Source of the DNA: Neoarius graeffei
Taxonomy: Eukaryota; Chordata; Actinopteri; Siluriformes; Ariidae
DNA length: 64,000 nt
Assembly (NCBI RefSeq): GCF_027579695.1
Contig: NC_083579.1
Span: 72,401,371-72,465,370, forward strand
Reading direction: 5' to 3'
Part shown: positions 1 through 64,000 of the stretch, in pieces
Numbering within the stretch: position 1 is the stretch's first letter
Layout of the letters: the number at the start of each line of letters is the position of its first letter
The notes under the pieces: model-generated
The model's database searches: none
What the model was told of the DNA's origin: nothing
Seen by the model: the letters and a program-made list of their open reading frames with translations, nothing else
Program-made: the position numbers and the translations under genes

Positions 1-401
1 TGTTCCCATCACCACTCAGTTTCATCTTCGTTTCAAATTCTGCTTCCAGGTTTGGATAAGTATTTAAAATGTATCCCATGAGTGTAAATCCTGTGTCCTG
101 GCTGTGTTTGTACCACAGAATGCGGTCATAGTTCTTTACACTGTGTGAACATTTGATCTCAGCAACCTCATTCTGTTTTTTTATGAGATCAGGAGGATTC
201 TGGATGACAGAACAAACACCAGAACCTGTGGAGAGAAAAAGAGAGCAATCCAGTTGTATGAAATGAATATATTAAAATATTATATTAAATTATATTGTTA
301 TTTCATATTAAACAATATTATATTAAAGTATGATATTTTACATGATATTTACCTGGGAGGTACAATAGTGTGGCAGTAAAAGTGATGAGAACAGTATACA
401 T
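1..401 (-). CDS. T-cell receptor alpha/delta V segment, subfamily B (V1, cut by window edge)
   Basis: Leader exon 353-401 encodes MYTVLITFTATLLYLPG and ends at a GT donor. The V exon starts at 225 after a CAG acceptor and runs off the left edge of the window, so the CDR3 end and RSS are not visible. The visible part is open and holds the first conserved cysteine (IKCSHS), the FR2 tryptophan (ILWYKH) and the start of the FR3 strand (KMKLSGDG). The domain would form the antigen-contacting part of an alpha or delta chain. The same block recurs around 6788-7255. Assignment to alpha versus delta cannot be made without J or D segments. Confidence 0.85.
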
Positions 402-684
402 GTTGAGTCTGTCTGCTGTGGGAGTGGAAGCGTGTCATCCAATCCATTCTCTTCTTCTTGACTCGGGCATGACGCTCCACTCCGTTATCTATTTCTTACA
501 TTACCATTTCTAATGAAACGGCTCCCTCTAGCAGATGCTTTAAACTTTAGTGTTTGAGAACTTAGTGATTCAGACTTACAAACAAAGAGTCTAGATTCTA
601 GAAATGTAAATGTTCATGACTCCTGAAAAGAGTGATTTCTGTGTCATTGTGCCCCATTAAGGCGTCTCCATTTCATTCTCCATT

Positions 685-896
685 GGGTGGCACTGTCATC
701 TCACAGCAAGAAGGTTCTGGGTTCGAGACCAGTGGTTGACAGGGGCCTTTCTCTGTGGAGTTTGTATGTTCTCACCGTGTCTGTCTGGGTTTCCTCCGGG
801 TCCTCCGGTTTCCCCCACAGTCCAAAGACATGCAGGTTAGGTTAACTGGTGACTCTAAATTGACCGTAGGTGTGAATGTGAGTGTGAATTCACACC
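685..896 (+). repeat. tRNA-derived SINE, old copy, split by a Tc1 element
   Basis: This matches the SINE consensus seen at 2212-2583: a B-box-like GGTTCGAG, the body with CAAAGACATGCAGGTTAGG, and a GTGAATTCACACC arm. The 3' part is absent because a Tc1 element follows directly. The paralogous copy at 9644-10818 still has the 3' half on the far side of its Tc1, so the Tc1 insertion predates the block duplication. Confidence 0.75.
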
Positions 897-898
897 TA

Positions 899-1717
899 CA
901 GTGGTGCTTGATAGTTTGTGAACCCTTTAGAATTTTTTATATTTCTGCATAGATATGACCTTAAATATCATCAGATTTTTACACAAGTCCTAAAAATAGA
1001 TAAAGAGAACCCAGTTAAACAAATGAGACAAAAATATTCTCCTGATGGTGGACTCATGAACATTAGCATTAACCAATGTGAGAGAGGCCTTCAGTTGCTT
1101 AGAAGTTAACCTGGGGTCCTTTGTGACCTCGCCGACTGTTACATGCTTTGCTCTTGGAGTGATCTTTGTTGGTTGACCACTCCTGGGGAGGGTAACAATG
1201 GTCTTGAATTTCCTCCATTTGTACACAATATGTCTGACTGTGGATTGGTGGAGTCCAAACTCTTTAGAGATGGTTTTGTAACCTTTTCCAGCCTGATGAG
1301 CATCAACAACGCTTTTTCTGAGGTCCTCAGAAATCTCCTTTGTTCGTGCCATGATACACTTCCACAAACATGTGTTGTGAAGATCAGACTTTGATAGATC
1401 CCTGTTCTTTAAATAAAACAGGGTGCCCACTCACACCTGATTGTCATCCCATTGATTGAAAACACCTGACTCTAATTCCACCTTCAAATTAACTGCTAAT
1501 CCTAGAGGTTCACATACTTTTGCCACTCACAAATATGTGATATTGGATCATTTTCCTCAATAAATAAATGACCAAGTATAATATTTTTGTCTCATTTGTT
1601 TAACTGGGTTCTCTTTATCTACAGTACTTTTAGGACTTGTGTGAAAATCTGATGATGTTTTGGGTCATATTTATGCAGAAATATTCTAAAGGGTTCACAA
1701 ACTTTCAAGCACCACTG
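899..1717 (-). mobile_element. Tc1-like transposon, internally deleted copy (family 1)
   Basis: The ends are CAGTGGTGCTTG and its inverse, flanked by TA at 897-898 and 1718-1719. Inverted terminal repeats are about 150 bp or more. On the minus strand it encodes only the N-terminal helix-turn-helix half of a Tc1 transposase, starting MARTKEISEDLRKSVV. The DDE catalytic half is missing, so the copy is non-autonomous. The complete relative is at 34607-36217, and a near-identical deletion derivative is at 9865-10671. Confidence 0.88.
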
Positions 1718-1719
1718 TA

Positions 1720-1738
1720 TGATGAGAACAGTACAAAT
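1720..1738 (-). pseudogene. Scrap of a subfamily B V leader exon abutting the Tc1 end
   Basis: The 19 bases after the Tc1 terminus match the 5' part of the leader exon at 11781-11829, followed by the same upstream flank (TTGATGCTCTGGGTTGCG). The rest of the leader, the intron and the V exon are gone. The start codon reads ATT instead of ATG. In the duplicate block an entire V pseudogene and the intact V5 gene lie between the Tc1 and this point, so this is the remnant of a deletion. Confidence 0.75.
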
Positions 1739-2200
1739 GTTGATGCTCTGGGTTGCGTGTGTAATCTAAATTAAAATAAAAGAGAGTAGAAGCATGTCAT
1801 CCATCCTCTACTTCCTGTATAGGGTGTGCCAGTACTCTTATCTATTTGATACATTGCCATTTCTAATGAAAGTGTGTCCTCTAGTGGATTGCATGACGGA
1901 GAGTAAAAGTAGAATAAGTGAAATCTATAATAATTTTGACAGCTGGCCTTTACTGATACTTCCTGAAAAAAAAGGAGAAAAAAAAAGAAAAGCAAAATTA
2001 AACCAGAAATATTGTTTTTGCAATAACACTGAGGTATGTGTTCATGGGCTATGAGTGATGGTTGATAAATAACACGACTGTAAATAGATAGTATAGTATA
2101 TAGTGTTATTTTAATGTTACTCGTGTGAATAAGATTTTTATCAAATGTAATATTCTGAGCAGATTAAATAACAGGAGAAATTATTTATTAATCATTTTTA
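1739..2200. other. V upstream flank, duplicated at 11830-12290
   Basis: There is no gene here. The stretch is nearly identical to 11830-12290, the region upstream of V5. It contains ACTTCCTG (an ETS-type site on the minus strand) near 1808, a position shared by other B-type V genes. Confidence 0.6.
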
Positions 2201-2211
2201 TATCAGAATTC

Positions 2212-2583
2212 GGGCGGCACGGTGGTGTAGTGGTTAGCGCTGTCGCCTCACAGCAAGAAGGTCCTGGGTTCGAGCCCCGGGGCCGGCGAGGGCCTTTCTG
2301 TGTGGAGTTTGCATGTTCTCCCCGTGTCTGCGTGGGTTTCCTCCGGGTGCTCCGGTTTCCCCCACAGTCCAAAGACATGCAGGTTAGGTTAACTGGTGAC
2401 TCTAAATTGACCGTAGGTGTGAGTGTGAATGGTTGTCTGTGTCTATGTGTCAGCCCTGTGATGACCTGGCGACTTGTCCAGGGTGTACCCCGCCTTTCGC
2501 CCGTAGTCAGCTGGGATAGGCTCCAGCTTGCCTGCGACCCTGTAGAAGGATAAAGCGGCTTGAGATAATGAGATGAGATGAGA
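2212..2583 (+). mobile_element. tRNA-derived SINE, full-length young copy
   Basis: The head has pol III box-like motifs (TGGTGTAGTGGTTAGCGCTG and GGGTTCGAGCCCC), followed by the conserved body and a TGAGA-rich tail. It is flanked by the duplication TATCAGAATTC at 2201-2211 and 2584-2594. The duplicate block has the empty site at about 12292-12302, so this copy inserted after the block duplication. Confidence 0.9.
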
Positions 2584-2876
2584 TATCAGAATTCACATGG
2601 CATATGTTAACAATTTTTACTTTATCCAAAGTTTGTTTCTATGACAGAATCAGATTTAATCAATCAAAACATATCTTCCACATAAATTTATGAAGTTTTA
2701 TTCTGAGCTTTTGGACCTACGGTCCATCATCAGGGACAGAACGGAATGTGTATTTACAAATGTCAATGAAATAGTTTAGCTGAAAATAACAACAACAACA
2801 ACAACTAAACTATTGTGTGCATTATGATGGGTCGTGAGCTTGTAAAATAAAGTAATTTACAAGAAACATTGAATAG

Positions 2877-3253
2877 AGGCAGCATGGTGGTGTAGTGGTT
2901 AGTGCTGTCGCTTCACAGCAAGAAGGTCTGGGTTCGAGCCCCGTGGCCGGCGAGGGCCTTTCTGTGTGGAGTTTGCATGTTCTCCCCGTGTCCGCGTGGG
3001 TTTTCTCCGGGTGCTCCGGTTTCCCCCACAGTCCAAAGACATGCAGGTTAGGTTAACTGGTGACTCTAAATTGAGCGTAGGTGTGAATGTGAGTGTGAAT
3101 GGTTGTCTGTGTCTGTGTGTCAGCCCTGTGATGACCTGGCGACTTGTCCAGGGTGTACCCCGCCTTTCGCCCGTAGTCAGCTGGGATAGGCTCCAGCTTG
3201 CCTGCGACCCTGTAGAAGGATAAAGCGGCTAGAGATAATGAGATGAGATGAGA
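2877..3253 (+). mobile_element. tRNA-derived SINE, full-length copy without target duplication
   Basis: Same family as 2212-2583. Comparison with 12575-12675 shows no target duplication. About 90 bases present in the other block are missing at the insertion point, so the SINE replaced them or a deletion followed. Confidence 0.85.
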
Positions 3254-3429
3254 AAGTTCACATGCTAAAAATGTATAATCTTTTTCCTTTAAACCTGTTA
3301 TGACAAAAACATAACTGTATCATAAGCGTGTCATGAATGATGTCAAACGTTCACAAGTTATCATAAAAATGCATATGGAGTAATAAAACAGTATTGCTAG
3401 TCTTGATCATGATATGTGTCATAATAATA

Positions 3430-4793
3430 GAGCAGCGGCTACAATTATCGACACCTTAATCTTTTTTCCGTTGCAAAAGTAGAAAAGACTTTCAATATGT
3501 AAATTGTGCATGAATAATTACTCAAACTTCCACTGGAAAAAAAAAAGAGTTGATTGCCGATTACTTAGCGTATCAGATCACGTGACACCATTCCATAATT
3601 ATCGACACCTTTGTCCACAGTTATCGACACTGTTCCACAATTATCGACATCCAGATGATTATTTATAAAAAATAATTGGCACATGGTATTAAGTTAACAA
3701 AACATAGTTTTCATTTAAAATTTGTTTACATAGACTTATATTTAGTACAAAATATCTTTTATATAAATATATGGATGTTGGTGTTTACGTAAATGAGGAA
3801 GTAATTCTAATGTTTCTAAAGAAATGAACTGATAATGTTTAACCTGTGGCAGAAAATATTTTTGTTCCACTTTCTACCCACTTTCTAAGTCTTTTCGTAG
3901 ATCATGTTTTGTTAATCATTCGTTGTTGTTTGTATTAATTTCTAGTGTTGTAGTTTAACAATAAATATCAACAGGGAATCGACATTATAACCACATGGAA
4001 ACCCAGGTCAAAGGTCACATGTCATTCCTCGAACCAAAATATAAAATGTCTACTGATATTGTAATATAACCAACTGCAACATATATGTATATATATATTT
4101 TTTCTGAAAAAATAGAAAAATCTGAATATTTCAAGCATGTAATTTTTTTATATGCTCGGAATTTAATTCTGGTCTAATTCTATTTATTGCAATTGGATTC
4201 CAAATACTCTATAAACATTCCATTCTGTTATGAATCAGAAAAAAAAACATATTATAAATCACAACACTTTTATTTTTTTAAAGTACTTCATCTACTTCAA
4301 CAATGTTACACAAAGATCGATCCATAACAGTTGTAAATGTCCCTTAATTCCACAGGGTGGCGATAATGGTGGACAACGGTGAAAGTGATCACTATAATCG
4401 ACACCTCACGTGACTTCTCAAACGCGTGTTTAGATACAAAATGGCGGCTGTCAAATGAAAGAGTAAGAAATAAAGTAGGTTTCGTCAAGGAGATCATGAA
4501 ATATTGGTGAATTTGATCATTAAAAACATGTCCATGATCTTTCCACCATGCTTACCTGCGATGATAACGTCCGGGTTTTCCTCAAATTGCTGATCGTGCT
4601 AAAAAAATTCCATCTCAGGTAACGAGCTGCGTCATCAGATGAAAAGATCAAATGGTGAGGAGGGTCTTCCAGTTGATTAATTAACCAATAATAACTGTTG
4701 TAACTGAAATTCAGCTTTGTAAAATAGTTTTTTATTGGTAACTCTGAAAAGGCGTCGATAATTATGGACTGTCGATAATTGTAGCCGCCGCTC
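3430..4793. mobile_element. Non-autonomous DNA transposon with GAGCRGCGGCTACAATTATC termini
   Basis: The 25-bp terminal inverted repeats (GAGCAGCGGCTACAATTATCG at left, its inverse at right) are flanked by TA at 3428-3429 and 4794-4795. ATTATCGACAC is repeated several times just inside the left end. No transposase is recognisable. TA target sites suggest the Tc/mariner group, but the termini were not matched to a named family. A second copy at 12847-15802 carries a nested Tc1-like element. Confidence 0.7.
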
Positions 4794-4881
4794 TATATGT
4801 CATGACATTGTTATCTCAATGGCTTTTATGTTATTCAGCCCTCATTAGGTGTCTCTGTTTCTTCCTGACTGACACACTGTG

Positions 4882-4920
4882 TGTTTTTGTACAGCTCTGC
4901 CCTGTGGTTATAACACTGTG
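4882..4920 (-). other. V2 recombination signal sequence (23-RSS)
   Basis: Heptamer CACAGTG at 4914-4920, a 23-bp spacer, and nonamer ACAAAAACA at 4882-4890, directly after the V exon. Confidence 0.9.
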
Positions 4921-5417
4921 TTTACTCACAGCACAGAAATACACAGCGCTGTCATTATAATCCACATCCTTCACTGTGAAGAATCCTTCCTCAGGAACTG
5001 TTTTATTGACTGAAAATTTACTTTGGTTGAATGTTCCAAAGTCTGGCTCTTTATAGCTGGTAGTGAAGACGATGAGCTCCATGCTCTCTCCTCGATACTG
5101 ACGATACCAGGACATCTGATTATGAAATGCATCTTTGGTGTGTGAGCAGTTTATTGTGGCTGATTGGCCCAGTTTAGCCCAGTGTATACTGGGCTGAAAG
5201 ACATCATTCATCCCTGCAACTCCTGTAAATAAACAATACGTTTATTTCAAAAAAAGTTTCCGTTTCACAAATACGTATCAGGTGTTTATTGCCCTATTTT
5301 GATTGACAGACATGTGTAGCAGTTATATCATTACAGATCATCATTATTTTTCCCCAGATATTTTTAATTACCTTGAATCCAATAGAGTGACTGAAAAAAG
5401 ACTAAAATGCTGATCAT
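4921..5417 (-). CDS. T-cell receptor alpha/delta V segment, subfamily A (V2)
   Basis: Leader exon 5372-5417 encodes MISILVFFQSLYWIQ and ends at GTAATT. V exon 4921-5222 starts GVAGMNDVFQPSI after a CAG acceptor. Canonical residues are present: cysteine in INCSHTK, tryptophan in SWYRQYRGESMEL, and the closing DYNDSAVYFCAVS before the RSS. The YFCAV ending and WYRQ framework are typical of alpha/delta V domains. The gene looks functional. It is almost identical to V6 at 15930-16426, and a CRE-like decamer lies 78 bp upstream of the start. Confidence 0.92.
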
Positions 5418-5494
5418 TGTGGTTCTTGATAATGAGACTACAGACTGAACTAAGACTGTAGAAGATTATTCAGATTCTAGTCAGTGATGTATGA

Positions 5495-5504
5495 AGTGAC
5501 ATCA
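5495..5504 (-). promoter_or_regulatory. CRE-like decamer in subfamily A V promoter
   Basis: AGTGACATCA (plus strand) fits the AGTGAYRTCA decamer known from mammalian TCR V-beta promoters. It lies 78 bp upstream of the V2 start codon. V6 has CGTGACATCA at the equivalent place, and V12 keeps only a weak version. Function is inferred from motif and position. Confidence 0.45.
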
Positions 5505-5639
5505 TAACTCCACCCTCAGAAACGGTGTAAAAATACACCATTCATAGGCACTGCCATGTGAACCTTGAAATGTCATATTTTTGGAGGATAATTTTATGCC
5601 GGATGCCCTTCCTGCCGCAACACTCCCATTTATGGGCTT

Positions 5640-5856
5640 GGGAACCAAACATACACTCCTATGGTCAATTTAGAGACACCAATTAGCCTAACCTGCATGT
5701 CTTTGGACTGTGGGGGAAACCGGAGCACCCAGAGGAAACCCATGCAGACACGGGGAGAACATGCAAACTCCACACAGAAAGGCCCTCGTCGGCTGCTGGG
5801 CTTGAACCTAGAACCTTCTTGCTGTGAGGCGACAGTGCTAACCACTACACAACCCC
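5640..5856 (-). repeat. SINE copy, partial, minus strand
   Basis: Inverse of the SINE head and body, from the GGTCAATTTAGAG region to the tRNA-like head (GTGTAGTGGTTAGC on minus). The 3' tail is missing. Confidence 0.75.
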
Positions 5857-5871
5857 TTGTTCTGCTTTGAT

Positions 5872-6240
5872 TTAAAGGTGACATATTATACCCCTTTTCC
5901 TCACGTTAACACAGTTCACTGAGGTCTTAATGAAATGTCTGTGATATGTTTTGCTCAAAATACCACAAGGATAAAACCCCACAGCTCCCTTCTCACCCTG
6001 CCTAAACAGCTCTCTTCAAAATGGCTGATTTGCGTGCCTGTTCTTTTAAATAATAATGACCCCCTGTTCACTACACCCCACCTCTTCTGTCAGCCAATCA
6101 TGTAGCACTTTCCTCGTGAATATTCATTCATAATGGAATTCTCAAGCCATGAGTGGAGATACTCAGATGTGGGGGTGGAATAATTTGAATGAGCTCCACT
6201 TGTGACAGAGAAAGAAGAGGCAAACCTGAACAGCTTGTTG
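5872..6240. repeat. Unclassified AT-rich repeat beginning AAAGGTGACATATTATACCCC
   Basis: There is no gene. The opening resembles short interspersed non-coding repeats common in fish, but no second copy or clear inverted end was found in the window. Confidence 0.3.
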
Positions 6241-6245
6241 GAGCA

Positions 6246-6535
6246 CATCCATCCATCCATCCATAATGGAACCTATCCCAGATGACTATGGGTGAGAGGT
6301 GGGGTACACCCTGGACAAGTCACCAGATCATCACAGGGCTGACACATACAATAATTCACACTCTCGGTCAAGTTAGAGCCACCAATTAACCTAACCTGCA
6401 TGTCTTTAGACTGTGGGGGAAACTGGAGCACCTGGAGGAGACAGACAGGCCTGCGTCGACCACTGGGCTCAAACCCAGAACCTTCTTTCTGTGAGGCGAC
6501 AGTGCTAACCACTACACCACCATGCCACCTGTTGG
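6246..6535 (-). repeat. SINE copy, diverged, minus strand
   Basis: Starts with ATCC repeats followed by the inverse SINE tail, body and tRNA-like head. The counterpart at 18031-18310 has lost its 3' end at the junction with a LINE insertion. Confidence 0.75.
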
Positions 6536-6749
6536 AGCACCTTTTCTGAAAAAGAAATATGTAAATATAGTGATAAGGCACTATATTTACACTTTTAATA
6601 AAATGAAATACAAAACAAAATACTGCTAATATGATGTTAGAAATGAGTCATGTGAACACTTTGCATGTTTATGTGGTTTATTGGTACGAAACAAAATCCA
6701 GCCCACAGCTGCAGGTGTTCTGGTTTGGGGGTAACGTGGATCAGATGAA

Positions 6750-6787
6750 GGTTTTTGTCATTAAGTGAGCTGATCTACAGCACTGTG
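6750..6787 (-). other. V3 recombination signal sequence (22-bp spacer)
   Basis: Heptamer CACAGTG at 6781-6787, a 22-bp spacer, and nonamer ACAAAAACC at 6750-6758. Confidence 0.9.
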
Positions 6788-7255
6788 TAATAAGCTGCAC
6801 AGAAATACACAGCACTGTCGCTCACTGAAAGACTGTTTATGGTCAAAGAGCCATTGTTGTTCCCATCACCACTCAGTTTGATCTTCGTTTCAAATTCTGC
6901 CTCCGGGTTTGGAGAAGCAGCATAAAGGTACCCCATGAGTGTAAATCCTGTGTCCTGGCTGTGTTTGTACCACAGAATGCGGTCATAGTTCTTTACACTG
7001 TGTGAACATTCAATCTCAGCAACCTCGTCTTGTTTTTTTATGAGATCAGGAGGATTCTGGATGACAGAACAAACACCAGAACCTGTGGAGAGAAAAAGAG
7101 AGAAATCCAGTTGTATGAAATGAATATATTAAAATATTATATTAAATTATATTGTTAGTTCCTATTAAATATTATATTAAAATATGATATTTTACATGAT
7201 ATTTACCTGGGAGGCATAATAGTGTCGCAGTAAAAGTGATGAGAACAGTATACAT
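6788..7255 (-). CDS. T-cell receptor alpha/delta V segment, subfamily B (V3)
   Basis: Leader exon 7207-7255 encodes MYTVLITFTATLLCLPG. V exon 6788-7082 begins GSGVCSVIQNPPDLI and is open throughout. It has IECSHS (first Cys), RILWYKHSQ (Trp), SLTINSLSVSDSAVYFCAAY, and the RSS immediately after. Loop residues (SVKNYD in CDR1, YLYAAS in CDR2) differ from its neighbours, while the framework is nearly fixed. It is the paralogue of V1 in the second duplicated block. It looks functional. Confidence 0.9.
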
Positions 7256-7919
7256 GTTGAGTCTGTCTGCTGTGGGAGTGGAAGCGTGTCATCCAATCCA
7301 TTCTCTTCTTCTTGACTCGGGCATGACGCTGTACTCCGTTATCTATTTCTTACATTACCATTTCTAATGAAACGGCTCCCTCTAGTAGATGCTTTAAACT
7401 TTTGTGTTTGAGAACTTAGTGATTCAGACTTACAAACTAAGAGTCTAGAACAGGGGTCACCAAACTTTTTTCTCTGAGGGCCGCATTTTCTCTGAGGTTC
7501 CTGACTGTGATGGGGGGCCGGGGTCGGGTCAGCTATATAACATAGAATTGTATGACCCTGACAAATATGACCACCAGCAGGCCTCATTGTGTAGTAGAGA
7601 TTACTAGCCTGGCACAGCCATCCCCACTACTGTATCCCCACTACTATATCCCCACTACTGTATCCCCACTACTATATCCCCACTACTATATCCACACTTG
7701 ATTCCTGGCACATATTTGTTTATCTTTACTAGTGGTTTGCAAAAGTAGTAATCGAGTCTTCACACTGTTTTAATTTGAAATACCACAGATATTCCATTTA
7801 TTTATTTTCTAATAAAAATAACATCAAAGCTGTCAAGGTAAGAAACATCTGCCTAGTTGAGGTGATTGACACTGGCAAAGGTGAGTGGAAGATTATAAAT
7901 TGTAGGTAGGCCTGTTGAT

Positions 7920-7920
<1 letters not shown>

Positions 7921-7981
<61 letters not shown>
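7921..7981. repeat. AAT trinucleotide microsatellite
   Basis: About 20 tandem AAT units inside the hAT element. Confidence 0.95.
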
Positions 7982-7982
<1 letters not shown>

Positions 7983-8077
7983 TGTGTGCAGCACTTAATA
8001 AAGGTCAAATAAATAGGCCTATAAAATAAATACATAAAAAAACAATGAAATTATAATATGAGCAATAGATCAATAGA

Positions 8078-8653
8078 TCACAGCAGTTGTGCTGTGTCCT
8101 GCACGTCATTGCTCTCATCCATGGCCAAAGCAAAAAACTCGAATTCTGACGCTTTCTCATTCAACTGGTCATACACGTTGTCCCCCAAATCTTCGGTTCG
8201 CCTGGTCGTAGTAGGTGCGGAGAGACTCACCGCATTGAGCGCATCCTTCTTGTCGGGACACACCTCCTCGGCCACAGCAAGCATGCATACTTTAACAAAG
8301 TCCCCATCAGTAAACGGCTTTCCATGGGTAGCTAGTAGGTGAGCGACCTTATAGCTAGCTCGGACAGCAGCCTGGTTGATCTGGCTTTGGCGAAGGAATA
8401 CATTCTGTTGTGCAGCCAGTCCGCATTTCATCCTCCAAATCCTGTCTTCTCTTGTTTGCCCTCGCAAACTAGCATACTCTTTGTGGCGGGTTTCGTAGTG
8501 ACGACGCAGATTATATTCTTTGAAAACCGACACACTTTCTTTACATACAAGACAAACTGCACGGTCCTTACACTGAACGAAAAAATAATCGGTGGTCCAC
8601 TGTTCTTTAAAAACTCTGCACTCTCTGCCAGGTTTTCGCTTACCGCTAGCCAT
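8078..8653 (-). pseudogene. hAT transposase, N-terminal part only
   Basis: The 191-residue frame opens MASGKRKPGRECRVF. A BED-type zinc finger follows: Cys pair in CLVC near residue 35, His pair in HYETRH near residue 55. The frame then continues into a helical region and stops just as the RNase H-like fold begins (ALAMDESNDVQDTAQL, where MDES would carry the first catalytic Asp). Full hAT transposases of this Charlie-like type exceed 500 residues, so the catalytic core and dimerisation domain are missing. It cannot encode an active transposase but could bind termini. Confidence 0.8.
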
Positions 8654-8867
8654 TTTGCTAGCCTGGGCCCGCCCATCCTAAGCATGATGCAACACGAGGG
8701 CCTGTTGCGAGCTTAATCTGGCCAGGCAAGCTATCTACAGCTCTTCCAAGCTCCCGAAAAATCGGGAGCCAATCAACTTTGAGCATCTCCAACGGCCCTG
8801 GGTAGAGGCGTGTTCAAGGCACTGACGTAGTAGAACTGCGACCGGAAGCCATAGATTGTTTACAGAA

Positions 8868-9040
8868 TCTATGCCGGAAGTGCTTCATTCACCAGAAACA
8901 TTACGAACATGGAGCAAGTTCTCATTGAAAACGGAGCAAAGAGCAGCCCTGGAGGTATTTATTGAAAGGAAGGACGTTTTCGCCTTGCTCCCGACCGGCT
9001 GCGGTAAGAGTTTAATCTACCAGTTAGCCCCGTCGCGTCA
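8868..9040 (+). pseudogene. Captured fragment of a RecQ-like helicase gene
   Basis: An open frame carries LKTEQRAALEVFIERKDVF then LLPTGCGKSLIYQLAP. This matches the order of RecQ helicase motif 0 (conserved Gln) and motif I (Walker A, GKS). The similarity stops after LAP, where a GT follows as a splice donor would. That points to capture of genomic DNA containing an exon and intron edge rather than a processed copy. The remaining helicase motifs are absent, so it has no enzyme function. It lies inside the hAT, possibly within a smaller nested element. Identification rests on about 50 residues. Confidence 0.5.
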
Positions 9041-9643
9041 CATACGTCAGAGGAAAGAGTGATGTGATTGGTTTAAGCTTTGTCACAGCCTTTTCTGGCT
9101 TCGACCAGTAGAAAACTGAGGCATTTCAGGGAGGCGGGTCAACCACGCGCTTTGGGAAACGGTTGGGCTTAATATCTTTGCCAGACCAATAGCTCGGAGA
9201 GCTTTGAAGTCGTGTTACCCAGACTACCATTTTGCTGTCCTGAACACTGACAGTTCTCTGCGCATGCGCTGCCTGTCACTGCTTGATCGCGAGCATATGA
9301 CGAAAATTCGGAAAATATGAATAGTTCATTTTATAACTAAATATCAATTTTAATTGCTAAAATCAACAAAATACAAGATGCAGACATGTTATTTGCCAAA
9401 AAGCAATTTTAAAAAAATAGGCCATGACCACTTTTGGGGATTGCCTCATAGGGCCGGTTCAAGCGGTGGGGGGCAGAGGGGCTGGGGGGCCGGTCAATGG
9501 GGGGTGGCGGGCCAGAGTCGGCCCGCGGGCCGTAGTTTGATGACCCCTGGTCTAGAATCTAGAAATGTAAATGTTTATGACTCCTGAAAAGAGTGATTTT
9601 GTGTCATTGTGCCCCATTTAAGCGTCTCCATTTCATTCTCCAT

Positions 9644-10818
9644 TGGGTGGCACTGTCACCTCACAGCAAGAAGGTTCTGGGTTCGAGCCCAGTGGTTTAC
9701 AGGGGCCTTTCTATGTGGAGTTTGTATGTTCTCACCGTGTCTGTATGGGTTTCCTCTGGAAGCTCTGGTTTCCCCCACAGTCCAAAGACATGCAGGTTAG
9801 GTTAATTAGTGGCTCTAAATTGACCGTAGGTGTGAATGTGAGTGTGAATTCACACCTACATGTACAGTGGTGCTTGAAAGTTTGTGAACCCTTTAGAATT
9901 ATTTATATTTCTGCATAAATATGACCTAAAACATCATCAGATTTTTACACAAGTCCTAAAAATAGATAAAGAGAACCCAGTTAAACAAATGAGACAAAAA
10001 TATTCTCCTGATGGTGGACTCATGAACATTAGCATTAGCCAATGTGAGAGAGGCCTTCAGTTGCTTAGAAGTTACCCTGGGGTCCTTTGTGACCTCGCCG
10101 ACTATTACACGCCTTGCTCTTGGAGTGATCTTTGTTGGTCGACCACTCCTGGGGAGGGTAACAATGGTCTTGAATTTCCTCCATTTGTACACAATCTGTC
10201 TGACTGTGGATTGGTGGAGTCCAAACTCTTTAGAGATGGTTGTGTAACCTTTTCCAGCCTGATGAGCATCAACAACGCTTTTTCTGAGGTCCTCAGAAAT
10301 CTCCTTTGTTCGTGCCATGATACACTTCCACAAACATGTGTTGTGAAGATCAGACATTGATAGATCCCTGTTCTTTAAATAAAACAGGGTGCCCACTCAC
10401 ACCTGATTGTCTTCCCATTGATTGAAAACACCTGACTCTAATTTCACCTTCAAATTAACTGCTAATCCTAGATTAATATTACAGATATGTAATATTGGAT
10501 CATTTTCCTCAATAAATAAATGACCAAGTATAATATTTTTGTCTCATTTGTTTCACTGGGTTCTCCTTATCCAATTTTAGGACTTGTGTGAAAATCTAAT
10601 GATGTTTTAGGTCATATTTATGCAGAAATATAGAAAATTCTTAAGGGTTCACAAACTTTCAGGCACCACTGTAGTTTGTCTCTATGTGTCAGCCCTGTGA
10701 TGATCTGGCAGCTTGTCCAGGGTGTACCCCGCCTCTTGCCCATAGTCAGCTGGGATAGGCTCCAGTTTGCCTGCGACCCTGTACAGGATAAGCGGTTTCG
10801 GATAATGGATGGATGTTA
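9644..10818 (+). repeat. SINE copy split by a Tc1 element
   Basis: Head and body at 9644-9862, 3' half at 10674-10818 (TGTGTCAGCCCTGTGATG through the AAGCGGTTTCGGATAATGG tail), with the Tc1 between them. Paralogue of 685-896. Confidence 0.8.
9865..10671 (-). mobile_element. Tc1-like transposon, internally deleted copy (family 1)
   Basis: Same structure and the same internal deletion as 899-1717, with TA at 9863-9864 and 10672-10673. The N-terminal transposase half (MARTKEISEDLRKSVV) is on the minus strand. It was copied with the block rather than inserted independently. Confidence 0.88.
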
Positions 10819-11087
10819 GAGATTCTATTTCTAGTGCAGAGAAGTTTCTCTTTTTGGCTGTATTACGCCTCTGCATATCGGAAAGTTTGGGGCGTGGCAT
10901 CTAAACTGAGAATATATAGGGGCGTGATTATGTAAATGATGATGGTTTTGAGTTCTTACTCTGAGATTGGCGAGATATGAACATTTCAAGAATCACACAA
11001 ACCTGTAGTGCAATGATTTCTACATTCGAGTCTGCACTGTTTTCTGTGCTAGATTAATAAATGTGGGTGAGTGATTATGACATTGTC

Positions 11088-11290
11088 TTTATTCATAACA
11101 CAGAAATACGCAGCGCCATCATTATAATCCACATTTTTAACTGTGAAAGGCTGAAAGTTGATCTTGGTTGAATTCTGGATTGTCCTCAGTGATGGTGTGC
11201 ACTCTGAGCTCCATTCTCTTTCCTTGGTGATGATGATACCAGTCCGATTACGGTTTGCATCCTTGATGTTTGAACAGTTTATTGTGGCCA
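11088..11290 (-). pseudogene. Subfamily A V pseudogene (V4), 5' truncated
   Basis: The 3' part of a V exon is recognisable: ATINCSN, then after a frame change FTVKNVDYNDGAAYFCVMN. The FR2 tryptophan motif is lost, leader and exon start are absent, and the RSS heptamer is degraded to GACAATG (11081-11087) with no nonamer. The upstream edge is fused directly to the downstream flank of V5 (CCACAGCTGCAGGTG). It cannot recombine efficiently or encode a domain. Confidence 0.8.
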
Positions 11291-11340
11291 CAACCACAGC
11301 TGCAGGTGTTCTGGTTTGGGGGTAACGTGGATCAGATGAA

Positions 11341-11378
11341 GGTTTTTGTCATTAAGTGAGCTGATCTACAGCACTGTG
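11341..11378 (-). other. V5 recombination signal sequence (22-bp spacer)
   Basis: Heptamer CACAGTG at 11372-11378, a 22-bp spacer, and nonamer ACAAAAACC at 11341-11349. Confidence 0.9.
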
Positions 11379-11829
11379 TAATAAGCTGCACAGAAATACA
11401 CAGCACTGTCGTTCACTGAAAGACTGTTTATGGTCAAAGACCCGTCTTTGGTCCCATCACCACTCAGTTTGATCTTCGTTTCAAATTCTGTCTCCAGGTT
11501 TGGATAAGTATTTAAAAGGTATCCCATGTATTTAAATCCTGTTTCCTTGCTGTGTTTGTACCACAGTATTTGATTATAGCTCGCGACAGTGTGCGAACAT
11601 TTGATCTCAGCAACCTCGTCTTGTTTTTTTATGAGATCAGGAGGATTCTGGACGACAGAACAAACACCAGAACCTGTGGAGAGAAAAAGAGAGAAATCAA
11701 GGTAGCTAAAATGAAAAAGTAAAATATTTGGGGAATAGATTTTCTAAGATGTTCGATAGAAAGACATGTATGATATGCACCTGTTAGAAATAATAGTGTG
11801 GCAGGAAATATGATGAGAACAGTACACAT
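11379..11829 (-). CDS. T-cell receptor alpha/delta V segment, subfamily B (V5)
   Basis: Leader exon 11781-11829 encodes MCTVLIIFPATLLFLTG. V exon 11379-11673 is open, from GSGVCSVVQNPPDLI through IKCSHT, QILWYKHSKETG and SLTINSLSVNDSAVYFCAAY to the RSS. It differs from neighbours in CDR1 (TVASYN) and FR2 (SKETGFKYMG), so it is one of the more diverged B genes. Its counterpart in the first block survives only as the leader scrap at 1720-1738. Confidence 0.9.
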
Positions 11830-12302
11830 GTTGATGCTCTGGGTTGCGTGTGTAATCTAAATTAAAATAAAAGGGAGTAGAAGCATGTCATCCATCCTCT
11901 ACTTCCTGTATGGGGTGTACCAGTACTCTTATCTATTTGATACATTGCCATTTCTAATGAAAGTGTGTCCTCTAGTGGATTGCATGATGGAGAGTAAAAG
12001 TAGAATAAGTGAAATCTATAATAATTTTGACAGCTGGCCTTTACTGATACTTCCTGAAAAAAAAGGAGAAAAAAAAGAAAAGCAAAATTAAACCAGAAAT
12101 ATTGTTTTTGCAATAACACTGAGGTATGTGTTCATGGGCTATGAGTGATGGTTGATAAATAACACGACTGTAAATAGATAGTATAGTATATAGTGTTATT
12201 TTAATGTTACTCATATGTGAATAAGATTTTTGTCAAATGTAAAATTCTGAGCAGATTAAATAACTGGAGAAATGATTTATTAATCATTTTTATATCAGAA
12301 TT

Positions 12303-12846
12303 CACATGGCATATGTTAACAATTTTTACTTTATCCAAAGTTTGTTTCTATGACAGAATCAGATTAAATCAATCAAAACGTGTCTTCCACATAAATTTAT
12401 GAAGTTTTATTCTGAGCTTTTGGACCTACAGTCCATCATCAGGGACAGAACGGAATGTATACGTATTTACAAATGTCAATGAAATAGTTTAGCTGAAAAC
12501 AACAACAACAACTAAACTATTGTGTACATTATGATGGGTCGTGAGCTTGTAAAATAAAATAATTTACAAGAAACATTGAATAGAAATAAAAAAATGCATA
12601 GAAAAATAAATACTATGAGATAAACTTACCTTAAATAAAGTTAAAATGTATGAGAAATTTACCTTCCATAAAGTTCACATGCTAAAAATGTATCATCTTT
12701 TTCCTTTAAACCTGTTATGACAAAAACATAACTGTATCATAAGCGTGTCATGAATGATGTCAAACGTTCACAAGTTATCATAGCAATGCATATGGAGTAA
12801 TAAAACAGTATTGCTAGTCTTGATCATGATATGTGTCATAATAATA
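12303..12846. other. Duplicated intergenic flank
   Basis: There is no gene. It matches 2595-3429 of the first block minus that block's SINE insertion, and retains about 90 bases missing there (12583-12670). Confidence 0.55.
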
Positions 12847-13480
12847 GAGCGGCGGCTACAGTTATCGACACCTTAATCTTTTTTCCGTTGCAAAAGTAGA
12901 AAAGACTTTCAATATGTAAATTGTGCATGAATAATTACTCAAACTTCCACTGAAAAAAAGAAAGAGTTGATTCCCGATTACTTAGCGTATCAGATCACGT
13001 GACATCGTTCCATAATTATCGACACCTTTGTCCACAGTTATCGACACTGTTCCACAATTATCGACATCCAGATGATTATTTATAAAAATAATCGGCAGAT
13101 GGTATTAAGTTAACAAAACATAGTTTTTTATTTAAAATTTGTTTTACATAGACTTATATGTAGTACAAAATATCTTTTATATAAATATATGGATGTCAGT
13201 GTTTACGTAAATGAGGAAGTAATTCTAATGTTTGTAAAGAAATCAACTGATAATGTTTAACCTGCGTCAGAAAATCTTTTTTTCCACTTTCTACCCACTT
13301 TCTAAGTCTTTTCGTAGATCATGTTTTGTTAATCATTCGTTGTTGTTTTTATTAATTTCTAGTTTTGTAGTTTAACAATAAATATCAACAGGGAATCGAC
13401 ACTATAACCACATGGAAATCCAGGTCAAAGGTCGCACGTCATTCCTCGAACCAAAATAGAAAATGTCTCCTGATATTGTA

Positions 13481-15078
13481 CAACCCCGATTCCAAAAAAG
13501 TTGGGACAAAGTACAAATTGTAAATAAAAATGGAATGCAATGATGTGGAAGTTTCAAAATTCCATATTTTATTCAGAATAGAACATAGATGACATATCAA
13601 ATGTTTAAACTGAGAAAATGTATCATTTAAAGAGAAAAATTAGGTGATTTTAAATTTCATGATAACACATCTCAAAAAAGTTGGGGCAAGGCCATGTTTA
13701 CCACTGTGAGACATCCCCTTTTCTCTTTACAACAGTCTGTAAACGTCTGGGGACTGAGGAGACAAGTTGCTCAAGTTTAGGGATAGGAATGTTAACCCAT
13801 TCTTGTCTAATGTAGGATTCTAGTTGCTCAACTGTCTTAAGTCTTTTTTGCCGTATCTTCCGTTTTATGATGCGCCAAATGTTTTCTATGGGTGAAAGAT
13901 CTGGACTGCAGGCTGGCCAGTTCAGTACCCGGACCCTTCTTCTACGCAGCCATGATGCTGTAATTGATGCAGTATGTGGTTTGGCATTGTCATGTTGGAA
14001 AATGCAAGGTCTTCCCTGAAAGAGACGTCATCTGGATGGGAGCATATGTTGCTCTAGAACCTGGATATACCTTTCAGCATTGATGGTGTCTTTCCAGATG
14101 TGTAAGCTGCCCATGCCACACGCACTAATGCAACCCCATACCATCAGAGATGCAGGCTTCTGAACTGAACGCTGATAACAACTTGGGTCGTCCTTCTCCG
14201 CTTTAGTCCGAATGACACGGCGTCCCTGATTTCCATAAAGAAGTTCAAATTTTGATTCGTCTGACCACAGAACAGTTTTCCACTTTGCCACAGTCCATTT
14301 TAAATGAGGCTTGGCCCAGAGAAGATGTCTGTGCTTCTGGATCATGTTTAGATACGGCTTCTTCTTTGAACTATAGAGTTTTAGCTGGCAACGGCGGATG
14401 GCACGGTGAATTGTGTTCACAGATAATGTTCTCTGGAAATATTTCTGAGCTCATTTTGTGATTTCCAATACAGAAGCATGCCTGTATGCGATGCAGTGCC
14501 GTCTAAGGGCTCGAAGATCATGGGCACCCAGTATGGTTTTCCGGCCTTGACCTTTATGCACAGAGATTCTTCCAGATTCTCTGAATCTTTTGATGATATT
14601 ATGCACTGTAGATGATGATATGTTCAAACTCTTTGCAATTTTACACTGTCGAACTCCTTTCTGATATTGCTCCACTATTTGTCAGCGCAGAATTAGGGGG
14701 ATTGGTGATCCTCTTCCCATCTTTACTTCTGAGAGCTGCTGCCACTCCAAGATGCTCTTTTTATACCCAGTCATGTTAATGACCTATTGCCAAACCTAAT
14801 TAGTTCCAATTTGGTCCTCCAGCTGTTCCTTTTTTGCACATTTAACTTTTCCAGCCTCTTATTGCCCCTGTCCCAACTTTTTTGAGATGTGTTGCTGTCA
14901 TGAAATTTCAAATGAGCCAATATTTGGCATGAAATTTCAAAATGTCTCACTTTGACATTTGATATGTTGTCTATGTTCTATTGTGAATACAATGTCAGTT
15001 TTTGAGATTTGTAAATTATTGCATTCCGTTTTTATTTACAATTTGTACTTTGTCCCAACTCTTTTGGAATCGGGGCTG
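13481..15078 (-). mobile_element. Tc1-like transposon (family 2), full length
   Basis: The ends are CAACCCCGATTCC and its near-inverse, with TA at 13479-13480 and 15079-15080. Length is 1598 bp. It is inserted within the TIR element copy of block two only. It contains a full-length but stop-bearing transposase frame. Confidence 0.9.
13698..14720 (-). pseudogene. Tc1-like transposase (family 2), full length with three stops
   Basis: From MGRGSPIPLILR to the terminal stop the frame is 1023 nt (340 codons), the usual Tc1 length, with no indel. It has a paired-type helix-turn-helix (QKGVRQCKIAKSLNISSST), then the DDE core: first Asp in WSDESKFE, second in FQHDNAKPH, Glu in SPIEN, all retained. 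In-frame TGA codons lie at 14682-14684, 14451-14453 and 14028-14030, in contexts suggesting Arg, Trp and Arg codons. The third is at the same codon as in the copy at 48590-49612. It is inactive as it stands. Confidence 0.88.
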
Positions 15079-15890
15079 TAATATGTGGTAGATATTTACA
15101 GCAAACTGCAACATTATATATATATATATAATTTTTTTTTCCTGAAAAAATAGAAAAATCTGAATATTTCAAGCAGTTAATTTTTTTATTTTTTTATATG
15201 CTCGGAATTTAATTCTGGTCTAATTCTATTTATTGCAATCGGAATCCAAATACTCTATAAACATTCCATTCTGTTATCTATCAGATAAAAAAACATATTA
15301 TAAATCACAACACTTTTATTTTTATTTTATCCATAACAGTTGTAAATGTCCCTTAATTCCACAGGGTGTCAATAATGGTGGACAACGGTGAAAGTGATCA
15401 CTATTATCGACACCTCACGTGACTTCTCAATCGCGCATTTAGATACAAAATGGCGGCTGTCAAATGAAAGAGTAAGAAACAAAGTAGGTTTCGTGAAGGA
15501 GATCATGAAATATCGGTGAATTTGATCATTAAAAACATGTCCATGATCTTTCCACCATGCTTACCTGCGATGATAACGTCCGGGTTTTCCTTAAATTGCT
15601 GATCGTGCTAAAAAAATTCCATCTCAGGTAACGAGCTGCGTCATCAGACGACAAGATCAAAGGGTGAGGAGTGTCTTCCGGTTGATTAATTAACCAATAA
15701 TAACTGTTGTAACTGAAATTCAGCTTTGTAAAATAGTTTTTTATTGGTAACTCTGAAAAGGTGTCGATAATTATGGGCTGTCGATAATTGTAGCCGCCGC
15801 TCTATATGTCATGACATTGTTATCTCAAAGGCTTTTATGTTATTCAGCCCTCATTAGGTGTCTCTGTTTCTTCCTGACTGACACACCGTG

Positions 15891-15929
15891 TGTTTTTGTA
15901 CAGCTCTGCCCTGTGGTTATAACACTGTG
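15891..15929 (-). other. V6 recombination signal sequence (23-RSS)
   Basis: Heptamer CACAGTG at 15923-15929, a 23-bp spacer, and nonamer ACAAAAACA at 15891-15899. Confidence 0.9.
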
Positions 15930-16426
15930 TTTACTCACAGCACAGAAATACACAGCGCTGTCATTATAATCCACATCCTTCACTGTGAAGAATCCTTCCT
16001 CAGGAACTGTTTTAATGACTGAAAATTTACTTTGGTTGAATGTTCCAAAGTCTGGATCTTTATAGCTGGTAGTGAAGACGATGAGCTCCATGCTCTCTCC
16101 TCGATACTGACGATACCAGTACATCTGATTATGAAATGCATCTTTGGTGTGTGAGCAGTTTATTGTGGCTGATTGGCCCAGTTTAGCCCAGTGTATACTG
16201 GGCTGAAAGACATCATTCATCCCTGCAACTCCTGTAAATAAACAATACGTTTATTTCAAAAAAAGTTTCCGTTTCACAAATATGTATCAGGTGTTTATTG
16301 CCCTATTTTGACTGACAGGCTTGTGTAGCAGTTATATCATTACAGATCATCATTATTTTTCCCCAGATATTTTTAATTACCTTGAATCCAGTAGAGTGAC
16401 TGAAAAAAGACTAAAACGCTGATCAT
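15930..16426 (-). CDS. T-cell receptor alpha/delta V segment, subfamily A (V6)
   Basis: Leader exon 16381-16426 (MISVLVFFQSLYWIQ). V exon 15930-16231 is open and differs from V2 by only a few residues: MYWYRQ for MSWYRQ, SYKDPDF for SYKEPDF, SVIKTV for SVNKTV. It has both canonical cysteines (INCSHT, YFCAVS), the tryptophan and the RSS. It is the duplicate of V2 in the second block. The substitutions cluster at CDR1, CDR2 and FR3. It looks functional. Confidence 0.92.
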
Positions 16427-16503
16427 TGTGGTTCTTGATAATGAGACTACAGACTGAACTAAGACTGTAGAAGATTATTCAGATTCTAGTCAGTGATGTA
16501 TGA

Positions 16504-16513
16504 CGTGACATCA
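16504..16513 (-). promoter_or_regulatory. CRE-like decamer upstream of V6
   Basis: CGTGACATCA, the one-base variant of the motif at 5495-5504, lies 77 bp upstream of the V6 start. Confidence 0.35.
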
Positions 16514-16589
16514 TAACTCCACCCACAGAAACGGTGTAAAAATACACCATTCATAGGCACTGCCATGTGAACCTTGACATGTGAACCTT

Positions 16590-18030
16590 GACTGGTGGCA
16601 CTCACTTCACATCTGATGAAGACGTTTGAGCGGCTCTTCCTCAGCCTCCTCAGACCTCAGGTGCAACATTCCCAGGACTGTCTGCAGTTTGCGTACCGGG
16701 CAGGTGTTGGTGTAGAAGACGCCATCCTCTACCTGCTACACCGAGCCCACTCGCATCTGGATAAGGGAAATGGCACAGTGAGGATCCTCTTCTTGGACTT
16801 CTTGAGTGCCTTCAACACCATCCAGCCCCTTATGCTTCAGGACAAACTGAACAGGATGCGAGTGGACCCCTGCCTGGTCACCTGGATCTTCAGCTACCTC
16901 AACGACAGGCCACAGTACGTCAGGCTGAAGGACATCACGTCTGACACTGTGAATAGCAGCACCGGAGCATCCCAGGGCATGGTGCTGGCCCCTCTTCTCT
17001 TCACCCTGTACACAGCGGACTTCTGCTACAACTCAGAGCTGTGTCACATTCAGAAGTTCGCCGATGACACAGCCATCGTGGGGTGTATCAGGGACAACAG
17101 AGAGGAGGAGTATAGGAGCCTGGTGAGGGACTTTGCCATTCAGTGCAACAGGAACCATCTGCAGCTCAACACCTCGAAGACCAAGGAGATGGTCATTGAC
17201 TTTGGGAGGCCCAGACCAAGGTCACGACCAGTTCTGATCGAGTGAGTTGAGGTGGAGGTTGTGGATTCCTACAAGTACCTCGGGCTGTGGCTGGACAGCA
17301 AGCTGGACTGGACTTGCAACACCAACCACTTGTACAGGAAGGGACAGAGCAGGATATACTTCCTGAGGAGGCTGCGGTCCTTTAACATCTGCAGGAAACT
17401 CCTGTGGATGTTCTATCAGTCCATGGTCGCCAGTGTCCTGTTTTACACCATGGTGTGCTGGGGGGGGAGCACGTCCAAGAAGGACACATCCAGGCTGGAC
17501 AAACTGATCAGGCGGGCCGGCTCTGTGGTCGGCATGGACTCTCTGGTGATGGTGGGAGAGAACAGGACTATGGACAAACTACTGAACCTCATGGATGATG
17601 CCAGTCATACTCTGCACACCGTCATCAGCAACCAGAGGAGCCTGTTCAGTGACAGAATGCTCCTTCCCAAGTGCAGGACTAACAGACTTAAAAACTCCTT
17701 TGTCCCTCACTTCTTCAGACTGTACAACTCCTCTCTGGGAGGGAGGAGGGGTAACAGGAGGACAGAGGATGGGAAGGAGCAGTAGCCTAGCCTGACAAAA
17801 AGCAACACTGGACAATGTGCAATATAAATGTGCAGTACCTCTCCTGCTGGACTTTTTTTTCACCCCATATCTTCTTTTTTGTATTTGTATTTGTAAATAC
17901 TTAATTTAATTTATCTAGAAGTTTTCTCTATTTTCAATTCTCTGTTTATTCTGTAATGATGCTGCTGGAATTTTAATTTCCCTGAGGGAACCCTCCCAAA
18001 AGGATCAATAAAGTTTTATGTAATCTAATG
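16590..18030 (+). mobile_element. 5'-truncated LINE, Rex1/CR1-group-like
   Basis: The reverse transcriptase frame starts VALTSHLMKTFERLF, has LFLDFLSAFNTIQ (first catalytic Asp) and HIQKFADDTAIVG (the FADD catalytic pair), then continues through VVDSYKYLGLWLDSKLDW to 17785. A single in-frame TGA at 17243-17245 interrupts it between LIE and VEVVDS. The endonuclease half is missing. The 3' end reads GGATCAATAAAGTTTTATG. It lies next to an older minus-strand SINE whose remainder follows at 18031. The clade call is by recalled motif style. Confidence 0.8.
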
Positions 18031-18310
18031 TTGACTATGGGCGAGAGACACCCTAGACAAGTCACCAGATCATCACAGGGCTGACACCTAGAGACAAACT
18101 AGGTGTGAATTCACACTCAATTTAGAGCAACCAGTTATCCTAACCTGCATGCCTTTGGACTGTGGGTGAAACCAGAGCACCCAGAGGGGACCCACGCAGA
18201 CACGGGGAGAACATGCAAACTCTACACAGAAAGACCTGCATCAACCACTGGGCTCGAACCCAGAACCTTCTTTCTGTGAGGTGACAGTGCTAACCACTAC
18301 ACCATCATGT
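18031..18310 (-). repeat. SINE copy, minus strand, adjoining the LINE
   Basis: Inverse SINE body and head, paralogous to 6260-6535. Its 3' end is replaced by the LINE at 16590-18030. Confidence 0.7.
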
Positions 18311-18530
18311 CACCTGCTGGAGCACCTTTTCTGAAACAGAAATATATATAGTGATAAGGCACTATATTTACACTTTTAATAAAATGAAATACAAAACAAA
18401 ACACTGCTAATATGATGTTAGAAATGAGTCACATAAACACTTTGCATGTTTGTGTGGTTTATTGGTATAAAACCAAATGCAGCCCACAGCTGCAGGTGTT
18501 CTGGTTTGGGGGTAACGTGGATCAGATGAA

Positions 18531-18568
18531 GGTTTTTGTCATTAAGTGAGCTGATCTACAGCACTGTG
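18531..18568 (-). other. V7 recombination signal sequence (22-bp spacer)
   Basis: Heptamer CACAGTG at 18562-18568, a 22-bp spacer, and nonamer ACAAAAACC at 18531-18539. Confidence 0.9.
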
Positions 18569-19002
18569 TAATAAGCTGCACAGAAATACACAGCACTGTC
18601 GCTCACTGAAAGACTGTTTATGGTCAAAGAGCCGTCTTTGGTCCCATCACCACTCAGTTTGATCTTCGTTTCAAATTCTGCCTCCAGGTTTGGAGAAGTA
18701 ACAGAAAGGTATCCCATGAGTGTAAATCCTGTGTCCTGGCCGTGTTTGTACCACAGAATGCGATTATAGTTATTTACAGTGTGTGAACATTTGATCTCAG
18801 CAACCTCATTCTGCTTTTTTATGAGATCAGGAGGATTCTGGGCTACAGAACAAACACCAGAACCTGTGGAGAGAAAAAGAGAACCATCAAGGTGTACAAA
18901 ATGAAGTAGTCTGTTCAAATTTGGGAGCACATTTTATAAAATATTGTATTTACCTGGAAGGCACAATAGTATGGCAGAAAATATGATGAGAACAAAACAC
19001 AT
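18569..19002 (-). CDS. T-cell receptor alpha/delta V segment, subfamily B (V7)
   Basis: Leader exon 18954-19002 encodes MCFVLIIFSAILLCLPG. V exon 18569-18863 is open: GSGVCSVAQNPPDLI, IKCSHTVNNYNRILWYKH, GYLSVTS in CDR2, SVSDSAVYFCAAY, then the RSS. The reading frame also runs back through the intron without a stop, which makes a longer false ORF; the leader exon with proper splice sites is the real start. It is nearly identical to V8 and V9, so recent duplication or gene conversion is likely. It looks functional. Confidence 0.92.
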
Positions 19003-19164
19003 GTTGAGTCTGAGACTAGAAGTGAAAATAAAAGGAGCATGAAGCCTTGTGAAGAGTCACCTGTCTCCTGAGTCCTCCTTTCCACCCATACACGTCACGG
19101 TTTCATACAATGGTTATCTCCACGTCAGTGTCCATGCAGATTTTAAGCACACTGTTAATATTTC

Positions 19165-19484
19165 TACAACACTGACTGTTCTGGGTTCGAGCCCGGTGGC
19201 CGACGAGGGCTGTTCTGTGTAGAGTTTGCATGTTCTCCCTGTGTCTCCTCCGGGTGCTCCAGTTTCCCACACAGTCCACAGACATGCAGGTTAGGTGAAT
19301 TGGTGGCTGTAAATTGACCGTAGGTGTGAATGTGAGTGTGAATTCACACCTAGTTTGTCTCTATGTATCAGCCCGGCGATGATCTGGTGACTTGTCCAGG
19401 GTGTACCCCGCCTCTCGCCCATAGTCAGTTGGGACAGGCTCCAGCTAGCCCGCGACTCTGCACAGGATAAGCGGTAATGGATGG
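19165..19484 (+). repeat. Old SINE copy in the V upstream flank
   Basis: Diverged SINE with GGTTCGAGCCCGGTGGCCG and GTGAATTCACACC. Orthologous copies sit at 30990-31312 and 37200-37520 in the other V units, so it was carried by tandem duplication. Confidence 0.75.
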
Positions 19485-20620
19485 ATTATTCTCTTCTAAT
19501 TTTAATTTGGCCTCATTTTCTATCAAATTTGCTTCAGGAGTGAAAGAGTTACTGTCCTTAAAAAATTAAAATCAAGTTATCCAATGAGACTTTTTTGTTT
19601 GTTGTCTCCACGCTCAGAAGAGTTTAGAGCTGCTCACTCATTGGTTCGGACTTCATTGCCGGGACAAAAGGCCATGGCAGTGTATGTTTATGTAGGAAGT
19701 GACAGATAAATTAACCAATCAGATATTGAGTTCTAGTGAGAGGGACCAGAAATTTCTCACCCTCAGCCTTCTGGAAGGCCAACGCGAGCTAAACCGTGTG
19801 TCGTTCATCAGTAGTGTTAGCAAATGCTCATAACGCGGTCAAGCCAGTGCTATCGAGAGCAAGTAGCACAGGCTAATGACTGAGAAATTAAGATTTCTGT
19901 CTCCAGACTCTCCTTCCACACTGCACACTCACTACAGTATTTTTCACTCAGACTTAAGTATTCATTTCCTGATGTAATTTACTGAGTTACTTTTAAAATC
20001 AACATCGATAGCTACACACAACGGAGAGACCCGGCAGCCTGCCGCTAATCCCTTACAAAATCCTTTGACCTGTTGCTTTTTTGGTGTCTGGCTAAGTTTT
20101 GGCTGAGCTCAAGTCCCAACTCTAATAATAACGCTTCACCACTGTTCATAATCAGTTAGCTGAAGGTATTCTGTATTTCTGTACTTGTCTGTAGGGTCCT
20201 GATTCTCAGTGCTAATAAATCTTCTAATAAAAAAAAAAACATATTAAACGTGAACCGAAAAATAAATGTATCTATATTCAAATGTGCTTGATTTTGTACC
20301 GAGAGGCTACAGATTTGTTGTGTTATACTGCCCTCTTTAGGCGTCTCTCCTTCTTGTAGAGTAGTGAATATATTATGATAGTGTGAGGATGGGGTAATCA
20401 CTGTACGATCAGATGTTTGTATCACATTACATTTCCCAATTTATATGGAAAGCAGTGAGGTTTAGGCCTGAGATTAGGAGTTGAACTTTTTCTGATAATT
20501 TTATATGAAAGAAGTCGAATAAAATTCATCCACATGCCCTCACCTGTGCAAATTTTTTTATGACATTACTGTGTGTAAACTATAAATAAAAATGTTCACC
20601 GAAATGATAAATATGGTTTA
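19485..20620. repeat. Shared V-unit flank (also at 31313-32440, 37521-38640, 40130-41260)
   Basis: There is no gene. This 1.1-kb segment separates B-type V units and recurs four times with few differences. At 20156-20425 an open frame (start MIQTSDRTVITPS) recurs in every copy. Its 3' side, with TTGTGTTATACTGCCCTC followed by CACTGTA, resembles the downstream flank and degraded RSS of an A-type V gene (compare 42737-42831). It may be the relic of a lost V. Confidence 0.5.
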
Positions 20621-20689
20621 TTTGTACGAAACCAAATCCAGCCCACAGCTGCAGGTGTTCTGGTTTGGGGGTAACGTGGATCAGATGAA

Positions 20690-20727
20690 GGTTTTTGTCA
20701 TTAAGTGAGCTGATCTACAGCACTGTG
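20690..20727 (-). other. V8 recombination signal sequence (22-bp spacer)
   Basis: Heptamer CACAGTG at 20721-20727, a 22-bp spacer, and nonamer ACAAAAACC at 20690-20698. Confidence 0.9.
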
Positions 20728-21161
20728 TAATAAGCTGCACAGAAATACACAGCACTGTCGCTCACTGAAAGACTGTTTATGGTCAAAGAGCCGTCTTTGG
20801 TCCCATCACCACTCAGTTTGATCTTCGTTTCAAATTCTGCCTCCAGGTTTGGAGAAGTAACAGAAAGGTATCCCATGAGTGTAAATCCTGTGTCCTGGCT
20901 GTGTTTGTACCACAGAATGCGATTATAGCTATTTACAGTGTGTGAACATTTGATCTCAGCAACCTCGTTCTGTTTTTTTATGAGATCAGGAGGATTCTGG
21001 GCTACAGAACAAACACCAGAACCTGTGGAGAGAAAAAGAGAACCATCAAGGTGGACAAAATGAAGTAGTCTGTTCAAATTTGGGAGCACATTTTATAAAA
21101 TATTGTATTTACCTGGAAGGCACAATAGGATGGCAGAAAATATGATGAGAACAGAACACAT
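20728..21161 (-). CDS. T-cell receptor alpha/delta V segment, subfamily B (V8)
   Basis: Leader exon 21113-21161 encodes MCSVLIIFSAILLCLPG. V exon 20728-21022 is open with IKCSHTVNSYNRILWYKH, GYLSVTS, SVSDSAVYFCAAY and the RSS. It differs from V7 at only a few positions (NSYN for NNYN, HSQ for HGQ). A CT microsatellite lies directly upstream of the leader. It looks functional. Confidence 0.92.
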
Positions 21162-21167
21162 GTTGAG

Positions 21168-21194
<27 letters not shown>
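21168..21194. repeat. CT microsatellite upstream of V8
   Basis: About 13 CT units. A shorter version, (CT)6, lies upstream of V9 at 32999-33010. Confidence 0.85.
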
Positions 21195-21199
<5 letters not shown>

Positions 21200-21743
21200 T
21201 AAAATTAGAATAAAAGAGAGTGGAAAAGTCTCATCCACCCACTACTTCCTGTCTAAAGCATGATGGAACTCTAATCTATTGGTTACATTACCTTTTCGAA
21301 TGAAATGGCTCCCTCTAGAGGATTACAGGAAAATTCTTCAGAAAATTTTGTTATTGTGTCATGCTAATGTTAAACAAGTTAATGCTATAATAATTTGGAC
21401 AAATTGCCATATTTAATATTGGCTGAGTGGAAAAAACCTCCATGAAGCCACAAATAATTTATTTGTGAGATCATTGAACTAATATCAGCTTCAAAACTTA
21501 AAATAATGATGATTAATATTAAAGACTCCAGGAGGCAGTATTTCTCAGTAAATGACACTAGATATAATGTCACATGATGACAACATACATTACCAGGAAA
21601 CAGACTTCGACATTTTATACAATATAATAATTTAAAGAAAATTACAAATAAATCTACTGTTGTGTTTTACTGAGTAACAATGTTGCCAGGCAAAGCAAAC
21701 CTCACCCGGCAGCACTGAATTTAGTGCTTTTGATACTGGCTCA

Positions 21744-22116
21744 GGCGGCATGGTGGTGTAGTGGTTAGCGCTGTCGCCTCACAGCAAGAAGGTCCTGGGT
21801 TCGAGCCCCGGGGCCGGCGAGGGCCTTTCTGTGTGGAGTTTGCATGTTCTCCCCGTGTCCGCGTGGGTTTCCTCCGGGTGCTCCGGTTTCCCCCACAGTC
21901 CAAAGACATGCAGGTTAGGTTAACTGGTGACTCTAAATTGACCGTAGGTGTGAATGTGAGTGTGAATGGTTGTCTGTGTCTATGTGTCAGCCCTGTGATG
22001 ACCTGGCGACTTGTCCAGGGTGTACCCCGCCTTTCGCCCGTAGTCAGCTGGGATAGGCTCCAGCTTGCCTGTGACCCTGTAGAAGGATAAAGCGGCTAGA
22101 GATAATGAGATGAGAT
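21744..22116 (+). mobile_element. tRNA-derived SINE, full-length young copy
   Basis: 373 bp with an intact head and TGAGA-rich tail. The target duplication GATACTGGCTCA lies at 21732-21743 and 22117-22128. The paralogous empty site is at about 33970. Confidence 0.9.
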
Positions 22117-22128
22117 GATACTGGCTCA

Positions 22129-22286
22129 ATTTTACAAGTCTGGCATAGTCAAATTACAAGGTAAATTCGTGACCTTAAGTTTAACATTTCAAAGTCATTC
22201 AAGGTCAAAGATCATGGCGGCAACTGAAAGCCCATATGAGACTTCTTATATGTTGTTAATGGTAAACACCTGGCTATCATGAACCA
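22129..22286. repeat. TCAAGGTCA-bearing repeat, left part (split by a LINE)
   Basis: Continuous with 26411-26935 before LINE insertion, as shown by the uninterrupted copy at 33980-34370. Contains TTCAAGGTCAAAG. Confidence 0.7.
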
Positions 22287-22296
22287 TTTCAAAGTT

Positions 22297-25200
22297 CTTT
22301 GGTAGACCGTCGATCCGACAATGTCAATGTGCAGTGGGCCTCCTTTCGTGGGCACGGGTGTGGCTGAAGAGACCAATTCTGGAGGCACACACTCGTGGGC
22401 AGTAAGGGCATTGGAACGTGGCAGCTGCAGGAAGGGAGGATGTTGAGGCCTTTCTTCTTTCTCTTTCTTGGGTGATGTAATCACAGCGACTGCTTTCAAA
22501 GTTGTCCTGGGCCTGCTGGATTTGACTACGCCATGCTGGTCTGTCTTGTGCACAAGCCTCAATGTCTTTTGCAGGGATGCTGACATGTTTCAGACTGTCT
22601 TTGATGCAGTCTTTGTACCGTTTTCTCGGTCGGCCCCTGGGTCTGTGGCCCTGCCTCAGCTCTCCATAGAGTAGGTGGCGAGGCAGTCTGTAAGGCTCCA
22701 TGCGAATGACGTGACCAGTTCAGCGGAGTTGAGCCTTCAAGACCATAGCTTCTATGCTAACTAGGTCTGCTGTGTCCAGGACTTCGAGGTTCATCACTCG
22801 GTCTTGCCACTTGATGCCCATGATCGACCGTAGGGATCTCATGTGAAAACGTTCAAGCTGTTTGATTTGTTTCCTGTACAGCGTCCAGGTCTCACAGCCG
22901 TAGAGGAGACTTGTGATCACGACAGCTTTGTACACTTTGATTTTTGTCTCGAGCCTGATGCTTTTGTGACTCATCACACGAGATCGAAGGCGACCAAGAG
23001 CCTGACTGGCTTTACTGATCCTGGCAGAGATTTACTTGTCGAGGGAGCCATCGCTGGATATAATGCTCCCGAGGTATTTGAAGTTCTCAACGTTCTTCAG
23101 TGCAGTACCTCCAATAGAGATGGTGGGGGGAGGGTGCACAGCAAGGCCTGGGGATGGTTGGAAGAGGACTTCTGTTTTTCCTAGGCTGATTGTCAGGCCG
23201 AAGAGTTGGGAGGCTTCCGCAAACTTGCTGACGATGAACTGGAGGTCCGCTTCTGTGTGTGCCATCAGTGCACAGTCGTCGGCAAACAATGCATCTGTCA
23301 CAAGTCTCACCATTGTTCGGGTCTTAGCGTTCAGCCGGCGCAGGTCAAACAGAGAGCCGTCTAACCTGTACTTAATGTAGATGCCTCTGTCGACATCTCT
23401 GAGGGCATGGTTCAGCACGCATGTGAAGAACAGGTTAAACAGGACCGGGGCAAGGACTCAGCCCTGTTTGACACCGTTTGAAATCTCAAAGGGAGCAGAA
23501 ATGTCACCCCCAGCAAGTACAGTGCCAACCATGTCGTCGTGGAAGAGGCGGATGATGGTAGTGAATTTCCTTGGGCAGCCAAGCTTGGCGAGGATGACCC
23601 ACAGCGCTTCTCTGTTCACGGTATCAAAGGCCTTCGTAAGGTCTATGAAGACTGCGTAAAGATCCATCCGCTGCTCGATGCACTTTTCCTGGACCTGTCT
23701 CACCGAGAAGATCATATCGATGGTGCTGCGGCCTCGTCTGAAGCCACACTGGAGCTCTGGCAGTGACGGTTCTGAGACGGCGCTGACAAGGCGGTTCAGG
23801 ATGACCCTGGCAAGTATCTTCCCAGCGATAGAAAGGAGGGAGATGCCGCGGTAATTGCCACAGTCAGATTTGCTGCCCTTGTTCTTGAATAAAGAGACAA
23901 CAATGGCATCTCGAAAGTCCTGTGGCATGGATTCTTCTTCCCAAATGCTGGAAAGTATCTCTTGGAGTGTGTCCAGGGCTAATGGGCTGGCTGCCTTGTA
24001 TATCTCGACTGGGATGCCGTCCATGCCTGGCGCCTTACCCGAGTTCGTCTGCTTCACTGCGGCGGTGACTTCTTCAAGGGTGGGTGGCAGGTCAAGTTCC
24101 TCAAGTGCTGGCTTCTCTGGGATTACGTTCAAAGCTGTAGGGTCAACTGTGGATGGTCTGTTGAGGAGGGTGAAGAAATGTTCCCTCCAGTGTTGTTTGA
24201 GGCTGTCCTTATCTTTCAGCAAGGTCTGACCATCTGCCGATAGTAGTGGGGTTGTGCTGGGTCTCTGTGGTCCATACACTGCCTTAAGCTCACTGTAAAA
24301 CTCCTTAGAGTAATTCAGGTCGGCGTAAAGTTGAACCTTTTCAGCTTTTCTGTCCCACCAGCTGTCTTGCATTGCGTGCAGTTCTCTCTGGGCTTTGCTT
24401 TGAAGGTGCTTGAAGCTTTCTTTCTTGGAGATGGAAGATGGGTCATTTTGCCAGATGATGTAGGCATTGTGCTTCTCCTCTAAGAGTTTGTTGATTTCAG
24501 CATTGTTCTCATCAAACCAGTCCTGATGGACACGCCTCTGCAGGCCTAGAGTGGCCTTGGCTGACTCTGTCACCGTGTGCTTGAACTGGTTCCATTGTTC
24601 TGTTGGGTCGCCAGTCAACGGTCCTTGAGCAGTCAGAGCATTGTCTTGGTGGGATTGAAATTTCTCTCTTGTAGAAGGGTTCAGTAGCTTTGTGAGGTTG
24701 AATTTTGGGCGAGCAGTTTTGGGCTTCTTGCAATGAACCATGGCTATGTGAAGGTTGAGGATCGCCCTCACCAGCCTATGGTCAGTCCAACACTCCGCTC
24801 CTCGCATGGCTCTTGTGATCATCACGTCCCGTGTATCCTGCCGCCGGACAATGACATAGTCTATGAGATGCCATTGTTTGGACCTTGGATGCATCCATGT
24901 GGTCTTGTACTTGTTGGCCAGTCTAAAGAGGGTGTTGGTGATGGTGAAACCATTCTCAGCACACATAGTCAGGAGCAGCAGCCTGTTGCTGTTCATCTTG
25001 CCGACTCCCTGGGGGCCTAAAACTCCTTCCCAGCTCTGGTGATCCATCCCAACTCTTGCATTGAAGTCCCCTAGGACTACTAGCTTGTCGCTTGCAGGAG
25101 TTGACTTCAAGAGGGAGTCCAAGGCTTCATAGAAATTCTCCTTGTCCTCGTCACTGCATGTGAGTGTGGGGGCATAGGCACTAATGATGGTAACGTGCCT

Positions 25201-26400
25201 TGAACGACTGACAGGGAAGCGGATTTTCATCAGCCATTCATTGATGCCAGTGGGGAGATCAGGGAGTTGGCGTAGGAAGGTGTTACAAACAGCGAATCCA
25301 ACTCCATGTCGTCTGTCTTCAGCTTCTGCCTTTCCTTTCCAGAAGAAGGTGTAGCTCCCATCTGGTTCGCAGATTGCTCCTTCTTCAGCAAAGCGGGTTT
25401 CACTGAGCACGGCGATGTCGATCCTGTATTGTGCCAATTCTCTAGCTACCAGGGCAGTTCTTCTGTGAGGCCTTGCTGTGTTCTCTCTGTCTAGCAGGGT
25501 GCGCACGTTCCAAGTGCCAAGGATAATTTTCTTTGTTTTTTCTTTTCAACCGCTAAGAGGGTTAACTGCCAGCCACCGCATGCTGGCCAGTTAGTGAATT
25601 TGGGCAGGCAATGTTTAGGCCACCTTTTCTAGGCCCCTCCCTTGCTAGGGTGAGCAGTGCTGTCCTAAAAAGGGCTGCTCAGTCACCAGGGATGCTACCG
25701 AACTTCACTGCTGCCCCAGGTACAATGAAGGACGACCATCTGTCCCAGGCCGCCTACGTGCAGGTTTGAGGCTACGACTGCCAGTAGTAACCGCTACCTG
25801 TCGCTTCGCCCCGCTCCTGTCACCGCAGGACTTTCAGGAGAAGTTGAGAGGAAGGAATTGGGGAAAGGAAGGGGGATCTGCACATAACCTGTGCGTGAGT
25901 TGGATTTTGGTGGGGAAGCTGTTGCACAGGAACAACCCCACCCTCTCGGCCGCAGAAGCCAGGGTCCAGTGGCACAAGGGAATGTTACAACTGGGGGCCT
26001 CCTTGGCTGCAGTGGATGACCAGGACTTCTTTGGGTGCCGCATCCATGCTCTAGGCATTCCACAATGCTTGCTGCCACCGCCTTCACAACAGTTGGATCT
26101 ACAGGAGATCTCTTCTGTTCGTTCTGCCAGGAGTCAGTCTCCGCATGCAGTGGGGCTGACACCACCCAATTCTAATTCACAGAGGGTTTGGAACCCATCG
26201 GCTACCCTCACCTGGTTTAGCAAGCCCGCCAAGGCCAGTGCCCAGGGTGTGGCCGCTGTTGCATGCAACAGCTACGTGGAGCCACAGGTGAGAGCTGAGT
26301 GTCAGGTGAGGACCAGTAACAGACTAGCTGTCCTGACAAGGACATGGTGAGCCCTCCTGCTAAAGGTACTACCTCTTCCTGGACACCTCATACACCCCCG
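22297..26400 (-). mobile_element. Near full-length LINE with 10-bp target duplication
   Basis: TTTCAAAGTT flanks it at 22287-22296 and 26401-26410, and the uninterrupted target is at 34135-34155. On the minus strand it has an 850-bp leader region with no recognised product, then one long frame with AP-endonuclease, reverse transcriptase and a C-terminal zinc finger. The 3' end lacks a poly(A) or simple tail. Clade is uncertain; the finger-tailed organisation resembles some RTE-like or Proto-type fish elements. Confidence 0.85.
22324..25548 (-). pseudogene. LINE endonuclease/reverse transcriptase with C2H2 tail; three in-frame stops
   Basis: The frame runs from LGTWNVRTLLDRENTA (endonuclease start) through VVLGDFNARVG and WTDHRLV (AP-endonuclease signature with Asp and His). 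The RT domain follows: YRGISLLSIAGKIL, AVFIDLTKAFDTVN, ALFADDCALMAHTE with its catalytic FADD. The C-terminus has a finger CPYCPRVCASRIGLFSHTRAH. All pieces share one frame, broken only by three stops: TGA in the QG-VLAP motif near 23458, TAA after GSLDK near 23032, TGA after KAQLR near 22720. No indels are evident, so decay is recent and by point substitution. Confidence 0.88.
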
Positions 26401-26410
26401 TTTCAAAGTT

Positions 26411-26935
26411 ATAGCCCACTGAAAACCCATGATCTTGAGTTTGACCTTTCAGAGTCACTCAAGGTCAATGATCATGGTGCCAAGTGAAAGGCCATATGGG
26501 AGTTCCAATATGCTTATAACAGTAAACATCTGTCTATCGGCAACCGTTTTTGAGTTATAATGGAAAATGTTATTTTGACCGATGACCTTGACACACCTGA
26601 CCTTTAACCCCCAACCACTACAGAGACTGTACAAGCTACCCCACCATGCAGCAGATGGTTGGAAGCAGAACTGAACGATGCTCATTTTGGTTTTGGCTTG
26701 AAGTCAAAATGATGAATTTGAAGAAAGTTATCGCAAAAAATAAAAAAATGATTTTGACCTTTCCGGTGACCTTGACCGTGACCTGATTACCCCCAAAATT
26801 TAATGAGGTAATCTACAGACCGCTGCCCACCTATGCTGGAAATTTGAACTCAATCGGTGCAACCGCCTAGACGCTAGATTGTTAACAGACAGACAGACAG
26901 ACAAACAAACAAACAAACCACACTGATTCCAATAC
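26411..26935. repeat. TCAAGGTCA-rich repeat, right part
   Basis: Non-coding. Contains CTCAAGGTCAATG, TGACCTTGACACACC and TGACCTTGACCGTGACC, and ends in a (GACA)n/(AAAC)n stretch. Related parts are at 33980-34370 and 36455-36760. Confidence 0.65.
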
Positions 26936-27045
26936 CTCACCCTGCTGTCTCTGTCATTGATGAGATCAACGTTCTTAAGTCTAGGTCTGAAGAGATCAAG
27001 GTCTTAAGTCTAGGCTGAGTGATCTAAGTGAGATCAAGGTCTTAA

Positions 27046-27773
27046 AGGAACAGTCCACCGTACTTCCATAATGAAATATGCTCTTATCTGAATTGAGACG
27101 AGCTGCTCCGTACCTCTCCGAGCTTTGCGCGACCTCCCAGTCAGTCAGACGCGCTGTCACTCCTGTTTACTCCTGTTAGCAATGTAGCTAGGCTCAGTAT
27201 GGCCAATGGTATTTTTTGGGGCTGTAGTTAGATGCGACCAAACTCTTCCGCATTTTTCCTATTTACATAGGTTTATATGACCAGTGATATGAAACAAGTT
27301 CAGTTACACAAATTGAAACGTAGCGATTTTCTATGCTATGGAAAGTCCGCACTATAATGACAGGCGTACTAACACCTTCTGCGCGCTTCGACAGCGCATT
27401 GATACTGAGCTCCGTATCAATGCGCTGTCAAAGCGCGCAGAAGGTGTTAGTACGCCTGTCATTATAGTGCAGACTTTCCATAGCATAGAAAATCGCTACG
27501 TTTCAATTTGTGTAACTGAACTTGTTTCATATCACTGGTCATATAAACCTATGTAAACAGGAAAAACACGGAAGAGTTTGGTCGCATCTAACTACAGCCC
27601 CAAAAAATACCATTGGCCATACTGAGCCTAGCTACATTGCTAACAGGAGTAAACAGGAGTGACAGCACGTCTGACTGACTGGGAGGTCGCGCAAAGCTCG
27701 GAGAGGTACGGAGCAGCTCGTCTCAATTCAGATAAGAGCATATTTCATCATGGAAGTACGGTGGACTGTTCCT
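27046..27773. mobile_element. 728-bp palindromic foldback element with TTAA flanks
   Basis: Two 360-bp arms (27046-27405 and 27414-27773) are inverted copies, with only about half a dozen mismatches by eye, around the 8-bp centre TGAGCTCC. The ends AGGAACAGTCCACC and the inverse are flanked by TTAA at 27042-27045 and 27774-27777. TTAA duplications are known for piggyBac and Kolobok transposons. Termini of this style occur in Angel-like fish elements. It has no coding capacity beyond a palindrome-spanning chance ORF. Confidence 0.85.
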
Positions 27774-28740
27774 TTAAGTCTAGGATGAAAACATATCTGT
27801 TTAGTCAAGCCTTTTGTTAATGGTGTTTATGAGGTAAAGGTGTAGCTCTGGAGGGTCCTCAGACAGAGAGTGTTTTGGTAAACTGGGATGTATGGATGCT
27901 GTCAGTCCCCACTCGCTTACTCACTCGAGATTGTTGATGGTGTAGTGGCTGGCTGCTTTATGTCCCAGGGCTCCCTCATGCCTGTGTTACCTTCTGGCTC
28001 TCCCCTTTTAGTTATGCTGTCATAGTTAGTTGCCGGAGTCCCTGCTTGTACTCAGTGCAATATGTATACTGTTCCTACTTATTCAGGTGACATTGGGCAT
28101 ACCTAACAACCTGTGTTTTCTCTCTCTTCCCCCCCAAGATCTTTCCCTCTGAGTTACATGTCAGTCCTGGGATCAAGATGCTGACCTCTTCTGCTCCTCG
28201 GACCTGCCTGATCCATCCTAGTGCCCTGTGTCTGGTTGGAGTTTCATCGCATCGCTCCTGTGGAGGGTGGCCCCATGTGGACAGTTGGGGGTCATGCCTG
28301 GAGGACGCTCTGGACTCTTGCAGTGGTGCTTTTTTGGCTGGGGACTGCAGTTGACTTGCTGACTTTAGGACTGCAGTTGACTTGCTGACTTTGGGACGAC
28401 AGTTGTCGTGAATGGTTTCGCGCTCGGGTTTCCGTCGATGGGGGGTTTATAGCATCGACGAAGCTGACTTTATGTTAGGACTGTTAATGTTATAATCATG
28501 TTCTTTGTTGTTGCTCGGATGGAGATGGGTTCCCTTTTGAGTCTGGTTCCTCGTGAGGTTTCTTCCTCATGTCGTCTGAGGGAGTTTTTCCTTGCCACCG
28601 TCGCCACAGGCTTGCTCACGGGGGATAGATTAGGGATAAAATTAGCTCATATTTTAAGTCGTTCAAATTCTGTAAAACTGCTTTGCGACAATGTTGATTG
28701 TTAAAAGCGCTATACAAATAAACTTGATTTGACTTGACTT
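27774..28740 (+). mobile_element. L2-like LINE, 3' tail only
   Basis: Begins AAGTCTAGGATGAAAACATA and matches the 3' region of the LINE at 44736-47755 to the end GCGCTATACAAATAAACTTG. Only the last codons and 3' UTR remain. The palindrome lies at or near its 5' end. Confidence 0.8.
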
Positions 28741-28747
28741 GAGATAA

Positions 28748-28944
28748 AAGTGATTGAATGCAAGTCCACAGAAGCTGACATGGTTCATATGGTCAGGAAG
28801 AACAGTTTATAAGAGAATGACTGACTATGTGGGATTGTGAGGTGATGGAAATTTACTTTGAACTTTCAGCACTTGTGTGCAAAAGCCATTTTCATCCAAC
28901 AAACACGTTGGGAACAAAACACAAAGACAGTCAGTCACTTAAAC
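28748..28944. repeat. V-unit flank segment (also 30575-30770 and 36775-36975)
   Basis: There is no gene. Shared duplicated flank with GAAGAACAGTTTATAAGAG. The segment continues at the other copies but is cut here by an LTR-element fragment. Confidence 0.6.
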
Positions 28945-29729
28945 GAACTCCCCGCCAACCGCCGCAGAGAACGGCCCGGTGAAGGTCCGCGTAGGCCAGC
29001 CGGCGGTTGGCGGGGAGTTATAGCGCGGCCAGCTGCGCCTCTCCCGTCAGGAGGGGGAGGAGGCGCGCCGCGCGCTGCTCCATCGGCCACCCCGAGGCTT
29101 CGGCGACCTGCTCGAACAATGTGAGAAACGCCTCGGGGTCGTCCTGCGGGCCCATCTTGGTCACGGTGAGGGGAGACGGGCCCGCGGCCGGGGCGCTGGT
29201 GGACCCCGCCGACGCGAGGAGATGCCGGAGCGCCTCGCGATCTTCCTGCTGGGCCAACACCAGGGCTTCGAAGCGCCGCTCTTGCTCCTTTCAGAGCGTG
29301 ACGAGCGCCTGGTGCTGGCTTTGCTGAGCCGTGGCGAGGGCGTGGACCAGGTCCGCGAACGGGGAGGATTCCATGGGGCTGCGAGGTTGGTGCTCCACCT
29401 TGTCCCGGGTTTTGGCACCACTGTAGAGCTCTCTGAAGTGTGGGTGGAGCACAGAGGACGGCAGGACAACGCTTCAGACACAAATAGGCTTTTTATTGCC
29501 AGACTTTTCAGTATAACCGCCAGTTTTAATCTGATAGCGAAACACACACTGTGTTCTTGTCCCGGGATGAGCTCTTCTCTGCTCTGCCTCCTTAAATAGG
29601 GCGCGGTTACTGGGAAAACACACAAAACACAGGTTAATTACCGTCAGGTGTAGTGATTTCTGCCACTCGCCTTCCCTGGCTCCGCCCTCCTGTCACAGAC
29701 CGGCGCTTGACCACGCCCCCGCTGCCACA
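28945..29729 (-). mobile_element. Fossil fragment of a Ty3/gypsy-like LTR retrotransposon (one LTR and the start of gag)
   Basis: 29422-29729 is an LTR (TGTGGCAGC to CTCTACA on minus) followed by a primer-binding-like GTGGTGCCAAAACCCGGGA and the N-terminal gag region, related to the element at 55908-60460. It is broken: most of the element is absent. It looks older than, or from a different subfamily to, the larger copy. Confidence 0.75.
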
Positions 29730-29734
29730 ATGTG

Positions 29735-30240
29735 TTTTTAAAAAAAATAATTTTTTTCTATCAATACCTAGCCATGACCTTGAAATCAGATCCATTGATA
29801 ACAAAAGTCACAAATAGTGTTCAGTGTTCGTTGTTACAGCCAAACACAACACACCGATTAGGCATTTTGTATCACAGAATATTAATACATCATTTCATAG
29901 TGTTTTGAGTGTTCAAAACTATCCACAAACTGAATAAATCCACAAAATCCGCAATGGAAACAACTCTGGTAAACGCACGCTATAGAGAAAACATGGGGAC
30001 AGGCCAGCATCACCCAAGGGAGGTTACTGGTATGACGTCACACACAAGTTGACCTAGTTAACGGCTGGCTGCCTAAATTTGGCTGTGCGCGTCAACTTTA
30101 AATGCTTGTAGCGGGCGCATCGTGACACTGAGATCGCAGGAAACCGAGGGGCTTGAATAACCCACCAAACCCGACATTTTGACACATGATATAGCCTGAT
30201 TGCTGAAATTACCGCACGAGGCCTTTAAAATCAATATCGA
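29735..30240. other. Unrecognised non-coding stretch
   Basis: No ORF, repeat copy or RNA was recognised here. It joins a copy of the V-unit flank at about 30225. Confidence 0.4.
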
Positions 30241-30243
30241 TAG

Positions 30244-30570
30244 CTACACACAACAAGCTACACTTGTCTGTAGGGTCCTGATTCTCAGTGCTAATAAATC
30301 TACTAATAAAAAAAAAAAAAAACACATTAGATGTGAACCTAAAAATGTATCCATATTCAAATGTGCTTGATTTTGTACCGAGAGGCTGCAGATTTGTTGT
30401 GTTATACTGCCCTCTTTAGGCGTCTCTCCTTCTTGTAGAGTAGTGAATATATGATCGTGTGAGGATGGGGTAATCACTGGACAATCAGATGCTTGTATGA
30501 CATTACATTTCCCAATTTATATGGAAAGCAGTGAGGTTTAGGCCTGAGATTAAGAGTTGGACTTTTTCTG
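30244..30570. repeat. V-unit flank relic (as 20156-20480)
   Basis: Copy of the segment with the recurrent frame starting MITPSSHDHIFTTLQ. Probable relic of the downstream side of an A-type V. Confidence 0.45.
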
Positions 30571-30989
30571 ATAATTTTATCCACAGAAGCTGATATGGCT
30601 CATATGGTCAGGAAGAACAGTTTATAAGAGAATGACTGACTATGTGGGATTGTGAGGTGATGGAAATTTACTTTGAACTTTCAGCACTTGTGTGCAAAAG
30701 CCATTTTCATCCAACAAACACGTTGGGAACAAAACACAAATACAGTCAGTCACTTAAACGAAGCAATAACACATGCATTCATTCATCGTTAGTCAGCTCT
30801 TTGTCAGGGTCAGAGTTCTTGTAGATCCTGAGACTATAAGTGAAAATAAAAGGAGCATGAAGCTTTGTGAAGAGTCACCTGTCTCCTGAGTCCTCCTTCC
30901 CATGCATACACGTCACGGTTTCATACAATGGTTATCTCCATGTCAGTGTCCATGCAGATTTTAAGCACACTGTTAATATTTCTACAACA

Positions 30990-32440
30990 CTGACTGTTCT
31001 GGGTTCGAGCCCGGTGGCTGACGAGGGCTGTTCTGTGTAGAGTTTGCATGTTCTCCCCGTGTCTGTGTGGGTTTCCTCCAGGTGCTCCAGTTTCCCACAC
31101 AATCCACAGAAATGCAGGTTAGGTGAATTGGTGGCTTTAAATTGACCGTAGGTGTGAATGTGAGTGTGAATTCACACCTAGTTTGTCTCTATGTATCAGC
31201 CCAGCGATGATCTGGCGACTTGTCCAGGGTGTACCCCGCATCTCTCCCATAGTCAGTTAGGATAGGCTCCAGCTAGCCCGCGACCCTGCACAGGGTAAGC
31301 AGTTATAGATGGATTATTCTCTTCTAATTTTAATTTGGCCTCATTTTCTATCAAATTTGCTTCAGGAGTGAAAGAGTTACTGTGCTGAAAACATTAAAAT
31401 CGAGTTATCCAATGAGACTTTTTTTGTTTATTGTCTCCAGGCTCAGAAGAGTTTAGAGCTGCTCACTCATTGGTTCGGACTTCATTGCCAGGACAGAAGG
31501 CCATGGCAGTGTATGTTTATGTAGGAAGTGACAGATGAATTAACCAATCAGATACTGAGTTCTAGTGGGAGGGACCAGAAATTTCTCACCCTCGGCCTTC
31601 TGGAAGGCCAACCCGAGCTAAACCATGTGTCGTTCATCAGTAGTGTTAGCAAATGCTCATAAAGCGGTCAAGCCAGTGCTATCGAGAGCAAGTAGCACAG
31701 GCTAACGACTGAGAAATTAAGATTTCTGTCTCCAGACTCTTCTTCCACACGGCACACTCACTACAGTATTTTTCACTCAGACTTAAGTATTCATTTCCTG
31801 ATGTAATTTACTGAGTTACTTTTAAAATCAACATCGATAGCTACACACAACGGAGAGACCCGGCAGCCTGCTGCTAATCCCTTACAAAATCCTTTGACCT
31901 GTTGCTTTTTTGGTGTCTGGCTAAGTTTTGGCTGAGCTCAAGTCCCAACTCTTATTGTAACGCTTCACCACTGTTCATAATCAGTTAGCTGAAGGTATTC
32001 TGTATTTCTGTACTTGTCTGTAGCGTCCTGATTCTCAGTGCTAATAAATCTACTAATTAAAACAAAAAAACAAAAAACAACACTTTAAATGTGAACTGAA
32101 AAATAAATGTATCCATATTCAAATGTGCTTGATTTTGTACCGAGAGGCTGCAGATTTGTTGTGTTATACTGCCCTCTTTAGGCGTCTCTCCTTCTTGTAG
32201 AGTAGTGAATATATGATCGTGTGAGGATGGGATAATCAGTGTACGATCAAATGTTTGTATCACATTACATTTCCTAATTTATATGGAAAGCAGTGAGGTT
32301 TAGGCCTGATATTAAGAGTTGGACTTTTTCTGTTAATTTTATATGAAAGAAGTCGAATAAAATTCATCCACATACCCTCACCTGTGCAATTTTTTTAATG
32401 ACATCACTGTGTGTAAACTATAAATAAAAATGTTCACCGA
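30990..32440. repeat. Duplicated V-unit flank including old SINE (30990-31312)
   Basis: Parallel to 19165-20620 and 37200-38640. There is no gene. Confidence 0.7.
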
Positions 32441-32527
32441 AATGATAAATATGGTTTACTGGTATGAAACCAAATCCAGCCCACAGCTGCAGGTGTTCTG
32501 GTTTGGGGGTAACGTGGATCAGATGAA

Positions 32528-32565
32528 GGTTTTTGTCATTAAGTGAGCTGATCTACAGCACTGTG
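32528..32565 (-). other. V9 recombination signal sequence (22-bp spacer)
   Basis: Heptamer CACAGTG at 32559-32565, a 22-bp spacer, and nonamer ACAAAAACC at 32528-32536. Confidence 0.9.
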
Positions 32566-32998
32566 TAATAAGCTGCACAGAAATACACAGCACTGTCGCT
32601 CACTGAAAGACTGTTTATGGTCAAAGAGCCGTTGTTTCTCCCATCACCACTCAGTTTGATCTTCGTTTCAAATTCTGCCTCCAGGTTTGGAGAAGTAAGA
32701 GAAAGGTACCCCATGAGTATAAATCCTGTGTCCTGGCTGTGTTTGTACCACAGAATGCGATTATAGTCCTGTACAGTGTGTGAACATTTGATCTCAGCAA
32801 CCTCATTCTGTTTTTTTATGAGATCAGGAGGATTCTGGGCTACAGAACAAACACCAGAACCTGTGGAGAGAAAAAGAGAACCATCAAGGTGTACAAAATG
32901 AAGTAGTCTGTTCAATTTGGGAGCACATTTTATAAAATATTGTATTTACCTGGAAGGCACAATAGTATGGCAGAAAATATGATGAGAACAGAACACAT
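32566..32998 (-). CDS. T-cell receptor alpha/delta V segment, subfamily B (V9)
   Basis: Leader exon 32950-32998 encodes MCSVLIIFSAILLCLPG. V exon 32566-32860 is open, with IKCSHTVQDYNRILWYKH, GYLSLTS, DGRNNGSLTINS, SVSDSAVYFCAAY and the RSS. Compared with V8, the changes sit in CDR1 (VQDYN), CDR2 (YLSLTS) and the FR3 loop (GRNNG for GTKDG), while the framework is unchanged. It looks functional. Confidence 0.92.
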
Positions 32999-33353
32999 CT
33001 CTCTCTCTCTGTGCTCATAATTAGAATAAAAGAGAGTGGAAAAGTCTCATCCACCCACTACTTCCTGTCTAAAGCATGATGGAACTCTAATCTATTGGTT
33101 ACATTACCTTTTCGAATGAAATGGCTCCCTCTAAAGGATTACAGGAAAATGCTTCAGAAAATGTTGTTATTGTGTCATGCTCATGTTAAACAAGTTAATG
33201 CTCTAACAATGTGGACAAATTGCCATATTTAATATTGGCTGGAGGGAAAAAACCTCCATGAAGCCACAAATAATGTATTTGTGAGATCATTGAACTAATA
33301 TCAGCTTAGAAACTTAAAATAATGATGATTAATATTAAAGACTCCAGGAGGCA

Positions 33354-33758
33354 TGGGCGGCATGGTGGTGTAGTGGTGGGCGGCATGGTGGTGTAGTGGT
33401 GGGTGGCACGGTGGTGTAGTGGTTAGCGCTGTCGCCTCACAGCAAGAAGGTCTGGGTTCGAGCCCCGTGGCCGGCGAGGGCCTTTCTGTGCGGAGTTTGC
33501 ATGTTGTCTGCGTGGGTTTCCTCCAGGTGCTCTGGTTTCCCCCACAGTCCAAAGACATGCAGGTTAGGTTAACTGGTGACTCTAAATTGACCATGAGTGT
33601 GAATGGTTGTCTGTGTCTGTGTGTCAGCCCTGTGATGACCTGGCGACTTGTCCAGGGTGTACCCCGCCTTTTGCCTGTAGTCAGCTGGGATAGGCTCCAG
33701 CTTGCCTGCGACCCTGTAGGACAGGATAAAGCAGCTCGAGATAATGAGATGAGATGAG
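33354..33758 (+). mobile_element. SINE with triplicated head
   Basis: The 23-bp head GGGCGGCATGGTGGTGTAGT is repeated three times before the normal body. The target duplication ACTCCAGGAGGCA lies at 33341-33353 and 33759-33771. The empty site is at about 21522-21534 in the V8 unit. Confidence 0.88.
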
Positions 33759-33959
33759 ACTCCAGGAGGCAGTATTTCTCAGTAAATGACACTAGATATA
33801 ATGTCACATGATGACAACATACCGTACATTACCAGGGTACAGGCTTTGACATTTTATACAATATAATAATTTAAAGAAAATTACAAATAAATCTACTGTT
33901 GTGTTTTACTGAGTAACAATGTTGCCAGGCAAAACAAACCTCACCCGGCAGCACTGAAT

Positions 33960-34370
33960 TTAGTGCTTTTGATACTGGCTCAATTTTACAAGTCTGGCCT
34001 AGTCAAATTACAAGGTGAATCCGTGACCTTAAGTTTGACATTTCAAAGTCATTCAAGGTCAAAGATCATGGCGGCAACTGAAAGCCCATATGGGACTTCT
34101 TATATGTTGATAATGGTAAACACCTGGCTATCATAAACCGTTTTAAATTTATAGACCTTTGAAAACCCATGACCTTGAGTTTGACCTTTCAGGGTCACTC
34201 AAGGTCAAAGATCATGGTGCGAAGTGAAAGGCCATATGGGAATTCCAATATACTTATAACAGTAAACATCTGTCTATCGGCAACCGTTTTTGAGTTATAA
34301 TGGAAAATATGTAATTTTGACCAATGACCTTGACCCACCTGACCTTTATCCCCCAACTGCTACAGAGACT
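33960..34370. repeat. TCAAGGTCA-rich repeat, uninterrupted copy
   Basis: Two tandem units of about 150 bp, each with TCAAGGTCA or its inverse, followed by ATGACCTTGACCC. Shows the pre-insertion form of 22129-22286 plus 26411-26600. Confidence 0.7.
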
Positions 34371-34377
34371 GTACAAG

Positions 34378-34452
34378 CTTAAGTCAGAATCAAACCCGGG
34401 TCCCTGGATTTATGGTATGGTGCCTTATCCACCTGAGCCACAAAGCCCCACT
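34378..34452 (-). repeat. tRNA-like sequence (pseudogene or SINE head)
   Basis: On minus: GGGGCTTTGTGGCTCAGGTG, with an A box TGGCTCAGGTGG and a B-box-like GGGTTTGATTC. The acceptor ends do not pair, so a working tRNA is unlikely. Confidence 0.4.
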
Positions 34453-34606
34453 GGCACTGTTTTTAAATACCCTACCTAAATCCTTAAAATGAGTCATGTA
34501 ACGCATGTCTTGTGTGATCTGCTCTCCAATGGTGAAATAAACTGGTTGTGATATGAGTACAGTCTGTTATTTTAGAAGATAAATTTAATATATAATTTAA
34601 TATATA

Positions 34607-36217
34607 CAGTGGTGCTTGAAAGTTTCTGAACCCTTTAGAATTTTCTATATTTCTGCATAAATATGACCTAAAAAATCATCAGATTTTCACACAAGTCCTA
34701 AAAGTAGATAAAGAGAACCCAGTTAAACAAATGAGACAAAAATATTAGACCTGGTCATTTATTTATTGAGGAAAAATGATCCAATATTACATATCTGTCA
34801 GTGGCAAAAGTATGTGAACCTCTAGGATTAGCAGTTAATTTGAAGGTGAAATTAGAGTCAGGTGTTTTTAATCAGTGTCATGACAATCAGGTGTGAGTGG
34901 GCACCCTGTTTTATTTAAAGAACAGGGATCTATCAAAGTCTGATCTTCACAACACATGTTTGTAGAAGTGTATCAAGGCACAAACAAAGGAGGTTTCTGA
35001 GGACCTCAGTAAAAGTGTTGTTGATGCTCATCAGGCTCGAAAAGTTTACAAAACCATCTCTAAAGAGTTTGGACTTCACCAATCCACAGTCAGACAGAGT
35101 GTGTACAAATGGAGGAAATTCAAGACCATTGTTACCCTCCCCAGGAGTGGTCGACCAACAAAGATCACTCCAAGAGCAAGGCATGTAATAGTCGGCGAGG
35201 TCACAAAGGACCCCAGGATAACTTCTAAGCAACTGAAGGCTTCTCTCACATTGGCTAATGTTCATGTTCATGAGTCCACCATCAGGAGAACACTGAACAA
35301 CAATGGTGTGCATGGCAGGGTTGCAAGCAGAAAGCCACTGCTCTCCAAAAAGAACATTGCTGCTCGTCTGCAGTTTGCTTAAGATCACGTGGATGAGCCA
35401 GAAGGCTATTGGAAAAATGTTTTGTGGATGGATGAGACCAAAATAGAACTTTTTGGTTTAAATGAGAAGCATTATGTTTGGAGAAAGGAAAACACTGCAT
35501 TCCAGCATAAGAACCTTATCCCATCTGTGAAACATGGTGGTGGTAGTATCATGGTTTGGGCCTGTTTTTCTGCATCTGGGCCAGGATGGCTTGCCATCAT
35601 TGATGGAACAATGAATTCTGAATTATACCAGCGAATTCTAAAGGAAAATGTCAGGACATCTGTCCATGAACTGAATCTCAAGAGAAGGTGGGTCATGCAG
35701 CAAGACAACGACCCTAAGCACACAAGTCGTTCTCCCAAAGAATGGTTACAGAAGAATAAAGTTAATGTTTTGGAATGGCCAAGTCAAAGTCCTGACCTTA
35801 ATCCAATCGAAATGTTGTGGAAGGACCTGAAGCGAGCAGTTCATGTGAGGAAACCCACCAACATCCCAGAGTTGAAGCTGTTTTGTACGGAGGAATGGGC
35901 TAAAATTCCTCCAAGCCGGTGTGCAGGACTGATCAACAGTTACCGCAAATGTTTAGTTGCAGTTATTGCTGCACAAGGGGGTCACACCAGATACTGAAAG
36001 CAAAGGTTCACATATTTTTGACACTCACAGATATGTAATATTGGATCATTTCCCTCAATAAATAAATGGCCAAGTATAATATTTTTGTCTCATTTGTTTA
36101 ACTGGGTTCTCTTTATCTACTTTTAGGACTTGTGTGGAAATCTGATGATGTTTTAGGTCATATTTATGCAGAAATATAGAAAATTCTAAAGGGTTCACAA
36201 AGTTTCAAGCACCACTG
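34607..36217 (+). mobile_element. Tc1-like transposon (family 1), full length
   Basis: 1611 bp, ends CAGTGGTGCTTGAAAG and inverse, TA at 34605-34606 and 36218-36219. This is the full-length relative of the deleted copies at 899 and 9865. Confidence 0.92.
34975..35997 (+). pseudogene. Tc1 transposase (family 1), start lost and one stop
   Basis: The frame is 1023 nt (340 codons) with no indel. The expected initiator is AAG here (KAQTKEVSED against MARTKEISED in the deleted copies), and TAA interrupts codon 136 (LQFA-stop-DH) at 35380-35382. It has the helix-turn-helix region (TISKEFGLHQSTVRQ), then the DD34E triad: VLWMDETKIE, QQDNDPKHT, SPDLNPIEMLW. Catalytic residues are intact, so only two lesions separate it from a complete frame. 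It is not expected to be made as a full protein. Confidence 0.9.
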
Positions 36218-36454
36218 TAGCCTAATAAAAAATAATATTTTATAACATAATATCACAACATATTACTGTCTGTAACTGTTCGTCACTAAAGCATTTTCTA
36301 AAATCATAATGTCTGATATTATTATTTTTTTTAACATGCACAATAGGCGTGTGTGCGTAAAGTTATAGTAAACCACCCCCCGCCTTTTTTTTTTTTTTGA
36401 GTTGCCGGACCCACCCACCTCCTGCGTTCCGGGACCTCCCACTTCACAAATTAA

Positions 36455-36760
36455 GCACTGCATGCAGCATATGGTTGGAAGCAGAATTGAAAGATGCGCA
36501 TTTTGGTTTGAAGTCAAAATGATGAATTTGAAGAAACTTATCGCGAAAAAAATGATTTTGACCTTTCTGGTGATCTTGACCTTGACCATGACCTGATTAC
36601 ACCCAAAATTTAATGAGGTAATCTAGAGACCGTTGCCCACCTACGCTGGAAATTTGAAATCAATCAGTGCAACTGTCTAGATGCTAGATTGTTAACAAAC
36701 AGACAGACAAACAAACAAACCGCACTGATTCCAATACCTCACCCCGCTGACTCCATCGTT
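36455..36760. repeat. TCAAGGTCA-rich repeat, 3' part
   Basis: Matches 26640-26935, including GATCTTGACCTTGACCATGACC and the terminal (GACA)/(AAAC) run. The paralogous left part is at 33960-34370, with 2.1 kb between. Confidence 0.6.
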
Positions 36761-36774
36761 GATGAGATAAAAAT

Positions 36775-38640
36775 GATTGAATGCAAGTCCACAGAAGCTG
36801 ATATGGCTCATATGGTCAGGAAGAACAGTTTATAAGAGAATGAATGACTATGTGGGATTGTGAGGTGATGGAAATTTACTTTGAACTTTCAGCACTTGTG
36901 TGCAAAAGCCATTTTCATCTAACAAACACGTTGGGAACAAAACACAAATACAGTCAGTCACTTAAACGAAGCAATAACACATGCATTCATTCATCGTTAG
37001 TCAGCTCTTTATCAGGGTCAGAGTTCTTGTAGATCCGAGACTATAAGTGAAAATAAAAGGAGCATGAAGCTTTGTGAAGAGTCACCTGTCTCCTGAGTCC
37101 TCCTTTCCACCCATACACGTCACGGTTTCATACAATGGTTATCTCCATGTCAGTGTCCATGCAGATTTTAAGCACACTGTTAATATTTCTACAACACTGA
37201 CTGTTCTGGGTTCGAGCCCGGTGGCCGACGAGGGCTGTTATGTGTAGATTTTGCATGTTCTCCACATGTCTGTGTGGGTTTCCTCCGGGTGCTCCAGTTT
37301 CCCACACAGTCCACAGACATGCAGGTTAGGTGAATTGGTGGCTTTAAATTGACTGTAGGTGTGAATGTGAGTGTGAATTCACACCTAGTTTGTCTCTATG
37401 TATCAGCCCAGCGATGATCTGGCGACTTGTCCAGGGCATACCCTGCCTCTCACCCATAGTCAGTTGGGACAGGCTCCAGCTAGCCCGTGACCCTGCACAG
37501 GATAAGCGGTTATGGATGGATTATTCTCTTCTAATTTTAATTTGACCTCATTTTCTATCAAATTTGTTCCAGGAGTGAAAGAGGTACTGTCCTGAAAACA
37601 TTAAAATCAAGTTATCCAATGAGATTGTTTTGTTCGTTGTCTCCAGGCTGAGAAAAGTTTAGAGCTGCTCACTCATTGGTTCGGACTTCATTGCCAGGAC
37701 AAAAGGCCATGGCAGTGTATGTTTATGTAGGAAGTGACAGATGAATTAACCAATCAGATATTGAGTTCTAGTGGGAGGAACCAGAAATTTCTCACCTTCG
37801 GCCTTCTGGAAGGCCAACGCGAGCTTACTGTAACCATGAATCGTTCATTAGTAGTGTTTGCGAATGCTCATAAAGTGGTCAAGACAGTGCTATCGAGAGC
37901 AAGTAGCACAGCCTAACGACTGAGAAATTAAGATTTCTGTCTCCAGACTCTTCTTCCACACGGCACACTCACTACAGTATTTTTCACTCAGACTTAATTA
38001 TTCATTTCCTGATGTAATTTACTGAGTTACTTTTAAAATCAACATCGATAGCTACACACAATGGAGAGACCCGGCAGCCTGCCGCAAATCCCTTACAAAA
38101 TCCTTTGACCTGTTGCTTTTTTGGTGTCTGGCTAAGTTTTGGCTGAGCTCAAGTCCCAACTCTAATAATAACGCTTCACCACTGTTCATAATCAGTTAGC
38201 TGAAGGTATTCTGTATTTCTGTACTTGTCTGTAGGGTCCTGATTCTCACTGCTAATAAATCTACAAATTAAAACAAAAAACAACACGTTAAATGTGAACT
38301 GAAAAATAAATGTTTCTATATTCAAATGTGCTTGATTTTGTACCGAGAGGCTGCAGATTTGTTGTGTTTTTCTGCCCTCTTTAGGCGTCTCTCCTTCTTG
38401 TAGAGTAGTGAATATATGATCATGTGAGGATGGGGTAATCACTGTACGATCAGATGTTTGTATCACATTTCATTTCTCAATTTATATGGAAAGCAGTGAG
38501 GTTTAGGTCTGAGATTAGGAGTTGGACTTTTTCTGATAATTTTATATGAAAGAAGTCAAATAAAATTCATCCACATGCCCTCACCTGTGCAATTTTTTTA
38601 ATGACATCACTGTGTGTAAACTATAAATAAAAATGTTCAC
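36775..38640. repeat. Duplicated V-unit flank including old SINE (37200-37520)
   Basis: Parallel to 30575-32440. There is no gene. Confidence 0.7.
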
Positions 38641-38730
38641 CGAAATGATAAATATGGTTTATTGGTATGAAACCAAATCCAGCCCACAGCTGCAGGTGTT
38701 CTGGTTTGGGGGTAACATGGATCAGATGAA

Positions 38731-38768
38731 GGTTTTTGTCATTAAGTGAGCTGATCTACAGCACTGTG
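38731..38768 (-). other. V10 recombination signal sequence (22-bp spacer)
   Basis: Heptamer CACAGTG at 38762-38768, a 22-bp spacer, and nonamer ACAAAAACC at 38731-38739. Confidence 0.9.
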
Positions 38769-39221
38769 TAATAAGCTGCACAGAAATACACAGCACTGTC
38801 GCTCACTGAAAGACTGTTTATGGTCAAAGAGCCGTCTTTGGTCCCATCACCACTCAGTTTGATCTTCGTTTCAAATTCTGCCTCCAGGTTTGGAGAAGTA
38901 TTGATAATGTACCCCATGAGTGTAAATCCTGTGTCCTGGCTGTGTTTGTACCACAGAATGCAATTATAGCTGTTTACAGTGTGTGCACATTTGATCTCAG
39001 CAACCTCGTCTGGTTTTTTTATGAGATCAGGAGGATTCTGGACGACAGAACAAACACCAGAACCTGTGGAGAGAAAAAGAGAGAAATCAAGACAAATAAA
39101 AAAAAAGGAAACAAAAACAAGTAACCTACCAAGAGACATAATTGTTTATGTAAAATATTATATGTCTGTTAAATTCACCTGTGAAATAAAATAGTATGGC
39201 GATAACGAGTGCAGTAACCAT
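38769..39221 (-). CDS. T-cell receptor alpha/delta V segment, subfamily B with a different leader (V10)
   Basis: Leader exon 39179-39221 encodes MVTALVIAILFYFTG, unlike the MCSVLIIF leaders of V7-V9. V exon 38769-39063 is open (GSGVCSVVQNPPDLI, IKCAHTVNSYNCILWYKH, GYIINTS, SVSDSAVYFCAAY). An extra cysteine (NCILW) sits at the CDR1/FR2 border, and the usual CSH is CAH. The frame is also open through the intron, which gives a misleading longer ORF. A GT microsatellite is directly upstream. It looks functional. Confidence 0.9.
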
Positions 39222-39247
39222 GTCGCCTCTCTGTACTGTGCTCTGTC

Positions 39248-39295
39248 CGTGTGTGTGTGTGTGTGTGTGTGTGTCTGTGTGTGTGTGTGTGTGTG
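39248..39295. repeat. GT microsatellite upstream of V10
   Basis: About 23 GT units with one interruption. A shorter GT run lies at 41869-41887 upstream of V11. Confidence 0.9.
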
Positions 39296-39545
39296 CTCTG
39301 AATGAAACTAAGATAAAACTCAAGTCTGTCACAGCATTCTTCTTCCTGTGAAATGGCGGATAAATAATAAATCAGTCCATTCAATTTTGCATATGGATTT
39401 TATAAAATATTATATGTATATATATCCACTTTCTTTGGAGACACAATAGTGTGGCAGAAAAAAAAAGATGAGAACAGATCACATGTTTTATCTCTGTGTT
39501 GTGTGAATTAAAATAAGTGCGAGAGCGTAAGCATCACTCCTGTAC

Positions 39546-39899
39546 TGGGCGGCACGGTGGTGTAGTGGTTAGCACTGTCGCCTCACAGCAAAAAGGTTCT
39601 GGGTTGGAGCCCAGCGACTGACGAAGGCCTTTCTGTGTGGAGTTTGCATGTTCTCCCCGTGTCTGTGTGGGTTTCCTCCGGGTGCTCCGGTTTCCCACAC
39701 AGTCCAAAGACATGCAGGTTAGGTTAACTGGTGACTCTAAATTGACCGTAGGTGTGAATGAGAGTGTGAATGGTTGTTTGTCTCTATGTATCAGCCCTGA
39801 AATTATCTGGTGACTTGGTGAGGTGTACTCCGCCTCTCGCCCATAGTCAGTTGAGATAGGCTCCAGATTGTCCACGACTCTGCACAGGATAAGCGGTTA
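39546..39899 (+). repeat. SINE copy
   Basis: Head GGGCGGCACGGTGGTGTAGT through body and GGATAAGCGG end, followed by a GAA run that joins a second repeat at 39900. Confidence 0.8.
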
Positions 39900-40128
39900 G
39901 AAGAAGAAGAAGAAGAAGAAGAAATCTTTATTTGTCACATGCACACTTCAAGCACAGTGAAATTCATCCTCTGTATTTAACCCATCTGAAGCAGTGAACA
40001 CACGCGCACACACCCAGAGCAGTGGGCAGCCACACCAGAGCGCCCGGGGAGCAGTCAGGGGTCAGGTACCTTGCTCAAGGGCACTTCAGCCCAAGGCTGC
40101 CCCACGTTAACCTAACTGCATGTCTTTG
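39900..40128 (-). repeat. Second repeat family: (GAA)n, then AAATCTTTATTTGTCACATG
   Basis: An inverse-oriented relative is at 42321-42545, ending AATAAAGTTGTTCTTCTTCT. It is typical of the 3' tail of a fish retroposon; no coding sequence was seen. Confidence 0.5.
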
Positions 40129-40129
40129 G

Positions 40130-41260
40130 ATGGATTATTCTCTTCTAATTTTAATTTGGCCTCATATTCTCACAAATTTGCTTCAGAAATTAAAGAGTTA
40201 CTGTCCTGAAAACATTAAAATCGAGTTATCCAATGAGACTTTTTTGTTTGCTGTCTCCAGGCTGAGAAGAGTTTAGAGCTGCTCACTCATTGGTTCGGAC
40301 TTCATTGCCGGGACAGAAGGCCATGGCAGTGTATGTTTATGTAGGAAGTGACAGATGAATTAACCAATCAAATTTTGATTTATTATGGGAGGGACCAAAA
40401 ATGTATCACCCTCGGCCTTCTGGAAGGCCAACACTAGCTTAACCGTGAGTCATTCATCAGTAGTGTTCGTGAATGCTCATAAAGCAGTCAAGACAGTGCT
40501 ATCCAGAGCAAGTAGCACAGGCTAACAACTGAGACACTAAGATTTCTGTCTCCAGACTTTTCTTCCACACGGCACACTCACTACAGTATTTTTCACTCAG
40601 ACTTAATTATTCATTTCCTGATGTAATTTCCTGAGTCACTTTTAAAATCAACATCGATAGCTGCACACAACGGAGCGACCTGGCAGCCTGCCGCTAATCC
40701 CTTACAAAATCCTTTGACCTGTTGCTTTTTTGGTGTCTGGCTAAGTTTTGGCTGAGCTCAAGTCCCAACTCTAATAATAACGCTTCACCACTGTTCATAT
40801 TCTGTTAGCTGAAGGTATTCTGTATTTCTGTATTTGTCTGTCGGGTCCTGATTCTCAGTGCTAATAAATCTACTAATTAAAAAAAAAACCACATTAAATG
40901 TGAACTGAAAAATAAATGTATCCATATTCAAATGTGCTTGATTTTGTACCGAGAGGCTGCAGATTTGTTGTGTTATACTGCCCTCTTTAGGCGTCTCTCC
41001 TTCTTGTAGAGTAGTGAATATATGATCGTGTGAGGATGGGGTAATCACTGTACGATCAGATGTTTGTATCACATTTCATTTCCCAATTTATATGGAAAGC
41101 AGTGAGGTTTAGGTCTGAGATTAGGAGTTGGACTTTTTCTGATAATTTTATATGAAAGAAGTCGAATAAAATTCATCCACATGCCCTCACCTGTGCAATT
41201 TTTTAAATGACATCACTGTGTGTAAACTATAAATAAAAATGTTCACCGAAATGATAAATA
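40130..41260. repeat. Duplicated V-unit flank (as 19485-20620)
   Basis: There is no gene. It includes the recurrent MIQTSDRTVITPSS frame at 40785-41072. Confidence 0.65.
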
Positions 41261-41336
41261 TGGTTTATTGGTACGAAACCAAATCCAGCCCACAGCTGCA
41301 GGTGTTCTGGTTTGGGGGTAACATGGATCAGATGAA

Positions 41337-41374
41337 GGTTTTTGTCATTAAGTGAGCTGATCTACAGCACTGTG
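41337..41374 (-). other. V11 recombination signal sequence (22-bp spacer)
   Basis: Heptamer CACAGTG at 41368-41374, a 22-bp spacer, and nonamer ACAAAAACC at 41337-41345. Confidence 0.9.
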
Positions 41375-41838
41375 TAATAAGCTGCACAGAAATACACAGC
41401 ACTGTCGCTCACTGAAAGACTGTTTATGGTCAAAGAGCCGTCTTTGGTCCCATCACCACTCAGTTTGATCTTCGTTTCAAATTCTGCCTCCAGGTTTGGA
41501 GAAGTATTGAAAATGAACCCCATGAGTGTAAATCCTGTGTCCTGGCTGTGTTTGTACCACAGAATGCGATTATAGAAGTTTACAGTGTGTGAACATTTGA
41601 TCTCAGCAACCTCATCTGGTTTTTTTATGAGATCAGGAGGATTCTGGATGACAGAACAAACACCAGAACCTGTGGAGAGAAAAAGAGAGAGATCAAGACA
41701 AATTGGGGGAAAAAAAGGAAACAAAAACAAGTAACCTACCAAGAGACATAATTGTTTCTAAATTATGTAAAATTTTATACGTCGGACAAATTCACCTGTG
41801 AAATAAAGCAGGACGGTGATAATGAGTGCAGTAACCAT
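41375..41838 (-). CDS. T-cell receptor alpha/delta V segment, subfamily B (V11)
   Basis: Leader exon 41796-41838 encodes MVTALIITVLLYFTG, as in V10. V exon 41375-41669 is open with IKCSHTVNFYNRILWYKH, GFIFNTS in CDR2, SVSDSAVYFCAAY and the RSS. Compared with V10 the differences again fall on CDR1 and CDR2. It looks functional. Confidence 0.92.
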
Positions 41839-42139
41839 GTCGACTCTCTGTACTGTGCTTTCTCTCTGTGTGTGTGTGTGTGTGTGCTCTGAATGAAACT
41901 AAGATAAAACTCAAGTCTGTCACAGCATTCTTCTTCCTGTGAAATGGCGGATAAATAATAAATCAGTCCATTCAATTTTGCATATGGACTTTATAAAATA
42001 TTATATGTAAATATATAGATTTACTTTGGAGACACAATAGTGTGGCAGAAAAAAAAAAGATGAGAACGGATCACATGTTTTGTCGCTGTGTTGTGTGTAT
42101 TAAAATAAGTACGAGAGTGTAAGCATCCCTCCTCTGCTG

Positions 42140-42320
42140 GGTGGCACGGTGGTGTAGTGGTTAGCACTGTCGCCTCACAGCAAGAAGGTTCTGGGTTCGA
42201 GCCCAGTGACTGATGAGGGCCTTTCTCTGTGGAGTTTGCATGTTCTCCCCATGTCTGTATGGGTTTTCTCCGGGTGCTCCGGTTTCCCACACAGTCCAAA
42301 GACGTGGTTAGGTTAACACG
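42140..42320 (+). repeat. SINE copy, 5' part
   Basis: GGGTGGCACGGTGGTGTAGT head and body to CAAAGACGTGGTTAGG, then replaced by the second repeat family at 42321-42545. Confidence 0.75.
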
Positions 42321-42545
42321 GATCAGCCTTGGTCTGAGGTTGGGCTGAAGTGCCCTTGAGCATGGCACCGAACCCTCAGCTGCTCTCCGGGTGCTGTAGC
42401 ATAGCCGCTCACTGCTCTGGGTATGTGTGTGTGTGCTCATTGCTTACGTGTGTGTGCATGGGTGTGTTCACTGCTTCAGATGGGTTAAATGCAGAGAGGA
42501 ATTTCACTGTGCTTAAGTGGACATGTGATAAATAAAGTTGTTCTT
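42321..42545 (+). repeat. Second repeat family, plus strand
   Basis: Inverse of 39900-40128: ATGGGTTAAATGCAGAGAGG and AATAAAGTTGTTCTTCTTCT. In both places it follows a SINE, suggesting a composite retroposon. Confidence 0.5.
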
Positions 42546-42792
42546 CTTCTATAACTCATACAAAGTGTTTCCTAATGACTGAACGGAATAGGTTCTGTTA
42601 TTGTGTTTGTCTGTAATCAGAGGGTCGTGATTCTCAATGATTGTGAATCTAATTCTGAAAACACAAACATGACAAGACTGTAAGTGATTCATGAGTGGAG
42701 CCATTGTTAGTTTAATCGAGTTGAGTTCATGATTCGTTGTGTTATACTGCCCCCTGGAGGTGTCTCTATTTCTTCCTGCCTTTCACACTGTG

Positions 42793-42831
42793 TGTTTTTG
42801 TACAGCTATGCCCTGTGGTTATAACACTGTG
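42793..42831 (-). other. V12 recombination signal sequence (23-RSS)
   Basis: Heptamer CACAGTG at 42825-42831, a 23-bp spacer, and nonamer ACAAAAACA at 42793-42801. Confidence 0.9.
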
Positions 42832-43295
42832 TTCTCTCACAGCACAGAAATACACAGCGCTGTCATTATAATCCACATCCTTCACTGTGAAAAATCCTTC
42901 CTCAGGAACTGTTTTAATGACTGAAAATTTATTTTGGTTGAATTTTCCAAAGTCCGGATTGCTGAAGGTGTTCGTGAGCACTATAAGCTCCATGCTCTCT
43001 CCATGATACTGACGGAACCAGTACATCAGATAATAATCTGACCCCTTGGTGTGTGAGCAGTTCATTGTGGCTGATTCACCCATTTTAGCTGAGATTATGT
43101 TGGGCTGAGAGACATGATTCACTCCTGCAACTCCTGTGAATAAACAATAAATCAAGTGTTATTGTAACACACATGCGTCTGCTTATTTAATTCTTATTTT
43201 TGTATATTACAGTAATCATCCGTAAGCTGCTTTCAGAGTTTTTAGTTACCTTGAATCCAGTAGAGAGACTGAAACACTATGATAATTCTGATCAT
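42832..43295 (-). CDS. T-cell receptor alpha/delta V segment, subfamily A (V12)
   Basis: Leader exon 43250-43295 encodes MIRIIIVFQSLYWIQ. V exon 42832-43133 is open: GVAGVNHVSQPNIISAKMG, MNCSHTKGSDYYLMYWFRQYHG, DYNDSAVYFCAVRE, then a 23-RSS. It is the most diverged of the three intact A genes (WFRQ for WYRQ, different CDR1 and CDR2), so it split before the V2/V6 duplication. It looks functional. Confidence 0.92.
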
Positions 43296-43518
43296 GTCGA
43301 CTCTTGATGACGAGGCTACAAACTATGTAAGATTTTTCAGATTGATGTATAATTTGATATCATGCACAGCTCCACCCACAGAGAGAGTTTAGAAAATGGA
43401 CCATTGATACTGCTTGCGTGTCAGTCCCGACAAAGTAACAGGACCTGAGAAGAAACAGTGAACAAACTCTTTCTGTAAGAGTTACCAGTAATTTATTTTC
43501 TGTTTAGTGGATTCACGT

Positions 43519-44285
43519 TGGGCGGCACCATGGTGTAGTGGTTAGCACTGTCACCTCACAGCAAAAAGGTTCTGGATTTGAGCCCAGTGGCTGACGGGGC
43601 CTTTCTGTGTGGGTTTCCTCTGGGTGCTCCGGTTTCCCCCATTGTCCAAAAACATTCAGGTTAGGTTAATTGGTGGCTCTAAATTGACCGTAGGTGTGAA
43701 TGTGAGTATGAATTCACACCTAGTTTGTCTCTATGTGTCAGCCTGTGGGTGGTAGAAAAGGGGCAACTGGACTTGCTTGTAGATTCTTGAAAACGTTTCA
43801 CCTCTCATCCAAAAGGCTTCCTCAGTTCTGTCTGACTAATAGGGAGTATCTGATATTTATCCTCTCATGGATCAGAATCAGAATCAGAATTCTGATGACT
43901 CGCCATTCACACCCAGCCTCCAGTGACCCACATCAACATGATGCCTCGACACCTTAGATGAGCTTGTCATCAGAATTCTGATTCTGATTCTGATCCATGA
44001 GAGGATAAATATCAGATACTCCCTATTAGTCAGACAGAACTGAGGAAGCCTTTTGGATGAGAGGTGAAACGTTTTCAAGAATCTTCAAGCAAGTCCAGTT
44101 GCCCCTTTTCTACCACCCACAGTTTACTATGACCTGGATGATTGAGAATCTTCACAGACATATGTGTCAGCCCTGTGATGATCTGGTGACTTGTCCAGGG
44201 TGTACCCCGCCTCTCACCCATAGTCAGCTGGGATAGGCTCCAGCTTGCCCACAACCCTGCACAGGATAAGCGGCTACAGATAATG
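43519..44285 (+). repeat. SINE copy split by a foldback element
   Basis: 5' part 43519-43743, 3' part 44161-44285. The 12-bp sequence TATGTGTCAGCC is duplicated at the junctions. Confidence 0.8.
43744..44160. mobile_element. Inverted-repeat retroposon, Penelope-like tail
   Basis: Two 156-bp inverted arms (43744-43899 and 43966-44121) surround a 66-bp spacer. A 39-bp tail (TTTACTATGACCTGGATGAT) lies on one side only. It is flanked by a 12-bp duplication at 43732-43743 and 44161-44172. The arm sequence GAGGAAGCCTTTTGGATGAG is a 3' motif I associate with fish Penelope-like elements, whose copies are often head-to-head inverted. There is no coding capacity left. Family assignment is from memory. 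Confidence 0.6.
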
Positions 44286-44398
44286 GATGGGTGGATGGAA
44301 GGATTCACGTTGTGAATAGGACTCCTGGGACAAGATGAGGACAGGCTTTATGATTACATGAACAGTTCTTAGGGACAATTCAACATGATCCAGTTGAG

Positions 44399-44735
44399 AT
44401 TGTCAAGTTTATTTATATAGCACTTTTAACAATAGACATTGTCGCAAAACAACTTTACAGAATATTAATGACTTTAAACATGATCTAATTTTATCCCTAA
44501 TCTATCCTCAATGAGCAAGCCTGTGGTGATGGTGGCAAGGAAAAACTCCCTCAGATGACATGAGGAAGAAACCTCGAGAGGAACCAGACTCTAAAGGGAA
44601 CCCATCCTCATTTGGCTGATTTTTAACAGTTTTAACATGGAGTCTGTTTAGTTGATGTTATAAACTGTTCACTGATGGAAACTTGAGTGCAAAACTGTTC
44701 ATGACAACTGCAGTCCTAAAGTTAGCAAGTCAACT
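44399..44735 (-). mobile_element. L2-like LINE tail fragment, inverted
   Basis: Reverse complement of the 3' end of the L2-like family (TCAAGTTTATTTATATAGCA at the start). Confidence 0.75.
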
Positions 44736-47700
44736 TTGATTGGGCCACTGTCAGGCCCTGCAGAACTTGATCAGGCAACTGAATGCTTAGAGTCAACGTT
44801 CCGCCATACTTTAGATAATGTAGCTCCTCTTAAATGGAAAATGGTCAAAGACAAAAAATTAGCACCCTGGTATAATGATGACACTCGCACTTTAAAACAG
44901 ACCACTCAAAAGTTGGAACGTAAATGACGTCAAACAAAATTGGTAGTGTTCAAATTAGCATGGAAGGAGAGCTTCCTGAAGTATAGAAAAGCTCTTAGTG
45001 CTGCGAGATCAACATATCTCTCCTCCCTAATAGAAGATAACAAAAATAATCCTAGATTCCTATTTAATACTGTAGCAAAATTAACCAGGAATAAATCCAC
45101 TATAGACACATGCACACCTGCAGTATGTAGTAGCAACGACTTCATAATTTTTTTTAATGACAAAATTGAGAATATCCGACAAAAAATTCTAACTACTAAT
45201 TTAAGGTCAGACAATGTAAGTGACCTTGTAGTTAACAATATAACTGTATCAGATCAGCAATTAGAATGTTTTACTCCCCTTAGAGAAACTGAATTACTTT
45301 CATTAATCTCTGCATCAAAAGCCTCAACTTGCGTACTAGATCCCTTACCTACACGTCTATTCAAACAGATAACACTTGAAGTAATTGAACCGCTTCTAAA
45401 AATAATAAATTATTCTCTTACAATTGGCTATGTACCCAAATCCTTTAAACTAGCAGTTATCAAACCCCTGATTAAAAAACCTGACCTTGATCCCTGCCAG
45501 CTGTCCAATTATCGGCCAATATCAAACCTCCCCTTTATCTCCAAGATCCTTGAAAAAGCTGTGGCACAGCAGTTATGCTTATATTTACATAGGAATAACT
45601 TCCATGAAATGTATCAGTCAGGATTTAGACCTCATCATAGCACAGAGACAGCACTGGTTAAAGTAGTAAACGACCTATTGTTGGTGTCTGATCAGGGCTG
45701 TGTCTCGCTGCTTGTGTTGCTTGACCTTAGTGCAGCATTTGATACTATTGATCATTCCATTCTTCTGGATTGACTAGAAAATGTTGTGGGAGTTAAGGGA
45801 ACAGCCCTCTCCTGACTCAGGTCTTATTTAACTGATCGCTATCAGTATGTTGATGTAAATGGAGATTTTTTCTAGACATACTGAGGTAAAGTTCGGTGTT
45901 CCACAAGGTTCTGTCTTGGGTCCACTGCTTTTTTCTTTATATATGTTACCTCTGGGTGATATTATTTGTAAACATTGTATTAGTTTCCACTGTTATGCTG
46001 ATGACACACAGTTGTATGTTTCTGCAAAACCTGATGAGAGACACCAGCTTAATAGAATTGAGGAATGTGTAAAGGACATTAGACACTGGATGCTTATTAA
46101 TTTCCTTCTGCTTAACTCTGACAAGACTGAAGTACTTGTACTAGGACCACATGCAGCTAGAAGTAAGTTTTCGGATTACACAGTAATTCTGGATGGCCTT
46201 TCTGTTTCTTCATGTGCAGCAGTAAAAGAACTCAGAGTAATTATTGACCCCAGTCTTTCATTCGAAACTCACATTGATAATATCACCAGGATAGCTTTCT
46301 TTCATCTCAGAAATATTGCTAAGATAAGAAATTTAACATCACTACATGACGCGGAAAAACTAGTTCATACTTTTGTTACCTCCAGGTTGGATTATTGTAA
46401 TGCCTTACTGTCTGGATGTTCCAATAAGTGCATAAACAAGCTCCAGTTAGTTCAAAATGCAGCAGCAAAAAGTCCTTACTAGAACTAGAAAATATGACCA
46501 CATCACCCCTGTCTTATCCACACTGCATTGGCTCCCAATCAAATTTCATATTGATTATAAAATACTACTATTGACCTTTAAAGCACTGAATGGTCTTGCA
46601 CCACAGTACCTGAGTGAACTTCTGGTCCTCTATGACCCACCACGCCTACTTAGATCAAAAGGTGCAGGCTATCTGCTGGTACCTCATATAGTGAAGGCTA
46701 CATCAGGGGGCAGAGCCTTTTCTTACAAAGCCCCACAGTTATGGAACAGCCTTCCAAGTAATGTTCGGGAATCAGACACAGTCTCAGTGTTTAAGTCGAG
46801 GCTGAAAACATATCTGTTTAGTCAAGCCTTTTGTTAATGGTGTTTATGAGGTAAAGGTGTAGATCTGGAGGGTCCTCAGACATAGAGTGTTTTGGTAAAC
46901 TGGGATGTATGGATGCTGTCAGTCCCCCACTTGCTTGCTCACTCAAGTTTGTTGATGGTGTAGTGGCTGGCTGCTTTATGTCCCGGGGCTCCCTCATGCC
47001 TGTGTTACCTTCTGGCTCTCCCCTTTTAGTTATGCTGTTATAGTTAGTTTTGCCGGAGTCCCTGCTTGTACTCAGTGCAATATGTATATTGTTCCTACTT
47101 ATTCAGGTGACATGGGGCATACCTAACAACCTGTGTTCTTTCTCTCTCTCTCTCTCTCTCTCTCTCCCCCCAATTTTTCCCTCTGAGTTACATGTTGGTC
47201 CTGGGATCGAGATGCTGACCTCTTCTGCTCCTCGGACCTGCCTGATCCATCCTAATGCCCTGTGTCTGGTTGGAGTCTCATCGCATTGCTCCTGTGGAGG
47301 ACGGCCCCATGTGGACAGTTGAAAGTCACACCTGGAGGACACTCTGGACTCTTACAGTAATGCTTTTATGGCTGAGGACTACAGTTGATTTGCTAACTTT
47401 CGGACTGCAGTTGTCATGAACAGTGTTGCACTCAAGTTTCCATCAATGAAGAGTTTATAACATCAACGAAACTGACTTTATGTTAAAACTGTTAATGTTA
47501 TAGTCATGTTGTCTGTTGTTGCCCAAATGAGGATGGGTTCCCTTTTGAGTCTGGTTCCTCTCAAGGTTCCTTCCTGATGTCGTCTGAGGGAGTTTTCCTT
47601 GCCACCGTCGCCACAGGCTTGCTTATTGGGGATAGATTAGGGATAGATTAGGGATAAAATTAGCTCATGTTTTAAGTTGTTCAAATTCTGTAAAGCTGCT

Positions 47701-47755
47701 TTGCGACTATGTTTATTGTTAAAAGCACTATACAAATAAACTTGACTTAACAACT
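44736..47755 (+). mobile_element. L2-like LINE, 5'-truncated, decayed
   Basis: The RT region has [39 protein letters not shown] and [18 protein letters not shown] (catalytic YADD), followed by the C-terminal [12 protein letters not shown] and LHWLPIKFHIDYKILLLTFK and a 900-bp 3' UTR ending TATACAAATAAACTTG. The frame is broken by stops at 44925-44927 and 45771-45773 and shifts near 45860 and 46470, so it is dead. No endonuclease remains. The L2/Maui-type assignment is by motif style. Confidence 0.85.
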
Positions 47756-48256
47756 GTAGTCCTCAGTCATAAAAGCATTTCTGTAAGTGTCCAGAGCATC
47801 TTCCAAGTGCAACTTTCAACTGTCCATATGGGGCTGTCCTTCACAGGAGCGACATGCTGAGACTCCAGCCAGACATAGGGCATCAGGATGGATCAGGCAG
47901 GTCTGAGGAGCAGAGGGACAGATGGGGGGGGAGACAGGTTGTAAGGTATGCCCAATGTCACTTGATGAGTAAGAACACTATACATTTTGCGCTGAGTGCA
48001 ATCAGGGACTCCAACAAGACTAACTATGACAGCATAATTAAAAGGGGAGAGCCAGAATGTAACGCAGCCATGAGGGAGCCTGGGGACATAAAGCATCTAC
48101 CCACTAGAACATCAACAAACTCGAGTGAGCAAGCGAGTGGGGGATTGACAGCATCCATACATCCCAGTTCACCAAAACACTCTATGCCTGAGGACCCACC
48201 AGATCTACTCCTTTACTTCATAAACTCTATTAACAAAAGGCTTGACTAAAGAGATA

Positions 48257-49832
48257 CAACCCCGATTCCAAAAAAGTTGGGACAAAGTACAAATTGAAAA
48301 TAAAAACGGAATGCAATAATTTACAAATTTCAAAAACTGATATTGTATTCACAATAGAACATAGACAACATATCAAATGTCGAAAGTGAGACATTTTGAA
48401 ATTTCATGACAGCAACACATCTCAAAAAAGTTGGGACGGGGGCAATAAGAGGCTGGAAAAGTTAAAGGTACAAAAAAGGAACAGCTGGAGAACCAAATTG
48501 CAACTCATTAGGTCAATTGGCAATAGGTCATTAACATGACTGGGTATAAAAAGAGCATCTTGGAGTGGCAGCGGCTCTCAGAAGTAAAGATGGGAAGAGG
48601 ATCACCAATCCCCCTAATTCTGCGCCGACAAATAGTGGAGCAATATCAGAAAGGAGTTCGACAGTGTAAAATTGAAAAGAGTTTGAACATATCATCATCT
48701 ACAGTGCATAATATCATGAAAAGATTCATAGAATCTGGAAGAATCTCTGTGCGTAAGGGTCAAGGCCAGAAAACCATACTGGGTGCCCGTGATCTTCGGG
48801 CCCTTAGATGGCACTGCATCACATACAGGCATGCTTCTGTGTTAGAAATCACAAAATGGGCTCAGGAATATTTCCAGAGAACATTATCTGTGAACACAAT
48901 TCACTGTGCCATCCGCTGTTGCCTGCTAAAACTCTATAGTTCACAGAAAAAGCCGTATCTAAACATGATCCAGAAGCGCAGACGTCTTCTCTGGGCCAAG
49001 ACTCATTTCAAATGGACTGTGGCAAGGTGGAAAACTGTTCTGTGGTCAGACGAATCAAAATTTGAAGTTCTTTATGGAAATCAGGGACGCCATGTCATTC
49101 GGACTAGAGAGGAGAAGGACGACCCAAGTTGTTATCAGTGCTCAGTTCAGAAGCCTGCATCTCTGATGGTATGGGGTTGCATTAGTGCGTGTGGCATGGG
49201 CAGCTTACACATCTGGAAAGACACCATCAATGCTGAAAGGTATATCCAGGTTCTAGAGCAACATATGCTCCCATCCAGATGACGTCTCTTTCAGGGAAGA
49301 CCTTGCATTTTCCAACATGGCAATGCCAAACCACATACTGCATCAATTACAGCATTATGGCTGCGTAGAAGAAGGGTCCAGGTACTGAACTGGCCAGCCT
49401 GCAGTCCAGATCTTTCACCCATAGAAAACTTTTGGCGCATCATAAAATGGAAAATACGACAAAAAAGACCTAAGACAGTTGAGCAACTAGAATCCTACAT
49501 TAGACAAGAATGGGTTAACATTCCTATCCCTAAACTTGAGCAACTTGTCTCCTCAGTCCCCAGACGTTTACAGACTGTTGTAAAGAGAAAAGGGGATGTC
49601 TCACAGTGGTAAACATGGCCTTGTCACAACTTTTTTGAGATGTGTTGTTGTCATGAAATTTAAAATCACCTAATTTTTGTCTTTAAATGATACATTTTCT
49701 CAGTTTAAACATTTGATTTGTCATCTATGTTCTATTCTGAATAAAATATGGAATTTTGAAACTTCCACATCATTGCATTCCGTTTTTATTTACAATTTGT
49801 ACTTTGTCCCAACTTTTTTGGAATCGGGGTTG
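48257..49832 (+). mobile_element. Tc1-like transposon (family 2), full length
   Basis: 1576 bp, ends CAACCCCGATTCC and its near-inverse, TA at 48255-48256 and 49833-49834. Inserted in the inverted L2-like copy. Confidence 0.92.
48590..49612 (+). pseudogene. Tc1-like transposase (family 2), one stop and one catalytic change
   Basis: A 1023-nt frame from MGRGSPIPLILRRQ to VSQW, with a helix-turn-helix (KGVRQCKIEKSLNISSST), WSDESKFEV and SPIENFW. A single TGA at 49280-49282 (codon 231, after MLPSR) interrupts it, at the same codon as one stop in the copy at 13698-14720. The second catalytic Asp is replaced: the motif reads FQHGNAKPH where the other copy has FQHDNAKPH. An upstream in-frame ATG at 48536 is less likely because MGRG is the conserved start. 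Confidence 0.9.
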
Positions 49833-50095
49833 TATAACTTCAGCCTAGACTTAAATGCTGAGACTGTGTCTGATTCCCGAACATTACTTGGAAGGCTGTT
49901 CCATAACTGCAGGGCTTTGTAGGAAAAGGCTCTGCCCCCTGATGTAGCCTTCACTATATGAGGTACCAGATAGCCTGCACCTTTTGATCTAAGTAGACAT
50001 GGTGGGTCATAAAGGACCAGAAGTTCATTCAGGTACTGTGGTGCAAGACCATTCAGTGGTCAATAATAGTATTTTATAAATAATACGAAATTTTG

Positions 50096-50459
50096 TGGTG
50101 GCACGGTGGTGTAGTGGTTAGCGCTGTGGCCTCACAGCAAGAAGGTCCGGGTTCGAGCCCCGTGGCCGGCAAGGGCTTTTCTGTGCGGAGTTTGCATGTT
50201 CTCCCCGTGTCCGCGTGGGTTTCCTCCGGGTGCTCCGGTTTCCCCTACAGTCCAAAGACATGCAGGTTAGGTTAACTGGTGACTCTAAATTGACCGTAGG
50301 TGTGAGTGTGAATGGTTGTCTGTGTCTATGTGTCAGCCCTGTGATGACCTGGCGACTTGTCCAGGGTATACCCCACCTTTCGCCCGTAGTCAGCTGAAAT
50401 AGGCTCCAGCTTGCCTGCGACCCTGTAGAACAGGATAAAGTGGCTACAGATGATGAGAT
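50096..50459 (+). mobile_element. tRNA-derived SINE, full length
   Basis: Intact head and tail. The target duplication GAAATTTTG lies at 50087-50095 and 50460-50468. Confidence 0.88.
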
Positions 50460-50605
50460 GAAATTTTGTTTAGTTTGGCCATCAACTGTTTGTGGAAGTG
50501 TGGATGTTCCAAAAAACAGTAACAGAACTGATCATGAAAGCAATATCACTGTTTATAAGTGAAGATGTTAACACTGTGGCTGTAACTTCTAAAATGAATT
50601 CGTCA

Positions 50606-51019
50606 TACAGCACTGTCGCTCACTGAAAGACTGTTTATGGTCAAAGAGCCGTTGTTTCTCCCATCACCACTCAGTTTCATCTTCACTCCAAATTCTGCCT
50701 CCAGGTTTGGAAAAATATTATTTAGATACCCCATGTATGTAAATCCAGTGTCCTGGCTGTGTTTGTACCACAGAATGCGGTCATAGTCCTGTCCATTGTG
50801 CTCACAGTTGATCTCAGCAAACTCATTTTGATCCTTTATGAGATCAAGAGGCTTCTGGACTACTACAGCACAAACAGCCGAGCCTGTGGAGAGAAAGATT
50901 ATGTTAAATGGAAAATGAATCTTGACATGATTGGTTGTAGATTTTTTTTAAAAGAAAATGTTCGGCTTACCTGCAAGATATAATAGTGTGGCAGAAAATA
51001 TAATGAGAACAGGACGCAT
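50606..51019 (-). pseudogene. Subfamily B-like V pseudogene (V13), 3' truncated, no RSS
   Basis: Leader exon 50971-51019 (MRPVLIIFSATLLYLAG) and V exon 50606-50883 with normal splice sites and an open frame: GSAVCAVVVQKPLDLI, INCEHNGQDYDRILWYKH, VKMKLSGDG, SLTINSLSVSDSAV. Homology stops right after SDSAV; TYR-PHE-CYS and the RSS are missing, and a TGA follows at once. It cannot rearrange. The break adjoins unique sequence, not a recognisable element end. Its N-terminus is more diverged than in other B genes. Confidence 0.85.
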
Positions 51020-51177
51020 GCTGGCTTGTTGTGCTGGGTGTGAGACTTTGCTCGCTCTACGTGAAGCTCAGAGACACAATTGTGTCACTCGTCCCTTTCT
51101 TTGGTGTTCTATGGCTGACTTGACATTTCTAATCAGTGAACGTCCTCTAGTGGAAACTTTCTGAAGCCAGTTATCTC

Positions 51178-51582
51178 ATCTCATCTCATCTCATCTCATC
51201 TCATCTCATCTCATCTCATTATCTGTAGCCGCTTTATCCTGTTCTACAGGGTCGCAGGCGAGCTGGAGCCTATCCCAGCTGACTACGGGTGAAAGGCGGG
51301 GTACACCCTGGACAAGTCGCCAGGTCATCACAGGGCTGACACATAGACACAGACAACCATTCACACTCACATTCACACCTACGGTCAATTTAGAGTCACC
51401 AGTTAACCTAACCTGCATGTCTTTGGACTGTGGGGGAAACCGGAGCACCCGGAGGAAACCCACGCGGACACAGGGAGAACATGCAAACTCCACACAGAAA
51501 GGCCCTCGCCGGCCACGGGGCTCGAACCCGGACCTTCTTGCTGTGAGGCGACAGCGCTAACCATTACACCACCGTGCCACCC
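51178..51582 (-). mobile_element. tRNA-derived SINE, minus strand, full length
   Basis: Starts with eight or so TCTCA units (the tail), then body and head. The duplication CCAGTTATCTC lies at 51167-51177 and 51583-51593. Confidence 0.9.
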
Positions 51583-51918
51583 CCAGTTATCTCTTTAACT
51601 TAAAAATAAATCAATATATATATAAAAAAAAACAAAAAAAGGACACATTTTTTTAATTAAAACTGGTAGTAGTAGTATGATGAATAATTTATAGGTTGAT
51701 TGTTTTTTTTTTAATTTTCAGTTATTGAGGTTGATTTAAACTGATTTGATTCACCAACCAGCCAAATAGATACACACCTACAAGAATTCAATAATGAATA
51801 TAATGAGACCGTCAATGACAGCGTAGCTCACTCCAGCCCCATCTACTCCAGAAGGAATGATCTAAAGTGGGCCACCTTGTGCAATAAATGTTGCAAGCTA
51901 TACACACTCTCCTCCGTG
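51583..51918. other. Unrecognised AT-rich stretch
   Basis: No gene, repeat copy or RNA recognised. Confidence 0.4.
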
Positions 51919-52935
51919 TGCAACCACGTGACCAAAACTGCTTGTGTCATTGACTGCCGCCATGTTGGAGGATATACAATATATACACACACACATACAC
52001 AGTGGAAAGAGTACAGACTGGAAAGTAAAGAGGAGTTACATTTCAAATCTTGTAGTCATTTCTCAAATCTATTTTAAAAGCAATAATTTCGACTGCTTCA
52101 AAAGATCGGTATCTAACACACCATATAACATATTTAGTTCTAAAAGAGCGCTCACCGGGAGAGGAGGCTGCAGTATTTGAGGTAGTGGATTGACATGAAT
52201 CTTGTTCGATTGGGTCTGTGATCATTTGAGAAGATTCTTCAATAATTTTGAGTTTCTTTCTGCGCTCTGTAAGCCTAGCATTTCAAGCTACCACTTTAGT
52301 ACCATCTTTGACTTTATTGTGGCCTGTATTTTGTGTCGGAGCCCAGTCTAGATCTGTAAAATTGTTGAAATCAGCTGGTTTCCCGAATGGAAGGAAAAAG
52401 CAAAATAAAAGCAGCATCATTAAAAATTCTATACAGCTCTTTTTAAAACAAAATAATCGTAGAAGCCTTTGATTGTCGGATTACACACTCGATGATCACG
52501 GCTTTGTCATGTTTGACAGCGGCGAGTTTCTGTACGACCAGGCTATTAAACCATCCAATATTCCTGATCTATTACAATCTTTCATTAATAACTAGTTCAT
52601 AGCACTTAGCATTGATTAATGTTCACTGCAGATTTGTGTGGTTTTTGCTTTCTCATCGCTTAGATCAGCCCGGTTTATGTTGGATAACCACTGACATCTA
52701 CGCTCCGTGGACAACTCTCTTGTTTTTTCTCCTTGATTATTTATAAAAGAAAGAACTTTTTTTTGAAAGAACTTACAAGTCCCCTTGTCTCAAATAGATT
52801 TGTGCCCTCATCCAATTACAGCACAAACAGTCAGCATAGCAAAGAAACAAAAGGGATTCTTGAGCATAACAACATCTCAAGCATATCTTTGATAGTAAAT
52901 GAGCACCATGTGAGTTTATGTATATCCTCCAACAT
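51919..52935. repeat. Possible decayed transposon with GCCATGTTGGAGGATATA inverted ends
   Basis: GCCATGTTGGAGGATATAC at 51960-51978 is inverted near 52918-52936 (GTATATCCTCCAACATGGC). GCAACCACGTGA next to the left repeat recurs at 63891, followed by a similar CATGATGGTGGATATAC. Between them, the minus strand has weak coding traces (FNNFTDLDWAPTQNTGHNK region near 52330) resembling a transposon-associated protein I cannot name with certainty. Confidence 0.35.
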
Positions 52936-53029
52936 GGCCCACTTCTGGTTCAAAGCCTCATGCATAATTTGCTATGATGTCACGTGCAAATGAAGAATGT
53001 ACAAGCTATATATTGAAACTATATCCACC

Positions 53030-53435
53030 CTAGGAATACCGACCTGTTTGCCAGAAAGAATCCAAAACAGTAAGGAATTGACTGAGAAGAAGGGATTTTT
53101 GTTGAACTGCTCATTAAGGCTTAATTAGTCCACAATTAACTTAATTAATAATTGTAATGAAGCAAATCTGGGTAGAAGTTATATGCACTCTAGGTACCCC
53201 TACCTTCATGTCAGAAAGAATCAAAATTGGTGAAGAATTGAGGGAGAAGAAGCAATTTGTGTGGACACTGCTCGTTAGAGCTTAATTAATCCATATATTC
53301 ATTATTAATTGCAATTATGCACATTTTGGTCGAAGGTCTATGCATCCTTGGCAGACCTACCTTCCTGCCAAAAAGAATAAAAATCGGTGAAGAATTGAGA
53401 GAGAAGAAGCGATTTTTGTGAAATGTGGATGATGC
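53030..53435. repeat. Diverged tandem repeat, about 160-bp period, 2.5 copies
   Basis: CCAGAAAGAA-type motif at 53051, 53211 and 53368, each followed by GAAGAATTGAGNGAGAAGAA and TTAATTAAT stretches. There is no ORF. Confidence 0.7.
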
Positions 53436-53770
53436 TAGATGAGCGATTATGATAATATAATTATGATAATTCTGTATTGTGATTTACATGACTGTAACAC
53501 ATTTTAACAAAAAATCATGGACCCACTGGATATCTGAGGGTCCCCACAGCTCATTTTGACAACCATTGCTCTAGGGCATGGAAAGATGTTTCATAAAATG
53601 CTCCATTAGAAATGCTAATGGTTAAATAAATTGATGCTATAATGATTCTTGAGAAGTGTTTTCTTATTAACATTGGTTGTGAAATACAAAGTTAATTAAA
53701 ACAGAAAGAATGCATTTACAAGAATGTTAACATGGCTAAAAAAAAAGCACTAAAAATGAAGACAGCTGTT
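53436..53770. other. Unrecognised AT-rich stretch
   Basis: No gene or element recognised. Confidence 0.4.
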
Positions 53771-53781
53771 TTATCCAACCG

Positions 53782-55499
53782 GACTAATATTCTTCCCCTT
53801 CTTCTTCTTCTTTTGGCTGATCCCGATTAGGGGTCACCACAATGGATCTTTCGTCTCCATTGCTCCCCGTCTTCCGCATCCTTCTCTACCACACTTGCCA
53901 CTTTCATGTCCTCTCTCACCTCATCCATGTATCTCCTCTTTGGCCTTCCTCATTTTCGTTTGCCTGGCAGCTCCATCCTCAACATTCTCCTTCCCACATC
54001 CTCTGCATATCTTCTCAGGATGTGCCCATACCATCTCAATCTCATCTCTCTTAGCTTCATTCCCAAGCTCTCCACATGTGCTGCCCCTCTGATGTGCTCA
54101 TTCCTTATCCTGTCCAACCTTGTCACTCTCATCGCAAACCTTAACATCCTCAACTCCGCCACCTCCAACTTTGCCTCCTGTCTCTTCGTTAAGGGTACAG
54201 TCTCCAATCCATACATCACAGCTGGTCTCACTACTGTCTTATACATCTTACCTTTCACTTTTGCTGGGACTTCCTATCACAAATGACTCCTGAAATCCTT
54301 CTCCACCTGCTCCACCCTGCCTGCACTCTCTTTTTCACCTCACTATCGCAGCCCCCATTTTCCTGCACAGTTGACCCCAGGTACTTGAATTCACCAACTT
54401 TCTTTTCGTCTACTTCTTGCATCTTCACTACACTCTCATCCCCATTCTCAATGATGCACATGTATTCTGTTTTGCTACTGCTCACCTTCATTCCTCTTTG
54501 TTCCAATGCATCCCTCCATCTCTCCAAACCCAACTCAACCTCCTTTCTACTTTCACCACATATCACAATATCATCCGCAAACATCATGTTCCATGGTGAC
54601 TCTTGCCTCACTTCGTCCGTCAAGCTATCCATCACTATGGCAAACAAAAAAGGACTCAAAGCAGATCCTTGATGGAGTTCCACCTTCACCTTGAACCATT
54701 CAGTTGTTCCGACTGCACACCTCACTGCTGCTTCACTGTTCTCATACATGTCTTGCACCACTCTAATATACTTCTCATTCACTCAACACTTTCTCATACA
54801 ATACCATAACTCATCTCTCGGCACTCTATCGTGTGCCTTCTCCAGGTCTACAAACACACAATGTAGTTTTCTCTGGCCTTCTCTGTACTTCTCCATTCAC
54901 ATTCTTAAAGCAAAAATTGCATCCGACGTGCTCTTCCTTGGCATAAACCCGTACTGCTGTTCACAGATTGCTACCTGTCTTCTCAATCTCGCCTCCAATA
55001 CCCTTTTCCATAGCTTCATGGTGTGGCTCATAAATTTTATTCCTCTCTAATTACTGCAGCTCTGTACATCTCCCTTATTCTTGTATATTGGGACTAGCAC
55101 ACTCTTTCTCCATTCATTTGGCATTTTCTCATTCTCTAGGATCTTATTAAACAATCTCGTTAGGAACTCCACAGCCGTCTCACCCAAACATCTCCAAGCC
55201 TCAATCGGGATACCATCTGGTCCGACTGCTTTCCCAGTCTTCATTCTTTTCATGGCTGCCCTCACCTCATCCTTACTAACCAACTCTGCTTCCTGATTTG
55301 CTGTCTCCAATGAATCTGAGCTTTTCTCTCTTGGATTCTCCTCATTTAATAAATCCTCAAAGTACTCTTTCCACCTTCTTAATACACTCTCTTTGTTTGT
55401 CAGCACATTTCCATTTACACCTTTCATCACTCTTACCTGCTGTACATCCCTCGCTTCCCTGTTTCTCTGCCTAGCTAGTCTGTAAAGGTCTTTCTCTCC
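53782..55499 (-). mobile_element. RTE-like LINE, 5' truncated
   Basis: The imperfect duplication TTATCCAACCG lies at 53771-53781 and 55500-55510. On minus the RT region contains MKTGKAVGPDGIPIEAW, LHQGSALSPFLFAIVMD, WNMMFADDIVICGE (catalytic FADD), VGEFKYLGSTVQENGG and a C-terminal LRWYGHILRR. The 3' end is (GAA)n. The frame is interrupted by stops and at least one shift, and the endonuclease is absent. The motif style matches the RTE group. Confidence 0.85.
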
Positions 55500-55720
55500 T
55501 TATCCAACCGAACCAAGATAAGACATTTAAAGCAAAATACATTTGCAAGAACATCAACAGATTAGCGTAATACATTACGCTACTCCACTACTCGTACACT
55601 AATGATGTAAAATTGCCTCAGAAATTACAGTCATGTTTTGCATTTTAGTACGAATGAATGAATGCAGGTGTGCAGAAGCTGATAAGCTTAATGTGGTCAA
55701 AATCATCAGTTTGTAAGGCA

Positions 55721-55758
55721 GAGTTTTTGCAAAGGGATGAGGAGATATGAGACGCTGT
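55721..55758 (-). other. V14 pseudogene recombination signal sequence
   Basis: Heptamer CACAGCG (consensus but for position 6) at 55752-55758, a 22-bp spacer, and nonamer CAAAAACTC at 55721-55729. Confidence 0.7.
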
Positions 55759-58700
55759 GTAAATGCTGCACAGAAATATTCTGCGCTGTCATTAGGTGTA
55801 AGGGATTTAATGGTCAATACGCCTTTACTGTCTCCGTTCCCTGTCAAGGACATCTGAATGTTAAATTCAGGTTCCAGTTGAGATTGTGAAAGAAAATTGT
55901 ATCCCATTGTAGGAATGAGAGCGGGTGGGTGGAGCACAGAAGTACGACAGGCCAGAACTGAGTTCCAAAAACTCTTTATTTCTGCACTTTTCAGTGTCTA
56001 ATTTTCACTCTCCCAGCCACACACACATACACACACACAAGTCATCTGGTTGGGGAGAGAACTCCCTTCCTCTGCTCTCTCTTTCCTTTTATAGGGCATG
56101 GTCACTGGGGAAGACACACAAACACAGGTTAACTAACATCAGGTGTAGTGATTCTGCCACTTACCTTCCCTGACTCCGCCCTCTGTTCACAGACCAACGC
56201 TTGACCACGCCCCCGCTGCCACATACCCCCACCGCCCGACACAGGCCGGGGAGCCGTCCAGCCTGCAGCTGACTCCCTCCCCCCCTTGACGGGAGAGGAA
56301 ATCCGCCATGACCATCTGCGCCCCCGGCCTGTGGATCACCTTGAATTTAAACGTCTGGAGTGCCAGATACCAACGGGTGATCTGTGCATTGGCATCCTTC
56401 ATGCGGTGGAGCCCCAGGAACTGTCTCACCCCCTTTTTGGTCTTGGGCCTTGGGCAGGCCGCAATCACTGCCGTCTTATTAATTTGGGGATGCACCTGCC
56501 CATTGCCCAAGTGGAAGCCCAGATACCGTACTTCCACCCGCCCAATCGCACACTTCTTCAGGTTGGCTGTGAGACCCGCTCGCCTCAGCAACCTAAGGAC
56601 GGCCCTCAGGTGTTGTAGATGCCGTGGCAAGTCATTACTATAGATTATAATATCGTCCAAGTATGCGGCCGCATAGGTGGCATGGGGGCGGAGGACCCTA
56701 TCCATAAGCCGCTGGAATGTAACGGGCGCCCCAAACAGCCCAAAAGGAAGTGTGACAAACTGGTGTAAGCCAAACGGTGTGGAAAAGGCTGTTTTCTCTC
56801 GGGATAATGGAGTCAAGGGGATCTGCCAATATCCCTTTGTCAAATCCAGTGTCGAATAAAAACGAGCTGTGCCTAGTCGATCAAGCAACTCATCAATACG
56901 AGGCATTGGGTATGCATCGAATTTAGACACTGCGTTGACTTTTCTATAGTCCACACAGAACCGGACCGACCCGTCGGCCTTGGGAACCAAGACCACCGGG
57001 CTGCTCCAGTCACTGTGGGACTCCTCGATGATGCCCATGTAGAGCATGGCCTCGAGTTCTTTCCGAACCACCTTTTTCTTGTTTTCGGGCAGCCTGCAAG
57101 GGCAGCTGTGCACTACCACCCCCAGGGACGTCTCAATGTGGTGTTCTATGAGGTGGGTGCGGCCGGGCAGGGGTGAGAACACGTCTGAAAATTTGGCTTG
57201 CAACTGGGCAACCTCCGTGAGTTGGGTCGAGGAGAGGTGGTCTCCACAGGAGACTGGAGTGGTAAGCGATGCCAATGTTCCCCTTTGAACCTCCGGCCCC
57301 AGCTACGCCTTCTCTGGAACCAACAACACCAACGCCATAGGGACCTCCTTGTTCCAAAGTTTTAACAGATTGAGATGGTAAATCTGTAACGCCCCGCCCC
57401 TGTCCATTCGCCTCACCTCATAGTCGATGTCCCAGACTCGCCGTGTGACCTCAAAGGGTCTTTGCCACTTGGCGATCAATTTGGAGCGCGACGTGGGCAA
57501 CAGCATGAGCATTTTATCTCCCAGTGCAAACTCCCTAAGGCACGTGCCCCATTGTACAGGCAGATTTGCCATTCTTGGGCCTGCCGCAAATTCTCCTGGG
57601 TTAGGTGTGTGAGCGTGTGGAGTTTTGCACGCAGGTCGATAACATATTGAATTGCATTCTTGCTTGTTGAAGGTCCCTCCTCCCAATTTTCCCGCAGCAC
57701 ATCTAGGTTGCCACTTGGCTTACGCCCATATAATAATTCGAACGGGGAGAACCCCGTGGAGGCTTGTGGGACCTCTCGCACTGCGAAAAGCAGGGGCTCG
57801 AGCCATTTATCCCAGTTACGTGCGTCCTCGCTTACAAATTTTTTAATTATGTTTTTGAGGGTGCGATTAAACCGTTCGACTAAGCCATCCATTTGTGGGT
57901 GATAAATGCTGGTGCGGATCAGCTTAATTCCCAATAACCCATACAGTTCGCGCAGTGTGCGTGACATAAAAGTAGTGCCTTGATCAGTCAGAATCTCTTT
58001 GGGGATTCCAACTCAGGAGATGACGTGGAAGAGTGCTTCCGCAATACTACGTGCTAAGATATTGCGAAGAGGCACTGCTTCCGGGTATCACGTTGCATAG
58101 TCCACCAGAACTAAAATAAAGTGATACCCTTGTGTTGACCGATCTAATGGCCCGACGAGATCCATCCCAATTCTTTCGAACAGGATCTTGATTAATGGCA
58201 GAGGGCACAAAGGCCCTTTTGGAATGGCCGCTGGATTTACTAACTGGCACTCGCAGCACGCTGTACACCACCTACTGACATCGCCGCGAATCCCTGGCCA
58301 ATAGAACCGGGCCATTATTCGGGCTAGTGTCTTATCCTGCCCCAAGTGTCCAGCCATGGGATTAAAGTGAGCTGCCTGGAATACCAATTCCCGGCGGCTC
58401 TTTGGGATCAAAAGTTGTGTTATTGGCTCCTTAGTCTGAGTGTCCTGCATCACTCGGTATAATCTATCTTTCATAATGGAAAAGTAGGGGAAGGACGGGG
58501 TGGCATTTGGCTGGAGCGTTTGACCATCGATTACTCTACTTGGTCAAACGCATGCCGCAGAGTCTCGTCTCGCGACTGCTCTAACGGGAAATCCGCGAGG
58601 GAATCCCCAAGAGAGGGAGGAGGAGCCTGCTGCTCCTCACTCTGATGTGGTGATGATGTAGATGGCTCTGTGACAGCTGCTCCTGCCAATGCCACACCGG

Positions 58701-60216
58701 GACCTCCCCCTGCTGAACTACGGCAGGACCCACTCTGAACTAAATGAGTCATTAATTCCTGAAATCCTGGCCAATCAGTCCCCAAAATTATTGAGTGGGT
58801 AAAGTGAGGATTAACTGCTGCCTTTACACTAAATTTCTCCCCTCGAAATAAAATGTGGACCGACACTAAAGGGTAGTTGTGAACATCCCCGTGCACACAC
58901 AACACCTTCACCAATTGTGCTCTCCCCCATGCCTTGTCTTGCACCAGGCTTTGGTGGATTGAGGTCTGATTACAGCCGGAGTCCACCAAAGCCTGATACG
59001 TATCCCCTTGGATACTCACCAGTATGCGATATGCTCCGGCCCGATCGAGGGCGGTCCCTGGCGCATCAGGGATCTGGACCACCGTACCCACCTCCATCAC
59101 CGAGTACTGATGCTGGAGGTGCCCCGGCTCCCTGCAGCACCAGCAAACCGGCCCGGGCTCTCTCTCTGCACCGGCATTCTGGAGCTCACTCACCTGAGGG
59201 GGGGAGAGACAAACACGGAAGTAGGAAATGGGAGGGCACCGCGGGTGCGGTGGGCCGGCTGGGGTGGAGCCGGCCCCCGCCTCCGCGGTGGGGGAATGGG
59301 GCGAGGAACAGAAGGGGAGGGGGAGAGAGAGAGTGAGGAGGGGGAGAAGAGGAGACAGGCTGTCCTGCCGTGGGAACAGCCACCAAATGGTCCTTCGCCA
59401 GCTCGATGGCCCGATCCAGCGACGCTGGGCGGTGGCACTGAACCCACTCCGTGGTTCCTTCAGGGAGTCGGGTAATGAACTGCTCCAGTACCACCAGATC
59501 GATGAGTCCCTCAGCGTAGCGGTTGTCAGCCCTCAGCCACCGCCAGCAGGTGTCCCGGAGTTGCTGGCCAAAAGTAAACGGCCGGCCGACCTCCTCTAGG
59601 CGCAGAGCGCGGAAGTGCTGTCTTTGTTGTTCCGGAGTGCGCCTCACACGCTGGAGGATGGCCCGGCACAGGTCTGCGTAGACCAGCCGGCTGTCGGCGG
59701 GGAGCTGTAGCGCAGCCAGCTGCGCCTTGCCCTTTAGCAGGGGAAGGAGGCGTGCCGCGGGCTGTTCCACCGGCCACTCCCAGGCCTCTGCTGCCTGCTC
59801 AAAGAGCGCGAGGAAGGCCTCAGGGTCATCGTGCGGGCCCATCTTCTTTAAGGTGAGGTGGGGAGGGCCCGCGGCGGTGGAGGACCTCGCCAACGTGAGG
59901 AGGTGCCGGAACGCCTGACGATCTTCCTGCTGCGCCAGCACCAGGGCCTCGAACCTTTGCTCCTGCTCCTTTCGGAGGGCAACCAGCGCCTGGTGCTGGC
60001 TCTGTTGGGCCTTGGCGAGGGCATGGATCAGGTCCTTGAAGGGGGAGGATTCCATGGGGCTGTTCTCCTCTGTGCTCCGGTCCCGGTTTTCGGCACAACT
60101 GTAGGAATGAGAGCGGGTGGGTGGAGCACAGAAGTACGACAGGCCAGAACTGAGTTCCAAAAACTCTTTATTTCTGCACTTTTCAGTGTCTAATTTTCAC
60201 TCTCCCAGCCACACAC

Positions 60217-60278
<62 letters not shown>

Positions 60279-60809
60279 GTCATCTGGTTGGGGAGAGAGC
60301 TCCTTTCCTCTGCTCTTGCTCTCCTTTATAGGGCGTGGTCACTGGGGAAGACACACAAACACAGGTTAACTAACATCAGGTGTCGTGATTCTGCCACTTA
60401 CCTTCCCTGATTCCGCCCTCCGTTCACAGACCGATGCTTGACCATGCCCCTGCTGCCACACCCATGAACTAGTATTCTCTGCTTCTGGGTTGTTTGTACC
60501 ACAAAATGCGATTGTAGCTTGTAATATTGTGAAAGCACTGAATCTCTGAAGATTGTCCATGCTTCCTGAGCAGATCATGAGGAGTTTGGAAAACATCTGG
60601 GAAAAAAAAAGTGTGAGAAAGGACAGACAAATACCTTCAAATACAAACTCAAGGTGTTGCATTATATAAAATGTTTGTTTTTTTTTTAATCTAAAAGACG
60701 TTGTGAAAAGTTCCTCATGGGACTAATTACGAAGAAAAAAAATACCTGCTGCCCAGATTAAAGAAAGGATGGTGGTGATGAGAGTGAATATACACAAGAG
60801 TTTATTCAT
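55759..60809 (-). pseudogene. Divergent V segment (V14) split by an LTR retrotransposon
   Basis: Leader exon 60746-60809 (MNKLLCIFTLITTILSLIWA). The 5' part of the V exon is at 60461-60596 (VFQTPHDLLRKHG, IQCFHNITSYNRILWYKQ); the 3' part is at 55759-55907 (YNFLSQSQLEPEFNIQMS, LTIKSLTPNDSAEYFCAAF) with an RSS. Between them sits a 4.5-kb LTR element flanked by CCCAT at 55903-55907 and 60461-60465. A TAG also interrupts the V exon near CDR2 (60471-60473). Framework residues mark it as a third V subfamily. It is inactivated. Confidence 0.88.
55908..60460 (-). mobile_element. Fossil Ty3/gypsy-type LTR retrotransposon, Gmr1-like domain order
   Basis: LTRs lie at 55908-56223 and 60100-60460, starting TGTGGCAGC and ending CCTACA on minus, with a CCCAT target duplication. 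Internal parts in order on minus: gag (about 60060-59190) with a CWCCREPGH zinc knuckle, protease (LVDSGCNQTS, about 59000), integrase with zinc-binding and core regions (about 58470-57480), then reverse transcriptase with YLDDIII (about 57270-56190). Integrase before RT is the Gmr1 order. It is broken, with roughly five breaks. The two LTRs differ by about a dozen substitutions plus repeat length, so it is fairly young. Confidence 0.85.
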
Positions 60810-61057
60810 GCCTAGAGGAGTTCGACAGATGCAGTAACAAAGCCAATATGAGTAATGTTTAAATCATTACACTGTCTCGAGGAAACAATGAAGTATGATG
60901 TCACTCACTCCAAATGTGACTTGGTTCAAGACACAACACTGCCACCTTTTGGTGAGTTACCAAACTGTACAAGAGAAAACAAATCATATCATGAGGTACA
61001 TACTTTTTTTAAGAATTCTCATGGGATTATTTCTACTACACCAGCCATGTTGTATAT
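60810..61057. other. Upstream flank of V14
   Basis: No gene was recognised. ATGATGTCACTCACTC at 60895 includes a TGATGTCACT that is the inverse of the CRE-like decamer AGTGACATCA. It lies about 90 bp upstream of the V14 leader. Confidence 0.4.
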
Positions 61058-61065
61058 AGCAGGGG

Positions 61066-62202
61066 CAGAGGTGGACAAAGTACCCAAGTTTATTACTTAA
61101 GTCAAAGTACAGATCCCACTGGTTAAATGTTACTCCGATACAAGTGAAAGTTGTCAAGTCAAATTTTTACTTAAGTTAATACTGAAGTATTTGCTTTTAA
61201 AAATACTTAAGTATTAAAAGTACATTTTCTGTCAACGCACTGTTGTATTATTGCCACAACGCTTACAAAACCTAATGCCTCTGAAGCCACCAACTGGATT
61301 TACTGACTAGCTTGTAGAACCTGTAGAGCTGAAACTCCACCTGACATGCTAGCAAACTCTTTTCAAACTCGAAATCATATTGGGTAGCTAATGTTACTAG
61401 AAAAGAAAGATTTCTATCTTCTGTTTATTTGGCAAGATTATGTGAAAGTTAACGTTATTCATCTTAGCGTAACTCTGTTTTTACATGCTATCTAACAGTG
61501 TCCAAGTTAACTAGCTATGTGTTAGCGTTAGCCATGAACAAGGTGATAGCAACTTGGCGGGCAAATCCATAGAAAGTCATTCGACTAACCAGACTGCATA
61601 ACTACGTTTGCAACGTTATTGCTAGCTCTAAAAACACAGACAGCTTCACTACAAGCTTTCTCTTGGAATAAACCATTTATATACTTCAATATGCTTCCGC
61701 AGGTTGGACGGCAAGTTTTTGAACGCTGTGATGTGGTTCGTTTTCAGCAAATAAACAAACATTTAAAATGAAACGAATCTTTAATCCTTTCAGAAAACTG
61801 AAACAAGGGTTCTAGGTATGGTCATGAGTGTGCGCGTTCTCCAGAAGAACCGCCTCCTTCTGTTCTGCCATCAACTGATCGTGTTAAAATAATGCTGCTC
61901 AGAAACTGAACTTGATTTTATAGTTTATGGACGTAACGTAACCTGAGTGATTACTGATTGGCTGTCTCAGTGTCACCTGCGAAAAAATCAATCACATTTT
62001 AGAAAAGAAAAAATATCCACTTTCAAAGCTGCTTTGAAAGACCTTGACAGAAATGTAGTGGAGTGAAAAGTATAATATTTGTCTTTTCAAATGTAGTGAA
62101 GTTAAAGTCAGAAGTTTCCAAAAAAAAAAAAAGTACAGATACTCAAAAAGTGTACTTAAGTACAGAACTCAAGTAATTGTACTTCGTTACTATTCACTTT
62201 TG
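61066..62202. mobile_element. Non-autonomous hAT-like element
   Basis: Starts CAGAGGTGGACAAAGTAC and ends with an imperfect inverse (GTACTTCGTTACTATTCACTTTTG). The 8-bp duplication is AGCAGGGG at 61058-61065 and AGCAGAGG at 62203-62210. Subterminal ACTTAAGTA motifs are abundant at both ends. There is no coding capacity. Confidence 0.7.
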
Positions 62203-62649
62203 AGCAGAGGTTTTCAACCTTTTCTGCTTTAATGGCCACCTATTCATACTTGTATCTAGTCGGGGCCCATTAAAAAAGGTGCCCAATTATTTTTGCTCAT
62301 CCATTCTATTAGAATCTAATAATGTATTGGAAAGTGTATTAATGGGATGCAGCATCACTCCCTGTTACAGATGGGAGCCCAGAAATTAAATAAATACAAT
62401 AAAAACAAACCACTTTTAATTGTCGGTATTGTATTTAAAATTGTATTGATGTACCAGAAGCCAAACCATGTACACAGGTCATTCTCAGTCAAAAGGGATT
62501 AATGATCCAAAAGTGGAGTCTGGTTGATTAACACAAGAACTTATTGCTATGTTTGTGTTCAGCAAACAAACAAGTTATTAAAACCAAAGAGTACACTCAA
62601 AAAAAGTGGAGATAGAAACCACTCAATGGGATTAGATCCTTACATGCAA

Positions 62650-62840
62650 ACAAAGAAGGATTTCTTCCTACGAGTTGGAAAATTATCCATCCGTTGAGTT
62701 CCCCGACATTTCAAACTACCTGGTGCTGCAGACATCATTCTACACGGACACACAGATGAAAGCCTGGAAGAGCATGGAGGAGTGTAACTTTTTATATGTG
62801 GCTGGGTTAAAGACCTGGGGATCAGGACACTACAAGGTAG
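62650..62840 (+). pseudogene. Fragment of a transposon-associated protein gene
   Basis: The frame reads YPSVEFPDISNYLVLQTSFY then TQMKAWKSMEE. I recall this pattern from a multi-copy fish protein that often carries SWIM or YqaJ-type domains and travels with transposons. Only about 45 residues are recognisable, and no catalytic domain is present. Confidence 0.35.
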
Positions 62841-62887
62841 ATGGCGGTAGACAGATCCAAGTGCAGGAAGAGTGTTTATTAGCAGGC

Positions 62888-63333
62888 GTCAAGTTTATTT
62901 GTATAGCGCTTTGAACAACAGACACTGTCACAAAGCAGCTTTACAGAGAATTAAAGACTTTAAAGATGAGCTAATTTTATCCCTAGTTTATCCCCAATGA
63001 GTAAGCATGTGGCGACGGTGGTGACGAAAAACTCCCTCAGACAACATGAGGAAGAAACCTCAAAAGTGAACCCATCCTCATTTGGGTGATGACAGATAAC
63101 ATGATTATAAATAATTTGCTTCTATAACTGTGTTCTATAGAGTCACAAAGTATAACTGTGAAACCATTATTGTTTGAACATGAAGTCTGTTTTCTTGAAG
63201 TTATAAACTGTTCACTGATGGAAACTTGAGTGCAAAACAGTTCATGACAACCGCAGTCCTAAAGTAGCAAGTCGACTGTAGTCCTCAGACATAAATGCAT
63301 TACTGTAAGTGTCCAGAGCGTCTTCCAAGTGTT
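62888..63333 (-). mobile_element. L2-like LINE tail, minus strand
   Basis: Begins GTCAAGTTTATTTGTATAGC, the reverse complement of the L2-like 3' end, and continues to CCAGAGCGTCTTCCAAGTG. Confidence 0.75.
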
Positions 63334-64000
63334 TTTTTTTTAACAAAAGCAGAATCATAAAGCAGAGTATTTAAACAGTGTTATAAACATGGCTAGAAAC
63401 AAACATGACAGTGATAATGATAACACTTCGCAAAGTCTCTGTGAAAACAGCGTCCATATCTGTGCATGCTGATTGCGCTCAAATCAGTATCAGGTGTTTC
63501 CTATAATGACCGAGTCCCAAGAGTGTGCACAAAGTGCTCCATGAGCGTGCACGGCTGCTCGAGCTGCACCAGACTCAAGTGCGCATAGGTGCAACAGTCA
63601 AGTGTTCACCTACTGTTTGACCACAACTTTTAGCTTATACTGTATGTATAGCGCCATCAAAATGCCTCATTTTCATCAATAACCCATCACAAGCTGTAAT
63701 GTGACCGTAGGCGGATGTGACGTCAGATGCAACCCAGCAAGTGTACCCTACTATGAGTAAAAATTTGCTTCAACTTGAAAAAAAAATTGCAGCTCACTAC
63801 CATAGATGGTGCTTCTAACCACTAATAGACTGTGGCCCAGTGGTTGAGAAACACTGGTACAGTATATAGTATGTATATATACATGATTTGCAACCACGTG
63901 ATCAAAACATGCTACGTCATGAGCGTCCACCATGATGGTGGATATACAAAGCAACTAGGATGGCAGCCGCTGAAAGCATGGCTGAAAACAATGCTGAATT
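63334..64000. other. Non-coding end of window
   Basis: No gene recognised. From 63890, GCAACCACGTGATCAAAAC and TGGTGGATATACAAAG resemble the repeat end at 51919-51980, so another copy may start here and run off the window. Confidence 0.35.

Follow-up and report, generated by a model that had tools for sequence, protein, structure and literature searches.

The window, that is, the whole 64,000-nucleotide stretch of Neoarius graeffei DNA that was analysed, contains an array of V genes that all lie on the minus strand, as found by motif search and tblastn. Subgroup A consists of seven full V exons, one 3'-truncated exon and one exon that is cut off where the window begins, and subgroup B of three full exons and one degenerate relic. 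Nucleotide identity is 81-99% between members of A and 84-99% between members of B. The truncated gene (50606-50863) loses its similarity just ahead of the second cysteine, and the B relic (~11094-11241) adjoins a full subgroup A gene. A tblastn match at 19082-18960 (E 0.82) was too weak and was left out of the V count. Pfam V-set was matched above the cut-off by the one A gene and the one B gene scanned. With an A-subgroup V as the query, no confirmed relative was found among viral contigs, a collection that is not meant for fish genomes.

One further V gene of the array is split. It has two exons on the minus strand, and its V exon is interrupted by a 4,553-bp LTR element at 55908-60460. The leader exon (60746-60809, 64 nt) is followed by a donor GT at 60745-60744, and the 5' half of the V exon (60461-60596) is preceded by the acceptor TTTTTTTTTCCCAG, which is pyrimidine-rich and ends in AG. 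An in-frame TAG at 60471-60469 ends 8 bases ahead of the insertion point. On the other side of the element, the 3' half of the V exon (55760-55907) reads MGYNF ... YFCAA and runs into a recombination signal (55722-55759) composed of CACAGCG, a 22-bp spacer and GCAAAAACT. The spacer has the same length as in subgroup A and belongs to the long-spacer class of 22-23 bp found in the ten other full V genes, while the heptamer is one base off CACAGTG, the heptamer present in all ten of them in the window. The leader exon with its splice donor and the recognisable recombination signal of the original prediction were thus both found.

Joining the flanks with a single copy of CCCAT gives 276 bases, or 92 codons, in a single frame with no gap and with one TAG. 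When the acceptor G, which is equal to the G contributed by the leader, is counted as the first base, the translation is DVFQTPHDLLRKHGQSSEIQCFHNITSYNRILWYKQPRSREY up to the stop and FMGYNFLSQSQLEPEFNIQMSLTGNGDSKGVLTIKSLTPNDSAEYFCAA after it. Apart from the TAG the frame is open from framework 1 to YFCAA, both cysteines and the tryptophan are kept, there is no frameshift and the splice sites are retained. The stop codon reported earlier in the V exon is the only one in the joined frame. Compared with one subgroup A V protein of 84 residues, the 5' half matches residues 1-38 and the 3' half residues 37-84, and the overlap between the two matches corresponds to the duplicated bases only. Alignments with full subgroup A genes also cross the joint without a gap. 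V framework does, then, stand on both sides of the element, and the two halves fit one V protein contiguously; an origin from different V genes had been named beforehand as the outcome contrary to the prediction. The 3' half scored 22.8 bits against Pfam V-set, under the cut-off of 26, and the 5' half alone (42 residues) gave no Pfam match. With a leader, an intron, a V exon with two cysteines and a tryptophan, and a long-spacer signal, the gene has the features of an antigen-receptor V gene, as had been proposed.

The split gene shows 59-60% nucleotide identity to eight of the nine subgroup A members, 54% to the truncated ninth and 40-44% to the three full B genes. The threshold used for V subgroups is 75% identity (PMC8656973), in a report that trimmed its sequences somewhat differently. 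By that rule, the split gene would stand as a subgroup of its own and as the sole member within the 64-kb window. The earlier claim of a third subfamily with no other copy therefore stands for these 64 kb only.

Regarding the receptor chain, the V sequences of the array and the mix of mobile elements presumably point to a teleost host, and the receptor is, to judge by its V sequences, most likely a T-cell one. A search against solved structures was run with the split V, one A gene and one B gene. T-cell receptor chains, as far as they were recognised, made up 12 of the 60 matches listed of 3,348 for the split V, none of the 60 listed of 7,690 for the A gene and 21 of the 60 listed of 6,243 for the B gene. 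Among the listed matches the top one was an antibody construct for all three queries, and the two V domains present in many antibody constructs may raise their scores. As judged from such matches, T-cell receptor and antibody V domains are not separated. With regard to J and C genes, the search for a 12-spacer signal pattern gave no match in the 64-kb window. Outside the element, 10 of the 104 open reading frames of at least 90 aa were scanned with Pfam, of which seven had transposon-type matches, one had a zinc-finger match and two had no match.

Other mobile sequences were seen in the window. A 695-aa minus-strand frame at 23461-25545 matches endonuclease and reverse transcriptase and is of the LINE type; it stops within the reverse transcriptase domain. 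Two minus-strand frames within 54258-55499, a short way downstream of the split V gene, read like LINE pieces; the one at 54258-54782 matches RVT_1, and the one at 55050-55499 has no Pfam match. Two transposase-like frames, at 48527-49279 (Pfam PAX match, with HTH_Tnp_Tc3_2 under cut-off) and at 35383-35994 (DDE_3 match), read as probable Tc1/mariner types. No tRNA was detected by ARAGORN in the window, nor any Rfam match at gathering scores.

The element inside the V exon is bounded by a 5' LTR of 361 bp (60100-60460), in which a CA run is expanded, and a 3' LTR of 316 bp (55908-56223) with TATAAAA at 56093. Both contain AATAAA, at 60172 and 55980, respectively, and a repeat search returned them as two direct copies. 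All of its parts are on the minus strand. The gag frame (59189-60055) matches SCAN (Pfam PF02023, E 2.5e-20) and is followed by a protease-like frame (58534-59532) with a weak aspartic protease match (E 1.4e-4, under the Pfam cut-off). The integrase region (57306-58543) consists of three open pieces: an H2C2 zinc finger (58091-58543, E 2.4e-20), a partial rve core (57479-58012, E 3.9e-4, under cut-off) in the frame of H2C2 but in a separate open stretch, and a C-terminal piece in a different frame (57306-57719, E 3.9e-6). The reverse transcriptase (56190-57302, RVT_1 E 2.7e-34) lies downstream of the integrase. The demonstrated order on the minus strand is therefore gag/SCAN, protease, H2C2, integrase core, integrase C-terminal and reverse transcriptase.

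The best solved-structure match of the reverse transcriptase was the Ty3 RT/RNase H 4ol8 (E 2.7e-57), followed by the Ty3 Gag-Pol 7q5b. The piece covers residues 21-297 of the 4ol8 chain, and a second stretch against residues 433-475 scored a non-significant 3.5 bits, as if the intervening part were missing. With the E limit set to 10, Pfam gave no RNase H match for the reverse transcriptase piece, in a search in which the HMMER filters drop most matches above ~0.1. Searches of viral contigs with the reverse transcriptase piece and with gag gave no confirmed relative, and the LTR matched nothing in phage records, both collections not being meant for fish genomes. A second partial, Gmr-related copy lies on the minus strand at 28967-29729, with an LTR-like part (85% over 156 columns) followed by a weak 74-column piece, and with a gag start after the LTR-like part (80% over 415 columns). 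Its second LTR was not found by blastn.

Since the integrase stands ahead of the reverse transcriptase and the gag contains SCAN, both traits published for Gmr1, the element looks like a defective Gmr1-like Ty3/gypsy retrotransposon as judged by gene order and domain matches. The integrase-first order is described as a Gmr1 trait (PMC8220671, PMC3587641), and a link with SCAN is reported for Gmr elements (PMC4131045, PMC3424704). According to the available text of a frog survey, SCAN occurs in >50% of Gmr elements and in no other elements (PMC4131045). Gmr elements are also reported in fish, and the four Gmr consensus sequences given for Tetraodontiformes measure 6,058-6,465 bp, their LTRs being 337-518 bp long (PMC11117352). 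The present element shares with this type the integrase upstream of the reverse transcriptase, the SCAN match in gag and a reverse transcriptase closest to Ty3. However, at 4,553 bp it is ~1.5-1.9 kb shorter than those consensus sequences, its integrase is interrupted and no RNase H was detected in it.

Both LTRs end in TG...CA, and CCCAT (on the plus strand) directly abuts the outer end of each, at 55903-55907 and 60461-60465, the positions at which a duplication had been predicted. If all four bases are taken as equally frequent, the chance that the two outer ends share the same 5 bp is ~1/1,024. Integration by retroviral-type integrases leaves a short duplication of the target, and 5 bp suits Ty3/gypsy elements. 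Paired LTRs, TG..CA ends and a short flanking direct duplication are the marks of an LTR insertion, and nothing observed contradicts one. The insertion of one LTR retrotransposon split one V gene, with gene and element in the same orientation. Taken as a whole, the preferred reading is that a teleost germline antigen-receptor V gene, most likely of a T-cell receptor, was hit once by a Gmr1-like Ty3/gypsy element in the orientation of the gene (probability about 0.9).

Under this reading, the element would have inserted into the V exon near the border between framework 2 and CDR2, where the joint lies, and the integrase would have cut with a 5-bp stagger, giving the CCCAT duplication. The element may have decayed later, leaving the integrase interrupted and RNase H not found, or may have been defective beforehand and copied using the proteins of another element. 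The leader, the splice sites and the recombination signal would have been left in place, and a transcript of the V exon would meet the stop and, after it, an LTR that carries a polyadenylation signal itself, so the gene is probably dead in the living animal.

What had been called an inactivating insertion holds to the extent that a single V gene had its V exon disrupted by a single LTR element in one event. The insertion as the cause of inactivation was not demonstrated, since the TAG may be older or younger than the element and the heptamer, too, departs from the consensus. The suggested removal of a specificity from this haplotype may have taken place, the present view covering 64 kb of a single haplotype. 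Of the 315 sites compared between the two LTRs, 13 differ (11 by transition, 2 by transversion), which gives a K2P distance of 0.043 (SE 0.012); there are also a length difference of 46 columns at the CA run and a gap of one base. The 13 substitutions are confined to the first 163 columns of the alignment (Fisher p 2e-4, with the split chosen post hoc), and seven of them have CG in one LTR, six of those seven being transitions. When the other, partial copy of the window, which aligns poorly at later sites, served as the outgroup, seven changes were assigned to the 5' LTR and six to the 3' LTR, and one-sided gene conversion was rejected as the source of the differences on this near-even division. 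Half of the LTR divergence, taken as the per-site change since insertion, corresponds over 276 bases to about six exon substitutions. On the same assumption, the exon has a computed chance of 0.21-0.24 of having gained at least one stop after the insertion if the central divergence is used, and of 0.09-0.34 over the full range of values tried.

These values bear on two orders of events, both compatible with the main reading, between which the data do not decide. The V gene may already have been a pseudogene with a TAG and a weakened heptamer, so that the element hit neutral DNA with no functional effect. The stop does lie outside the element, the heptamer CACAGCG departs from the one shared by the other full V genes, and the limited chance of a later stop mildly favours a prior one without requiring it; against this, the joined exon is otherwise intact, while more damage would be expected in a long-dead gene. 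This history is given slightly less than an even chance. The opposite order, in which the insertion went into a working gene and the TAG came later, fits an otherwise open exon and the six or so substitutions expected in it since the insertion, but a stop within that time has a chance of about 1 in 4-5. It, too, was judged to fall just short of even odds.

Two other possibilities would leave some use for the gene. The element could be spliced out like an intron, leaving a V gene that is still usable, as in salmonid TRBV6, which is reported with one functional copy per genome and an interrupted V exon (PMC10464911). A GT is in fact present where the upstream V half meets the element (60461-60460), and the 3' half contains eight AGs. 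However, the element ends in ACA and not in AG, and its last 33 bases are free of AG. Splicing to the nearest AG past the element (55855-55854) would cost the 54 bases that follow the LTR. TRBV6 itself has two introns and is described as functional in the available text (PMC10464911), whereas here the interruption is a retrotransposon lacking a terminal AG. With this ending and the stop 8 bases upstream of the junction, the spliced intron was rejected and is considered next to impossible. The other possibility is that the 3' LTR, which has the orientation of the gene, promotes the 3' V half and its recombination signal. An ATG lies exactly at the duplicated site (55907), with A at -3 and G at +4; it shares the frame of the V exon and comes after the TAG. 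If transcription is assumed to start 25 bases past the TATAAAA, two upstream ATGs, at 56045 and 56028, begin short frames of 15 and 7 residues. Such promotion may occur but is very improbable; if it did, the rearranged product would be a shortened chain lacking both the leader and framework 1.

Returning to the main reading of a single insertion into one V gene, V pseudogenes are already in print, as are single-member pseudogene subgroups and fish Gmr elements. In channel catfish TRB, 14 single-member subgroups are reported, and 6 of 112 TRBV genes are pseudogenes through loss of the open frame (PMC8656973). TRBV8P and TRBV17P of the same locus are single-member pseudogenes, as the split gene is in its window, and have functional homologues in other catfishes (PMC8656973). 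The catfish TRB pseudogenes are defined by splice sites, stops and frameshifts, and a retrotransposon in a V exon is not described in the available text of that report (PMC8656973). Among TRBV genes, pseudogenes account for 15 of 188 in rainbow trout and for 18 of 119 in Atlantic salmon (PMC10464911), and in the latter species also for 123 of 239 TRAV genes; for the Atlantic cod loci described, one V pseudogene is reported. Among the papers listed in a literature search, no title or abstract start concerned an LTR element inside a receptor V exon, which is not proof of absence, and the available portions of the bovine TRB (PMC2685407), opossum (PMC2275272), salmonid, catfish and cod papers mention no V exon split in this way.

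The split gene is thus a well-preserved instance of an ordinary kind of gene loss, and the general view of receptor loci is unchanged by it. It provides a clean record of the loss of a receptor V gene to a mobile element, in a gene that is alone in its subgroup within the window. Should alleles without the element segregate, the split gene would represent a natural knock-out of one V gene.
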